From NCBI GenBank assembly GCA_003646025.1, contig QNDR01000009.1, forward strand, positions 1-44,750: DNA of 44,750 nucleotides, given 5' to 3'. Within the stretch, counting starts at the first letter, position 1. The number at the start of each line of letters is the position of its first letter. The translations under genes were made by a program, and so were the position numbers. Positions 1 through 44,750 of the stretch are shown here, in pieces. The notes below the pieces were generated by a model. The model was not told the DNA's origin. It was given only the letters and a program-made list of their open reading frames with translations, and made no database searches. The stretch is from Candidatus Fermentibacterota bacterium. Its GTDB lineage: Bacteria > Fermentibacterota > Fermentibacteria > Fermentibacterales > JCC-6.

Positions 1-771
1 CTGAAAAGGTATGTGAAAATGGTTGCACACACCTGGAAGTGCCAGTTTCTCAAGGGTTTTTACGGTGAGGTACATAGGTTCAATTGAGCCCAGTCTCAGA
101 CGGAAACCGCCTATTTCCAGGAGCTCTTCAACAAGCTCTGGAAGACCGTAGCCGTTGGAATAAAGACCTCGTCCGTAATCAGCAATATCCACACCGGTTA
201 CTGAGATTTCACGGAAACCGGCATTCACCATTTCCCTGGCCTGTTTAAGAACCAGCTCTTTAGGCTGACTTTTAGAACCGCCTCTTGCAAGGGGAACAAT
301 ACAGTAGGTGCATGCGTTGTTGCACCCATCCTGAATTTTCAGAAACCCCCTGGTTCTTGAAGTTGAAAGTGGAGCAGAAATTGGGAAAAGACTGTTTTCA
401 GGAACATTACCATAAGAGCCGGCAGGGTTCACGATCTCAGGGATTCTGCGTTTTCCGGTGTTCGGTACCACCGTAACCCTGTCCATGTCCTTAAAATCTT
501 CAGGCGCCACGGCGGCAACACAACCTGTTACAACAATATCTTTTTCAGGAAATCTGGAAGCCCATGACCTGACGATTCTCCGCGATCTTCCCTGGCTTCT
601 TGCAGTTACAGCACAGGTATTAACCACTATCAAATCTGCTTCTTCGGGAGTTGTTACCCTTCTTCCGGAAAGAACATCAACCAGTTCCTCCACAAGAGCT
701 TCCGTTTCGAAAGAGTTCAGGCGACACCCGAGGGTGTAGCCGAACACAGCAGCGTTATCCGGCAGGTTCAT
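1..771 (-). CDS. mtaB: MtaB/MiaB-family tRNA methylthiotransferase (3' end outside the window)
   Basis: This is a radical-SAM methylthiotransferase, most likely the enzyme that thiomethylates t6A37 in ANN-decoding tRNAs. The 257 visible codons start with the UPF0004 domain (GCRLNSFETE near residue 14, NTCAVT near 55, TGCVAAV near 85). They then run into the radical-SAM core with CNNACTYC around residue 148, the CxxxCxxC ligands of the catalytic [4Fe-4S] cluster. The GCRLNSFE wording fits the MtaB subgroup better than MiaB or RimO, but the TRAM domain lies beyond the edge. The frame stays open to base 1, so the gene is partial. The ATG at 771 lacks a Shine-Dalgarno sequence and sits 7 bases after a perfect hairpin that separates it from rpsA. 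The family is certain; the MtaB subgroup is likely. Confidence 0.85.
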   Translation of the reverse strand, partial: MNLPDNAAVFGYTLGCRLNSFETEALVEELVDVLSGRRVTTPEEADLIVVNTCAVTARSQGRSRRIVRSWASRFPEKDIVVTGCVAAVAPEDFKDMDRVTVVPNTGKRRIPEIVNPAGSYGNVPENSLFPISAPLSTSRTRGFLKIQDGCNNACTYCIVPLARGGSKSQPKELVLKQAREMVNAGFREISVTGVDIADYGRGLYSNGYGLPELVEELLEIGGFRLRLGSIEPMYLTVKTLEKLALPGVCNHFHIPFQ

Positions 772-778
772 TGTGTGT

Positions 779-806
779 GCCGTGGCGCAGTCTGCTGCGC
801 CACGGC
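779..806 (-). other. Perfect intercistronic hairpin between rpsA and the mtaB-like gene
   Basis: An 11-bp perfect inverted repeat (GCCGTGGCGCA/TGCGCCACGGC) with a 6-base loop lies between the rpsA stop and the start of the methylthiotransferase gene. No T-run follows on the minus strand, so it is not a classical intrinsic terminator. It may be a processing, stability or translation-control hairpin. Confidence 0.6.
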
Positions 807-814
807 TATTTCCC

Positions 815-2704
815 TTACTTGGAGGCTGGCTCTTCCGGAGCCTCGGGTTCCTCTTCAACTGCAGTTTCTTCAGCTGCTTCAACAGTTTTCTCTTCAGATT
901 CCTGAGTTTCCTCAGCCACTGTTTGTTCAACTGCTGTATCTGCTGTTTCCTCTGAAGTATTTTCCTTTACCGACTCCTCTTCAACGACCTCTTCCACTTC
1001 ATCTGCTGGACGGCCCTCAAGGGAAGTTCTGAACTCCTGAAGCTCTTCCATGGGACGACCATTGAAATAGCTTCTTACACTGAGAACAATTCTGCGGCTT
1101 GAAGGTACAACTTCTATCACCCTGAGAGGAAGAACGTCCCCTCTGCGGATAACAGTTGCGGGATTCTCAAGTTCTTCCCAGCCAAGCTGACTCAGAGGCA
1201 CAAAACCCTCAATTCCGTCTTCAAGATCAACAACCACTCCCCTGTCGAGAATCTGTGTAACGCTGCCCTTTACCTCAGTGGTTTCAGGGTAACGCTCTGA
1301 CATGGAATCCCAGGGGTTTTCTTCAGTCTGCTTGAGTCCGAGAGAAATCCTGTGGTTTTCTCTGTCTATGCTGAGAACAACAACCTTCACCGGCTGGTTC
1401 TTCTGAACAATCTCTGAAGGGTGGCTGATTCTTCTGGTCCAGCTCATGTCGGAGATATGAATTAGACCGTCTATACCGTCTTCTATCTCGACGAACGCAC
1501 CAAAGTTGGTGAGGTTGCGTACTTTACCGTCAACTGAAGAACCTATGGGATATCTCTCTTCAATAGAGTTCCAGGGGTTCTCCATGGTCTGCTTGAGACC
1601 GAGAGAAATCTTTCTTTCCTCTTCGTTAACACTGAGAACAACAGCTTCAACCTCATCTCCTACTGTGAGAATCTTGGATGGATGGCGAACATGCTTTGTC
1701 CAGGACATCTCTGAGATGTGGATAAGACCCTCTACGCCAGGTTCAATTTCAATAAAGGCGCCGTAATCGGTGATGGAGGCAACCTTTCCTGTAACCATCG
1801 TTTCAGGTGAGTAACGGTCAGCAACACCCTCCCACGGGAAAGGCTGGAGCTGTTTGAGACCAAGAGAGATCCTTTCCCGCTCCTTGTCGAACTTGAGAAC
1901 CTTTACGTCGATTTCCTCACCGATTGTAAGAAGCTGGGACGGATGGCGTACCCTTCCCCAGCTCATGTCTGTTATGTGAAGAAGGCCATCGATACCGCCG
2001 AGGTCGACAAAAGCACCAAAGTCTGTAATGTTTTTTACGATACCCTTGCGTACCTGCTCTTCTTCAAGCTCTTTGATAAGGTTTTCCTTCAGCTCGCTTC
2101 TGGCTTCTTCAAGAACCTGTCTGCGGCTCACAACAATGTTGCGCCGACGTTTGTTGAGTTTGATTACCCTGAAGTCAAGCTCTTCCCCGCAGAACTTCTC
2201 CAGGTTGGGAACCTGACGGAGGGCAACCTGAGAACCTGGAAGGAATGCATCCACGCCCATAATTCTAACGGTAAGTCCACCTTTTATGCGCTTTATAACC
2301 TTGCCTTTGAGGATAAGATTGTCATCGTAAGCAACCTTTATATCATTCCAGACAGTATGGAAGTGTGCCTTTTCTTTTGACACGGTAACTCTTCCATCGG
2401 TGTCTTCAAGGCTCTCCACGAAAACATCCACCTTCGTCCCCTGCTGAGGAGGATCTTCGTCACGGAATTCCTGAAGAGGAATAACACCCTCGCTCTTGTA
2501 ACCAAGGTCAACAATAACCTCATTGTTTGCGGTTTTCAGGATGGTGCCTGAAATAATGGTTCCAACTTTTACAGTAAAATTCGCGATTGTGCCTGCATAA
2601 GCAGCCTCAAAATCACTCCTTTCACTGGCTGTGTAATCGTGACCTTCAATGGTCTCGATTTCTTCATCGGTTAAACCAACAACAAACTCGTTCTTTTCGC
2701 TCAT
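815..2704 (-). CDS. rpsA: 30S ribosomal protein S1
   Basis: Ribosomal protein S1 binds mRNA and delivers it to the 30S subunit. The 629-residue product carries six S1/OB repeats between about residues 45 and 535. Repeats 3-6 are the most typical, with recurring signatures such as FGAFVDLGGIDGLLHITDMSW and ISLGLKQ. A Glu/Val/Thr-rich acidic tail (about 560-629) follows and is longer than in E. coli S1, which has 557 residues. Its ATG directly abuts the plsC stop codon with no spacer, so translational coupling is likely. The order cmk-plsC-rpsA is widespread in bacteria and supports the call. A hairpin without a T-tract follows the stop. Confidence 0.97.
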   Translation of the reverse strand: MSEKNEFVVGLTDEEIETIEGHDYTASERSDFEAAYAGTIANFTVKVGTIISGTILKTANNEVIVDLGYKSEGVIPLQEFRDEDPPQQGTKVDVFVESLEDTDGRVTVSKEKAHFHTVWNDIKVAYDDNLILKGKVIKRIKGGLTVRIMGVDAFLPGSQVALRQVPNLEKFCGEELDFRVIKLNKRRRNIVVSRRQVLEEARSELKENLIKELEEEQVRKGIVKNITDFGAFVDLGGIDGLLHITDMSWGRVRHPSQLLTIGEEIDVKVLKFDKERERISLGLKQLQPFPWEGVADRYSPETMVTGKVASITDYGAFIEIEPGVEGLIHISEMSWTKHVRHPSKILTVGDEVEAVVLSVNEEERKISLGLKQTMENPWNSIEERYPIGSSVDGKVRNLTNFGAFVEIEDGIDGLIHISDMSWTRRISHPSEIVQKNQPVKVVVLSIDRENHRISLGLKQTEENPWDSMSERYPETTEVKGSVTQILDRGVVVDLEDGIEGFVPLSQLGWEELENPATVIRRGDVLPLRVIEVVPSSRRIVLSVRSYFNGRPMEELQEFRTSLEGRPADEVEEVVEEESVKENTSEETADTAVEQTVAEETQESEEKTVEAAEETAVEEEPEAPEEPASK

Positions 2705-3343
2705 TTAACGATCCTTTCTGTTTTCCTGTTCGTTTCTATCTTTGATTTCCCTGACTTTTTCAAGAATGTATCCGGCAGATCTTCCAGGGCCTCCCTGCTT
2801 ATGATGCTCTTCGAGTTCCCCGGCAGGTATAAGCTGCCCGAATGTTACTTTGAATCTGGATTTAAATAAAAGCGCCCCCAGCGGATCATCCATACCTTCC
2901 ATAAAGAAAGGCATAACCGGCGCTCCCGTGGCATGTGCTATATAGCCTACTCCCGGTTTTGCAGGAAGCAGTTTACCGTCTTTGCTCCTTGTTCCCTCGG
3001 GGAAGATGATGACAACTTCGCCACTGTTAACGAGATCTATTGCTGTATTCAACGCACCTGAATTCACTGCAGACCGCCTGTTGATGGGAAATGCACCGAG
3101 CTTCTGCATGAACCATGAGAGAAAACGGGTTTTAAACAGACTGGATTTGGCCATAAAGTGGACAGCTCTGGGGACGGCAGCGGCAATAAAAGGCGGATCC
3201 CAGTTGGAAATATGGTTGCCGGCCAGAATAACGCCGCCTTTTGGAAAATTCTTCCTGTTAACCACTTTCATTCTGAAAAACACCACAGAAATGGTAATTA
3301 TTACAGGCCTGAGTATTATGTCTACAAGAACCGATCTTTTCAT
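2705..3343 (-). CDS. plsC: 1-acyl-sn-glycerol-3-phosphate acyltransferase
   Basis: This is a PlsC-type acyltransferase that acylates lysophosphatidic acid at the inner membrane to make phosphatidic acid for phospholipid synthesis. The 212-residue protein starts with a hydrophobic segment (residues about 6-24). It then shows the catalytic HX4D motif in GNHISNWDPP (near residue 43), a KSSLFK segment, and the substrate-binding FPEGTRSKDG motif near residue 115. The length fits the family (about 200-245 residues). The start overlaps the cmk stop by 4 bases (ATGA) and the stop abuts the rpsA ATG, so the three genes are tightly coupled. Confidence 0.95.
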   Translation of the reverse strand: MKRSVLVDIILRPVIITISVVFFRMKVVNRKNFPKGGVILAGNHISNWDPPFIAAAVPRAVHFMAKSSLFKTRFLSWFMQKLGAFPINRRSAVNSGALNTAIDLVNSGEVVIIFPEGTRSKDGKLLPAKPGVGYIAHATGAPVMPFFMEGMDDPLGALLFKSRFKVTFGQLIPAGELEEHHKQGGPGRSAGYILEKVREIKDRNEQENRKDR

Positions 3344-3987
3344 CTGCCGCTCAATTCTCTGAAACGCTTCAGAACAAACTCAACCTGCTGACTTACTGTC
3401 ATGGATGTTCCGTCAAGCCACAGCGCACCTGGAGGCAGTCGCAATGGGCTTTCCTGCCTGTTACGGTCTCTGTAGTCTCTCTGAAATACTGAATGAACCA
3501 TGCGGCTTATATCACGGTGACCGAGATCCTTCAATCTGCGCATTGCTCTTACAGCGATATCCGCTACTATGTAAACTTTCAGTGTGGCATCAGGAAAGAC
3601 AACTGTTCCCATGTCTCTTCCCTCGGCTACGGTATTGTGTTTTTTACCGAAAGCCTTCTGAAGAGAAACCATGTACTCTCTTACCTGGCGGTGGGCTGAT
3701 ATGATACTTGCCGCTTCACCGACGGCCTGAGTTCTTATCTTTCCAGAGATGTCTTCTCCGTCGAGAAATATTCCTGTACTTGAAACTTCAATTGAGTGTT
3801 GAAGAAGAATGGCGGAAGATGATTTACCATCGTGCGGATCAGTTCCTGAAGCTGAAACTAGAAAAGCCGACGCTCGGTACATTGCGCCGGTGTCTAAATA
3901 CTCAAAACCCAATTTTGACGCTATCTGCTTCGCTGTTGTGCTTTTACCGGAAGCAGCAGGGCCATCTACAGCTATAATTTCAGGCAG
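3340..3987 (-). CDS. cmk: Cytidylate kinase with a non-standard start or a frameshift at codon 4
   Basis: CMP/dCMP kinase phosphorylates CMP to CDP. The P-loop DGPAASGKST lies within the first 20 residues. It is followed by LDTGAMYRA, AEGRDMGTVVFPDA, RAMRRLKDLG and RDYRDRNRQESPL, the usual CMP-binding and lid motifs. No ATG, GTG or TTG exists in frame ahead of the P-loop, because a TGA lies at 3988-3990. The only in-frame candidate is CTG at 3987, which gives LPEIIAVDGP. Alternatively, a TTG at 3991 has an AGGGG Shine-Dalgarno 8 bases upstream and would read MTAEIIAVDGP if one T (3982) were removed, so a one-base insertion or assembly error is possible. Either way the protein has about 215 residues, normal for the family. 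It overlaps plsC by 4 bases. Confidence 0.9.
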   Translation of the reverse strand: MPEIIAVDGPAASGKSTTAKQIASKLGFEYLDTGAMYRASAFLVSASGTDPHDGKSSSAILLQHSIEVSSTGIFLDGEDISGKIRTQAVGEAASIISAHRQVREYMVSLQKAFGKKHNTVAEGRDMGTVVFPDATLKVYIVADIAVRAMRRLKDLGHRDISRMVHSVFQRDYRDRNRQESPLRLPPGALWLDGTSMTVSQQVEFVLKRFRELSGR

Positions 3988-4061
3988 TCAAATTCACATC
4001 CCCTCTTTCAGATTGGGCAAATATCCTCAATACAGGTCCATCCGTCAAGGTCAATGTGTTT

Positions 4062-4817
4062 TTACCTGTTCAGCCGCACTGCCTTGCAGAGAGCGGTAGT
4101 CTCTTCTGAAGAAAGCCGCCGCCACTTTCCCCGCTGGAGATTTTCCAGCTGGACAGAACCGAATCTCACCCTTTCAAGGCCGATCAGAGGGATTCCGGAA
4201 AATTTGGAAAGTCTTCTGACTTCCCTGTTTCTTCCTGTGGTCAGTACTACACTGAGAGTCTTTGAACCTGTTTTTTCAACAGATCTGGGTTTTGAAAATT
4301 CTCCCGGGGCTATGTAGACACCCTTCCGCATTTTCTCTATTGCTTCTCTTTCGGGAGTTTTAGCAAGAATCAGAATGTACTCTCTTTCTATCTTCCACCT
4401 GGGGTGGGTAAGTCTGTAAACCAGTTCTCCATCGTTACTCCACAGGAGAAGACCGCCTGTTCTTATGTCCAGACGCCCAACCGGAGCCGCCCCTCTTGGC
4501 ATTCCCACAGACAGTTGAGAAACAGGTCTTGAAGCTCTTTCGTTCATTGTGGTTTCGTAACCTGACGGTTTGTTCATAACGGCGACGAACAGTTCAGGAA
4601 GTGTCACCGCAGCTCCGTCCCACAGTACCAGATCTCCCTCTGAAATCTTCTCGGCTGGATTTGTTATCAGCATGCCGTTAACTGTGACCATTCCATTCCT
4701 GATTCCTTCATCGCATCTTCTTCTGCTTGCAATTCCCGATCTGGCAACAAAGCGGTTCAGCCTCATTCCGTCGGCAGCTGCTGTTACTGTTTTTTTAGAG
4801 GATCTGGTCACTTTCAT
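4062..4817 (-). CDS. rluB: RsuA/RluB-family rRNA pseudouridine synthase
   Basis: This pseudouridine synthase of the RsuA/RluB/RluE/RluF family isomerises a uridine in rRNA. An S4 RNA-binding domain occupies about residues 18-75 (RLNRFVARSGIASRRRCDE, then VTVNG). The catalytic domain has the family signature GRLDIRTGGLLLWSNDG, whose Asp is the nucleophile, at about residue 117. NREVRRL lies near residue 197. The 251-residue length fits. The gene overlaps scpB by 23 bases, and scpA-scpB-rluB is a very common bacterial order, which favours RluB over RsuA. The exact target base cannot be told from the sequence. Confidence 0.92.
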   Translation of the reverse strand: MKVTRSSKKTVTAAADGMRLNRFVARSGIASRRRCDEGIRNGMVTVNGMLITNPAEKISEGDLVLWDGAAVTLPELFVAVMNKPSGYETTMNERASRPVSQLSVGMPRGAAPVGRLDIRTGGLLLWSNDGELVYRLTHPRWKIEREYILILAKTPEREAIEKMRKGVYIAPGEFSKPRSVEKTGSKTLSVVLTTGRNREVRRLSKFSGIPLIGLERVRFGSVQLENLQRGKWRRLSSEETTALCKAVRLNR

Positions 4818-5385
4818 CTCCTGACAGTTCTGAAGCCATCCGCTCTATATCATCAGCGGAAAGTTTTAACAGGCTCTCCATTTCATCCATTCTGGGAAGA
4901 TGTTCAAGGTCGCTGAGCCCGAAGTATTCCAGGAATCTGGAGGTTGTTTCGTACAGGAGCGGTCTCCCCGGGGTTTCCTGTCTTCCTGCAATTTTTATCA
5001 TATCCCTTTCGAGAAGAGTTCGCATGGCACTGTCACTGTTCACGCCGCGGACTGCCTCGATCTGTGCCCGTGTCGCCGGCTGTCTGTACGCAATTACAGC
5101 CAGTGTTTCCAGTGATGCTCTCGACAATCTGCTGTGTCTTTTCCCTTCAAACAGCTGGGCAACGATGTAGCCGAGATCTGGATCGGTTACTATTCTGAAA
5201 CCTCCGGCAAGTCTGGCTACAACGACGGCATGGCCCCCGGAAGCCAGCTCCATCTCAATTCGCTGTACTGCCTGCTCGGCAGATTCGGTACCGCAACCAG
5301 TCAGCTCGCAGATTCTTTCAAGTGTTACTGGAGATTCCGAGGCGACAAGAAGAGCTTCCACCTGTCTTGCCAGCTGATCAAGCAT
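4795..5385 (-). CDS. scpB: Segregation and condensation protein B
   Basis: ScpB is the winged-helix (kite) subunit that bridges the ScpA kleisin on the SMC condensin. The 196-residue protein has the expected tandem winged-helix layout: VEALLVASESPVTLERICEL at the N-terminus, SRASLETLAVIAYRQPATR in the middle (the family's most conserved stretch), and GRPLLYETTSRFLEYFGL near residue 140. The start is one base from the scpA stop (5386), and the end overlaps the pseudouridine synthase gene, so all three are likely cotranscribed. Confidence 0.95.
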   Translation of the reverse strand: MLDQLARQVEALLVASESPVTLERICELTGCGTESAEQAVQRIEMELASGGHAVVVARLAGGFRIVTDPDLGYIVAQLFEGKRHSRLSRASLETLAVIAYRQPATRAQIEAVRGVNSDSAMRTLLERDMIKIAGRQETPGRPLLYETTSRFLEYFGLSDLEHLPRMDEMESLLKLSADDIERMASELSGDESDQIL

Positions 5386-6126
5386 TTATTCCCACCTTTC
5401 CTCTTTTCGTTTTATTGTGATTTCAGCGAAGGGATATCTTTGCTCCGCCGTTAACCAGCCGCGCTTCACAAGCTCGAGAATAGCGACAAAAAAGGAAACA
5501 ACCACAGCCTGATCGGCGTTCTCCCCCACTGCATCGATAAATTTACTTTGTCTATCTGTTGAGAGTGTTCTGTCAAGAATTGCAACACACTCAGAGAGAG
5601 AAAGCAGGGGTTTGCGAATCCGGTGCTCGGGAGGAGGAGCATTCTTTTCGCTCATGTTCTCAAGAGCGAGAAGCAGGTCAAGGAGAGAAGTCTGATCCTG
5701 ATCAACCTCAGTAACACTCTCCTGGTATCTTTCCCTCTCCCCTGGAGGAGTGAAGACATCCCTCCAGATCGATTCACTTTCACGGAGCTCTGAAGCCACT
5801 TCCTTGAATGCTCTGTAAAGCACGAGGTGCCTCATAAGAGAATCCATCGGGTCTTCATAATCTTCCATTATTGCTCTCTCTACAGGAAGAAGAAGACGGC
5901 TTTTCATCCTGGTAAGCGTAGCTGCCATAACCAGGTATTCTCCGGCAATATCCAGATTGAGTTCTTCGGCCTCCCTTATATAATCGAGGTATTGATCAGC
6001 AACTTCTGCCACATGAATTGTGGTAACATCAAGCTCGTCTCTTCTTATAAGGAAAAGCAGAAGGTCAAGAGGGCCTTCGAAGTCCTGTATGTTTATACGG
6101 CATGCTGTCTGCAGGTCAGCAGACAT
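5386..6126 (-). CDS. scpA: Segregation and condensation protein A
   Basis: ScpA is the kleisin subunit of the bacterial SMC-ScpAB complex. The N-terminal hallmark FEGPLDLLLFLIRRDELDV starts near residue 16. It is followed by NLDIAGEYLVMAATLTRMKSR, which contacts SMC. A C-terminal winged-helix part contains VVSFFVAILELVKRGWL. I place the start at the ATG at 6126, giving 246 residues. It overlaps the upstream GTPase gene by 11 bases and leaves a normal N-terminus. A longer in-frame start at 6219 would add about 31 residues with no family resemblance, entirely inside the GTPase gene. Confidence 0.94.
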   Translation of the reverse strand: MSADLQTACRINIQDFEGPLDLLLFLIRRDELDVTTIHVAEVADQYLDYIREAEELNLDIAGEYLVMAATLTRMKSRLLLPVERAIMEDYEDPMDSLMRHLVLYRAFKEVASELRESESIWRDVFTPPGERERYQESVTEVDQDQTSLLDLLLALENMSEKNAPPPEHRIRKPLLSLSECVAILDRTLSTDRQSKFIDAVGENADQAVVVSFFVAILELVKRGWLTAEQRYPFAEITIKRKEERWE

Positions 6127-6985
6127 AGCCGAACTCAAGCAGGTCGGTTTTGTTTTCTGTCCAGGCCTCTCGAACTTTGACCCAGAGATCCAGCCTGCAG
6201 TCTTCACCGGTAAACTCACCTATAGCATCAAGAGAAAGTTTGTTTATTCTGTCCAGTGTCTGACCTTTTCGCCCGATAAGCATTCCTTTTGAGGAAGCCC
6301 TTGATACAATAAGATTTGCCCTTACGTAAAGCCTGCCGTCCCGCTGAGAAGTCTCCTCTACCTGAACTGCTGTTTCGCCGGCGACATCGAGGGGCAGTAT
6401 ACTGAACAGCTGTGTGCGAATCTGTTCCGATATAAGGAAGCGTTTGGAATTAAGGGTGTTTATGTTTCTGGGAAACAGCCTGTTCCTCATGGGAATATTC
6501 TGCAGAACAGCATTCATTAGCTTATCAATCCCGAAATTAAGCGGTGGTGTAACAGGAACTATATCGGTAAACCTGTTGGTGTATCTTGCCCTGGATACAT
6601 ACGCTGCCCTGTGTTCCAGATGAACAAAATCACTCCTGCCCAGGGCGAGTACCACGGGTTTGCTCCTGGCTCTGCGAAGGAAGTGTTTTACAACCGGCTT
6701 TTCCAGATCACGGTCAAACTGCTTTATATCCACCACAAGAACAACCACATCCACCCAGTCGATAATAGACCAGTCATAACCGCTTTCAAGCGGTGGTGTA
6801 TCTACAAAACAGATCTGCGCATTTCCCGGAGTGCAGATTGCTGTGATAGGCATTCTTGTTGAAGCAGGTTGCAGGGCAACAGGAGAAATGCTTGTTTCTG
6901 TAAGGGCATTCAAAAGGCTGGATTTTCCTGTGTTGGACAGACCTGCTACCAGAGCATACCCACTGGGTATTATTCCACTTGGCAT
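6116..6985 (-). CDS. era: Era-like protein with degenerate GTPase motifs
   Basis: This resembles Era, the GTPase that binds 16S rRNA during 30S maturation. The C-terminal half is a KH domain of the Era type: GMLIGRKGQTLDRI near residue 232, then CRLDLWVKVREAW. The N-terminal half has a good P-loop (GLSNTGKSS, residues 15-23) and a Thr-rich switch I (ASTRMPITAIC). The remaining G motifs are poor. DxxG reads DTPP (62-65), NKxD reads GRSD (116-119), and the SA motif is not recognisable. The protein may bind nucleotide weakly or have lost hydrolysis while keeping RNA binding. Length (289) and position beside scpA are ordinary. Its ATG overlaps the upstream stop by one base (TAATG). Confidence 0.85.
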   Translation of the reverse strand: MPSGIIPSGYALVAGLSNTGKSSLLNALTETSISPVALQPASTRMPITAICTPGNAQICFVDTPPLESGYDWSIIDWVDVVVLVVDIKQFDRDLEKPVVKHFLRRARSKPVVLALGRSDFVHLEHRAAYVSRARYTNRFTDIVPVTPPLNFGIDKLMNAVLQNIPMRNRLFPRNINTLNSKRFLISEQIRTQLFSILPLDVAGETAVQVEETSQRDGRLYVRANLIVSRASSKGMLIGRKGQTLDRINKLSLDAIGEFTGEDCRLDLWVKVREAWTENKTDLLEFGYVC

Positions 6986-8262
6986 TATTCCTCTTCCGTT
7001 GTGCTCTCTGCAGCGGGAACCGTTCCCGATACAGCTGTAAATACGCCTGCGGAGTTGCCTGTGTACAGCACACCCCCGGAGAGTATCGGTGGTGTCCCTG
7101 AATAAGAACCGGTTTCTATCTCATCCACAGCAAGCCCTGTATTCAGGCTCAGAAGATGCAGCTTACCATCATCACAGCTGGCATAAACGATTGTATCACA
7201 AACTGCCGGTGTAAGCGATACCCAGTTTTCAAGCTGTGTTTCCCATAAAAGGGTTCCGCTGGAAACTTCCAGACAGAATACCCGGCCATCGCAGGTTCCG
7301 GCGACCAGAACAGAGTCTCTGTATACAGCCGGTCTTGAAACAACAGTTCTTCCCTGGACACCTTCAAGAGCGGTTTCCCAGATCGTTTCTCCTGTTTGCA
7401 GAGAAAAAGCCAGGACCTTCCCTGAAGAAAAACCAAGATAAACCACACCGGACACTATAGACGGAGCTGATGGTTGCGAGGAGAATCCTCGCGACCACAG
7501 GGTACTACCGGAAAGGTCCCATGCACCCACAGCTCCTGCTTCGGTTGAAAATACGGCTGTACTGTCGGAAACTGCCGGCCCCAGCAGGAGACCATCCATG
7601 GTGTCGCTCCAGATTAAATCACCTGTTTCCCGACTGAGGGCAGCGATGGAACCCATGGAATTGCCGGCCAGGACAAGACTGTCGCAGAACACGCATGCAT
7701 CAGTAAAGATGTGGTATCCAAGTCCGGTTTTCCACTTTTCAGACCCTGTTTCAAGATCCAGGGCATACATATATCCATCCTGTCCACTCAGGTAAACCGC
7801 GGATGAATCAGCGGCAACTCCTCCGGACAAGCCGCAGGTAACAGTTCTTGACCAGATCTGTTCACCGGTGGCTCGATTGATTCCTCGAAGCGTTTTGTCG
7901 TTTCCGGCAATAAAGATCATGTTCCCCTGTAACGCTGGAGGGGAAAATATCTCTCTACCTGTGGAAATACTCCAGAGAGTGTCAATTGGAGAAACCACAG
8001 CAGGTGCCCAGGCAGGGTTACCGCTTGAAGAGCCGGAAGCCTGAAGCCATTGATCCGGCATTTCCTCAATAATAACTGTTTCATCAGTCCCAGTTATTGG
8101 AACCGCCTGATGAATTGCAGTTTCAGGGGTCTGTTGCAGCACCTGCGAATCCCGGGGGTTTAGAAAATAGATCAGAACAAGCACTGCCAGAAGGGTTCCG
8201 GCGATGAGAACAACATTCCGCCTCCGCTGCTTCGATGAATTTCCTGCAATTGTGGATACCAT
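6985..8262 (-). CDS. Membrane-anchored PQQ-type beta-propeller protein (BamB-like)
   Basis: The 425-residue protein has one N-terminal membrane segment (about residues 16-34, VVLIAGTLLAVLVLIYF) followed by a periplasmic region. From about residue 90 to 410 it is built from blades of the PQQ/WD-like type, with recurring elements such as GINRATGEQIWSRTV, LDLETGSEKWKTGL, SRETGDLIWSD, FSLQTGETIWETAL and LEVSSGTLLWETQL. This is the fold of BamB and of quinoprotein dehydrogenases, but no dehydrogenase cofactor or catalytic signature is visible. A scaffolding role in envelope assembly is plausible because envelope genes precede it in the operon. It is not a typical BamB, since it has a membrane anchor rather than a lipobox. 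Confidence 0.8.
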   Translation of the reverse strand: MVSTIAGNSSKQRRRNVVLIAGTLLAVLVLIYFLNPRDSQVLQQTPETAIHQAVPITGTDETVIIEEMPDQWLQASGSSSGNPAWAPAVVSPIDTLWSISTGREIFSPPALQGNMIFIAGNDKTLRGINRATGEQIWSRTVTCGLSGGVAADSSAVYLSGQDGYMYALDLETGSEKWKTGLGYHIFTDACVFCDSLVLAGNSMGSIAALSRETGDLIWSDTMDGLLLGPAVSDSTAVFSTEAGAVGAWDLSGSTLWSRGFSSQPSAPSIVSGVVYLGFSSGKVLAFSLQTGETIWETALEGVQGRTVVSRPAVYRDSVLVAGTCDGRVFCLEVSSGTLLWETQLENWVSLTPAVCDTIVYASCDDGKLHLLSLNTGLAVDEIETGSYSGTPPILSGGVLYTGNSAGVFTAVSGTVPAAESTTEEE

Positions 8263-8275
8263 TTCAGCCTCTTTC

Positions 8276-9064
8276 TCAGTAAATTAACACCGGGGCATCA
8301 ACCGGTAGAGCTCTGTAAATTGCCTCAAGATCCGCCGTCCCCAGTCTGATACATCCGTGGCTGACATTTCGCCCTCTTCCCACTCCGTAGTGAAGAAGAA
8401 TGCCGCCCCCGAGATCAAGCTTAAAGTTACCCAGAGCGCCGGGAACGGCCCTCACCCACACCCGCTCACTGGATGTGAGCGAATCATTGTAGTAGACGAT
8501 CTGTTCCTCCCACGACAGGCTGTCGGGAATAAGAATGTCCTGACCCGGTCGTGGCGGTCTGAGGTCCTGCTCCAGCCAGTACCAGTCCGGTTTGTACCAG
8601 TAAGGGTTTTCACTCTTTTTCACAACGTATCTCAACCCCTGTGGTGTGGTAAAATTCCACACAAGCCCGCTGTCGTTTTCTGTCCAGCCCTTGCCGGTAC
8701 CGCAGTACCCGGAACGTACCAGAAGCCCTCCCCGTCTTAGGTGGAATCTGTTCTGACCGGTATCTATTATCAGATAGTAACCCATGTAGTTGCGAACCAG
8801 TTCAACCTCATCAAGGCGAACCTGAAGAGAGTCCGCCGCGTGACGGAGAGCTGGCAGAGAATCCTCCCTGGCAGCAAAGGCCGCGTTTATTGCAGCCAGC
8901 GTATCTCTCTGCAGTGATACCTGTTCCACCCTGGTGCCGTAATCGTTTACCATGTCTCTCATAAATTCAACTTTTTCATCCATGCGGTACACGGTAGTTA
9001 AACTGACTGCCAGAGCAATTGTCAGAACAGAGATCAACACAACAATGGGAATCTTCATATGCAC
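8276..9064 (-). CDS. L,D-transpeptidase (YkuD/ErfK family)
   Basis: This is a periplasmic L,D-transpeptidase that would form 3-3 peptidoglycan cross-links or attach proteins to peptidoglycan. An N-terminal anchor (residues about 5-23) is followed by a predicted coiled-coil stretch (about 25-90). The YkuD catalytic domain starts with YYLIIDTGQNRFHLRRGG and ends with the active-site motif SHGCIRL (residues 235-241), in which Cys238 is the nucleophile and the HYG His is upstream. The 262-residue length and C-terminal position of the motif fit the ErfK/YbiS group. It lies 13 bases upstream of the propeller gene and 7 bases downstream of the M15-like peptidase gene, suggesting a small wall-remodelling module. 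Confidence 0.93.
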   Translation of the reverse strand: MHMKIPIVVLISVLTIALAVSLTTVYRMDEKVEFMRDMVNDYGTRVEQVSLQRDTLAAINAAFAAREDSLPALRHAADSLQVRLDEVELVRNYMGYYLIIDTGQNRFHLRRGGLLVRSGYCGTGKGWTENDSGLVWNFTTPQGLRYVVKKSENPYWYKPDWYWLEQDLRPPRPGQDILIPDSLSWEEQIVYYNDSLTSSERVWVRAVPGALGNFKLDLGGGILLHYGVGRGRNVSHGCIRLGTADLEAIYRALPVDAPVLIY

Positions 9065-9071
9065 ACTCCAG

Positions 9072-10004
9072 TTAAATGACAGGATTGTCTACCAGACTCT
9101 GTCTGGTCTGCCACACAGCCGCACTGCCTCTGGTATCCAGATGAACAAAGGGCCCGTGGGTGGGAATCCATCTGTATGCCGACGCTCCACCTGTAGCAAC
9201 CTCTCCGGCAGCCTCCAGCGCTCTTGTAATCTCAACAATGAATTCGCCGTCATAAACATCTATCCGCTTGTTTCTATCAAGATCGTCAATAAGATCGTTA
9301 TCTGGCCATCCTTCAATCCAGAAATCCGCCGCTGCTCCGTAAAGATGAAGGCTGAAACCTGTATCGTTGCCAATTGCCGCATTGTAGGCAGGAGTTCTGA
9401 AACCGCTTATACAATGTATGCTTCTTGCCTCAGGATACAGCAGTGCAACCTGCTCAAAAACACATTCGAGCTTGTGTACAAGCCTCAGGTCAAGAACCAT
9501 GTACTGCGGCCACCCGCCTTCGGTGTGTCCCAGGAAGTCCGAAAAAGTAAGGTGTGTGGAAATTCTGGCATCAAACGTACCGGGCCACAGCTCAATAAAT
9601 CCTTTATCCGGCAAGTTGTCCCTGGTGTTACCATCTCCATAGAACCCGATGGGAAAGGAGTTCAGAGTGTTAGTTCTGAACTGTGCTGTGTTGAGGGGAA
9701 CAACCATTATATAGTCTTGTACAGTTTCCGAATCCGAAGCAGTAACTGTGTAAGTTCCGTGGGAACCCGGCAGATTAAAACTGAACTCTTTTCCGGTCCC
9801 GGTGAAACCCAGGTCGGGAACGGACCAGTTCAGCGAATCTCTGTATGACAGGGTAACAGTTTCGTGTGGGAATGCTGTAAAAGCCATCATGTGCGGCCGC
9901 AGTGGAACGCCGTTCACCGAAATACCGAATGCGGGACCAGATGGAAGCGGGTCTTCCGCACCTCCAAACAAAAGAAAAGCAAGGGCCATAACCAGATTGC
10001 TCAT
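9072..10004 (-). CDS. Secreted M15-type peptidoglycan peptidase (YcbK/DUF882-like)
   Basis: The 310-residue protein begins with a short hydrophobic signal-like segment. Its C-terminal half resembles M15A/YcbK zinc peptidases. SGFRTPAYNAAIG is followed by SLHLYGAAADFW, which supplies the His and Asp zinc ligands, and near the C-terminus GPFVHLDTRG supplies the second His pair. These are the classical SxHxxGxAxD and HxD elements. The N-terminal half (about residues 25-120) looks like an Ig-like beta domain. The substrate is presumably peptidoglycan peptide, in keeping with the L,D-transpeptidase gene immediately downstream. An insertion with DRNKRIDVYDGE between the zinc motifs is unusual and is EF-hand-like in wording only. 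Confidence 0.8.
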   Translation of the reverse strand: MSNLVMALAFLLFGGAEDPLPSGPAFGISVNGVPLRPHMMAFTAFPHETVTLSYRDSLNWSVPDLGFTGTGKEFSFNLPGSHGTYTVTASDSETVQDYIMVVPLNTAQFRTNTLNSFPIGFYGDGNTRDNLPDKGFIELWPGTFDARISTHLTFSDFLGHTEGGWPQYMVLDLRLVHKLECVFEQVALLYPEARSIHCISGFRTPAYNAAIGNDTGFSLHLYGAAADFWIEGWPDNDLIDDLDRNKRIDVYDGEFIVEITRALEAAGEVATGGASAYRWIPTHGPFVHLDTRGSAAVWQTRQSLVDNPVI

Positions 10005-10012
10005 AAAAACTG

Positions 10013-10627
10013 TTACTCCTTCTGCTGCCTGAGAACCCCGGAATATACTGCTCTTCCTTCACAGTGGGCTTTCACCGCTTCTGAGTAGATCCTGTGTTCT
10101 TCGGTAAGTATTCTTGCAGCCAGAGAATCCCTTGTATCTGATTCGTACACCGGAACAGCTCTCTGCAGAACTACCGGACCTGTGTCCGTGCCCTGATCAA
10201 CGTAGTGAACGGTACACCCTGCTACCTTTACACCATACCGGAATGCCTGTCCCTGTGCATCAAGGCCTGGAAACGCGGGAAGAAGCGATGGATGGATGTT
10301 AAGTATTCTGCCGTGAAATGCCTCAAGAAGAGGACCCTTCAGTATTCTCATGAGCCCGGCAAGACACACCAGCTGAATACCTCTGCTCAAAAGAAAGTCA
10401 GCCCACTGCTTTTCTTCTTGTTTTCCAAACCTTGTTCTGAACTTTCCGGGATACATGTACTTTCCCTGTATCCCCAGTTCATCTGCAAGCTGGAGAGCAC
10501 CGGCACGTTCGTTATCCGTAACAAGAACATCAACAACTCCCGGTGCGGTATCACCTTCTACAAGAGCTTTGAAATTCGACCCCGTTCCAGAGGCCAGTAC
10601 GGCTATTTTTACAGTATCAGTTTCCAC
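10013..10627 (-). CDS. purN: Phosphoribosylglycinamide formyltransferase
   Basis: PurN transfers the formyl group of 10-formyl-THF to GAR in step 3 of purine synthesis. The 204-residue protein has the N-terminal VLASGTGSNFKALVE phosphate-binding loop (near residue 10), the catalytic region LAGLMRILKG followed by ILNIHPSLLPAFPG (His in the IHPSLLP motif), and VHYVDQGTDTGPVVLQ, all diagnostic of GART. Its ATG overlaps the upstream outer-membrane-like gene by 11 bases. No other purine gene is visible, so it seems to be a detached member of the pathway within a mixed operon. Confidence 0.96.
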   Translation of the reverse strand: METDTVKIAVLASGTGSNFKALVEGDTAPGVVDVLVTDNERAGALQLADELGIQGKYMYPGKFRTRFGKQEEKQWADFLLSRGIQLVCLAGLMRILKGPLLEAFHGRILNIHPSLLPAFPGLDAQGQAFRYGVKVAGCTVHYVDQGTDTGPVVLQRAVPVYESDTRDSLAARILTEEHRIYSEAVKAHCEGRAVYSGVLRQQKE

Positions 10628-11852
10628 GCCCGCCTTCCGTTTCTCCCACGGGAGTTACCGGGGGTTGATCGGTGTAAGACCAGGTTATTCCAAAAGACCA
10701 GCTTCTGTGCGCATCGTCTGTTATGTCTTCCACCGCTGCAGAAATGGAAAATGTGACAAGTGTGAAACCCAGCAGGGCATCCAGTGTCTCATCGAATTCT
10801 CCAGCGGAGTTCATCCCGGCTGTTGTTCTTGGACCAGCCTCAAACCTGCCTCTGTACCAGTCTCTGCCCACAAGTATCCATGATACGACACCCAGCGAAT
10901 CTGTAGTGAAATTCCAGCTGGCCGCGGCTTTTCCCCTGAAAAATCCCAGAGCAGCCTCAGCATCTGCCGCAGCAACAATATCATCCCCGAACCTGCCCAC
11001 AAGATTGAAATCGGGGTGTCTCAGTGCTATCATCTGAAACAGTTCATCTCCCGCCGGTCTTGAAACTGCCGCAGAAAGCTCCACGCTGCTAACAGGTACA
11101 GTGACTCCACCCCAGAAGCCTTCACCATCGTCAGTGTATTCGAAGTAGCCCGCAACACTGGCATCACCCACGGAAGATGAAATACCAGCCACAGCTCTGC
11201 TCTGCACGGTGCTGTCCACCAGAGAAGCTGCTGCACCGGCTTCGAAAGTAAATGGGGACAATTCTGCGCTTCCACCGCCAAGTATTTCAGGACGTCTGTC
11301 GCCGGGATTCAGTCTGAAAAAACCTGTTCTGGCATAAAGATGCGGAGATGTCCATCCGGCCACAGAACCCCAGCCGTAGTTGCGTCCGTCCCAGCTCATG
11401 GTTCGCATATTCAGCCTGCCCCGGCTCAGAACAGCAGAAAACAACCGGAGTGTGTCTTCCCTGAGAATCTCAAAATTGCCGGAAGATCCCCACGGAAGAG
11501 GTCTGTCCAGTCTGAAAATATATCGGCTGTGATCTTCCGTGTTCTGCACAAGACCTATTCTTGAAATACTCAGAGAATCCTGAAAACTCCTGTTCCCCAC
11601 CGAAATATTCCATTTGCCTCCGCCCCAGATGCCACTGGTAAGCGGATCAACCATGTGCGCGTCCGACCATGGAATTTCAGGCAGGGAGCCGATGGCAACA
11701 GCAGGCAGCTCTCCTGCAAGAACCCCACTTTCTCCGGCAGCCAGGTAATCTGCAGAACAACCGTTCAGGTAGCGGTTCTGGAGAAGAGTGTACCATTCAG
11801 AAGTGTAACCTTCAGGGAACAGACCCAGAACAGCAACTGCAAGAAGTATCAA
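10617..11852 (-). CDS. Putative outer-membrane beta-barrel protein, unrecognised family
   Basis: I do not recognise the family. The 411-residue protein starts with a signal-like peptide (MILLAVAVLGLFPEGYTS). The rest is rich in Gly, Ser and aromatics, with alternating hydrophobic strands such as GGGKWNISVGNRSF, HLYARTGFFRL, VAGYFEYTDDGEGFWGGVTV and WSFGITWSYTD, as expected of an outer-membrane barrel. The TTG start at 11852 has a GGGAGG Shine-Dalgarno and overlaps the pgi stop by 4 bases (TTGA). The downstream purN overlaps its 3' end by 11 bases. Nothing in the neighbourhood fixes its job. Confidence 0.7.
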   Translation of the reverse strand: MILLAVAVLGLFPEGYTSEWYTLLQNRYLNGCSADYLAAGESGVLAGELPAVAIGSLPEIPWSDAHMVDPLTSGIWGGGKWNISVGNRSFQDSLSISRIGLVQNTEDHSRYIFRLDRPLPWGSSGNFEILREDTLRLFSAVLSRGRLNMRTMSWDGRNYGWGSVAGWTSPHLYARTGFFRLNPGDRRPEILGGGSAELSPFTFEAGAAASLVDSTVQSRAVAGISSSVGDASVAGYFEYTDDGEGFWGGVTVPVSSVELSAAVSRPAGDELFQMIALRHPDFNLVGRFGDDIVAAADAEAALGFFRGKAAASWNFTTDSLGVVSWILVGRDWYRGRFEAGPRTTAGMNSAGEFDETLDALLGFTLVTFSISAAVEDITDDAHRSWSFGITWSYTDQPPVTPVGETEGGRGN

Positions 11853-13087
11853 TATCCCTCCCTGCCCATGGCTTTATAGGTCAGTATCTTTCCTCTTTCC
11901 ACCCCTGGCTGGTTTAGAGGATCAACACCCAGAGCAAGCCCGGTGAGAACAGTTGCAATTTCCAGAGTCATAAATATCTGTCCTGTGTAGCTGGCATTGA
12001 TGTCAGGAATGTGTATTCTGCTTACAGGAAGTCCCCTTTCGGAAAGGGCCGTGGCTGTGGCATCAGCTTCCGCTTTTCTTAAAACATCGGGACTCCTGCC
12101 CTCCAGATAGTTCATTGCCGGCTGATCGGCAAATTCACCGGACAGTGGTTCTGCGTCTTCCGGTTCACCCTCAGTAACAATGGTAACAGTTTTGTCGGCA
12201 GGACCTTCCATGAAGAGCTGAACAAGCGAGTGCTGATCGGCAGGTCCCCTGCAGGCAAGTGGAGTTTGACCAGTAGCTACTGTGTTTCCATTCATATCCA
12301 GGCGCTTGCCCAGACTCTCCGCCCAAAGCTGGGCAAACCACAACGCGGTATCGTACAGGAAATCAGAGTAGGGCATAAAAACATGAACCGGGTGACTTTT
12401 AAATTTTGAAAGAAACGCCCCGGCCACCACGGCGGCAAGACTCCTTACTCCATTTGCATCAAAATCTTCGACAACATCGACAGCTCCTTTGATAAGCTCT
12501 GCCGTATCAATTCCGGCAAAAGCAGCTGGGAAAAGCCCCACCGGAGAAAGGACACTGAATCTGCCACCTACATTTGCCGGTACAGGCAGCGTATTCCATC
12601 CTCTTTTTTCCGCCAGCTCTCTCAACTGACTGTTCACTGGATCTGTAATAGCGACAACAGGAGCATCATCTCCAAGCTTTCTGCGAAGCTCCATGAAAAT
12701 AGACAGTGTCTCCGCGGTTCCTCCGGACTTCGTTACAACAGCTATCACAGAGTTTCCCGGTGCAGTTTCTGAAACTGCATTTTTTATCACTCTGGAATCC
12801 GGTGAATCCACCACCACGACTTTTCCGCCTGATTGATCGTCCAGAGCAGACAGTATTGCTCTCAGCCCCAGAGACGATCCCCCTATACCGGCAACGAACA
12901 ACGTATCGTATTTACGCCGGTACATCTCCGCCAGATCTGCGGTATCCCTGTGCAGGGTGAGGTTGTATGGTAAATCCAGAAACCCCAGTCTTCCCTGTTT
13001 TCGCCACAAGTCAAACAGTTCAAGTGTTTCCGACTGTATGCTGTCCCAGTTAAAACCTGGCTTGAAATCAAATAGCTGTGCGGACAA
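11849..13087 (-). CDS. pgi: Glucose-6-phosphate isomerase
   Basis: Pgi interconverts glucose 6-phosphate and fructose 6-phosphate. The 412-residue chain is of the short bacterial type rather than the roughly 550-residue E. coli type. The sugar-phosphate site appears as GIGGSSLGLRAIL near residue 68. TKSGGTAET comes next, then the catalytic region GGRFSVLSPVGLFPAA near residue 165, DQHSLVQLFMEGPAD near 280, and a C-terminal KILTYKAMG. It is the first gene of the minus-strand run that reaches base 1. The 115 bases upstream are shared with the divergent msr gene. Confidence 0.94.
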   Translation of the reverse strand: MSAQLFDFKPGFNWDSIQSETLELFDLWRKQGRLGFLDLPYNLTLHRDTADLAEMYRRKYDTLFVAGIGGSSLGLRAILSALDDQSGGKVVVVDSPDSRVIKNAVSETAPGNSVIAVVTKSGGTAETLSIFMELRRKLGDDAPVVAITDPVNSQLRELAEKRGWNTLPVPANVGGRFSVLSPVGLFPAAFAGIDTAELIKGAVDVVEDFDANGVRSLAAVVAGAFLSKFKSHPVHVFMPYSDFLYDTALWFAQLWAESLGKRLDMNGNTVATGQTPLACRGPADQHSLVQLFMEGPADKTVTIVTEGEPEDAEPLSGEFADQPAMNYLEGRSPDVLRKAEADATATALSERGLPVSRIHIPDINASYTGQIFMTLEIATVLTGLALGVDPLNQPGVERGKILTYKAMGREGY

Positions 13088-13133
13088 AAGAGTCCCCTCT
13101 CGTTTACGAAATAACCGTTTCCCGAAGAACGAA

Positions 13134-13139
13134 TATAAT
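13134..13139 (+). promoter_or_regulatory. TATAAT-type -10 candidate for the msrBA gene
   Basis: A perfect TATAAT lies in the 115-base divergent region, 64 bases before the msrBA start. No good -35 box is found 16-18 bases upstream, so the call is weak. Confidence 0.3.
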
Positions 13140-13202
13140 CCAGCACCGGGACTTTGGAACCTCCTGCGTTTTCAGGGTTATGTTCGTGACAGGAGGCGGC
13201 AC

Positions 13203-14171
13203 ATGACGATAACAACCGCGGCACTGATATTTGTACAGGGAGCAGCTTTACTCACAGCATTCATGTTGAACGGGGAAAAACAAATGCAGTACAGAGACCT
13301 CACACAGCAGGAACAGAACGTTATTCTACACGGAGGAACAGAATCTCCCTACTCCGGTATCTATGTCGATACATTTGAGGGAGGAATCTATACCTGCAGA
13401 AGGTGCGGCAGTCCTCTCTACACTTCAGACACCAAGTTTGAATCACACTGTGGCTGGCCTTCCTTCGACAGGGAAATACCAGGAGCGGTTACCAGAAGAG
13501 CTGACGCTGACGGAATCAGAACAGAAATACTGTGTTCCTCCTGTGGAGCTCATCTCGGTCATGTATTCACAGGAGAAGGCTACACGGATACCGATACAAG
13601 ACACTGTGTTAATTCTATTTCAATGGTGTTCATTCCTGAAGAGAGAATACAAAGAGCCTACTTCGCGGCAGGGTGTTTCTGGGGGGTAGAATACAGTTTT
13701 GACCATACCGACGGAGTTCTTTTTGCCCGGTCCGGTTACATGGGAGGTGATATCACGGAACCTGAATACACGGATGTGTGTTCCGGCTCTACCGGTCACG
13801 CAGAAACTGTGGAAGTTATTTTTGACAGCTCCACAGTTTCGTTCAGGGAACTTGCCATGATGTTCTTTGAAATACACGATCCGGAGCAGGTTAACCGTCA
13901 GGGAGTAGATACAGGAACGCAGTACAGATCAGCCGTTTTTTATACCTCGGAACAACAGCTTTCCGTGATAAACGAGCTGGTATCTGCGCTTGAAAACAGT
14001 GGTTACAGAGTCGCTACCGAAGTGTCTCCTGCAGGCAGCTTCTGGCAGGCAGAGAACTACCACCAGAACTACTTCGATAAAAACGGTGTGGGTTCAGCCT
14101 GTCATGTGAGGGTGAACAGGTTTACCAGGGAACAAGAGCCACCGAATCCAGAGGAAAAGACGAGTAAATAA
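13203..14171 (+). CDS. msrBA: Bifunctional methionine sulfoxide reductase, MsrB-MsrA fusion
   Basis: This protein repairs both stereoisomers of methionine sulfoxide in oxidised proteins. The ATG at 13203 has a textbook AGGAGG 6 bases upstream and yields 322 residues. A hydrophobic N-terminus (residues 5-22) suggests export or membrane anchoring. The MsrB domain (about 28-145) has zinc-binding CRRC (65-68) and CSSC (111-114) and catalytic Cys135 in RHCVNS. The MsrA domain (about 150-310) has GCFWG with catalytic Cys158, GSTGHAE, and a C-terminal Cys in GSACHVRV that may resolve the disulfide. The domain order is opposite to the PilB-type MsrA-MsrB arrangement. The last 50 bases overlap a convergent gene. 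Confidence 0.95.
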   Translation: MTITTAALIFVQGAALLTAFMLNGEKQMQYRDLTQQEQNVILHGGTESPYSGIYVDTFEGGIYTCRRCGSPLYTSDTKFESHCGWPSFDREIPGAVTRRADADGIRTEILCSSCGAHLGHVFTGEGYTDTDTRHCVNSISMVFIPEERIQRAYFAAGCFWGVEYSFDHTDGVLFARSGYMGGDITEPEYTDVCSGSTGHAETVEVIFDSSTVSFRELAMMFFEIHDPEQVNRQGVDTGTQYRSAVFYTSEQQLSVINELVSALENSGYRVATEVSPAGSFWQAENYHQNYFDKNGVGSACHVRVNRFTREQEPPNPEEKTSK

Positions 14172-14910
14172 TTTTTGATGTATCTGTGTACCCGATGATT
14201 GCAACTGGCACTGTGTCTCCTGCCGCAGCGATGACAAAAGAATCCAGATCATTCTCGTAGATGAACCTCTGCTGAAGCGACCATATCCCCGGAAGTGTTG
14301 CGGTTTCACCTGGCCATGGTCCTGTACACTGAAGTCCCTGATCTGTTACTACGCACCCATCAAGGTCTTCCGGCCACCTGATGTGATGGTACGAAGGTGA
14401 AAGAATGAAAACAGAGTCCGGGGGAGAACCTGTTACGGTGGCAACAGTGTCTCCTGGTTGCAGCGTTCTTCCCTGAACTGCCTGAATCTCGATGATACCA
14501 GACACAGTTGATGTTATAAACACAACGGCAGAAGAATCGGCAAGCAGAACTGTCAGACTGTCTACAGCCACAGTGTCCCCTGTAGCCTCCGCCATGTTGA
14601 GAGCCATCTGCAGACGCTGAGTTTCCACTGAAAAGAAAGGATCTGTTCCGGAAAGAATGGTATCACCGATTCCGACGGTGTGGTCAGAGGTAACTGTTCT
14701 TATGAGCAGCGGTGAATTGTGAATCCATAATACTGGAACTTCCAGAGACTCCGGTCGTATTACATTGAAAACCGGAGGTTTTTGAACATAACCGGTCTCA
14801 GTGACCGTAACCTGTTGGGTATCAGGCAGATGCATCTCAGGCTTCCGGCTGCAGCCAGATACCGGATACAGCACTAGACAGAACGCGGTAAATGCAATAG
14901 TTTTCACCAC
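14122..14910 (-). CDS. Lipoprotein resembling an HlyD/RND membrane-fusion adaptor
   Basis: The best start is GTG at 14910, with an AAGAAG Shine-Dalgarno. It gives 262 residues with a lipoprotein signal ending VSGC (Cys near residue 18). The chain has two short lipoyl-like halves, VGIGDTILSGTDPFFS and VSGIIEIQAVQGRTLQPGDTVATV, flanking a helical hairpin (QRLQMALNMAEATGDTVAVDSLTVLL). That is the layout of HlyD-like periplasmic adaptor proteins, and the C-terminal beta-rich part fits too. No pump or TolC gene is nearby, so the role is open. The stop lies 50 bases inside the convergent msrBA gene. The family assignment is an inference from layout, not strong motif evidence. Confidence 0.6.
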   Translation of the reverse strand: MVKTIAFTAFCLVLYPVSGCSRKPEMHLPDTQQVTVTETGYVQKPPVFNVIRPESLEVPVLWIHNSPLLIRTVTSDHTVGIGDTILSGTDPFFSVETQRLQMALNMAEATGDTVAVDSLTVLLADSSAVVFITSTVSGIIEIQAVQGRTLQPGDTVATVTGSPPDSVFILSPSYHHIRWPEDLDGCVVTDQGLQCTGPWPGETATLPGIWSLQQRFIYENDLDSFVIAAAGDTVPVAIIGYTDTSKIIYSSFPLDSVALVPW

Positions 14911-14944
14911 TAACTTCTTTCTAAAAGACAGGAAAAAATGTTCT

Positions 14945-15643
14945 ATGATGAAAATATACATTATTGTTGCGGCAATGCTTGCACTGGCTTGCGGATCGAC
15001 CACGCAGACAAGTGGGTTTTTCGTGGGGGCATCTACTGATGGAAGCCCTGCATCACTTGAAGACACCGTTCATCAGGTCTCTGCTGATCAACCTGCTCCC
15101 GCACCTGAGGATACTCTTCTCAACTGCAGTTTTCAGAGTGTTCTTGACAGACCTTTCGGAACAGAGATTTCCTACAGCGTGTACAACGGAGCCCTTCACA
15201 TTGACAATCACTACTTCAGTGAGCCGGTCGTTCTTCTCAGCAGGTCGGGTCTTGTGAAAGACGGTCTTGTGCAGGCGGTTTTCAATGTAACCGATGCGCT
15301 GCCACACTCTGTGGTCGGGATCGTTCTGAGGGCAGACGGAGAGAACAATTTTCTCCTGCTGGGTGTCAATGGAAGAGGCCAGTACACGGTACAGAGGTGT
15401 CTAAACGGGCTCTGGATACCTGTTATGGGTCTGGACGCTTTTGAAACCTCAAGACTTTTACCGTACAGACTTACCGAGGTGGAGCTTACAGCAGAGGTTC
15501 ACGGGAACTACACAGACTTTTCCGTTAACGGACAGCTTGTTCAGGTTGTTCGAACTAACCTGCCTCCAACCGGTCAGATAGGCGTTTTCGTCGACGGTAA
15601 AGTAGACACCGATCTGGACCGCATTACGGTGATACCTCTGTGA
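14945..15643 (+). CDS. Lipoprotein with a concanavalin/LamG-like jelly-roll domain
   Basis: The 232-residue protein starts at the ATG pair at 14945/14948, preceded by AGGAAAA. Its signal ends with the lipobox ALAC (Cys near residue 16). A low-complexity linker follows, then a beta-rich domain (about 60-232) of the lectin/DUF1080 type: IVLRADGENNFLLLGVNGRGQYTVQRC, then VELTAEVHGNYTDFSVNGQL and TGQIGVFVDGKVDTDLDRITV. Such domains often bind carbohydrate, but no ligand residues can be named. It starts 34 bases from the divergent adaptor-like gene, and its stop overlaps the GTG of the deacetylase gene (GTGA), so the two are coupled. Confidence 0.75.
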   Translation: MMKIYIIVAAMLALACGSTTQTSGFFVGASTDGSPASLEDTVHQVSADQPAPAPEDTLLNCSFQSVLDRPFGTEISYSVYNGALHIDNHYFSEPVVLLSRSGLVKDGLVQAVFNVTDALPHSVVGIVLRADGENNFLLLGVNGRGQYTVQRCLNGLWIPVMGLDAFETSRLLPYRLTEVELTAEVHGNYTDFSVNGQLVQVVRTNLPPTGQIGVFVDGKVDTDLDRITVIPL

Positions 15644-16539
15644 CGGCTCTGCTTCTGATTCTGGCAGGTTTTGTTCCTGTTGTCGGCAGTGCCCCTGAGC
15701 TCGAGTACGGAACGGCACCGGAGCTTTCAGACTATGCCAGCGGGATTCCCGTTATTACGTACCATCACATTACGAACATTCAGAGCAAGTACAGTGCCAC
15801 ACCGTACAGACTCAGAAGTGATCTGCAGCAGCTCTATGATGCCGGGTTCTTCCTGATACTTCCTTCTGACATAGAGGACGGGCTGAGAAGAGTTCCGATG
15901 AACAGAAGACCTCTTATGATAACATTTGATGATGGCTGGGAAGACAACTTCAGATACACAGACAGCCAGCAGCATCTGGATCCTGACTGTGCTGTGGCAA
16001 TTGTAAACAGCTTCCTGGAAGAGCATCCCGATTTTGGCCGCGGTGTTGTATTCTTCATCAGCTGGGACAAAGTTCCCTTTGGAAACAACACAGAGGAGAA
16101 ACTTAACACCATTCTTGACATGGGCCACTGCATAGGAAACCACTCAGCAGACCACCTTTCATTCACAAGACTTTCTCCGTCACATTACTGGGAACAGATT
16201 ATTCCAGCTCTGAATTCATTCCACAGGAAGCTTGGTCTCAGAACATCACAGATCAATGTGGTTGCTTATCCAGGCGGTCGGATTCCAGAGAATTCAGGTG
16301 CTGAGAGTATTCTTGCTGCAATGGAGTATGATGGACGCCCTGCCGTTCTGCAGGGTTACCTTGTAGACGGAGCAGTGGGAAGTTTCAGGCGGCTTTACGA
16401 GACAGAGGGAAATGAGTACCGGATAAGCAGGATAGATATGGCACTGTACAGTGTTCCCCGTTTGCTTGGCTGGTCAAATATCATGGTACAGAGTGAGGCA
16501 AGACCCGACCTTCACGATGATCTCCCCTGGCGTCCATAG
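15640..16539 (+). CDS. Secreted polysaccharide deacetylase (NodB/CE4 family)
   Basis: This 299-residue enzyme should remove acetyl groups from a cell-wall or extracellular N-acetylated polysaccharide. A signal-like N-terminus (MTALLLILAGFVPVVGS) precedes the NodB domain. Motif 1 is TFDDGWED (near residue 95; first Asp the base, second a metal ligand). Motif 2 is IGNHSADHLSF (near residue 167; the two His metal ligands). VAYPGGRIPEN corresponds to the later PGG-type motif. GTG at 15640 overlaps the upstream stop, so it is likely translated together with the lectin-fold lipoprotein, which may help bind the same glycan. The 3' end overlaps the convergent nitroreductase gene by 28 bases. Confidence 0.93.
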   Translation: MTALLLILAGFVPVVGSAPELEYGTAPELSDYASGIPVITYHHITNIQSKYSATPYRLRSDLQQLYDAGFFLILPSDIEDGLRRVPMNRRPLMITFDDGWEDNFRYTDSQQHLDPDCAVAIVNSFLEEHPDFGRGVVFFISWDKVPFGNNTEEKLNTILDMGHCIGNHSADHLSFTRLSPSHYWEQIIPALNSFHRKLGLRTSQINVVAYPGGRIPENSGAESILAAMEYDGRPAVLQGYLVDGAVGSFRRLYETEGNEYRISRIDMALYSVPRLLGWSNIMVQSEARPDLHDDLPWRP

Positions 16540-17300
16540 CTTAGGACCCAGTCTCTCGCGGGAACACGCTGATACTTCTTCAGCAGAGGGTAACCCACGC
16601 ACAGAACCGCATGGCTTTTTTTAACTCTCAGGAAAACTGAAGCCACTTGAACAACACCGTTCCAGAAAGTTCCAAGGCCCATAGCTTCCGCTTTTACTGA
16701 CACCATAGTTGCTGCAATAACTGCATCGGTTTTTCCGGTAATGTTTCCTGCTGGCGCGCGAAACAGCAGAACACAGGGGGCGTTCCACGTAATAATGTCT
16801 TCCCCGTTTCTTATTTTTTTTACCGCTGCTCTGGATTTTCCGGCAAACAAAGAGAGAAGCCGAAAACAGTCAAGGATACGAATCAGCTTCACAAGAGGGT
16901 CGACAACGAGCTTTCGTATCCTCTCCCGCCCCAGAATTACTTCCACTGTGATACCCTGGGCATTCTGTCCTGTCGGGCTGAAGCCCACCGGTTCAAGCAG
17001 TGAACGGATAACGGTCTCCTCAACAGGTTTTTCCAGAAAGTGTCTTACAGACCTTCTGCTTTCAAACAGGTTCTGCAGCTGTTCCTGTTCCGGAATGAGT
17101 CCCCGGTTGTCCTCTGGAAAACCAAAACAGTTGGACGGACAGTAGCATCCGCAGTGGCCGCATCCTATGCATGTGGATTCAAATGAAATGACAAGGCCTG
17201 ATTCGTCTGTCCTTATAGAATCTTCAGGACAGACCTTTGAACATATTCCGCAAGCGGTACACTTTACACTCTCGAAACTCTGCTCCGGGCTGAATACCAT
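16512..17300 (-). CDS. Ferredoxin-nitroreductase fusion protein
   Basis: The protein joins an N-terminal 2x[4Fe-4S] ferredoxin domain (CTACGICSKVCP and CIGCGHCGCYCP, residues about 13-55) to an FMN nitroreductase domain. The second domain starts with the flavin-binding SRRSVRHFLEKPV, continues with PTGQNAQGI and ends near the C-terminus with VLCVGYPLLKKYQRVPAR. Such fusions are common in anaerobes and are thought to pass electrons from ferredoxin to FMN and an unknown acceptor. I chose ATG at 17300, which overlaps the upstream stop as TGATG and gives 262 residues. An upstream in-frame start (17396) would add about 32 unrelated residues inside the neighbouring gene. Confidence 0.92.
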   Translation of the reverse strand: MVFSPEQSFESVKCTACGICSKVCPEDSIRTDESGLVISFESTCIGCGHCGCYCPSNCFGFPEDNRGLIPEQEQLQNLFESRRSVRHFLEKPVEETVIRSLLEPVGFSPTGQNAQGITVEVILGRERIRKLVVDPLVKLIRILDCFRLLSLFAGKSRAAVKKIRNGEDIITWNAPCVLLFRAPAGNITGKTDAVIAATMVSVKAEAMGLGTFWNGVVQVASVFLRVKKSHAVLCVGYPLLKKYQRVPARDWVLSYGRQGRSS

Positions 17301-18883
17301 CAGGGAACCACCTGTATATCGATATCCTGTGTTTCTATACCGGGGAAAACCTCCACAACACCAGGCCATGCCCCGTAGGGCTCGCCCGGGTTCCACACGG
17401 CATCCGAGTTCCAGTCAACGAACACAGAAACTGTGTATCGGCCTCCAGGAATCTCACCCAGAACATACCCGCCTGTTGCGTAATCACCGAAAATTACGTC
17501 TCCACCACTTCCTGCCGGAGAGGCAACTATTGTGACGACCGATGCACCTGTACCCGTTATCACGCCCGAGATGCTACCGGGCTGATCGCTCCACGCGGGA
17601 ACAAATGTCCAGCTCTCACCGCCCACGGAATCACCCTGAAGAGACATCATTCCAGAATGAAAATCAACGCGATACTGCCTCTCTCCCAGCAGTTCCCTTT
17701 CGGGTATAAAAGAAAATGCCGTTGCTGAAGTGCGAGTGAACTCACCTGCAACCACTGTGCTGTCCGCTACCCTTGTGACAGTGTAGAGAGACTCTGCAGC
17801 TGCTTCATCCACCCAGTCTGTAAAAGATATGTAAAAAGGCCCTGCAGGCGGTACATCAACTCCACCATCCTCCGGATATGCCGACTGAACGGCAAGCTGC
17901 GTTCCCGGAAGAGAATCAACAGCCCAGAATTCCAGTGTATCCGGGAGGGACGGATTTCCGGCAAGATCCTTTATACCGCTGACAGCAATGGTATATACCG
18001 TGTCTGAAAGCTCGTCTGTGTACACTGTTACTCTTCCCGTTGAGCTTCTCCCCTGCGATGCCTTCAACCCGTAAACTGTTACAGGGAGGCTGTCCGGCCC
18101 GATCACAGTTACCTTCTGACCTGATTCAGTGAGGGGGCTTATCTGCTCGTTCCACAGCAGTTCAATGTGCCACCCGTCGATAGCCACCAGCTGGGAAATA
18201 CGGGGACCAATGCTGTCCACTATGGTCATTGTCATAAGCATTTCTTCTCTGCTGCCTGGCTGAAGGGATATCTCATCCTCGTATCCTGGCTCACGGTCAG
18301 GATCCCACCTTCGGCTCATATCCACATCCTCGTAACACACAACCCTGTAATCACCTGGATAGAGCCAATCTGCGTTTACCACCCCCAGAGTATCCGGAAA
18401 CCGTGTAATCTCCGGAGATGAAGTATCCGGATAAAGAAAAAAGTCGCAGCGGGCACTGGAGGTTACACCCCCTGACCCATCACGAAATACATTCACCGTA
18501 ACCTCTGCAAAACTGTCTGCAGGAACAGTATTCCATACAAGTGTTCTCGGGCTGGTAATGCTGTTTCCCCGGAGGTCTTCAAGAGTGGCAGGCAGAGTTA
18601 TCATCACAAGATCACCTCCGGATTCACCGGTAACAGATACCTCCGAACCTTTTGTTTCCACTTCCCATTCTTCACCGGGATACACTGTCACGCTTCCATC
18701 TGTACCCTGTATTTTTTCGGAGAAGGTAATAGTTATCCTGGATGGCAGCTCCTCTGTGTACCCAGGTTCAGGCTGGATGGAAATCAGTTCCGGGGGAACA
18801 TCGTCTACAGGGCCTCCTGACGGAGCCACAATCTTTGCACACGACACAGACAAAACAACACCGGCAAGCGCAAACCTGTTCAT
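17300..18883 (-). CDS. Lipoprotein with SbsA/Big_5-type Ig-like domains
   Basis: The 527-residue lipoprotein has a short signal ending VLSVSC (Cys at 15). The signature APSGGPVDDVPPELISIQPEPG leads into an Ig-like Big_5 domain (ITITFSEKIQG) at residues about 30-120. Similar N-termini occur in many FCB-group lipoproteins. A second Big_5-like unit sits around residues 330-420 (AYPEDGGVDVPPAGPFYISF). The C-terminus (about 435-527) looks like a carboxypeptidase-regulatory beta-sandwich (GSISGVITGTGAS, GGRYTVSVFVDWNSD). It overlaps the upstream ParB-like gene by 4 bases and the downstream nitroreductase gene by 1. The role is probably structural at the envelope; no enzyme signature is visible. Confidence 0.82.
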   Translation of the reverse strand: MNRFALAGVVLSVSCAKIVAPSGGPVDDVPPELISIQPEPGYTEELPSRITITFSEKIQGTDGSVTVYPGEEWEVETKGSEVSVTGESGGDLVMITLPATLEDLRGNSITSPRTLVWNTVPADSFAEVTVNVFRDGSGGVTSSARCDFFLYPDTSSPEITRFPDTLGVVNADWLYPGDYRVVCYEDVDMSRRWDPDREPGYEDEISLQPGSREEMLMTMTIVDSIGPRISQLVAIDGWHIELLWNEQISPLTESGQKVTVIGPDSLPVTVYGLKASQGRSSTGRVTVYTDELSDTVYTIAVSGIKDLAGNPSLPDTLEFWAVDSLPGTQLAVQSAYPEDGGVDVPPAGPFYISFTDWVDEAAAESLYTVTRVADSTVVAGEFTRTSATAFSFIPERELLGERQYRVDFHSGMMSLQGDSVGGESWTFVPAWSDQPGSISGVITGTGASVVTIVASPAGSGGDVIFGDYATGGYVLGEIPGGRYTVSVFVDWNSDAVWNPGEPYGAWPGVVEVFPGIETQDIDIQVVP

Positions 18884-20040
18884 TTTCCCGCTGCCAGAGT
18901 TTTTCTAATAAGAGCTGATTTCTTGTAAAATGTTTCAGCTTCAGAATGCCTCTTCAACTTCTCAAGAACCACAGCCAGTTCTACCAGGTAGTCGGGATTG
19001 TCTTCATTCCTGGAAACCGCATTTCTGAGATACTCCTCAGCCTCCTGAAGTGAACCTGTGAGATTGGAGCATCTTCCAAGATAAAACCAGGCCAGATGAT
19101 GTTCAGAATTAGCGGATACTATGTTCTCCAGTATGTTCATCGCTTCCTGATAAAGTCCTGAGCGCAGTTTTGATACCCCTTCAAGAAATTCTCTCTCTGC
19201 CGGGGGAAGCATGTATTCAGCAGCCCTGATTCTCCAGCCGGTTTTCCTTAAGTTACCCAGTTCTTTCAGAACAACAGCCATATCAATGGGTGCCGCAGTC
19301 TTTCCGGAGACATCTGCAACCTTTGGGTGTTCTGCAGGCTGCTCCGAGGCAAAAACCCCTTCCAGCTCTGCGATTGAACCATTCGTGCCGCTGTCTGAAA
19401 CTGCAGGGTTCCGCGTTTCCGATTCCGTATCGGGGGGAATAGTCACGCTGGAATCCTGAAAATCATCTGAGTTTGTAAAGTCGGCCATCTGCCTGCCGGA
19501 AAGATTACCGTCCATGAGTTTTTTAAAACCTGCCTGCAGTTTCTGCTCGTCATCCAGAAATTTCAAAAGCGGTCTGAGTTTGAATTCGCTGACATCATCG
19601 GTAAGCAGAACCTGTTGACGAATGTTCAGGGGAAGCTTCAGCTGGTTGAGCAGCTGGGTAATTCTTGCTCTGGAATAGCCAAGCATATCGGCAAGTCGGC
19701 TTCTGTTGGGTACGATACTGCGCCTGAGAATTCCTTCGAACAGCATGGCTTCCTCTGTACAGTTGTTAATCAGTTTATGGGCTGGAAGTACATGAACGCT
19801 GTTTCTGACCACAAGGCACCTGACCGTTGATTTTCCGATGCTTTTCAAGTTCCACACCGTACGATGGTTTCCAACAAGAGAGTAACCTCTGTTCTCCTGT
19901 ATTACAACTGGTGGCCTCTCCGGAGAATCATCTCCATCTGCTCTGGTCCAGTTTTCCGGTGCGTGAATACCTTCCATTTCCTCAATAAGTACCTCTTCCA
20001 GGGGCAGACGATCAGCATTAAAATCCTTTTCCCTATCCAC
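18880..20040 (-). CDS. ParB-like nuclease/HTH protein fused to TPR repeats
   Basis: The N-terminal part resembles ParB/RepB (N-terminal domain plus HTH). VVIQENRGYSLVGNHRT (residues about 45-60) takes the place of the ParB GxRR box. A KorB-like HTH follows (NRSRLADMLGYSRARITQLLNQLKLP, about 115-140). After a low-complexity linker (about 190-255) the C-terminus has three TPR repeats (about 275-375; QEAMNILENIVSANSEHHLAWFYLGR and following). I chose GTG at 20040 with AGGAG 4 bases ahead, overlapping miaA by 8 bases, giving 386 residues. No ParA partner or parS-like site is visible, and the GERR-type catalytic residues are changed. A regulatory or scaffolding role is more likely than chromosome partitioning. 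Confidence 0.75.
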   Translation of the reverse strand: MDREKDFNADRLPLEEVLIEEMEGIHAPENWTRADGDDSPERPPVVIQENRGYSLVGNHRTVWNLKSIGKSTVRCLVVRNSVHVLPAHKLINNCTEEAMLFEGILRRSIVPNRSRLADMLGYSRARITQLLNQLKLPLNIRQQVLLTDDVSEFKLRPLLKFLDDEQKLQAGFKKLMDGNLSGRQMADFTNSDDFQDSSVTIPPDTESETRNPAVSDSGTNGSIAELEGVFASEQPAEHPKVADVSGKTAAPIDMAVVLKELGNLRKTGWRIRAAEYMLPPAEREFLEGVSKLRSGLYQEAMNILENIVSANSEHHLAWFYLGRCSNLTGSLQEAEEYLRNAVSRNEDNPDYLVELAVVLEKLKRHSEAETFYKKSALIRKTLAAGK

Positions 20041-20941
20041 CAGTTCTCCTCTCACCGAAAAGTGCAGCTTCAACCACAACAGGGTCACTACTCACTGATA
20101 CTACGCCTGGCAGGCGTCTGAACATGTTTCTCTGCCTTCTGGCATACTGCCATGTGTGTGTCTGTATTAAGACAGCAGCCTCCTGCAGTGAGCATCGCCC
20201 TTCCAGATAATCAATGATCTCTGAATACCCTATTGTGGCTCCCAGAACGGGATCACGCCTGTAACCTTTCCGAAGCAGACCCTCTACCTCTTCCACCAGT
20301 CCCATGGACAACATAGATGAGGTTCTTCTCTTTATGCCCTCCTTGAGAGCGGCGTTGTCTTTTTCTATGTAGACAAACCTGAATCTGCTATCCGGTCTTC
20401 CTCCCTGTTTGAGCATCGATGGCATAGAACCGCTTAACAGAGCTATTTCCATGGATCTGACCAGTCTTACCATGTCTGTTTTTCCGATTCGTGCTGCTTC
20501 TTCAACGTCCAGGCTTTTCAGCAGGCGGTGAAGTGCTCCGGGAACCTGGTTTTCAATCGTTGACAAGGCTTCCCTGAGAACATCATTTCTGGACGGTAGT
20601 GAATCAAGAAGCCCGGCAAGCGACATGATATACATGCCGGAACCTCCCACAACAAGAGGAATTGAACCCCTGTCCAGAATTCGGTTAATTATCGTTAAAG
20701 CTTTTTCCGCATACCACACTGACGAACGAAGAGTGTCCGGATCAGCAACATCAATCATGTGATGGGGAACTTTTTTTAACTGATCGGCAGAGGGCTTTGC
20801 CGTACCTATATCCATTCCTGTGTACATCTGTCTGGAATCAGCACTTACGATTTCAACCTGCCTTCTGCCTGCGATAAACATTGCTGCTTCGGTTTTCCCC
20901 ACAGCAGTGCATCCAGCAATCACGGGAATTCTATCTTCCAA
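20033..20941 (-). CDS. miaA: tRNA dimethylallyltransferase
   Basis: MiaA prenylates A37 of tRNAs that read UNN codons. The P-loop is AGCTAVGKTEA near residue 10. SADSRQMYTGMDIGTAKPS follows, then VVGGSGMY near residue 90, and the C-terminal HTWQYARRQRNMFRR, all diagnostic. I favour the TTG start at 20941, with GGAG 8 bases upstream and an 11-base overlap with the end of mutL. It gives 302 residues beginning MEDRIPVIAG. An in-frame TTG at 20974 would add 11 residues. MutL-MiaA neighbours are common in bacteria. The A37 modification made here is the substrate for MiaB-type thiolation. Confidence 0.95.
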   Translation of the reverse strand: MEDRIPVIAGCTAVGKTEAAMFIAGRRQVEIVSADSRQMYTGMDIGTAKPSADQLKKVPHHMIDVADPDTLRSSVWYAEKALTIINRILDRGSIPLVVGGSGMYIMSLAGLLDSLPSRNDVLREALSTIENQVPGALHRLLKSLDVEEAARIGKTDMVRLVRSMEIALLSGSMPSMLKQGGRPDSRFRFVYIEKDNAALKEGIKRRTSSMLSMGLVEEVEGLLRKGYRRDPVLGATIGYSEIIDYLEGRCSLQEAAVLIQTHTWQYARRQRNMFRRLPGVVSVSSDPVVVEAALFGERRTGG

Positions 20942-22634
20942 AACGATTCTCCAGCTCACTGAAAGGCAGTTCAATCATGGTAGGTCTTCCATGGGGACAG
21001 TGAAACGGATCTTTCATGGTAAACAATGTGTGGAAAAGGTGCCTTGCCTCTGTGATGGAAATTTTGTCACCGAACTTAATTGCTCCTGCACATGCGCTTG
21101 CCGATGCTATTCTCTCTGCCTCCGTCTCCGAAACATCAACACCCTTTGCCAGGGCTTTAAGTACTTCCCTTACAGCTTCAGTCCCCCTTTTTATACCAAC
21201 CGGCACGCTGAGCAGCTCCAGTGTATCACCGTTAATTCTGAAATCGTAACCGGCCTGTTTTATCATGGAACTGTAAACTTTAAGAATGTGCTTTTCCTGT
21301 TCATCAACTGTTATTTCCTCTGGAAGAAGCATTCTCTGCTGCCCTGCAGACATTGCCCCCTTAACAGATTCTATGATTTTTTCATAGAGAATTCTCTCGT
21401 GTGCAGCGTGCTGATCAACGATCAGAAGACCTGTGGCTGTTTCCGTTACAAGGTAGGAACCTGCTATGCGAATCATTTCTACAGAATCTTCCCAGTGATT
21501 TACGCTGTTCTCCAGAGGTAACATTTCGCGTTTAACAGGTGTTTCAAAGTCCATGGCAGCCTGGTAAGCTCCAGAAGGAACCCGGCTCTGCCTGGTGTAA
21601 GCTTCTGAAGAGTAGGAAATATGAGACTGACCGGAAACCGGGATGGCAGAAACGGTGCTGTCTACCCTGTGCGCCGCTATTCCTGGAACTGCAGATCTCA
21701 CTGCTGCTTCTATCTGGTAGGGTTTTCTGAATCGGAGTTCTCTTTTTGCCGGATGGGCATTTACATCTACCAGAGAAGGATCTACCCTGACAGAACACAG
21801 TATCAGAGGATCTCCCGCCGGTCCGGAAAATGCTTCACGCAGCGGAAAACTGACCTGAATAGCTGTAACCGGTCTTCCATTGACCAGAATGTACTGATGC
21901 CGTCTGTTCGCCCATCTTCTGTCCGGGAAAACAATCAGCTCCGCTGTAGCGCCTTCACTCTGACCGGTAGATTCAACACAGCGGTCTCCTTCTGAAAGCC
22001 CGTACCTGTCTCTTAATCTCTGTGCAGCTGAATCGGTGGCAGGAAGTGTTAACACCTTTCTTCCGTTGTGTTTAAGTGAAAAGGAACAATCGATTCTGGA
22101 AAGGGCCGCGCCTGTGACAATTCTCTCTATCCATGCCAGCTCTGTTGTCTCAGACCGCAGGAATTTTCTTCTTGCCGGCTGATTGAAAAACAGGTTTTCA
22201 ACTGTAACAGTTGTTCCCCGGGTTCTTGCGGCAGGTTCCATGGAGTCTACCCTGCCGCCGGTAACTGACAGTTTCCATCCATTATCGTCTCTGCCGGTGA
22301 GAATAGTCATTCTTGAAACACTGGCTATGCTTGGAAGGGCTTCTCCACGGAACCCCAGAGTTGTAATATCGTTCAGATCCGATGAGGTTGATATCTTGCT
22401 TGTGGCGTGTCTCTGAATTGCAAGCAGAAGGTCATGTTTGTCCATGCCCTCGCCGTTGTCACGCACGGCAATGAGTTTTCGCCCTCCGGCCTCAAGATCT
22501 ATCTCTATCTCTGTAGCTCCGGAATCCAGTGCATTCTCAAGCAGTTCTTTTACCACAGAAGCGGGTCTTTCAACTACTTCCCCTGCTGCAATCAGATTGA
22601 TCAGGTGATCCGGCAGTTTTCTTATTTCAGACAT
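20931..22634 (-). CDS. mutL: DNA mismatch repair protein MutL
   Basis: MutL couples MutS mismatch recognition to strand incision. The GHKL ATPase part shows ENALDSGATEIEIDLEAGG, RDNGEGM and TLGFRGEALPSI. The C-terminal domain has the endonuclease motif DQHAAHERILYE (DQHAx2Ex4E), CAGAIKFGD and CPHGRPT, and ends in ENRFGR. So this MutL is a nicking type, consistent with absence of a MutH-directed scheme. I use ATG at 22634 with GGAGG 3 bases upstream, giving 567 residues. The longer in-frame start at 22676 would lie inside the tRNA gene. Its stop overlaps the start of miaA. Confidence 0.96.
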   Translation of the reverse strand: MSEIRKLPDHLINLIAAGEVVERPASVVKELLENALDSGATEIEIDLEAGGRKLIAVRDNGEGMDKHDLLLAIQRHATSKISTSSDLNDITTLGFRGEALPSIASVSRMTILTGRDDNGWKLSVTGGRVDSMEPAARTRGTTVTVENLFFNQPARRKFLRSETTELAWIERIVTGAALSRIDCSFSLKHNGRKVLTLPATDSAAQRLRDRYGLSEGDRCVESTGQSEGATAELIVFPDRRWANRRHQYILVNGRPVTAIQVSFPLREAFSGPAGDPLILCSVRVDPSLVDVNAHPAKRELRFRKPYQIEAAVRSAVPGIAAHRVDSTVSAIPVSGQSHISYSSEAYTRQSRVPSGAYQAAMDFETPVKREMLPLENSVNHWEDSVEMIRIAGSYLVTETATGLLIVDQHAAHERILYEKIIESVKGAMSAGQQRMLLPEEITVDEQEKHILKVYSSMIKQAGYDFRINGDTLELLSVPVGIKRGTEAVREVLKALAKGVDVSETEAERIASASACAGAIKFGDKISITEARHLFHTLFTMKDPFHCPHGRPTMIELPFSELENRFGR

Positions 22635-22646
22635 TTTCCTCCAGAG

Positions 22647-22734
22647 TGGTGCCGAGAGAGGGACTTGAACCCTCACGCCCTTGTGGGGCAGCGGATTTTA
22701 AGTCCGCTGTGTCTGCCAATTCCACCATCCCGGC
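22647..22734 (-). tRNA. trnL-TAA: tRNA-Leu (anticodon TAA)
   Basis: The 88-base minus-strand sequence folds as a type II tRNA. The acceptor is GCCGGGA/TCTCGGC with one G-U pair. The D-arm is GTGGAATTGGCAGAC. The anticodon stem is GCGGA/TCCGC with loop CTTAAAA, giving anticodon TAA. A long variable arm follows, then the T-arm GAGGGTTCAAGTCCCTC, discriminator A and an encoded CCA. It lies only 12 bases before mutL and 31 bases after the end of the upstream gene, so it is probably processed from a polycistronic transcript. No separate terminator is seen. Confidence 0.97.
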
Positions 22735-22765
22735 ATCGCTCAAAACTGTTAACGCACCAAATATA

Positions 22766-23755
22766 CTAATACTTGAAAGAACTGACCGCATTTTCTGCGA
22801 TCCACGGGTGTTCAACTCGTAACAGATGGCCGAATACATTGTCACCCATTGTGATACCAGCGCTGAACCCCCAGCTGTAACTGCCTCCGGGGTGCCTGAC
22901 AATATCCGCCCCTGCAGTAATACCATGAAACTCACCCTGGATTTCGCCCTGTAACCAGCCCTTTTCACTGCACGAACCAAGCAACAAAATACTTTCGGCA
23001 GGGCGGTACTCTACCATCAGCCCGGGTACCGTCATGGACAATTCGGTTATCAGATCCCCGGTATTGAACGAAAGCCTGGAAAACTGGTTTGTTCCGTTCC
23101 AGCCGTACACAAACTGTGCTCCGCCAAACTGTACCGTTCCATATATCCTTCTGTAGCTTGTAGTTTCGTCAATTGCAGGAAAAGTTACCACACCGAAAGG
23201 GCCACTGTGAACCTGCGCTCTCAACCACAGGTTCCCTCCGTGTCTCCCGGCGCAGTACGCAGGACCGATTCTGAAAAGGTTTCCAACTGGAAAAGAGACT
23301 CCTAATGCAGATGCGTTCCTGCCTCCGGCAATCAGGAACAAACTGTCCCTGTATTCAACTGAGGCGTGAACACTTTGAAAAGATAAACCGCGAAAATCAA
23401 CTGTTATATTTTTGTAGCTCAGCGCGTGACTGGCTGTTTGTTCACCTGCTATACCGTATGCAAGGAAATCCCCTGCAGCTGCCATAAAGGCGTAACCGTT
23501 CTGTGTTATGTTTGACGCTGCAACTGGATGTATTTCAGCCGTTTCACCTGAAGAAACAACCCGGAAGCTCTGCTTTTCCAGACCATGGAATACGATTTCG
23601 GTGAATGTACCAGACCTGTCTGTGGGAATCGATGGTTCGTACATCCACAATAAAACAGGCAGCAACCCCTCTTCCATTGAAAACGCGGTTTCCCTGCCCC
23701 CGGACACAACACCGGAGACCGGACTCAAGGAAAATAGAACAAGCAGTACAATCAA
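22766..23755 (-). CDS. Putative outer-membrane or secreted beta-rich protein, unrecognised
   Basis: I do not recognise the family. The 329-residue product starts with a signal-like peptide (MIVLLVLFSLSPVSGVVSG). It is dominated by short amphipathic beta strands rich in Gly and aromatic residues, such as GNLWLRAQVHSG, RIYGTVQFGGAQFVYGWNG and SYSWGFSAGITMGDN. It ends with an aromatic residue (SSFKY), as outer-membrane barrels often do. It overlaps uvrC by 4 bases (ATGA), and the tRNA-Leu gene follows. It resembles in style the 411-residue barrel-like protein downstream of pgi, but I see no clear sequence relation. Confidence 0.68.
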   Translation of the reverse strand: MIVLLVLFSLSPVSGVVSGGRETAFSMEEGLLPVLLWMYEPSIPTDRSGTFTEIVFHGLEKQSFRVVSSGETAEIHPVAASNITQNGYAFMAAAGDFLAYGIAGEQTASHALSYKNITVDFRGLSFQSVHASVEYRDSLFLIAGGRNASALGVSFPVGNLFRIGPAYCAGRHGGNLWLRAQVHSGPFGVVTFPAIDETTSYRRIYGTVQFGGAQFVYGWNGTNQFSRLSFNTGDLITELSMTVPGLMVEYRPAESILLLGSCSEKGWLQGEIQGEFHGITAGADIVRHPGGSYSWGFSAGITMGDNVFGHLLRVEHPWIAENAVSSFKY

Positions 23756-25539
23756 GACAGAACCTTCTTTACCGCATGTGCTTTCTTTCTCCCCACACCA
23801 GGCACCGAAGCGATCTCTTCCACAGAAGCTGCACCTGTTCTGGCAACACTGCCAAATTTCTTAAGAAGAGCAGCTTTCAGCGTGGGACCTATTCCCGGAA
23901 CATCGTCCAGTGCGGAATGGAAGTAGCTTTTAGCACGTTTCCCCCTGTGGAATGTGATTACAAATCTGTGAGCTTCGTCTCTCATTGACTTCATCAAAAG
24001 CAGAGGTGGCGCATTGTCCGGCAACTTTATTGTCTTTTCTTCCGGCGCGGTTAGAAGAGTCTCCTCCTTCTTGGCGATGGAAACAAACCTTGTTTCCGGC
24101 ATAAGCTGTCCTCCGGCAGCCCAGGCCGCCCTGAGCTGTGTTATTCCTCCGTCTATGAGGAAAACATCAGGACTTTCCTGCTCCAGATGGGATGCAAACC
24201 TTGAAACGGCATCTCCTATCATGGCTGGGTCATTCTGCGCTATTTCATCCGGCATTGAAAACCTTCTGTAACCTTCTTTATCCGGTTTCCCGTGACGGAA
24301 ACTGACCAGGGCTGCCACTGAAGCGTGCCCCTGTATGGTAGATGCATCCAGGCACACCATCCATTCCGGAGGCGCATCAAGCTTCAGTATATCTGCAACA
24401 GCCTCCAGAGCAGCCTCCAGCCGTTCCACCCTGCCTGCCGGGTGCTTCCACTCCAGCTTCAGAAGAAAGTGCTTCAAATCTTTCTGAGCTACATCCGTCA
24501 GTGATTTCAGGTCTCCCCTTTCAGGAACCAGAATATCAACAGCTGCTTCTCTTTTATCCCTGAGCCACTGTGTAAGAACTTCAGAGTCTTCAGCCTCACA
24601 GGCAAGCAATACCTGCCTCGGTATGTCTCCGGTTTCAGAGTAATAGGACCTCAGCAGAATGGAGATCCTCTCCTCCCGGGATGCATACTTCCATCTGGGA
24701 CCAAAAGGAAGTCTCAGGCTGCCCATAAACCTTCCATTCCTTACCTGAATGATGATACCCCAGTTTCCGTTCACTGCCAGCACGTCGCGGGATACCGTAT
24801 CTCTCACAGATTCAGGTGCAGGCCAGCCAAAAGAATCCAGTCGCTTAAGAAGATCTCTCAGCTCTGCGGCTTTCTCAAACTCCAGAGCTGAGGAGGCCTG
24901 CTTCATCTGCTGAACAATCTCCCGGCGTGCTTTGCTCCAGTGCCCCTGAAGCATGTAAACAATTCTGTTAACCTGCTGGCTGTATCTGCTCTTATCATGG
25001 GTGGTACATGGTGCAGGACATCTGTCAAGCTGCCCCATGAGGCATGGGCGTTCACGGCGTTTTAAATGTACAGTTCCGCACTTTCGCAGAGGGTATAGTT
25101 CCATCAGAAAAGCAACGAGAGACCTGAGATTCCCGGCATCAGGGTATGGACCAAATCTGGGAATATTCACAGATCTGTCCGGGTTTCTGGTTACAACCAG
25201 TCTTGGGTATTCCTCGTTTGTTGTTACCTCGAGCCAGGGGTATCGGTTTGAGCTTCTAAGGTCCACATTCAATGGCGGCTTGTTGTTTCTTATAAGCTCG
25301 GCTTCAAGGATCAGTGCTTCAAGCTCTGTTCTTGTTACTGTCCACTGAACGGTAACAGATTTTTCCAGAAGTATCCTGTGTCTCAGGTCTCCGGGGTTGG
25401 AAATGTGCCCGCGAAGACGACTGATAATACTTTTGGCTTTTCCAATATAGAGTATTTTTCCCCTGTGATCGTGAAAACTGTACACACCCGGCAGGTCAGG
25501 AGCCGCTGATACTGCGCTTTTAAGAGAATCAGCTGTCAC
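23752..25539 (-). CDS. uvrC: Excinuclease ABC subunit C
   Basis: UvrC makes both incisions in nucleotide excision repair. The 595-residue chain has the GIY-YIG nuclease domain (LPGVYSFHDHRGKILYIGKAK, about 15-40), the UVR motif ALEFEKAAELRDLLKRL (about 215) that binds UvrB, and the RNase H-like nuclease domain (CLDASTIQGHA, DVFLIDGG, MRDEAHRF). It closes with two helix-hairpin-helix units (VPGIGPTLKAALLKKFG and VPGVGRKKAHAVKK). Length and order are normal. It overlaps murJ upstream by 11 bases. Confidence 0.97.
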   Translation of the reverse strand: MTADSLKSAVSAAPDLPGVYSFHDHRGKILYIGKAKSIISRLRGHISNPGDLRHRILLEKSVTVQWTVTRTELEALILEAELIRNNKPPLNVDLRSSNRYPWLEVTTNEEYPRLVVTRNPDRSVNIPRFGPYPDAGNLRSLVAFLMELYPLRKCGTVHLKRRERPCLMGQLDRCPAPCTTHDKSRYSQQVNRIVYMLQGHWSKARREIVQQMKQASSALEFEKAAELRDLLKRLDSFGWPAPESVRDTVSRDVLAVNGNWGIIIQVRNGRFMGSLRLPFGPRWKYASREERISILLRSYYSETGDIPRQVLLACEAEDSEVLTQWLRDKREAAVDILVPERGDLKSLTDVAQKDLKHFLLKLEWKHPAGRVERLEAALEAVADILKLDAPPEWMVCLDASTIQGHASVAALVSFRHGKPDKEGYRRFSMPDEIAQNDPAMIGDAVSRFASHLEQESPDVFLIDGGITQLRAAWAAGGQLMPETRFVSIAKKEETLLTAPEEKTIKLPDNAPPLLLMKSMRDEAHRFVITFHRGKRAKSYFHSALDDVPGIGPTLKAALLKKFGSVARTGAASVEEIASVPGVGRKKAHAVKKVLS

Positions 25540-27142
25540 GCCGCCTGATCACTTTCATAACCGTCTGCCTTACCTGGTTTCCGCCAGTAACAGAGAACAA
25601 CCCCACAGCAACAATCATTACAACAATCCCGGACAGGACCAGAGAGATAATCCCTGAAACAGTACCGGACAGCGTGTAATTTGTAACAATCGGCTTCAGG
25701 AACATGAGCAGAAGCAGTGTTCCTGCTCCGCTGAACACAAGTGCCAACCATGATCCCGCCCTGATTCCGGCCTTTCCTATTCTGCCTTTCAGATATCGTT
25801 TAAGAAGAAACAGGTTAACCATAGATGAAATACTGCTGGCAAGGGCCAGCCCTGCAATGGGTTCAGCAATACCGGTTTGCATAAACATGTATGTGAAAAT
25901 GCCGTTCAGAACTATGTTCAAACCCATACAACCTATGGCGATTTTCACTGGAGTTTTTGTATCCTTCAGAGCGTAGTAAACAGGGGCGGTTATCTTCACT
26001 GCAGCGTAAAAAACCATACCGATAGAGTAGAAGCGCAATGCAGCAGCAGTAAGTCTGAGGGAAGTGTCTGAAAATTCACCTCTGAAGAACATAACCCTTA
26101 CAACAGGTTCGGCCATTACAATCAGGTACAGTGCTGCAGGAAGCATTATTCCGGTAATCACCAGGGTGGAAAAACCAAGTGTCCGGCCTGCCTCATCGAG
26201 TTTGCCCATTGCTGTCTGTCTGCTGAGCGTTGGAAGCAGAGCAGTGGCGAGAGCGATTGCAAAAATACCCTGTGGAACCTGAGTTACACGCAGACCGTAA
26301 GACAGAGCTGCCACGCTGCCCTCTCCAAGAAGAGAAGCGATCAACTGATCAACCAGTATGTTAACCTCTGCAGCCAGAAGACCTATCAGAGCCGGGACAG
26401 CAAGCTTCAGGACCTTTCTGAACCCCGGATATTTCCAGTAGTAATCAAGGCGGAAGCTAATTCCTCTGCTTTTCATAAAAGGTACCTGTATCAGCAGTTG
26501 AAGAGCACCACCAACAAGTACACCTGTGGAATACGCCCATACCGGCATGTCAGCCTTCCACATCCCGGCAAGAACGAAAAGCCCCAGGAGAGCTGAAATG
26601 TTGAACAGTACAGGAGCGAGGGCAGGAGCCAGAAAGTGCCTGTGGCTGTTCAGAATGCCCATGCACACAGAGGCAATACCCACAAACAGTATGTATGGAA
26701 ACATCAGACGGAGAAGTTGTGTGGTAAGCTGTGTTTTCCCGGGGGTATCACTGAATCCTGGTGCAAATACATCTACCAGAACAGGAGCCAGAAGCATACC
26801 CAGCAGCACGACTGCCAGCAGAACGGTTCCGGTAAAAGTTAGTACTTTTCCTGCAAGTTTGCCGGCTTCTGCCTTCCCCTCTTTAAGCAGTGTTTCAGTG
26901 TAAGTCGGAACCAGAGCAGAGGCGACTGTAGCCTCACCAAAAAGACGACGGAGAATGTTGGGAATAATAAATGCTATGGTGAAAGCATCCGCAGCCATGC
27001 CGGTACCGAGAATTGCAGCCATCCCGACATCCCGTGCGAGACCCAGAACTCTGCTCACTGAAGTTAGCACACCAAGAAGACCTGCAGCCTTCGCTACACT
27101 TCTTCCCTCTTCACCAGGTGTACCAAGATCTTTGCTTTTCAC
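25529..27142 (-). CDS. murJ: Lipid II flippase MurJ
   Basis: MurJ (MviN) moves lipid II across the inner membrane for peptidoglycan synthesis. The 537-residue protein is almost wholly hydrophobic, with about 14 membrane segments. It carries the MVF-family N-terminus (SVSRVLGLARDVGMAAILGTG) and the following FIIPNILRRLFGEATVASALVPTY, the family's most conserved stretch. The GTG start at 27142 overlaps the upstream stop by one base (TAGTG). With the L,D-transpeptidase and M15 genes it adds to the wall-related content of the window. Confidence 0.96.
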   Translation of the reverse strand: MKSKDLGTPGEEGRSVAKAAGLLGVLTSVSRVLGLARDVGMAAILGTGMAADAFTIAFIIPNILRRLFGEATVASALVPTYTETLLKEGKAEAGKLAGKVLTFTGTVLLAVVLLGMLLAPVLVDVFAPGFSDTPGKTQLTTQLLRLMFPYILFVGIASVCMGILNSHRHFLAPALAPVLFNISALLGLFVLAGMWKADMPVWAYSTGVLVGGALQLLIQVPFMKSRGISFRLDYYWKYPGFRKVLKLAVPALIGLLAAEVNILVDQLIASLLGEGSVAALSYGLRVTQVPQGIFAIALATALLPTLSRQTAMGKLDEAGRTLGFSTLVITGIMLPAALYLIVMAEPVVRVMFFRGEFSDTSLRLTAAALRFYSIGMVFYAAVKITAPVYYALKDTKTPVKIAIGCMGLNIVLNGIFTYMFMQTGIAEPIAGLALASSISSMVNLFLLKRYLKGRIGKAGIRAGSWLALVFSGAGTLLLLMFLKPIVTNYTLSGTVSGIISLVLSGIVVMIVAVGLFSVTGGNQVRQTVMKVIRRRDS

Positions 27143-27828
27143 TAAAAACTACCGGTGGCTTTGATGGATGCCCATGTTACAGAAGACAACTGCTGTTGTT
27201 CAGCAGGTGCAGACACGGCAACATCATCAAAGATACTGCTCCACGGAATCCTGCCGTAGCCTCCTGCAAACAGGCCCAGAGATCCGCCCTCTCCCTGCAT
27301 GTTATCCACGGCTGTCAGCATCCATTCTTCCGGTTCCTGGTCTATGGGTCCGTCCCATATTCTTCCCCTGATGGAATTACCCTCCACCTCAAGACGAATC
27401 CAGTATTGTGAGCCTGCAGTCAGCGTGAAGCTGCACTGATCCATCAAAATAGAGGGTCCAGTATCCTTTTTTCTTTCCAGGAGAATTCTTGAGGAATAAG
27501 GCTTAACAACCATGCGGTAGTACCACTGATCATCACCTGTATACCTTGCAATAAGACCACTTTCCATGCCGCACTCCATAACCAGACTGCTGAGCACAGA
27601 GTAATCAGCGGTACTCATCACGCCAGACTGATCTCCGTTCAGTGATTTTCCCTGCCCGCGGCTGCCCCTGGCGTGAATAAAGTATCTACCATTAATCACC
27701 TGGAAAGAAGCAGATCCCAGATGTTCCCATCCATCGTCATTGCCGTCGTTAAAATCGTCACTGAACAGCAGTTCGCCGAAACACATCTGGACAACAATAA
27801 TCACAGAAAACACAGGGATATTCTTCAC
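27142..27828 (-). CDS. Secreted LamG-like protein with C-terminal TWASIKAT-type motif
   Basis: The GTG at 27828, preceded by GGAG, gives a 228-residue protein with a signal peptide (VKNIPVFSVIIVVQMCFG). A beta-sandwich resembling LamG/DUF1080 domains follows: LLFSDDFNDGNDDGWEHLG, GLIARYTGDDQWYYRMVVKPYSS, QYWIRLEVEGNSIRGRIWDG and GGSLGLFAGGYGRI. After a short linker (APAEQQQLSSV) the chain ends TWASIKATGSF. Two other secreted proteins within 3.4 kb end almost identically, so the tail is probably a sorting or attachment signal rather than part of the fold. It is cotranscribed with murJ (1-base overlap). Confidence 0.8.
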   Translation of the reverse strand: MKNIPVFSVIIVVQMCFGELLFSDDFNDGNDDGWEHLGSASFQVINGRYFIHARGSRGQGKSLNGDQSGVMSTADYSVLSSLVMECGMESGLIARYTGDDQWYYRMVVKPYSSRILLERKKDTGPSILMDQCSFTLTAGSQYWIRLEVEGNSIRGRIWDGPIDQEPEEWMLTAVDNMQGEGGSLGLFAGGYGRIPWSSIFDDVAVSAPAEQQQLSSVTWASIKATGSF

Positions 27829-27923
27829 TGCTTCTCCATTCGAAAGCCACACACAGGTACGAAGATAACATGAACCGATTCAAGCGTCATGAACTGCGAA
27901 GGTCTGCTGCTGTTACACTGGAA

Positions 27924-28331
27924 TCAGCGGGTATTGACGCGCCACTCCTCTTCGCCTGTCTGGAGCAGACTCAGACCGTTCCGCTGAAGAACAGTATCGA
28001 ACCACCGGAGTGTCTTGTCAAAATCGTCAAGAAGAATCTCCCTGCCGTCTTCTGTGGCAATACTCAGCGTTCTTGTGTTCCTTGCATAGTGCCCCCTGGA
28101 AAGCTTGATTTCGTTCAACGGAAAACTCACCGGTTTTCCCTTGACCAGAAATCGTACAAGACTCATAAATAAGTACAGTGCAGCCATTATACCGTAATCG
28201 AAATAAACGAATCTCTGATCGGTAATAATGCACCGGGTGTATGCCGGAAACTTTACCCTGCTACCCTGTAATGTAAATCTTTTTGTATCTGTAAAGATTT
28301 TCTCTCCCTGATCTATTTCAAATCCCGCCAT
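27924..28331 (-). CDS. Small PH-like domain protein with a membrane segment
   Basis: The 135-residue protein has features of bacterial PH domains. A first strand pair (KIFTDTKRFTLQGSRVKFPA) leads to CIITDQRFVYFDYG. A hydrophobic stretch (IMAALYLFMSLVRFLV) follows, then KPVSFPLNEIKLSRG, RTLSIATEDGREILL and a C-terminal helix (FDKTLRWFDTVLQRNG). No catalytic residues are visible. It is a monocistronic-looking gene between two accessory regions. The family call rests on the pattern of strands, not on a strict motif. Confidence 0.6.
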   Translation of the reverse strand: MAGFEIDQGEKIFTDTKRFTLQGSRVKFPAYTRCIITDQRFVYFDYGIMAALYLFMSLVRFLVKGKPVSFPLNEIKLSRGHYARNTRTLSIATEDGREILLDDFDKTLRWFDTVLQRNGLSLLQTGEEEWRVNTR

Positions 28332-28460
28332 AGTGTCCCTCCAGAAAAGTTGAAGCTCGACTGCCGATTATAAGGAACAGAAAAGAAAACTGGAAGTACC
28401 ACGCCCGGTAACCACCAGAAATCTCATAAGCAGCAGAATACCTGTCGTTTACACCTAAAA

Positions 28461-28955
28461 CTGTATCTGATCATTTCCGAATCTGTCAGAAAGTACGGAG
28501 GTTACCTTCATCATGTAGAAGCAACACTTTTCTGAGCGGAAACAGGAGCTTGCAGATTGTCTGTATAAATACGGAAGTGTCTGCGAGTTGACAGAAGACC
28601 ATTCCCGGGCAGTCAATTACTACGAAAGAGCTCTCGACTGTAATCCGGATATTCTGCTTTCAGGGAAGATAATCCTGAGTCTGGCAGAGATTCATTACAA
28701 CAGCGGGGAGCTGGAAAAAGGTCTTGAACTGGTTAGAGATATCGAACACAGACTGAAGGATTTAAATGTGGAAAACAAAATTCTTCAACTGAAAATCTCC
28801 GCCTACAGATCGTGGTGCCACTGCATTTCCGGAAAAATGAAATGAATGACTTGGAAGCAGAAACGTATCTCCGGAAAGCAGCTGACCTGTACCGTAAGCT
28901 GAAACTCACAGACAAAGTCAAAGAATGCGAACAAAACAAAAAAGCCGGGACCTGA
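28461..28955 (+). pseudogene. Decayed cyclase/TPR-type gene with internal deletion and frameshifts
   Basis: Three short reading frames appear to be pieces of one old gene. From 28461 one frame reads ISESVRKYGGYLHH then VEATLF, resembling the ISESV-KYGGYIDKFEGD block of class III adenylate/guanylate cyclases. It stops at 28533. A second frame (28531-28845) carries TPR-like helices (HSRAVNYYERALDCNPDILL, LAEIHYNSGELEKGLELVRD). The third (28842-28955) continues in a shifted frame (EAETYLRKAADLYRKLKL). Proteins with an N-terminal cyclase and C-terminal TPRs are known, so the middle may have been deleted. The TPR part is clear; the cyclase part is tentative. A 28588-28845 mini-gene being functional is less likely. 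Confidence 0.5.
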
Positions 28956-28969
28956 TGCCCCGGCTTTTT
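28939..28969. terminator. Bidirectional intrinsic terminator
   Basis: An AAAAAGCCGGG / CCCGGCTTTTT stem with a 9-base loop has a T-run on both strands. It can end transcription from the plus-strand TPR remnant and from the minus-strand gene at 28984-29580. On the plus strand the stem overlaps the last codons of the remnant. Confidence 0.85.
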
Positions 28970-28983
28970 GTTTGTAAACACTG

Positions 28984-29580
28984 TCAGAAAGTGGCTTTTA
29001 TAGCTGCCCATGTGTGAGGGGCAAGAGCCATATCGTAGTCGGGAGTGCGTATTTCAGCGCCTTCCGGTGCTGTTATGGTCATGTCGTCCACCCACACGGT
29101 ATCACCGGCTTCAGAATAGGTTCTTACCTGTATAACAAGCCCGGTATGCCCGCCTTCAACTGTCCATGTGTACTCTGCCAGATCCCAGCCGGTACCTGGT
29201 CCGTAATCACTCTGTCCACTTGCGCTGCCTCCGTAGTTGTAGATGTCGCCGGGATCGTCGTTCCATCCACCCCAGATTCTGCATGATGGTGCAGCAGCAG
29301 GCGTTACATCGTATCGCCAGAAAGATGCCGTTACCTGATCACCATCTGAAAGACCCACAACCCAGGCCACGTATGCCTGTGGAGTTCCTGATGCGGCATC
29401 ATCCACAACCTTGAGAGACTGTGAACCTCCGTGAATCGGGTCTGTATCAATTGTACAGATAATGTCGCCATAGTTTCCCAGAATAGTTTGAGTACCTTCC
29501 CAGCCGTATGTTTCAGTGTTTTCTGCAAGAGCCAGCTGCGCCAGCACAAAAAGCAACAGAACAAACAGTACATTCTTCAT
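28984..29580 (-). CDS. Secreted beta-sandwich protein with C-terminal TWAAIKATF motif
   Basis: The 198-residue protein has a clear signal peptide (MKNVLFVLLLFVLAQLALAE). One galactose-binding/CBM-like jelly-roll follows: GGSQSLKVVDD, AYVAWVVGLSDGDQVTASFW, then GWDLAEYTWTVEGGHTGLVIQVRTYSEAGDTVWVDD, the typical edge of such carbohydrate-binding folds. The chain ends HTWAAIKATF, shared with two neighbours. It has its own promoter and is followed by a strong terminator, so it is a single-gene unit. Its function, apart from probable extracellular binding, is unknown. Confidence 0.8.
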   Translation of the reverse strand: MKNVLFVLLLFVLAQLALAENTETYGWEGTQTILGNYGDIICTIDTDPIHGGSQSLKVVDDAASGTPQAYVAWVVGLSDGDQVTASFWRYDVTPAAAPSCRIWGGWNDDPGDIYNYGGSASGQSDYGPGTGWDLAEYTWTVEGGHTGLVIQVRTYSEAGDTVWVDDMTITAPEGAEIRTPDYDMALAPHTWAAIKATF

Positions 29581-29626
29581 CGTTTCCCTCTTTCCTGTAA
29601 GAGCCGGTAACCTTTTCCGCAGACCT

Positions 29627-29654
29627 ATAATAACACGAAATATGATTTCAGCAA
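29627..29654 (-). promoter_or_regulatory. Promoter candidate for the 28984-29580 gene
   Basis: On the minus strand TTGCTG and TATTAT are separated by 16 bases, about 47 bases before the ATG. This is a moderate sigma-70-type match. Confidence 0.4.
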
Positions 29655-29676
29655 GAACTGCTTAATTCATACACTA

Positions 29677-29705
29677 TTGACCCAAATGTCATAACTGCTT
29701 ATCTA
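29677..29705 (+). promoter_or_regulatory. Promoter candidate for the 29734-30507 gene
   Basis: TTGACC and TATCTA are 17 bases apart and lie about 28 bases before the ATG at 29734, which has an AGGGG Shine-Dalgarno. It is arranged divergently from the promoter candidate of the 28984-29580 gene. Confidence 0.5.
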
Positions 29706-29733
29706 TTGACTGCACAACACGAAAGGGGTTTTC

Positions 29734-30507
29734 ATGAAACTAATGGTATTTGTCTTCATCGTGTGTGTCGGCGTCAGTTTTGCGGACTATCAGATAGTCG
29801 CAACTTTTGATGCCCCGGACACGAACATTTCCGGGCTCGGTTTCGGAGATGGTTCTCTGTGGGCTGTGGACGGAGTTACCGAATACGCCTATCAGCTCGA
29901 TCCCTCTACAGGAGCGGTTCAGAATTCCTGGTACTGTGCCAATTCAAGCAGAGTTCCAACCGGCCTCACTTATGCCAACAGTACGGTCTATATCATTATG
30001 ACAACAATGCCCAGCCAGAGCGATTCATACTGCTACAGGTACAACAATTCAGGAAGCTATCAGGGTCAATTTGACCTGGACTGTTGAGGAAGCGATCTCG
30101 ACCGGGAGGTAACCGGTCTCGCAACAGGAAACAGCAAAATTTACGGTGCAGGAGTAGACGCTCAGACCATGAAGGAATGTCTGGAAAAATACAACTATAC
30201 CGGGTCCCTGCTGACCGGCCCCGAGTTCATGGTTGAGCTGGGAATAGACTTCTACGATATTGCCTACAAGGACAACAAGTGGTGGTATGCCTGCAACGAT
30301 ACAGAATTTCCCATTCGTGTTTACAACGGAAGTGGAGCCCTGGTTGAATCAATCAGTTCATCAGTTCTTCCAGCTGCCCACGGTATGACTTTTGACAGCG
30401 AAGGCTATCTCTGGGTGAGCAATATGAACACCGACGAGATATACAAAATTGCTGATGTTTCCGCGCTTTCAAGAGCTACATGGGCATCGATAAAGGCAAC
30501 TTTCTAG
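29734..30507 (+). CDS. Secreted propeller-like protein with an in-frame TGA and C-terminal TWASIKATF motif
   Basis: One frame runs from an ATG with a signal peptide (MKLMVFVFIVCVGVSFA) to a C-terminal RATWASIKATF, interrupted only by TGA at codon 118 (30085-30087, context FDLDC-TGA-GSDLD). Both sides read as one beta-propeller-like protein: GLGFGDGSLWAVDG and PTGLTYANSTVYI before the stop; EVTGLATGNSKIYGAG, FYDIAYKDNKWWYACND and HGMTFDSEGYLWVSN after it. Read through, it has 257 residues. TGA is the normal stop for neighbouring genes, so general recoding is excluded. Either this is a fresh nonsense mutation or the TGA encodes selenocysteine; a SECIS-like hairpin follows at the expected distance. 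If the stop is real, the 3' half is dead. Confidence 0.6.
30085..30118 (+). promoter_or_regulatory. TGA followed by a SECIS-like hairpin
   Basis: After the in-frame TGA come 12 bases, then a perfect 6-bp stem GACCGG/CCGGTC closing a 7-base loop GAGGTAA. Bacterial SECIS elements have a short stem about 11 bases after TGA, with a GGU-type apical loop bound by SelB. The resemblance is visible, but short hairpins also arise by chance. Confidence 0.35.
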
Positions 30508-30530
30508 TATTTCTGTTGTTTGTTGTGCGC

Positions 30531-30559
30531 TTGAAGGTCCCTGGGGACGGGGCCTTCAA
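30531..30559. terminator. Hairpin between convergent genes
   Basis: TTGAAGGTCCC and GGGGCCTTCAA pair over 11 bp (one G-U) around a 7-base loop, between the plus-strand motif protein and the minus-strand orphan gene. It lacks a T-run on either strand, so termination is only inferred. Confidence 0.4.
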
Positions 30560-30560
30560 T

Positions 30561-31058
30561 TCAATCAGGAAACCGCCGGGAAAGTTCAAGAAAGTCTTCA
30601 GTGTCGCCAAGAAATTCGTACTCTTCAACAAATCCACTTCCCCCGGGGGTAACAGCCGGGAACACAACAATCTCTCCTGTTTTTGTTACTCCAGCCGCAA
30701 GGAAAACGAATTGTTCTCCCGGTTCAAATACCTGTTCGTACCCGTCGAACACACCTGTTCTGAAAACACTCATGGTATCGCCGCCTGTTACCCAGCTGCC
30801 TGTGGCGTCTACCAGATACCCCGACACAGGTGCTTCAATTCTGGTTACCTCGCAGATCCGGATATCTTCCACACCAGCCTGTACCAGATGATGGGCAGCT
30901 GCCCAGCAGGCGGTACTCTGTGAAAACTCTTCAGGGTCAAGCTCTGCGCTGATCTGTGATTCCGGGTGAAGATAATTCGAGAGTACCGCCTGAGAAAATC
31001 CGGGAAACGCTTTAATAAAGCTCATGGCAAGTGCCAGAACAAGGTCAATTTCCATCAT
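30561..31058 (-). CDS. Hypothetical protein
   Basis: I do not recognise this 165-residue protein. The N-terminus (MMEIDLVLALAMSFIKAFPGFSQAVLS) is weakly hydrophobic but not a clear signal peptide. The rest is acidic and beta-rich (IRICEVTRIEAPVSGYLVDATGSW, GEQFVFLAAGVTKTGEIVVFPAVTPGG). The start has an excellent AAGGAGG Shine-Dalgarno 5 bases upstream. It overlaps the MazG-like gene by 14 bases, so both are probably cotranscribed and the downstream position may link it to nucleotide metabolism, though nothing in the sequence shows this. Confidence 0.65.
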   Translation of the reverse strand: MMEIDLVLALAMSFIKAFPGFSQAVLSNYLHPESQISAELDPEEFSQSTACWAAAHHLVQAGVEDIRICEVTRIEAPVSGYLVDATGSWVTGGDTMSVFRTGVFDGYEQVFEPGEQFVFLAAGVTKTGEIVVFPAVTPGGSGFVEEYEFLGDTEDFLELSRRFPD

Positions 31059-31410
31059 GGTGACCTCCTTCAGTAAACTCGCTGTACTTTAATCGGCTGC
31101 CGCGCGAGGTCTCAACCGGATATTTCTGCGCGTTTATCTTTATCTTTCTGTGGGAGGCTTCAACGGGATCAATTCCCAGCTTGTCGGCCAGGTTCAGCAG
31201 GTAGATGAAAACATCAGCAATCTCTTCCCCGGCATTCTCTAAAGCTTTCCCGCTCAAATTTATACTCTCTTCTTCTGTCAGCCACTGAAACACCTCGGCC
31301 AGTTCTGCAGCTTCAATCATTACAGAAGTAGCCAGGTTTTTCGGAGAATGGTACTGACCCCAGTTTCTGTTCTCGTTGAATTTCCTGATTTCAGACAGAA
31401 GCTCTTCCAT
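31045..31410 (-). CDS. MazG-like nucleotide pyrophosphohydrolase (RS21-C6/dCTPase type)
   Basis: The 121-residue protein matches the all-alpha NTP pyrophosphatase superfamily. An N-terminal helix (FNENRNWGQYHSPKNLATSVMIEAAELAEVFQW) carries the ExxE metal ligands. The second metal site is EEIADVFIYLLNLADKLGID, giving the usual EXXE...EXXD pattern. The RKIKINAQKYPVE ending is also typical. Such single-domain enzymes hydrolyse dCTP or modified NTPs as house-cleaning proteins. It precedes the orphan 165-residue gene with a 14-base overlap. Confidence 0.92.
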   Translation of the reverse strand: MEELLSEIRKFNENRNWGQYHSPKNLATSVMIEAAELAEVFQWLTEEESINLSGKALENAGEEIADVFIYLLNLADKLGIDPVEASHRKIKINAQKYPVETSRGSRLKYSEFTEGGHHDGN

Positions 31411-31531
31411 TATACACCTTCTTCCGGTTCCAGAATGCCTGAATTATGTGTTTTGCGATTGGAATATACCACTGTGCACGGAGTATCACTGCTGTTAGTT
31501 TTACACAAGAATGCAAAAGAAGGGAACTCTT

Positions 31532-33691
31532 ATGAAAAGGCTTGTCTGGCTCGGAGTACTTGTGTCTGTCAGCTGTGCCTCCGAAGTACCGGAGGAAAAT
31601 GTCTGCTTTCCTGGAGAGGAAAAAGCAATGAATTCTTTTTCTCACTTTTATACCGCAGTGGAGAGCACATGCGATCCACAGATGGAAGAACTCATCCTTC
31701 CTCTGAACACCGGTGAGGTGATCAATCTTACTGGAGTACTTGCCATCGCCTCTCAGACCAGTCTGCCGGAAGCGCTCGTTGAAAACGGTTTTGCAGTGTT
31801 TCCCATGCAGCACCCGGTAAACAACCCGGTCCGGGCTTTTGAAAGACTCTCCGATACTGATCAGCCTGTGTTTGTTTCCAGCGGTATACCTCTGCATATG
31901 CTTCATATCTTCTTCGACCAGATTCTTCAGCAGGTAGAGACGGACAACCTGTACCCGGACCTGGTTGTTGTCTGCAGAGAACTCTACGAAAGTAATCTAA
32001 ACAGAAACAACCTTCTGAACGCTGCTTTCTTTGCCGTTCCACTTAGTTTCCTGGATGAGGATTTTGTCCCGGACGACAAAGTGGCAGATACAGTTCAGGA
32101 AGAAGTAGAAATGATGATCCTGCATCAGGGGTTCCATGAAAGCTCTGTTTTCGGATACAAAGAAGACTATTCCCAGTACGTTCCCAGAGGGCATTACACT
32201 TCCAGCGAGAAACTCGAAAACTACTTCATGGCAATGATGTACATGGGTAGAATAACTTTCCTGCTGCGTGGTGGTGATCCAAACGGTCCCGACGAGCAGA
32301 ATCTTGTTTCCGAGGAAACTGCAAGAGAAATGACCGCTTCTGCCCTGCTGATTGTATCTGATCTCAACACCATTGAAGTTGACGGTGTACCGCTGAGGGC
32401 CAGGTGGGAACGGATATATCAGATAACTGCTTTTTTTGCCGGTTTTGCAGATGATCTGTCAGTTTCGCAGTATCATGCAGCATCACAGGCTGTTTCAGGA
32501 GAGTACTTCTCTTCGGAATTGCTTGATGACAGCGGCTTCTACAGCGAATTTCAGTCTTACATAGCGGAAAACTATTCCGGGCCTTCTATCTACAGCGGTA
32601 CCGGTGCTTCAGTTGTTATGCCGGATATCAACGGAGAATTCCCTGAGGATGGTCTTCAATCGCTTCTTGGAAAGACAGCCGGCTTCAGATTCTTCGGCCA
32701 GAGGTACACGCCGGACAGTGAAATTCTCGGCAAACTTGTTTTTCCTGAAATAGGTACGAACCCCGGCGGGGAACGGCGATTCATGCCATCCGGCCTGGAT
32801 GTAGCCGCCTCTTTCAGGTGCGAAGCAGCCCTTGATATTGTCAATGAAAACGGTTTCGTTCAGTACCATGGATATGAGCAGACACTGAATGATATGCAGG
32901 AAATGGTTGACAATTACACGACTGATGACTGGCATGCCACCCTTTACATGTGCTGGCTTCATTCTTTAAAACTTCTTGCTGCACCAAGAGGAAACGGGTA
33001 TCCCGACTTCATGCAGACAGACAGATGGTCGCGGTGTACGCTGTCAACATTCCTTGCCTCATGGGCCATGCTCAGGCACGACACCATACTGTATGCCAAG
33101 CAGAGTTACACCGCCATGGCGGGCTGTGCTCCGGGGTTTGGTGAACCTGTTCCCTCTGCCGGCTTTGTTGAACCGGTTCCTGAGGTCTATGCTGAACTGA
33201 GAGCAACCCTTCAGATGGCTCGCAGAGCTCTTGAATACTACGACATCTACGATGAATCGCTGACTCAAAGATTTTCCAACGCAGAATCACTGCTTGAAAC
33301 TCTGCAGTCTATTGCAGAGAGAGAACTTGCAGGAGAACTGCTCTCTACTGAAGACGCCGACTTCCTCAAAGGTTTTGCAGGTTATCTTGAAGGATCAATC
33401 GTCCTCGGTGATGTAACCACAGAGGGGCTTGAAACAAGCCTTATCGCTGATGTTCACACTGATCAGAATTCTTCCAGTGTTCTTGAAGTGGCTTCTGGAA
33501 ATCTGGACAACTGCGTAGTGGTTTACAGAAGAGCTGATGGTGTTGTTGAAGCGGCTATAGGACCTGTGTTGAGTTACTACCAGTTCTCTCATCCCATGAA
33601 TGACAGGCTCACAGACGAGGCATGGCGTGAAATCCTTTTATCGGATCCTCCACCAAGACCGGATTGGACAGACAGCTACATCTGCGAATAG
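31532..33691 (+). CDS. DUF3160 lipoprotein
   Basis: This 719-residue lipoprotein has a short signal ending VSVSC (Cys at 13). It reads through as a DUF3160 protein, a mostly helical family of unknown role: QPVFVSSGIPLHMLHIFFDQILQQVE near residue 110, then LNAAFFAVPLSFL, and YFMAMMYMGRITFLLRGG near residue 230. The conserved C-terminal part has FRFFGQRYTPDSEIL, RFMPSGLDVAASF, DDWHATLYMCWLHSLKLL and DRWSRCTLSTFLASWAMLRHDTILYAKQS. The internal ATG at 31532 is preferred over 31511 because AAGGGA precedes it and it leaves a clean lipoprotein signal. It stands alone, divergent from the MazG-like gene. Confidence 0.9.
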   Translation: MKRLVWLGVLVSVSCASEVPEENVCFPGEEKAMNSFSHFYTAVESTCDPQMEELILPLNTGEVINLTGVLAIASQTSLPEALVENGFAVFPMQHPVNNPVRAFERLSDTDQPVFVSSGIPLHMLHIFFDQILQQVETDNLYPDLVVVCRELYESNLNRNNLLNAAFFAVPLSFLDEDFVPDDKVADTVQEEVEMMILHQGFHESSVFGYKEDYSQYVPRGHYTSSEKLENYFMAMMYMGRITFLLRGGDPNGPDEQNLVSEETAREMTASALLIVSDLNTIEVDGVPLRARWERIYQITAFFAGFADDLSVSQYHAASQAVSGEYFSSELLDDSGFYSEFQSYIAENYSGPSIYSGTGASVVMPDINGEFPEDGLQSLLGKTAGFRFFGQRYTPDSEILGKLVFPEIGTNPGGERRFMPSGLDVAASFRCEAALDIVNENGFVQYHGYEQTLNDMQEMVDNYTTDDWHATLYMCWLHSLKLLAAPRGNGYPDFMQTDRWSRCTLSTFLASWAMLRHDTILYAKQSYTAMAGCAPGFGEPVPSAGFVEPVPEVYAELRATLQMARRALEYYDIYDESLTQRFSNAESLLETLQSIAERELAGELLSTEDADFLKGFAGYLEGSIVLGDVTTEGLETSLIADVHTDQNSSSVLEVASGNLDNCVVVYRRADGVVEAAIGPVLSYYQFSHPMNDRLTDEAWREILLSDPPPRPDWTDSYICE

Positions 33692-33827
33692 ACTGGTCAG
33701 TCGTTCTGTTTTCCGGAGACGGGAAGACGATCACGCATCTGTATCGTAAGCAGCGGCAGTATGGTGTTGATCCTGATTATTCTTCTGATGGCATACTCAT
33801 CAAATCAGTCGGCTATGGTCTCGGGAA

Positions 33828-34019
33828 TTAGCAGAAGAACCCTGCACTGCAGAAGAAAGAACAAGTATCTCCGTTGTGTCCGTGTTTTACCATTCCAGGT
33901 ATGTGTGAAAATGTATCCCACACTGAAGAACCTCTGCCATCCTGCGCCACTGCTCCCTCAACCAGATAGGCAGCAGTGGCAGCTCCCCATAAAAACCCAT
34001 CAGGAAACGCCCTGCTCAA
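33828..34019 (-). pseudogene. N-terminal fragment of a family 1 glycoside hydrolase (beta-glucosidase)
   Basis: The first roughly 52 codons read as the start of a GH1 beta-glucosidase: [36 protein letters not shown], then GDT, a strong match to the family N-terminus. After about 33864 the homology ends and an unrelated tail runs to a stop, so about 400 residues, including both catalytic glutamates, are missing. I see no GH1 sequence between here and the DUF3160 gene. It begins at the last bases of the AAA ATPase gene upstream. It looks like debris from a recombination or deletion event. Confidence 0.8.
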
Positions 34020-35170
34020 AGAGCCTGATCCAGCGGCATCTCCGCACCTCCAAGCAGAACCGTCCTTGCACCGGGATACTGCTTTTTAAACATATCAATT
34101 CCCTTACGTCTGCACTTTCTGCCGTCAGAGCAGATATCAAACCCGTACACGCTGCTGTCTGTGCTGTAGACGAAGTCAACTTCCCGGTTTCCCGCCTTCC
34201 AGTACAGCAGCTCTGCATGATGCTCCCTGTTCATCTTGGCATACATGGAACATCCTATGGCGGTTCTGAACAACCTGTTTTCCCATACAGAGCTGTTTTC
34301 CAGTGTATCAGGACTCAAACCGCGTATTGCGCAGACAAGCGAAGTATCAAGCGGAAGCAGTTTCGGGCTCGACCGTCTCTTTCTCTCAACGCCGCCGGTG
34401 TATTTTCCGATACCGGCCACCAGTCCGGCACCCTGAAGAAGCTTGAGATAACCCGCGACCGTTGTTGTGTTTCCTGCATACTTCAGTTCCGAAAGCAGTT
34501 TTGTGTAACTGACTATGTCGCATGGATTATTGCAAGCGTACATAAACAGATTTCTGAGAACAACCGGCTTTTCCACTCTGTTTACCATAAGAATATCTCT
34601 GGATATCGATGTTTCAATCAGGGAATCCAGCATGTACCTCCGCCACTTCTGGTAGTTATCAGACAGCAGCGCTCCTCCCGGAAATCCCCCGAACAGCAGA
34701 TACTTGTTGATCGTGTATCCGAAAGCCTTATGCATCTCACGCAGTGACCAGTGTTCAATTCGCAGTATTTTGTAGTTTTCTGTGTCCTGACGGGGAATAT
34801 TCAGTGCCGAAGAATCTACGAGAATCACCTGAAACCGGTACTCTCCGGCGGCATCTTCAGTTCTCAGAAATCGTACGACCTCTGCCCAGTTCTGTATTTT
34901 CTGTATCTCATCCAGAACGAGAACTGTTCTCCCGCGAGCTGAAAGTTTCCTGGCTGAAAACCAGTTTTCCTCTATCCAGCCGGCATCCCCGGGAGCAGGC
35001 ATGTCTGCTGAACTATAGACAACTACCACCCCCTCTTCCCTCAGGGTATTTAAAACCTGCTTAACCAATGTTGTCTTTCCAACCTGACGGGGACCAGTGA
35101 CAAATTTTATGGTATTCAACCCTCGGTGAATACTTTCCAGCAGAACACTGTACTCGGCTTTTCTGTACAA
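34016..35170 (-). CDS. AAA ATPase with C-terminal DUF4143 domain
   Basis: The 384-residue protein has a Walker A motif ([10 protein letters not shown], about residues 24-33), Walker B ([11 protein letters not shown], near 90) and an AAA_14-type core. The DUF4143 region includes [24 protein letters not shown] and [16 protein letters not shown]. The C-terminal restriction-endonuclease-like part keeps EVDFVYS but the usual EVK is replaced by GFDICSD, so nuclease activity is doubtful. TTG at 35170 has GGAGG 5 bases upstream. Proteins of this type are common in mobile or multicopy gene sets of unknown role. It abuts a truncated GH1 gene, suggesting a recombination hot spot. Confidence 0.9.
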
Positions 35171-35222
35171 AACACCTCCATTAACTCATTCTACTGTGCT
35201 ATATTACTCAATGCATTAATCA

Positions 35223-35260
35223 TTCGCAACCATCCCTATTGCGAGCATCATGGTTGCGAA
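35223..35260. promoter_or_regulatory. 11-bp inverted repeat upstream of the AAA ATPase gene, probable operator
   Basis: TTCGCAACCAT and ATGGTTGCGAA form perfect 11-bp arms with a 16-base spacer. On the minus strand one arm includes TTGCGA, with a TAATAT -10-like box 17 bases on. The repeat thus overlaps a promoter candidate for the ATPase gene. Confidence 0.45.
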
Positions 35261-35323
35261 ACATTGTATATTTTGTATATCTCTTCTTGTTGTGCGGTGT
35301 TATGCTACTTATCATACCTATGC

Positions 35324-35357
35324 AAAAGGCTGCTGCCTGTAAGCAGCAGCCATTTTT
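35324..35357. terminator. Intrinsic terminator
   Basis: A perfect 9-bp stem (GGCTGCTGC/GCAGCAGCC) with a 6-base loop is flanked by AAAA and TTTTT. It lies 16 bases after the stop of the minus-strand membrane protein gene and should end the ECF sigma operon. Confidence 0.85.
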
Positions 35358-35373
35358 AAAACAGAGAATCCAA

Positions 35374-35802
35374 TTAAGAGTCGCTGTGTTCAGCAGCTGC
35401 TTTATCCCTGTTCAGCCATTCGTTGAAAGCCTCGCGGCCGTATTCCTTCCAGAATGTTCCCAGAGAGTCGTAGTCGTGATGCTGCCCGTCATCGCTTATC
35501 TGCACATGCTTTTCGCCTTTTCCGCGTCCGCTCCTGCTGTTTCCACCGTATGAACTGTGGTTGCCAAAGAATATCTGAGCCAGAACGACAAGACCAACAG
35601 CCTGCCAGTAGCTTACCTCCGGAAGGTTAAACACTTCCGGCATAAGAGTGTTCCACAGCCACTGAACTGCAAAACCGAATACCGCAGCCAGTGCAACCAC
35701 TACAACAAGACCCAGCAAAACAAAGCCAATTATCTTCATGATCTTTGCAAATGCCCCCCCCTTCATACTCAGTCCGTTTATTTTCGCGTTAATTGTATGC
35801 AT
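35374..35802 (-). CDS. Small membrane protein downstream of the ECF sigma factor
   Basis: The 142-residue protein has two hydrophobic segments: residues about 21-45 (MKIIGFVLLGLVVVVALAAVFGFAV) and about 62-80 (YWQAVGLVVLAQIFFG). A soluble, charged C-terminus of about 60 residues follows (HHDYDSLGTFWKEYGREAFNEWL). It overlaps the sigma factor gene by 14 bases and ends just before a terminator. That position is typical for an anti-sigma factor or a sensor partner. It lacks the zinc-binding HxxxCxxC motif of ZAS anti-sigma factors, so any such role is inference. Confidence 0.8.
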   Translation of the reverse strand: MHTINAKINGLSMKGGAFAKIMKIIGFVLLGLVVVVALAAVFGFAVQWLWNTLMPEVFNLPEVSYWQAVGLVVLAQIFFGNHSSYGGNSRSGRGKGEKHVQISDDGQHHDYDSLGTFWKEYGREAFNEWLNRDKAAAEHSDS

Positions 35803-36352
35803 TGTTCTCCTCCTTTATGTGAATATGCCCCAGATTTCGCTGTATTGTTTTCAATCCCCGGTGTTTTCGTGCGAGCAGTGTTCCGACCGGGATCTGCAGC
35901 CGCTTCCCCAGTTCTCTGAAAGACAGTTCGTTAAACTCCGTTTCTATTATCACCTGTCTCTGATCTGGTGGCAGTGAATTTATTGCTTCGTATATCTGAT
36001 TTCTTATCTGCTCTCTTTCGTAGGAACCTTCCGGTTCGTAACTTATATCCGGGATAATGTCATGGAGAGAGAGATTATTCAGGTTTTCTTCATCCAGTGA
36101 ACTGGTCTGAAAGTGCGGTTTTCTGTATTCGTCAATAATCCTGTTGCGCAGAGCACAAAAGATATATCCTGCAAGATCTTTTACAGGTCTGGTGAGATCG
36201 GGTCTGTCAAGAAGCTTCAGAACAACATCCTGAACGATGTCCTCACAATCCATATGCGACGCGTCATCAAGTTTTGCTCTGACAAAACCAACCATCCTGC
36301 GGTAGTTGTTTTCCCAGAAATCCGACAGTACTGAATTTTCTCCTGAAGTCAT
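35789..36352 (-). CDS. ECF-family RNA polymerase sigma factor
   Basis: The 187-residue protein contains sigma region 2 (YRRMVGFVRAKLDDASHMDCEDIVQDVVLKLLDRPD, then LAGYIFCALRNRIIDEYRK) and region 4 (EAINSLPPDQRQVIIETEFNELSFRELGKRLQIPVGTLLARKHRGLKTI), with no regions 1 or 3. That is the layout of extracytoplasmic-function sigma factors. The start at 36352 leaves a normal N-terminus. The small membrane protein gene overlaps its 3' end, forming a two-gene unit. No binding-site pair that it could recognise is obvious in this window. Confidence 0.95.
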   Translation of the reverse strand: MTSGENSVLSDFWENNYRRMVGFVRAKLDDASHMDCEDIVQDVVLKLLDRPDLTRPVKDLAGYIFCALRNRIIDEYRKPHFQTSSLDEENLNNLSLHDIIPDISYEPEGSYEREQIRNQIYEAINSLPPDQRQVIIETEFNELSFRELGKRLQIPVGTLLARKHRGLKTIQRNLGHIHIKEENNAYN

Positions 36353-36419
36353 TGTTCACCCGCCTTCTGTAATGCAGACGGAATGACAGGATAATTATTG
36401 CACAGGTTTAGAAGGTTAC

Positions 36420-37490
36420 CTACGGCAACTGGTAGTAATACAATCCTCTACCAACACTGAAAACAATAGCAGGTGTGTTGTTTTGTGCAATAACCCGGTG
36501 TCCAAGAGTCAGATAACCTGCAAGCTCTGAAAGCTGCGAAGAATCTTCCAGAGCAAAGGTTGACCAGTTTATTCTTCCTCTGTTTACGGTTTCTCCGCCG
36601 TCTGCCGAGAATACAAAACTGCCGTCAGACAATCGACACAAAACATCAACCGGATCTCCATGATTCTCATACACCGTTCCGTCTGAGAATCTCACTATCT
36701 GAGTAGAATCCCTCCATGCCAGTCCGGCATCAGGTTCCACCCATTGTTCAACTACAGAAGAAGTCAGTGAAGAGTCTTCAAAAATGACGGAGAACGCTGA
36801 CATATCAGCTATTGTTGTCAACGGGTCGTTTCCAGCTGCAATCAGGTCAGACCATGGATTACACAGAATGTACGATCCTACTATGCCGTTTGAGCTGAAT
36901 CTTGCCCCCTCTTCAAGATCTACAACATCAAAGGGACGCAGTAAACTGCTTTCATCACCCAGATACAGAGAGAAGTAAGACTCCGGGTCGGGAAGACAAT
37001 TCAGAAAACGGGCACCGTACACAAGCCTGGAATCCCGGGTAAAGTCAAAACACAGAGGTTCATCAGAGTCGTATGTGACCCCGATAACACGAACATTGCT
37101 GCCTTCTGAATTGCAAACCAGAATTACAATGGGATCAGGCATTGGAACACCGGCTGCAGGAAGACTGTCCGGCATGAGTACCTTAAAAGCAATCAGAAGC
37201 AGGCTCCCGTCAGGACCAGATTTAAGCAATCTGATTTCCCCGGGACTTTCCCAGCCATTCCCGGCTGGTGTCCAGTCAACAGGGAAATCACTGATATTCA
37301 GCGGATCATTGATACTGACGGAACTGAGTGTTCCCTGTGTGTTGACAAAAACTATTCTGCCCCCTGAAATCAGAGCAAAATCCCCCTGTGATGTGGAAAG
37401 TGAATCCGTAAGTAGTTCGGGCTGAGCAAATGAGACTGAAACAAACACAACAACAGCAAGAATCAGAAGATGGCGCAAGATACCTTCCAT
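36420..37490 (-). CDS. Secreted protein, unrecognised family
   Basis: I do not recognise the family. The ATG at 37490 (AAGGA 5 bases ahead) gives 356 residues with a clear signal peptide (LRHLLILAVVVFVSVSFAQ). The body has repeated propeller-like strand phrases: DFALISGGRIVFVNTQG, IRLLKSGPDGSLLLIAF, RDSRLVYGARFLNC, AGLAWRDSTQIVRFSDGTV and CRLSDGSFVFSADGG. A six- or seven-bladed beta-propeller is plausible. It ends YYYQLP, unlike the TWA(S/A)IKAT proteins. It lies between the sigma operon and the flavoprotein gene and may be transcribed with the latter. Confidence 0.7.
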   Translation of the reverse strand: MEGILRHLLILAVVVFVSVSFAQPELLTDSLSTSQGDFALISGGRIVFVNTQGTLSSVSINDPLNISDFPVDWTPAGNGWESPGEIRLLKSGPDGSLLLIAFKVLMPDSLPAAGVPMPDPIVILVCNSEGSNVRVIGVTYDSDEPLCFDFTRDSRLVYGARFLNCLPDPESYFSLYLGDESSLLRPFDVVDLEEGARFSSNGIVGSYILCNPWSDLIAAGNDPLTTIADMSAFSVIFEDSSLTSSVVEQWVEPDAGLAWRDSTQIVRFSDGTVYENHGDPVDVLCRLSDGSFVFSADGGETVNRGRINWSTFALEDSSQLSELAGYLTLGHRVIAQNNTPAIVFSVGRGLYYYQLP

Positions 37491-37657
37491 ATTTTTCCTT
37501 CCCTGCACTGTTTCACAATCGATACCGGCCTTTCAATCCGGTTTTAGACACCGATAAATGCGGGATACCCCTCTGCACTACTATAGTGCTGCAACAGATG
37601 GCTGACAACATCAGTCTGTACCGCTGTTTCGTTTCTACTCTGAAATTACACACACCC

Positions 37658-39055
37658 TCAGCACAGTGGAACTTCAGGAGCAGATTCTCTTTTGGCAACT
37701 TTACGGGCGGCTCTTCTCAAAGCACTTCTGAGGCCCTCTTCCATCACCGGATGGTAGAAGTTGAGCTCCATGGTCTCAAATACTGAGAGTCCTCTCTGTA
37801 CTGCCCATGAAACAAGGTGAGCAATGTGCTCTCCATCTGGAACAGCCATTTCCGCACCGAGCAATTTACCGGAGCTTTTATCTGCGTAAACTCTCAGGAG
37901 TCCCCTGTTTCTCATGGCTGTCATAGCCCTGGTCTGCACTCTGTAATCCATGCTGCCAGTAACAACTGTGTTGTGATCAATGCTGGAATACCTTTCTCCC
38001 ACTGCTGCAATGTTGGGATGGGTAAAGACGATACCGAGTGGCGTTCTCCGGCAGAAGCTGTGCAGAGCGTCTTTTACGCTGTTGTATCCGGCTATGTGGC
38101 CATCATCAGCTGCTTCAGCAAGAAACTGTGCTCTCATGTTTACGTCCCCGGCAATAAACACCGGGAGATCTCCCACCTGCATTGTGTGCGGGTTAAACTC
38201 GGGAATTCCCATGCTGTTGAGAGGAACACCAAGATTTTCCATTGCCAAACCCTCGGTGTTTGGCCTTCTCCCCACGGCAACAAGAACTTTGTCCACCTGC
38301 ACTTCGATATTTTCTGATCGTACCAGAACTCTGCCTGAGGTGCCCTCTTCCAGAGTTACCCTGCTTTCCAGATGAATGGGAAACTCTTCCCCTATTATTT
38401 CTATTGCCGCTTCTGCAACTTCAGGATCGGTGATTCCACCTATGGTGTTCAATGCGTCAAATCCGGTAATTTTCACTCCAAGACGGCTCAAGGCCTGGGA
38501 GATTTCCAGACCGATGGAGCCAAGACCGACAACAGCCATGGTTTCCGGCAGATTCTGCATTTCAAACAGCGTTGAGTTGGTAACAATTCTGTCACCGAAT
38601 TTTTTCCACTGTTCGGGAACAATGGGTGTTGAACCGGTGGCAATTATCATAGCTTCGGTTTTTATCTGTTCCCCGTTAACTTCCACAAGATCCGGGGCAA
38701 GAATTCTGGCTCTTCCGGGAATATTTTTATGCTGTTCCAGTCTGATGGTTGCCCTGTTGGTATCTTTAACCAGCTTGTCCCGCAGCTTTCTAACTCTCTC
38801 CAGAACCGCCTTGCCGTCAACCTCTACAGTTCCGGAAAGTCTGAAACCCATTTCCTCATACAACAGCCGTTTGTGGAATACATCTGCAGCCTCAATAAGC
38901 ATTTTAGAGGGCATGCAGCCAACTCTGGCGCAGGTGGTTCCATAAGGACCATCGTTGATTATTACAAAGTTGTCTGTTCTTTTTCTAACCTGACCCAGGG
39001 CAGACAATCCTGCGGTACCCGAGCCGATTATCACCACATCAACTTTTCTTGGCAT
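37658..39055 (-). CDS. Dihydrolipoamide-dehydrogenase-like flavoprotein
   Basis: The 465-residue protein belongs to the pyridine nucleotide-disulfide oxidoreductases. It has an FAD-binding GxGxxG (VIIGSGTAGLSALGQ, residue about 9), the redox disulfide motif TTCARVGCMPSK (about 40-51), the NAD-binding AVVGLGSIGLEISQAL (about 175), the second FAD motif GDLPVFIAGDVN (about 300), and the dimerisation domain with FYHPVMEEGLRSAL near the C-terminus. The HP...E pair replaces the usual HxxxxE of Lpd. No 2-oxoacid dehydrogenase or glycine-cleavage gene is adjacent, so the disulfide substrate is unknown. Mercuric or glutathione reductase is less likely. The start has a GGAAGG Shine-Dalgarno. Confidence 0.9.
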   Translation of the reverse strand: MPRKVDVVIIGSGTAGLSALGQVRKRTDNFVIINDGPYGTTCARVGCMPSKMLIEAADVFHKRLLYEEMGFRLSGTVEVDGKAVLERVRKLRDKLVKDTNRATIRLEQHKNIPGRARILAPDLVEVNGEQIKTEAMIIATGSTPIVPEQWKKFGDRIVTNSTLFEMQNLPETMAVVGLGSIGLEISQALSRLGVKITGFDALNTIGGITDPEVAEAAIEIIGEEFPIHLESRVTLEEGTSGRVLVRSENIEVQVDKVLVAVGRRPNTEGLAMENLGVPLNSMGIPEFNPHTMQVGDLPVFIAGDVNMRAQFLAEAADDGHIAGYNSVKDALHSFCRRTPLGIVFTHPNIAAVGERYSSIDHNTVVTGSMDYRVQTRAMTAMRNRGLLRVYADKSSGKLLGAEMAVPDGEHIAHLVSWAVQRGLSVFETMELNFYHPVMEEGLRSALRRAARKVAKRESAPEVPLC

Positions 39056-39079
39056 TGTTTTCCTTCCAGATAAAAAACT

Positions 39080-40360
39080 TCAGAAAATAGCTACGCTGCC
39101 TTCCAGATGAATTTTCATGCAGTTTATCATGTTTCTGTGGTCCACAGTTCCCGCCATCTCTCTGCATGAATGCATTGACAGCATTGGGTTACCCACATCA
39201 ACAGTAGGAATACCTGTTCCGGTAGCCGCAATGGGACCAAGTGTTCCTCCACTTTTAGCATCTGCCCTTGAAACGAATTTCTGAACGGGACTGTGTGCCA
39301 GCTCAGCACACTTGATGAAATAGGCTGATGTGCGGGCAGATGACGCATAGCTGCCCCCTGCAGACATCTTCACGGCTGGTCCTTTGTTCAATACAGGTTT
39401 TGAGAGTTTGCTGTGCTTGTCCGCCCATCCTGGAAGCACTGCATGAACGCAGTCGGCACTTACATTGATGCTCCGGCTGCATGCTCTAAAAAACTGCTCT
39501 CTGGTGCCTGAAACACGTTCAAGCACTCTTTCCATGAAGGGAGAAGCTGCTCCGTTAACCGTTCTGGATCCTATCTCCTCGTTGTCAAACAAAAACACAA
39601 TGGCAGTGGAATCTCCCGGCGTCATCTCTGTTATTGCGGCCAGAGCAGCATGCGTGCTGCTTCTGTTGTCCAGGCCTGCAGAAACAAGGAAATTCTCATG
39701 TATACCGTTAAGTGTCGGAGGCTGCACATCGAACACTTCTCCGGAGAAGTCTATTATCTGTTCGACACCGATTCCGGCAGAGGCGGCAACCATTTGTTTC
39801 AAAGAATCGTAGTCGCCTTTATCTTCTCCAAAAATCAGAAGCAGCTGATTCTCCGCATTTGCCTTGAACCCGTCCTTGTTCGCATTGCGGTTCAGGTGAA
39901 TCGCCGGAGATGAAAATCTGAGTACAGGGCTGTTTATCCTGAAATGCTTTGTTGTGAGACAGCTGTTCTCCATAAAGGAAACGCTGCCGGCAAGTCCCAG
40001 ATCCCTGTCAAACCACGTAGCCACAGTAGGCCCGCCGTATATCTCCACGCCAAGCGTTGAAAGACCTTCACTGTAGGCATAAGGTTCGGGCTTGAGACGA
40101 AATCCAGGTGCGTCGGTGTGTGTTCCAATAATTCTGAAACCGGTATCCGCTGCCGGTTTTCTTCCCACTATAAAAGCAGCAACTGTGGAATCAGAATCTA
40201 CAACCATACACTTTTCACCGCTGTTCAGCTTCCACTCTTCATCCATGAATATCTGCCTGAAACCATTTTTTTTAAGAATTTCAACAGAAGCTTCCACACA
40301 GTGGGCAGCTGTTGGACTGTTCTGCAGAAAGGAGATCAGTTGTTTGATTTCACTGTTCAT
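39080..40360 (-). CDS. apeB: M18-family aminopeptidase
   Basis: The 426-residue enzyme matches M18 aspartyl aminopeptidases, dinuclear zinc enzymes forming tetrahedral dodecamers. Ligand and catalytic blocks appear in order: IGTHTDAPGFRLKP (first His and Asp, about residue 80), GGPTVATWFDRDLGLAG, AGLDNRSSTHAAL (about 230), FLFDNEEIGSRTVNGAASP (bridging Glu pair, about 255), and near the C-terminus GTLGPIAATGTGIPTVDVGNPMLSMHSCREM. It overlaps the activase-type gene upstream by 4 bases (ATGA), so the two are probably cotranscribed, but the metabolic link is not obvious. Confidence 0.94.
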   Translation of the reverse strand: MNSEIKQLISFLQNSPTAAHCVEASVEILKKNGFRQIFMDEEWKLNSGEKCMVVDSDSTVAAFIVGRKPAADTGFRIIGTHTDAPGFRLKPEPYAYSEGLSTLGVEIYGGPTVATWFDRDLGLAGSVSFMENSCLTTKHFRINSPVLRFSSPAIHLNRNANKDGFKANAENQLLLIFGEDKGDYDSLKQMVAASAGIGVEQIIDFSGEVFDVQPPTLNGIHENFLVSAGLDNRSSTHAALAAITEMTPGDSTAIVFLFDNEEIGSRTVNGAASPFMERVLERVSGTREQFFRACSRSINVSADCVHAVLPGWADKHSKLSKPVLNKGPAVKMSAGGSYASSARTSAYFIKCAELAHSPVQKFVSRADAKSGGTLGPIAATGTGIPTVDVGNPMLSMHSCREMAGTVDHRNMINCMKIHLEGSVAIF

Positions 40361-43300
40361 TGAGCACTCCTGTTCTTTTCTCCGGTCTTTCCGTAATGAA
40401 GCCTGCGGACCTGATCCATGAATGCTTCAAACCGTGAGGTGTTGTCTGTATCTTCCTGTCCGTCAAAAGCAAGGTTAAGCCATGGAAGCCCTGGTTTGTC
40501 ACGTTTTATCCTTCTGGAAACAGCGGAAACAACAGTACCCGGCAGGCAGTTAAACGGATATATGTTAACCGCTCCGTCAATACCGCCATGCTCAAGAAGT
40601 GCAAGCGGCGCACCGATACTGAGAACCGCTTCTCCTCCGATATTTTCTGCCATATAGGGTGTTGAGGCTTTCATTACCTGCGATGCTGAAACATGCGGCG
40701 TCCCTCGAAGAAGGCTGTCAAAAGGCTTTTCAACAGCCCTTTTTACTTTTGTAATTACCATGCTGATGGTTTTCCCCTTGATAACCGATGCTGTCTTTCC
40801 GTTCTGCTTCGATTTCTCGATAAAACTGTGGTTAACATAGTCAAACCACTCTGTAAGAGGGGTGTAGATGACTTCCGCACCCATAGCTTCCAGCCTGTCT
40901 ACAGTGTTGTCATTTGCATAGTCATCATTCCTCACATAAATCTCGCCAAACACTGCCACAAGAGGTTTTCTTGCAATATCCCGAAGGGGAAACTTCTCGA
41001 ACTCAGCTGCAGCTTTTTTTGCTCTGCCAGCCAGTGAAGCTCCTTTTTCCAGGGTATCCTCAAAGTCGGACAACCACTTTTTGAAAAGACGATCCGCACT
41101 TCCAGGAGTAACCTCATACGGCCGAACTCTAAAAAGAGCCCTCTTGAGTATATCTGCTGCTGCAAGGCTCTGAAGAAGATCCTTCTGGAACTTTCTTGAA
41201 CCCAGTCCCGGAATGCTGGAGTAAGAATCACTTGAAGTTGCAGTGAGAACAGGAACACCTTCAAACCCGTTTTTCTCCAGTACCTGTCTCTGAAAAGTGC
41301 AGTACTGCCCAAACCTGCAGGGACCTGATGCAGTTGCCATGAAAAACGCCGTTTTTTCAGGTTTATCTGTTTCCAGTATTTTAAGCATGTTGCCTGCGGT
41401 AATTATCGCGGGATAACATTCTCTTCCAGTTGTAACTGTTCTGCCAAGAGCAACAGCATCCGAAGTTGTGGGAGGTATAACCTTTGCATCAATTCCACGG
41501 TTCCTGACTGCAGCTGCAGCCAGATAGCTTGCCTCGCTCATCAGGGGAATCCAGAGAGTTCTTCCAGTTACATCCTGCTGTTCCCGGGGAGGGGGCTGGT
41601 ATTCCTGTGTCCCAAGATTTCCTGCTCCATCCAGAGCGTCAAGAAATGCTTCACACCTTGTAATGACACCTGCATCCGCAGCATGCTCATCTATCTCTAT
41701 TGACAGATAGGGCTTTTCGCCCATGATTTCCCTGAATGAATGCTCTATAAAAGAATCCGGGCCGCAGCCGAAGTTACTGAGATAAACAGCGTGCAGGTTC
41801 TCATTCTCTCTGATAACTATTCCGCCGGCAAGTATTCTCTGACCGTAGTGCCAGTACATGTTGTCATAGCTTTCCGCAGCTCTGTCCATGGACATGGGCA
41901 GCATATCGAGAGGAATGACAACTCCTCCAAGTTTAGCCAGTTTTGCCGGAAGATCGGTGTTCACCACAGGGTCTGACCCGTTGTATGGCCTGCTGACCAC
42001 AACAAAACCCCTGCGTCCGTCCAGGTTCTGTATGGCCCGCCTGCCCCGCTCTGTGTTTGCCTTCACAAATCTATCCTGTGCGTCCTGTGCTTCTTTGAGC
42101 GCCGCTTTTGCCTCAGTCGTACTGAACCCAAGCTCAACTGCCGTCTGTATCAGTGCACTCATCCACTCGTTACCGGGAAGAGCAAAGTCCAGAACCGGTT
42201 TCAGAACTTTTACATTCTTCATCTGATTCAGAACAAGCCCGGCATCAAGAATGTACGGAGAACCCTGGATATATGGACAGTTATAGGATTCAGTAAAATC
42301 TCCCTGGGGTTTGTTTCTGAGAATTGATGGAAGAAACAGAATCTCTACGCCCTTCTCCAGCAGCTCCATCACATGACCGTGAGCTATTTTCACAGGGAAA
42401 CAGGTTTCCGCGGCAACACTCTCCACTCCTGAATGAACGGTAGCAGAAGTGGATTCACCGCTCACCACCACACGGCAGCCCATGGATCTGAAGAATGTTC
42501 CGAAGAACGGGAAAAGCTCCCAGAACCACAGAGACCTTGATATTCCTACAACAGGCCCATTGCCCCAGTCCCTGCCAGAATACTTGAAGACATTCTCAAC
42601 CCTTTCAAGGAACAGATTCTCTCCGCCTGACGTGGTCTGCATGGAACCGGTCTCATATTTTTCGCACCTGCCCCCGTAGAACAGCTTTGTGCCGTCTGCC
42701 AGCGTGACCCTGTGGATTTCACAGTTGTTCGAACATGCTCTGCATATGAACGAATCCTGTGTGTAGCTGTTTTCAGAAAGACTCCAGCCGCGGAAAGTTG
42801 TTTTCCTTCCATCCTTCATGGCATCTCTGGCCATCAGAGCCACACCGATGGCCCCTGTAACATCGTGATGCGGGGGAAGAATAACCTCTCTCCCCTGGCC
42901 AAGAACCGCATTGAAGGCCGCCACCACTCCTCGGTTGTGTGCAGTTCCACCCTGGAAAAATATCTTTTTCCCTATCTTCCTCTCACCAACCACACGGTGA
43001 AGGTAGTTTTTGACTATTGAATAGCAGAGTCCGGATGTTATCTGCTGAATCGGTGTACTCACCGCCTGATGGGAAACCACATCGCTTTCCATAAACACTG
43101 TACACCGCTCACCAAGTCTGCACGGGGCGCTGGTTGACAGGGCAATGGAACCAAAATCCTGTATTTTTATTCCAAGTTTCTCTGCCTGTTCTTCAAGAAA
43201 AGAACCTGTACCGGCGGCGCAGACTTTGTTCATTTCAAAGTCAACTACACGTCCTTTTTCAATGGAGATGTACTTGGAATCCTGCCCACCTATCTCAAAC

Positions 43301-44499
43301 ACAGTGTCTACTTCGGGATCAATCTCAATTGCGGCTCTGGCCTGCGCAGAAATTTCATTTCTGACAACATCAGCTCCGACAAAGTCTCCGGTCATATACC
43401 TTCCGCTGCCTGTAACACCTGCCCCCAGAACCTTCACGGATTTCAACCTTGGACCAAGTTCCCGCAGTCCGTTTTTAACAGCCTCAAGGGGCTTTCCAGC
43501 GGTTCTTAGATACAAACGGTCGACAACGGTACCGTCTGGTGCTACGGCAGCCAGATTAGTGCTTATCGAACCCACATCAATACCAAGATAGATACCCCCG
43601 GCAGGTATCTCATCCGCTACGGTAAAATCGGCGGTTCCGAGAGCATGGGGTATCAGAGAAGGAAGAGTTTCTATTTCAGTTCCAATTGAATTGATAAGCT
43701 CTCTGATCTGCTGTGTCCGGAGTACGGCAGGTTCCCTGGAAAGGGCTGCACCTGCTGCGGTGAGTACATTGAAGTGTTCAGGAACGATAACTTCACCGTC
43801 AAGAACGCTCCTGAAAGCTTTTACCATACCACTGTTGGAGGCGACTCCGCCTACAAAAGCAACCGGATACCTGAACCGTCTTCCAGCAGCAATAACGCTT
43901 CTGAAATTTCTTGCAACTGCAAAACACAGACCACTTACAATTTCAGCAACGGTGGCACCGACCTGCTGAAGGTGTATCATGTCGCTCTTGGCAAACACAC
44001 TGCATCTGCCGGCAATTCTGGGAGGAGCTTCACATGTAACGGCGAGGTCACCCATCTCCTCAGGCGTAAGCCCAAGTCTGCCTGCCTGCTGATCAAGAAA
44101 CGAACCTGTGCCTGCTGCACAGATAGAGTTCATTGAAAACTCATCCATCACCGTTTCGCCGGATGCATCACTTCGCATCAGAAGCAGTTTCGAATCCTGG
44201 CCGCCCATTTCAATAACCGAGCCGGCGTGGGACAGGTACTCTGACACTGAAGCTGAAAGAGCAACGACTTCGTTGACTGTTTCCACACCGGCGAATACGG
44301 CTATTCTCAGTGAACCGGAGCCGGTTAAAACAACTGGAGTGCTGTTCAGTTCAGGACGCTCTATAAACAGGTCAAGCAGAGCCTTCATTGGTTTTCCCTG
44401 ATGCCTGCGATAGATGGTTTTAATTATTTTTCTGTTGCGGAGGAATGCTATTTTTATGGCAACGGAACCTATATCAATCCCTGCGATTATTTTTTTCAT
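40357..44499 (-). CDS. Large 2-hydroxyacyl-CoA dehydratase activase-type protein (BadF-BadF-DUF2229-HgdB-like)
   Basis: ATG at 44499 (GGGAGAA ahead) gives 1380 residues. Two ASKHA ATPase domains of the HgdC/BadF type come first: IAGIDIGSVAIK with GGQDSKLL and CAAGTGSFLDQQAGR (about 3-290), then LGIDVGSISTNL, GGQDSKYI and CAAGTGSFLEEQ (about 300-590). A four-Cys region follows (FICRACSNNCEIH, GGRCEKYE). Next is a DUF2229 domain (about 660-990, with ETCFPVKIAHGH and CPYIQGSPY). The last part is HgdB-like (VTTGRECYPAII, SGPCRFGQYC). Such proteins drive ATP-dependent electron transfer to [4Fe-4S] dehydratases or related reductases in anaerobes. No dehydratase subunit gene is next to it. Substrate unknown. 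Confidence 0.92.
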   Translation of the reverse strand: MKKIIAGIDIGSVAIKIAFLRNRKIIKTIYRRHQGKPMKALLDLFIERPELNSTPVVLTGSGSLRIAVFAGVETVNEVVALSASVSEYLSHAGSVIEMGGQDSKLLLMRSDASGETVMDEFSMNSICAAGTGSFLDQQAGRLGLTPEEMGDLAVTCEAPPRIAGRCSVFAKSDMIHLQQVGATVAEIVSGLCFAVARNFRSVIAAGRRFRYPVAFVGGVASNSGMVKAFRSVLDGEVIVPEHFNVLTAAGAALSREPAVLRTQQIRELINSIGTEIETLPSLIPHALGTADFTVADEIPAGGIYLGIDVGSISTNLAAVAPDGTVVDRLYLRTAGKPLEAVKNGLRELGPRLKSVKVLGAGVTGSGRYMTGDFVGADVVRNEISAQARAAIEIDPEVDTVFEIGGQDSKYISIEKGRVVDFEMNKVCAAGTGSFLEEQAEKLGIKIQDFGSIALSTSAPCRLGERCTVFMESDVVSHQAVSTPIQQITSGLCYSIVKNYLHRVVGERKIGKKIFFQGGTAHNRGVVAAFNAVLGQGREVILPPHHDVTGAIGVALMARDAMKDGRKTTFRGWSLSENSYTQDSFICRACSNNCEIHRVTLADGTKLFYGGRCEKYETGSMQTTSGGENLFLERVENVFKYSGRDWGNGPVVGISRSLWFWELFPFFGTFFRSMGCRVVVSGESTSATVHSGVESVAAETCFPVKIAHGHVMELLEKGVEILFLPSILRNKPQGDFTESYNCPYIQGSPYILDAGLVLNQMKNVKVLKPVLDFALPGNEWMSALIQTAVELGFSTTEAKAALKEAQDAQDRFVKANTERGRRAIQNLDGRRGFVVVSRPYNGSDPVVNTDLPAKLAKLGGVVIPLDMLPMSMDRAAESYDNMYWHYGQRILAGGIVIRENENLHAVYLSNFGCGPDSFIEHSFREIMGEKPYLSIEIDEHAADAGVITRCEAFLDALDGAGNLGTQEYQPPPREQQDVTGRTLWIPLMSEASYLAAAAVRNRGIDAKVIPPTTSDAVALGRTVTTGRECYPAIITAGNMLKILETDKPEKTAFFMATASGPCRFGQYCTFQRQVLEKNGFEGVPVLTATSSDSYSSIPGLGSRKFQKDLLQSLAAADILKRALFRVRPYEVTPGSADRLFKKWLSDFEDTLEKGASLAGRAKKAAAEFEKFPLRDIARKPLVAVFGEIYVRNDDYANDNTVDRLEAMGAEVIYTPLTEWFDYVNHSFIEKSKQNGKTASVIKGKTISMVITKVKRAVEKPFDSLLRGTPHVSASQVMKASTPYMAENIGGEAVLSIGAPLALLEHGGIDGAVNIYPFNCLPGTVVSAVSRRIKRDKPGLPWLNLAFDGQEDTDNTSRFEAFMDQVRRLHYGKTGEKNRSAQ

Positions 44500-44536
44500 A
44501 AGTTCTCCCGGTTCTCTGTTGAACCGGGAATATGCC

Positions 44537-44568
44537 GATTTACACCGTACATTGTCATATGACAATGT
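44537..44568 (-). promoter_or_regulatory. Promoter with 20-bp palindromic operator upstream of the activase-type gene
   Basis: The perfect palindrome ACATTGTCATATGACAATGT occupies 44549-44568. On the minus strand TTGTCA in its first half is followed after 17 bases by TAAATC (44537-44542), a fair -35/-10 pair, about 38 bases before the ATG. A dimeric repressor bound here would block the promoter. Confidence 0.55.
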
Positions 44569-44750
44569 TGGAATATTACAGGTACCACCAACCTGAAACA
44601 GAGCAGACAGTGATCATGAAAAGCGAAACTAGGAGCCTGACCGAAAATACAACATCGGCATTAGACACCACACGAACGGCTGCAAAGCGCGCCGATTATC
44701 GTCAAATAGCGCTGCTATTCTTCTCCAATCGACACGCTTTCCATCTCGTC
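44569..44750. other. Window-edge region, coding status unclear
   Basis: A plus-strand ATG at 44616 opens a frame of 45 codons that runs off the window (MKSETRSLTENTTSALDTTR and onward), but it has no Shine-Dalgarno. On the minus strand a frame enters from the edge and ends at 44715 with DEMESVSIGEE, a plausible protein tail. The two overlap, so at most one is real, and neither can be supported from this window alone. Confidence 0.25.

Follow-up and report, generated by a model that had tools for sequence, protein, structure and literature searches.

Three secreted proteins encoded close together in a 44,750-nucleotide stretch of Candidatus Fermentibacterota DNA, an entire contig that is referred to as "the window" in this study, terminate in almost the same short peptide. 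What is this tail for? Envelope systems such as exosortase were first found via C-terminal sorting tags in sequence, and a tag common to several largely uncultured phyla would allow surface or exported proteins to be predicted from genomes. The concrete question posed by the tail is which component reads it.

Three carriers in the window

The first carrier, a secreted protein of 236 amino acids with a GTG start, occupies 27142..27852 on the minus strand, and its tail, TWASIKATGSF, lies at 27145..27177. The second, a secreted protein of 198 amino acids, occupies 28984..29580 on the same strand; in its tail, TWAAIKATF (28987..29013), the W, I, K and F are invariant in 15 homologues. The third, on the plus strand (29734..30507), consists of a signal peptide and a β-propeller, 257 amino acids via UGA readthrough, with the tail TWASIKATF at 30478..30504. 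Translation yielded all three endings as a sequence-only reading of the window had reported them. However, that reading treated the third carrier as a simple ORF and did not see an in-frame TGA at 30085-30087. As this TGA divides the frame 29734-30507, carrier 3 is a single chain only if the UGA is read.

Outside the tail, pairwise blastp between the three proteins gave only E ≥ 0.4, consistent with the earlier claim that they are otherwise unrelated. Two of the three folds claimed for them were also supported. An AlphaFold2 model of carrier 2, aligned with 14 homologues, contains a confident CBM-like jelly roll, which Foldseek matched to CBM22, CBM4 and CBM16, followed by a linker and tail of low confidence (pLDDT about 50). 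As the confident jelly roll stops at about residue 180, the tail is outside the domain. Foldseek likewise identified carrier 3 as a β-propeller, with glutaminyl cyclases and NHL domains being nearest. The LamG-like fold proposed for carrier 1, an ORF with no Pfam match, was not confirmed.

Carrier 3 as a probable selenoprotein

As the in-frame UGA is conserved, a SECIS-like hairpin lies downstream of it and the host genome encodes a tRNA-Sec (G000:C130:242-334), carrier 3 is very probably a secreted, tail-bearing β-propeller selenoprotein, with Sec insertion predicted from the sequence. The UGA (30085..30087, plus strand; context DC-U-GSDLD) is retained in 7/7 family members found (loci beyond the window: L070, L072, L203, L213 and L202). 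Six close members, the window gene included, share the context LDC-UGA-GSDLD[RQ]EVTGLA, in which C and U are vicinal; the distant homologue L202 has C-G-G-UGA-G, a CxxU arrangement.

The putative SECIS (30092..30122, plus strand) is a 31-nt hairpin with the apical loop GAGGUAA that begins 4 nt past the UGA. Its structure is kept in the family, all 10 pairs being retained in six sequences with one compensated pair and one G-U change. The hairpin has no match in Rfam, and in folding energy it surpasses shuffled sequences only moderately (z −1.5). Among alignment columns with identical residues, the same codon was used in four genes at 8 of 12 columns around the hairpin versus 20 of 115 elsewhere (p 0.0006).

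Recurrence of the tail in the host genome and beyond

The host genome (2.46 Mb in 136 contigs) belongs to the Fermentibacteria/Aegiribacteria kin. The codon pattern for TW[AG]xIKA gave nine matches in it, all situated 2-4 residues from a stop, versus none for the reversed pattern. The shorter pattern, W[AG]xIK, gave 27 matches versus nine in the control, and 20 of the 27 were located 3-5 codons before a stop, with the other seven elsewhere (binomial p ~1e-12); two entries among the listed matches are duplicates, owing to loci that overlap. Combining these matches with a stop-anchored pattern, we arrive at about 25 carriers for the host. The motif search suggested by the sequence-only reading has thus placed the tail on many further exported proteins of the host. 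At the conserved positions the codons are mixed (ATC 7, ATA 9 and ATT 3 for I; AAG 12 and AAA 10 for K), and because they vary in this way, selection acts on the protein, as had been argued from the three window copies. A DNA repeat as the source of the tails is ruled out by the same free variation of codons.

Among the relatives, which bear the names Fermentibacteria, Aegiribacteria and Sabulitectum in a scan of named genomes, the pattern W[AG]xIKxxF-stop gave 313 matches distributed over 30/30 genomes of the order (1 to 24 each; reversed control, 1), and none in 10 outgroup genomes. Among the matches listed, the tail was also present in Coatesbacteria, Poribacteria, Eisenbacteria, one Gemmatimonadaceae bin and Rhodothermia, where its carriers are again mostly exported and have unrelated bodies. 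Outside the order, W-G-x-I-K-x-x-[FY] was counted, with the C-terminal position verified for part of the matches only. Two Coatesbacteria genomes had 26 and 41 matches, two Eisenbacteria had 17 and 6, and the Poribacteria had 4-14 each; the Gemmatimonadaceae bin gave 5 and every Rhodothermia-like genome 1. The control gave 2 matches in total across the tail-bearing genomes of these groups. In Rhodothermia and one Bacteroidetes bin (L155, L187 and L137), the single tail per genome is found on a common orthologous exported protein ending ALRRTWGSIKAMF; as there is one orthologous protein per genome, these matches alone do not prove that a tag system is present there. The carrier family in a tail-bearing "Syntrophaceae" bin (L156) is one that typifies Fermentibacteria; this bin is probably mis-assigned.

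A tail on many unrelated exported proteins

In total, 206 tail-bearing ORFs were gathered, and blastp of the pre-tail part sorted 202 of them into 43 clusters. Some of these are big families (45 and 34 members), as might be expected if the tail were simply the end of a single domain family, inherited by common descent, or a product of chance. However, no similarity is detectable between clusters upstream of the tail, the tail is spread over several phyla, and the folded domain of carrier 2 finishes before it. Common ancestry or chance is therefore extremely improbable; the tail as the end of a shared domain was rejected on the basis of the 43 clusters and the position of the carrier 2 domain, and the window proteins are not recent paralogues. 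Carrier bodies include CBM-like, LTD, Laminin_G_3, CBM9 and other domains, and the majority belong to no family.

Signal peptides, called with a strict rule-based test, were present in 106 of 164 carriers versus 78 of 613 other long ORFs (65% vs 13%; odds ratio 12.5), the enrichment that the sequence-only reading had proposed to look for. The tail consensus, L-E-x-x-[TS]-W-[GA]-x-I-K-[AT]-x-F-COOH, spans about 13-15 residues, with cluster-weighted frequencies of 42/22% for [AS], 53% for L, 40% for E, 96% for [TS], 98% for I and 84% for the terminal [FY]; the conservation of W, of the small residue [GA] and of K is built in, as these were set by the search rule. In the cluster-weighted consensus, K is followed by [ATNS], any residue and [FY]; mostly 3-5 residues follow K, and 0-5 do so over all carriers.

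In one Eisenbacteria carrier, a choice-of-anchor E domain (E 7e-39) ends directly upstream of the tail. As the NCBIfam naming implies, choice-of-anchor domains occur with differing C-terminal anchoring signals, and other lineages place sorting signals directly after such a domain. This placement, together with the position of the tail outside the folded domain of carrier 2, its C-terminal recurrence on 43 unrelated clusters, the signal-peptide enrichment and the multi-phylum spread, makes it highly likely that the tail is a real, widespread C-terminal targeting signal.

The sequence-only reading had gone further, suggesting a sorting, attachment or processing tag of an undescribed system. A tag on exported proteins that are not paralogues is what we found, but no protease or sortase-like gene was found at the carrier loci, and the tag may belong to a branch of the type IX secretion system (T9SS). 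No gene family adjoins carriers of different clusters; a dedicated neighbour gene was rejected, as neighbours recur only through conserved gene order around one and the same carrier family. Tags read in trans usually have no linked gene.

Shape of the tail

The hydrophobic moment of the tail exceeds that of shuffled sequences at 165 degrees (0.476 vs 0.326) and not at 100 degrees (0.323 vs 0.330), a β-like periodicity. AlphaFold2 draws a helix in the carrier 2 tail; this helix was not upheld, given its pLDDT of about 50 and the β-like moment. As the model is helix-like and the moment strand-like, we do not claim a secondary structure for the tail.

The periodicity, the terminal F and the hydrophobic residue at −4 recall the outer-membrane C-terminal β-signal, and the tail might mimic this signal and engage BAM or a PDZ-type periplasmic protease. 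The true β-signal, however, occurs on barrels and is hydrophobic at −2, −4 and −6, whereas the carriers are soluble folds. Barrel C-termini in these genomes (SprA, ...LSVTINF; PorV family, ...KYSLTLQF) contain no TWGxIK, and their residue at −2 is bulky and hydrophobic, while position −2 of the tail is mostly A, T, N or S, chiefly A or T. We regard such mimicry as unlikely. Somewhat less probable still is a non-covalent docking peptide that would tether small exported proteins to a common surface scaffold without any role in transport. Docking would suit a short C-terminal peptide that has no cleavage motif, and the carriers have small binding-type folds (CBM-like, propellers, LTD, Laminin_G_3); no scaffold was identified, however.

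The type IX secretion system in tail-bearing genomes

The host genome possesses a real T9SS. It encodes SprA/Sov (TIGR04189, 418 bits with a cut-off of 200), two tandem PorU-like sortases scoring just under the curated cut-off, 15 C25 matches and 9 PorV-family matches, and type A C-terminal domains (CTDs) are present on C25 peptidases. As these proteases carry type A CTDs while the carriers match no CTD model (40 representative carriers searched), the tail would constitute a second class of C-terminal signal. A further signal/shuttle pair is plausible, since type B signals have their own shuttle proteins (PMC12618676).

With the host SprA as query, SprA was found in 24 of the 25 order members examined. 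Of 15 tail-bearing genomes belonging to other groups, 13 also had SprA, some of these matches being weak. G013 (98% complete) has neither SprA nor the adjacent ATPase gene that served as query, and it has a single tail-pattern match versus 7-24 in its congeners G017 and G019-G023. The co-occurrence with SprA, together with this SprA-less and nearly tail-less genome, hints at a possible link between the tail and T9SS. As G013 retains PorU-like, PorV-family and type A CTD genes, its missing SprA may reflect an assembly gap. SprA is not sufficient for tails, as three outgroup genomes (G030, G032 and G035) have it but gave no match to the F-stop form. Conversely, G049, a possibly incomplete bin, has seven tail matches, with SprA not found.

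Two GspE/PilB-like ATPase genes adjoin SprA in two genera (L099, G000:C48; L283, G017:C13); the SprA-adjacent copy was not found in G013. C25 (gingipain/PorU-family) peptidases are greatly expanded, with 10-33 matches per 1.8-3.7 Mb genome in G000-G029. The SprA of G011 (G011:C7:118226-123770) runs over several frames with an internal TGA, due either to sequence errors or to a decaying gene.

How the tail might be read

We propose the following chain. A carrier would be exported by Sec through its ordinary N-terminal signal peptide, a step with strong sequence evidence, and would then fold in the periplasm, with a flexible linker holding the tail out at the free C-terminal end, as the AlphaFold2 model of one carrier, with its low-confidence tail, suggests. 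A receptor encoded elsewhere might recognise W, G/A, I, K and the terminal aromatic residue, to judge from their conservation. Most likely, this receptor would be part of the outer-membrane branch of the host T9SS, for example a PorV-family shuttle paralogue, and the carriers would end up on the cell surface or be released from it, forming a cargo class in addition to the one with type A CTDs. The host SprA, PorU-like pair, type A CTDs and PorV family, the SprA co-occurrence and G013 count in favour of the T9SS branch. The tail-less SprA-positive outgroups, the T9SS genes kept by G013, G049, the length of the tail, the lack of a CTD motif and the lack of a neighbour gene count against it. We advance the whole chain tentatively, as a plausible reading with a probability somewhat short of even. 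If the tail is a T9SS cargo signal, it would be much shorter than any other known to us and would offer a minimal ligand for structural work.

Alternatively, the tail might be recognised by a receptor of its own, an envelope protein or an enzyme with no relation to T9SS, and thus belong to a separate system for sorting or attachment that is as yet undescribed; such a system would resemble the exosortase and sortase systems, with the short tail replacing the membrane span. That the tail is distinct from every CTD type and covered by no family model, that SprA-positive outgroups lack it and that G049 has tails with SprA undetected all favour this possibility. However, no candidate receptor was found, and SprA is present in most tail-bearing genomes. 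Such a system is possible, though less likely than not, and the same holds for its broader form, in which TWGxIK tails would mark an undescribed sorting or anchoring system beside T9SS, common to Fermentibacteria, Coatesbacteria, Eisenbacteria, Poribacteria and Gemmatimonadota. We give similar odds to a T9SS branch and to an independent system.

Comparison with known C-terminal signals

No family model covers the tail, and no published description was found, the motif strings retrieving only unrelated papers; a search for literature on sorting signals of the Fermentibacteria phylum also found nothing. Published T9SS signals are about 70 amino acids long in type A and about 100 or more in types B and C (PMC10202324), and specialised PorP/SprF shuttles recognise the type B CTD (PMC12618676). 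Like the tail, the type A CTD (TIGR04183 / PF18962) is a C-terminal signal on Sec-exported proteins of many folds, and both occur in the same genomes. It is, however, a domain with motifs B, D and E, whereas the tail, at about 13-15 residues, is much shorter, as the sequence-only reading had observed, matches no model and is located on other proteins. Types B and C are likewise alternative C-terminal signals, type B often being gene-linked to its shuttle, while the tail is short and unlinked. None of the motifs of type A, B or C CTDs recurs in the tail.

The listed tails have neither an LPXTG-like motif nor the span and basic tail of sortase substrates. The PEP-CTERM, GlyGly-CTERM and MYXO-CTERM tags are tripartite (motif, transmembrane span and basic cluster), whereas the tail, as first noticed in the window, has no hydrophobic span and no basic cluster, there being so few residues after K. 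In their general design, however, the PEP-CTERM/exosortase, GlyGly-CTERM/rhombosortase and MYXO-CTERM/myxosortase systems resemble what is seen here: in each, dozens of exported proteins that are otherwise unrelated end in the same kind of short tag, and the machinery is encoded in trans.

Follow-up and report, generated by a model that had tools for sequence, protein, structure and literature searches.

A phylum-wide family of predicted exported beta-propeller selenoproteins with a Cys-Sec site in Candidatus Fermentibacterota

The window analysed here, a stretch of 44,750 nucleotides from a genome of Ca. Fermentibacterota (2.46 Mb in 136 contigs; designated G000), carries a forward-strand gene whose 257 codons are open except for a single TGA at codon 118 (30085-30087) and which terminates with TAG (Table 1). 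Translated with U at the TGA, the frame reads MKLMVFVFIVCVGVSFADYQ...FDLDC-U-GSDLDREVTGL...TWASIKATF-stop. The original prediction had described this frame as broken only by the TGA and as beginning with a signal peptide, which is borne out by the translation and by the sequence-based prediction of such a peptide (helix 2-15 in the structural model); its hairpin, with a 6-bp stem 12 nt after the TGA and GGU in the loop, also lies where it had been placed. The spacer (30088-30099) is followed by GACCGG (30100-30105), the loop GAGGTAA (30106-30112) and CCGGTC (30113-30118), with the GGT of the loop (30108-30110) starting 20 nt past the TGA.

Table 1. Coordinates of the features of the predicted selenoprotein gene (positions in the window)
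Feature	Position	Strand	Basis
Predicted exported beta-propeller selenoprotein gene, 257 residues	29734..30507	+	Stop TAG, the single TGA taken as Sec; translation and homologues sharing that TGA
Predicted N-terminal signal peptide MKLMVFVFIVCVGVSFA	29734..29784	+	Sequence; predicted helix 2-15 ahead of the first strand at 19; putative cleavage site
CU motif, Cys117 (TGT) - predicted Sec118 (TGA)	30082..30087	+	Cys at -1 or -3 in all 124 TGA members
Predicted SECIS hairpin, stem GACCGG/CCGGTC, loop GAGGTAA	30100..30118	+	Position kept in 121/121 contexts; covariation
C-terminal tag W-A-S-I-K-A-T-F and stop	30481..30507	+	Common to other proteins of the source genome

Published criteria for bacterial SECIS elements (bSECIS) are a loop of 3-9 nt, a stem of 4-16 bp, a G in the first two loop positions, a UGA-to-loop distance of 16-37 nt and an MFE <= -7.5 kcal/mol (PMC13188914), and the window hairpin agrees with all of them (loop of 7 nt with G first, stem of 6 bp, spacing of 18 nt, MFE of -15.7 kcal/mol for the 48 nt downstream of the TGA). 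The hairpin region matched no family in Rfam. Among synonymous recodings of the gene, 22.5% equalled or exceeded this stem length, and the folding z-score was -1.5; taken singly, the window hairpin is thus not clearly beyond chance, and the case for selenocysteine therefore rests on comparison.

G000 itself contains one paralogue (38% identity) whose single in-frame TGA aligns with that of the window gene (...DMCGG-U-GNPVSSVTGL...). A search of 42 genomes of the phylum gave matches in every genome, and nearly all strong matches had one in-frame TGA and no more. About 130 matches were retrieved and 132 segments aligned, and the TGA fell into one single alignment column in 124 of the 132 sequences (121 distinct TGA contexts, with at least one gene counted twice as two overlapping loci). 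All 124 TGA members have a partner cysteine, at -1 (CU) in 72 and at -3 (CxxU) in 52, the latter comprising 47 CGGU, 3 CSGU, 1 CPGU and 1 CDGU, and 118 of them have Gly at +1. The remaining eight sequences are more divergent paralogues with Ser in the TGA column, and these lack both the partner Cys and a hairpin at the conserved spacing; Cys in the Sec column was not found in any of the 132 aligned homologues. The alignment of homologues at codon 118, which had been proposed as a check, thus returned TGA, hence predicted Sec, or Ser. One genome that at first seemed an exception (G025) carries a CGGU copy. The sole genome in which no TGA-bearing member was found (G017, 73% complete) also gave no tRNA-Sec, SelA or SelD matches and no SelB above the cut-off.

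When about 85,000 species genomes were scanned, 52 loci came up, all in Ca. Fermentibacteria (Sabulitectum, Aegiribacteria, Fermentibacter daniensis, Hyd24-12); the scan used the single peptide pattern DAPDT[NG]I[ST]G, which restricts the out-of-phylum relatives that are detectable, so that the absence of the family beyond Fermentibacteria is only suggestive. The genomes identified by name are all MAGs. Tandem pairs of Sec-encoding paralogues were seen on four contigs (G031:C43, G033:C71, G037:C225 and G029:C16) and suggest ongoing duplication in the family. One member (L030, G007:C7:43751-44761) has a second in-frame TGA downstream (FFDIUYMQDD), possibly an error or decay.

The hairpin is conserved together with the TGA. 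In all 121 distinct contexts the loop contains GG(U/C) (AGU in one), which begins either 17 or 20 nt past the UGA; these two spacings differ by one codon. Among the 47 CGGU members, synonymous identity was 1.0 over the hairpin (codons +4 to +9), compared with 0.25-0.76 at other codons. Across 57 distinct hairpins 92.8% of cells were paired, a percentage somewhat favoured by the anchoring of the hairpin windows on the loop and by the choice of the better-pairing candidate before alignment, and both-side changes occurred in six of the eight pairs. The stem covariation score was 0.689 against 0.189 +/- 0.018 in shuffles (reached in 0 of 500), with slid-partner controls at most 0.171; two fixed spacings and compensatory changes are not explained by loop anchoring. 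When G000 was scanned with the covariance model R1, only the two family members rose above noise, and no further Sec gene did.

Purifying selection acts on both sides of the TGA: where dS was unsaturated, dN/dS downstream was about 0.06-0.14, with similar values upstream, in comparisons of the window gene with orthologues and between orthologue pairs. Being under selection, the downstream frame is presumably translated, and the undamaged state that had been claimed for it holds up to the tag-bearing end.

The sel genes, which the original prediction had proposed to look for, are all present in G000: a tRNA-Sec (selC; 70.4 bits, anticodon UCA), SelA (491 bits) adjoining SelB (323 bits), and SelD (L263:170-1399 (-)), which has its own in-frame TGA at the selenium site (PCAGUAGK). 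Among the 42 genomes of the phylum, tRNA-Sec was found in 36, SelA and SelB in 35 each (above the cut-off) and SelD in 35. Most SelD genes of the phylum likewise contain an in-frame TGA (CAGUAGK), and several genomes have two selD genes.

Translation of the selected downstream frame would also be expected if an ordinary amino acid were inserted at UGA 118, or if UGA were reassigned in this organism, with no selenium involved. We consider this very improbable. TGA is the commonest stop among the long ORFs of the window (19 of 39) and ends a neighbouring gene just past the common tag, and since it acts as an ordinary stop here the UGA code is not reassigned; a covarying SECIS beside complete Sec machinery, and a Cys always at -1 or -3 of the site, argue against ordinary read-through as well. 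Slightly less probable still is a true stop at codon 118, with the two halves made as separate polypeptides or with the hairpin regulating termination or coupling: an in-frame ATG at 30169 could serve the second half, but the cut would fall between blades 2 and 3 of a single propeller domain, and TGA, Cys and the hairpin at its 17/20-nt distance are kept together and lost together.

A lone in-frame stop is the usual sign of a nonsense mutation, a pseudogene or a sequencing error, but the comparative data refute this reading, to which we assign a negligible probability. Its recurrence across about 40 separate genomes, and in paralogues with as little as about 30% identity, excludes a base-call error as the source of the TGA, and purifying selection goes on downstream. 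The Sec reading of the TGA, as put forward in the original prediction, is strongly supported by the comparative evidence together with the sel genes.

The AlphaFold2 model of the window protein (pLDDT 90.7, pTM 0.87) contains 20 strands, which we interpret as five blades of four strands each, with the N-terminal strand closing the propeller. In this model Cys117-Sec118 lies within the 115-128 loop, which connects blade 2 (outer strand) with blade 3 (inner strand). In propellers such an inter-blade loop usually lies on the ligand-binding face, and the topology therefore suggests that the Cys-Sec loop does so too. The family profile matches NHL-type propellers and the designed Pizza propellers, and both profile and fold place the protein among the NHL-like beta-propellers.

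The members differ in their C-termini. The T9SS type A sorting domain (TIGR04183) was matched by 23 of 29 representative aligned members, and several other members are lipoprotein-like by sequence. TIGR04183 is absent from the window protein, which has a short WxxIKxxF tag instead. The conserved C-terminal tag that had been proposed is real, as WxxIKxxF-stop occurs at 11 places in the source genome and the reversed pattern at none. It takes the form WGxIKxxF-stop, with W-A-x-I-K-A-T-F in the window gene, and also stands at the end of the divergent neighbour at 28984-29580 (-); it may act as a so far undescribed sorting signal that substitutes for the T9SS domain. That neighbour was considered as a second recoded gene and rejected, since its TGA is a real stop that is followed by a terminator-like hairpin. 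More distant Sec-free propeller proteins end in similar tags (FGSIKALF, FGRIKTVF; L291, L295 and L296). The gene neighbourhood is kept among the Sabulitectum relatives (a MazG-like gene, DUF3160 and the divergent secreted protein), and this comparison showed no conserved gene for a redox partner beside the window gene.

Taken together, the window gene very probably encodes an exported five-bladed propeller selenoprotein with a Cys-Sec site that belongs to a phylum-wide family, Sec insertion in the cell and the export route being what we infer from these comparisons. The UGA at codon 118 would be decoded as selenocysteine by SelB and tRNA-Sec(UCA), steered by the hairpin just downstream, and the product would be exported and fold as a five-bladed NHL-like beta-propeller, with Cys117-Sec118 on the long loop that links blade 2 to blade 3. 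Other members of this family, which is multi-copy across Ca. Fermentibacterota, have CU or CxxU at the site and often a T9SS sorting tail. Because the Sec-Cys pairing is invariant in the TGA members and both residues are absent from the non-Sec paralogues, the pair would most likely form a reversible selenylsulfide and serve as an extracytoplasmic thiol/selenol redox site or as a soft-metal-binding site; we lean towards a redox role with moderate confidence.

Among the prokaryotic selenoproteins characterised so far, thioredoxin-like folds with redox motifs predominate (PMC13188914), and the present family sets Sec on a secreted beta-propeller, in almost every examined genome of a candidate phylum and with repeated duplication. 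A gene caller that takes TGA as a stop would break up or shorten each of these genes, and annotation databases probably hold fragments only. The CU, CxxU and Ser-type paralogues offer a natural contrast that makes the role of selenium at the cell surface directly testable, and the natural SECIS variants, about 120 in number and with compensatory changes, are well suited to the study of SelB recognition.

No propeller family was found among the 119 families of prokaryotic selenoproteins catalogued in 2026 (PMC13188914), compared by name and domain. The window protein had no match in NCBIfam release 20 and no selenoprotein model was among the matches of the 29 members; nor did the family match the selenoprotein models of Pfam. 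In the literature searched, whose scope left out most subscription journals and all preprints, no paper combined Fermentibacter or Fermentibacteria with selenoprotein or selenocysteine. The secreted propeller family with Cys-Sec or Cys-x-x-Sec thus appears to be undescribed so far. It is likely to be the first beta-propeller selenoprotein family, usually with several Sec genes per genome, and would point to a dedicated extracytoplasmic, selenium-dependent surface chemistry in Fermentibacterota.

With the bacterial selenoproteins as catalogued (119 families and subfamilies, PMC13188914) the family shares the UGA, the SECIS directly downstream, the SelA/SelB/SelD/tRNA-Sec machinery and a CU or CxxU motif; it differs from the catalogue families in that a single site within one family can be either CU or CxxU. 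Vicinal Cys-Sec is also found in the CU-motif selenoproteins SaoL, HgcA, MbdU and KCU-star, several of which are tied by name to metals or organometals (PMC13188914), although the two-residue motif is the sole resemblance and their domain models are others. The best PDB matches of the model are the five-bladed glutaminyl cyclases 2iwa, 3mbr and 3nol (TM-score 0.66-0.72), where the likeness is at the level of the fold only (identity 14-17%). Both sequence profile and fold also match the Pfam NHL, DUF6923 and Vgb_lyase propellers; compared with these propellers, the inter-blade loop here bears Cys-Sec, whereas the non-Sec paralogues of the same phylum are without it.
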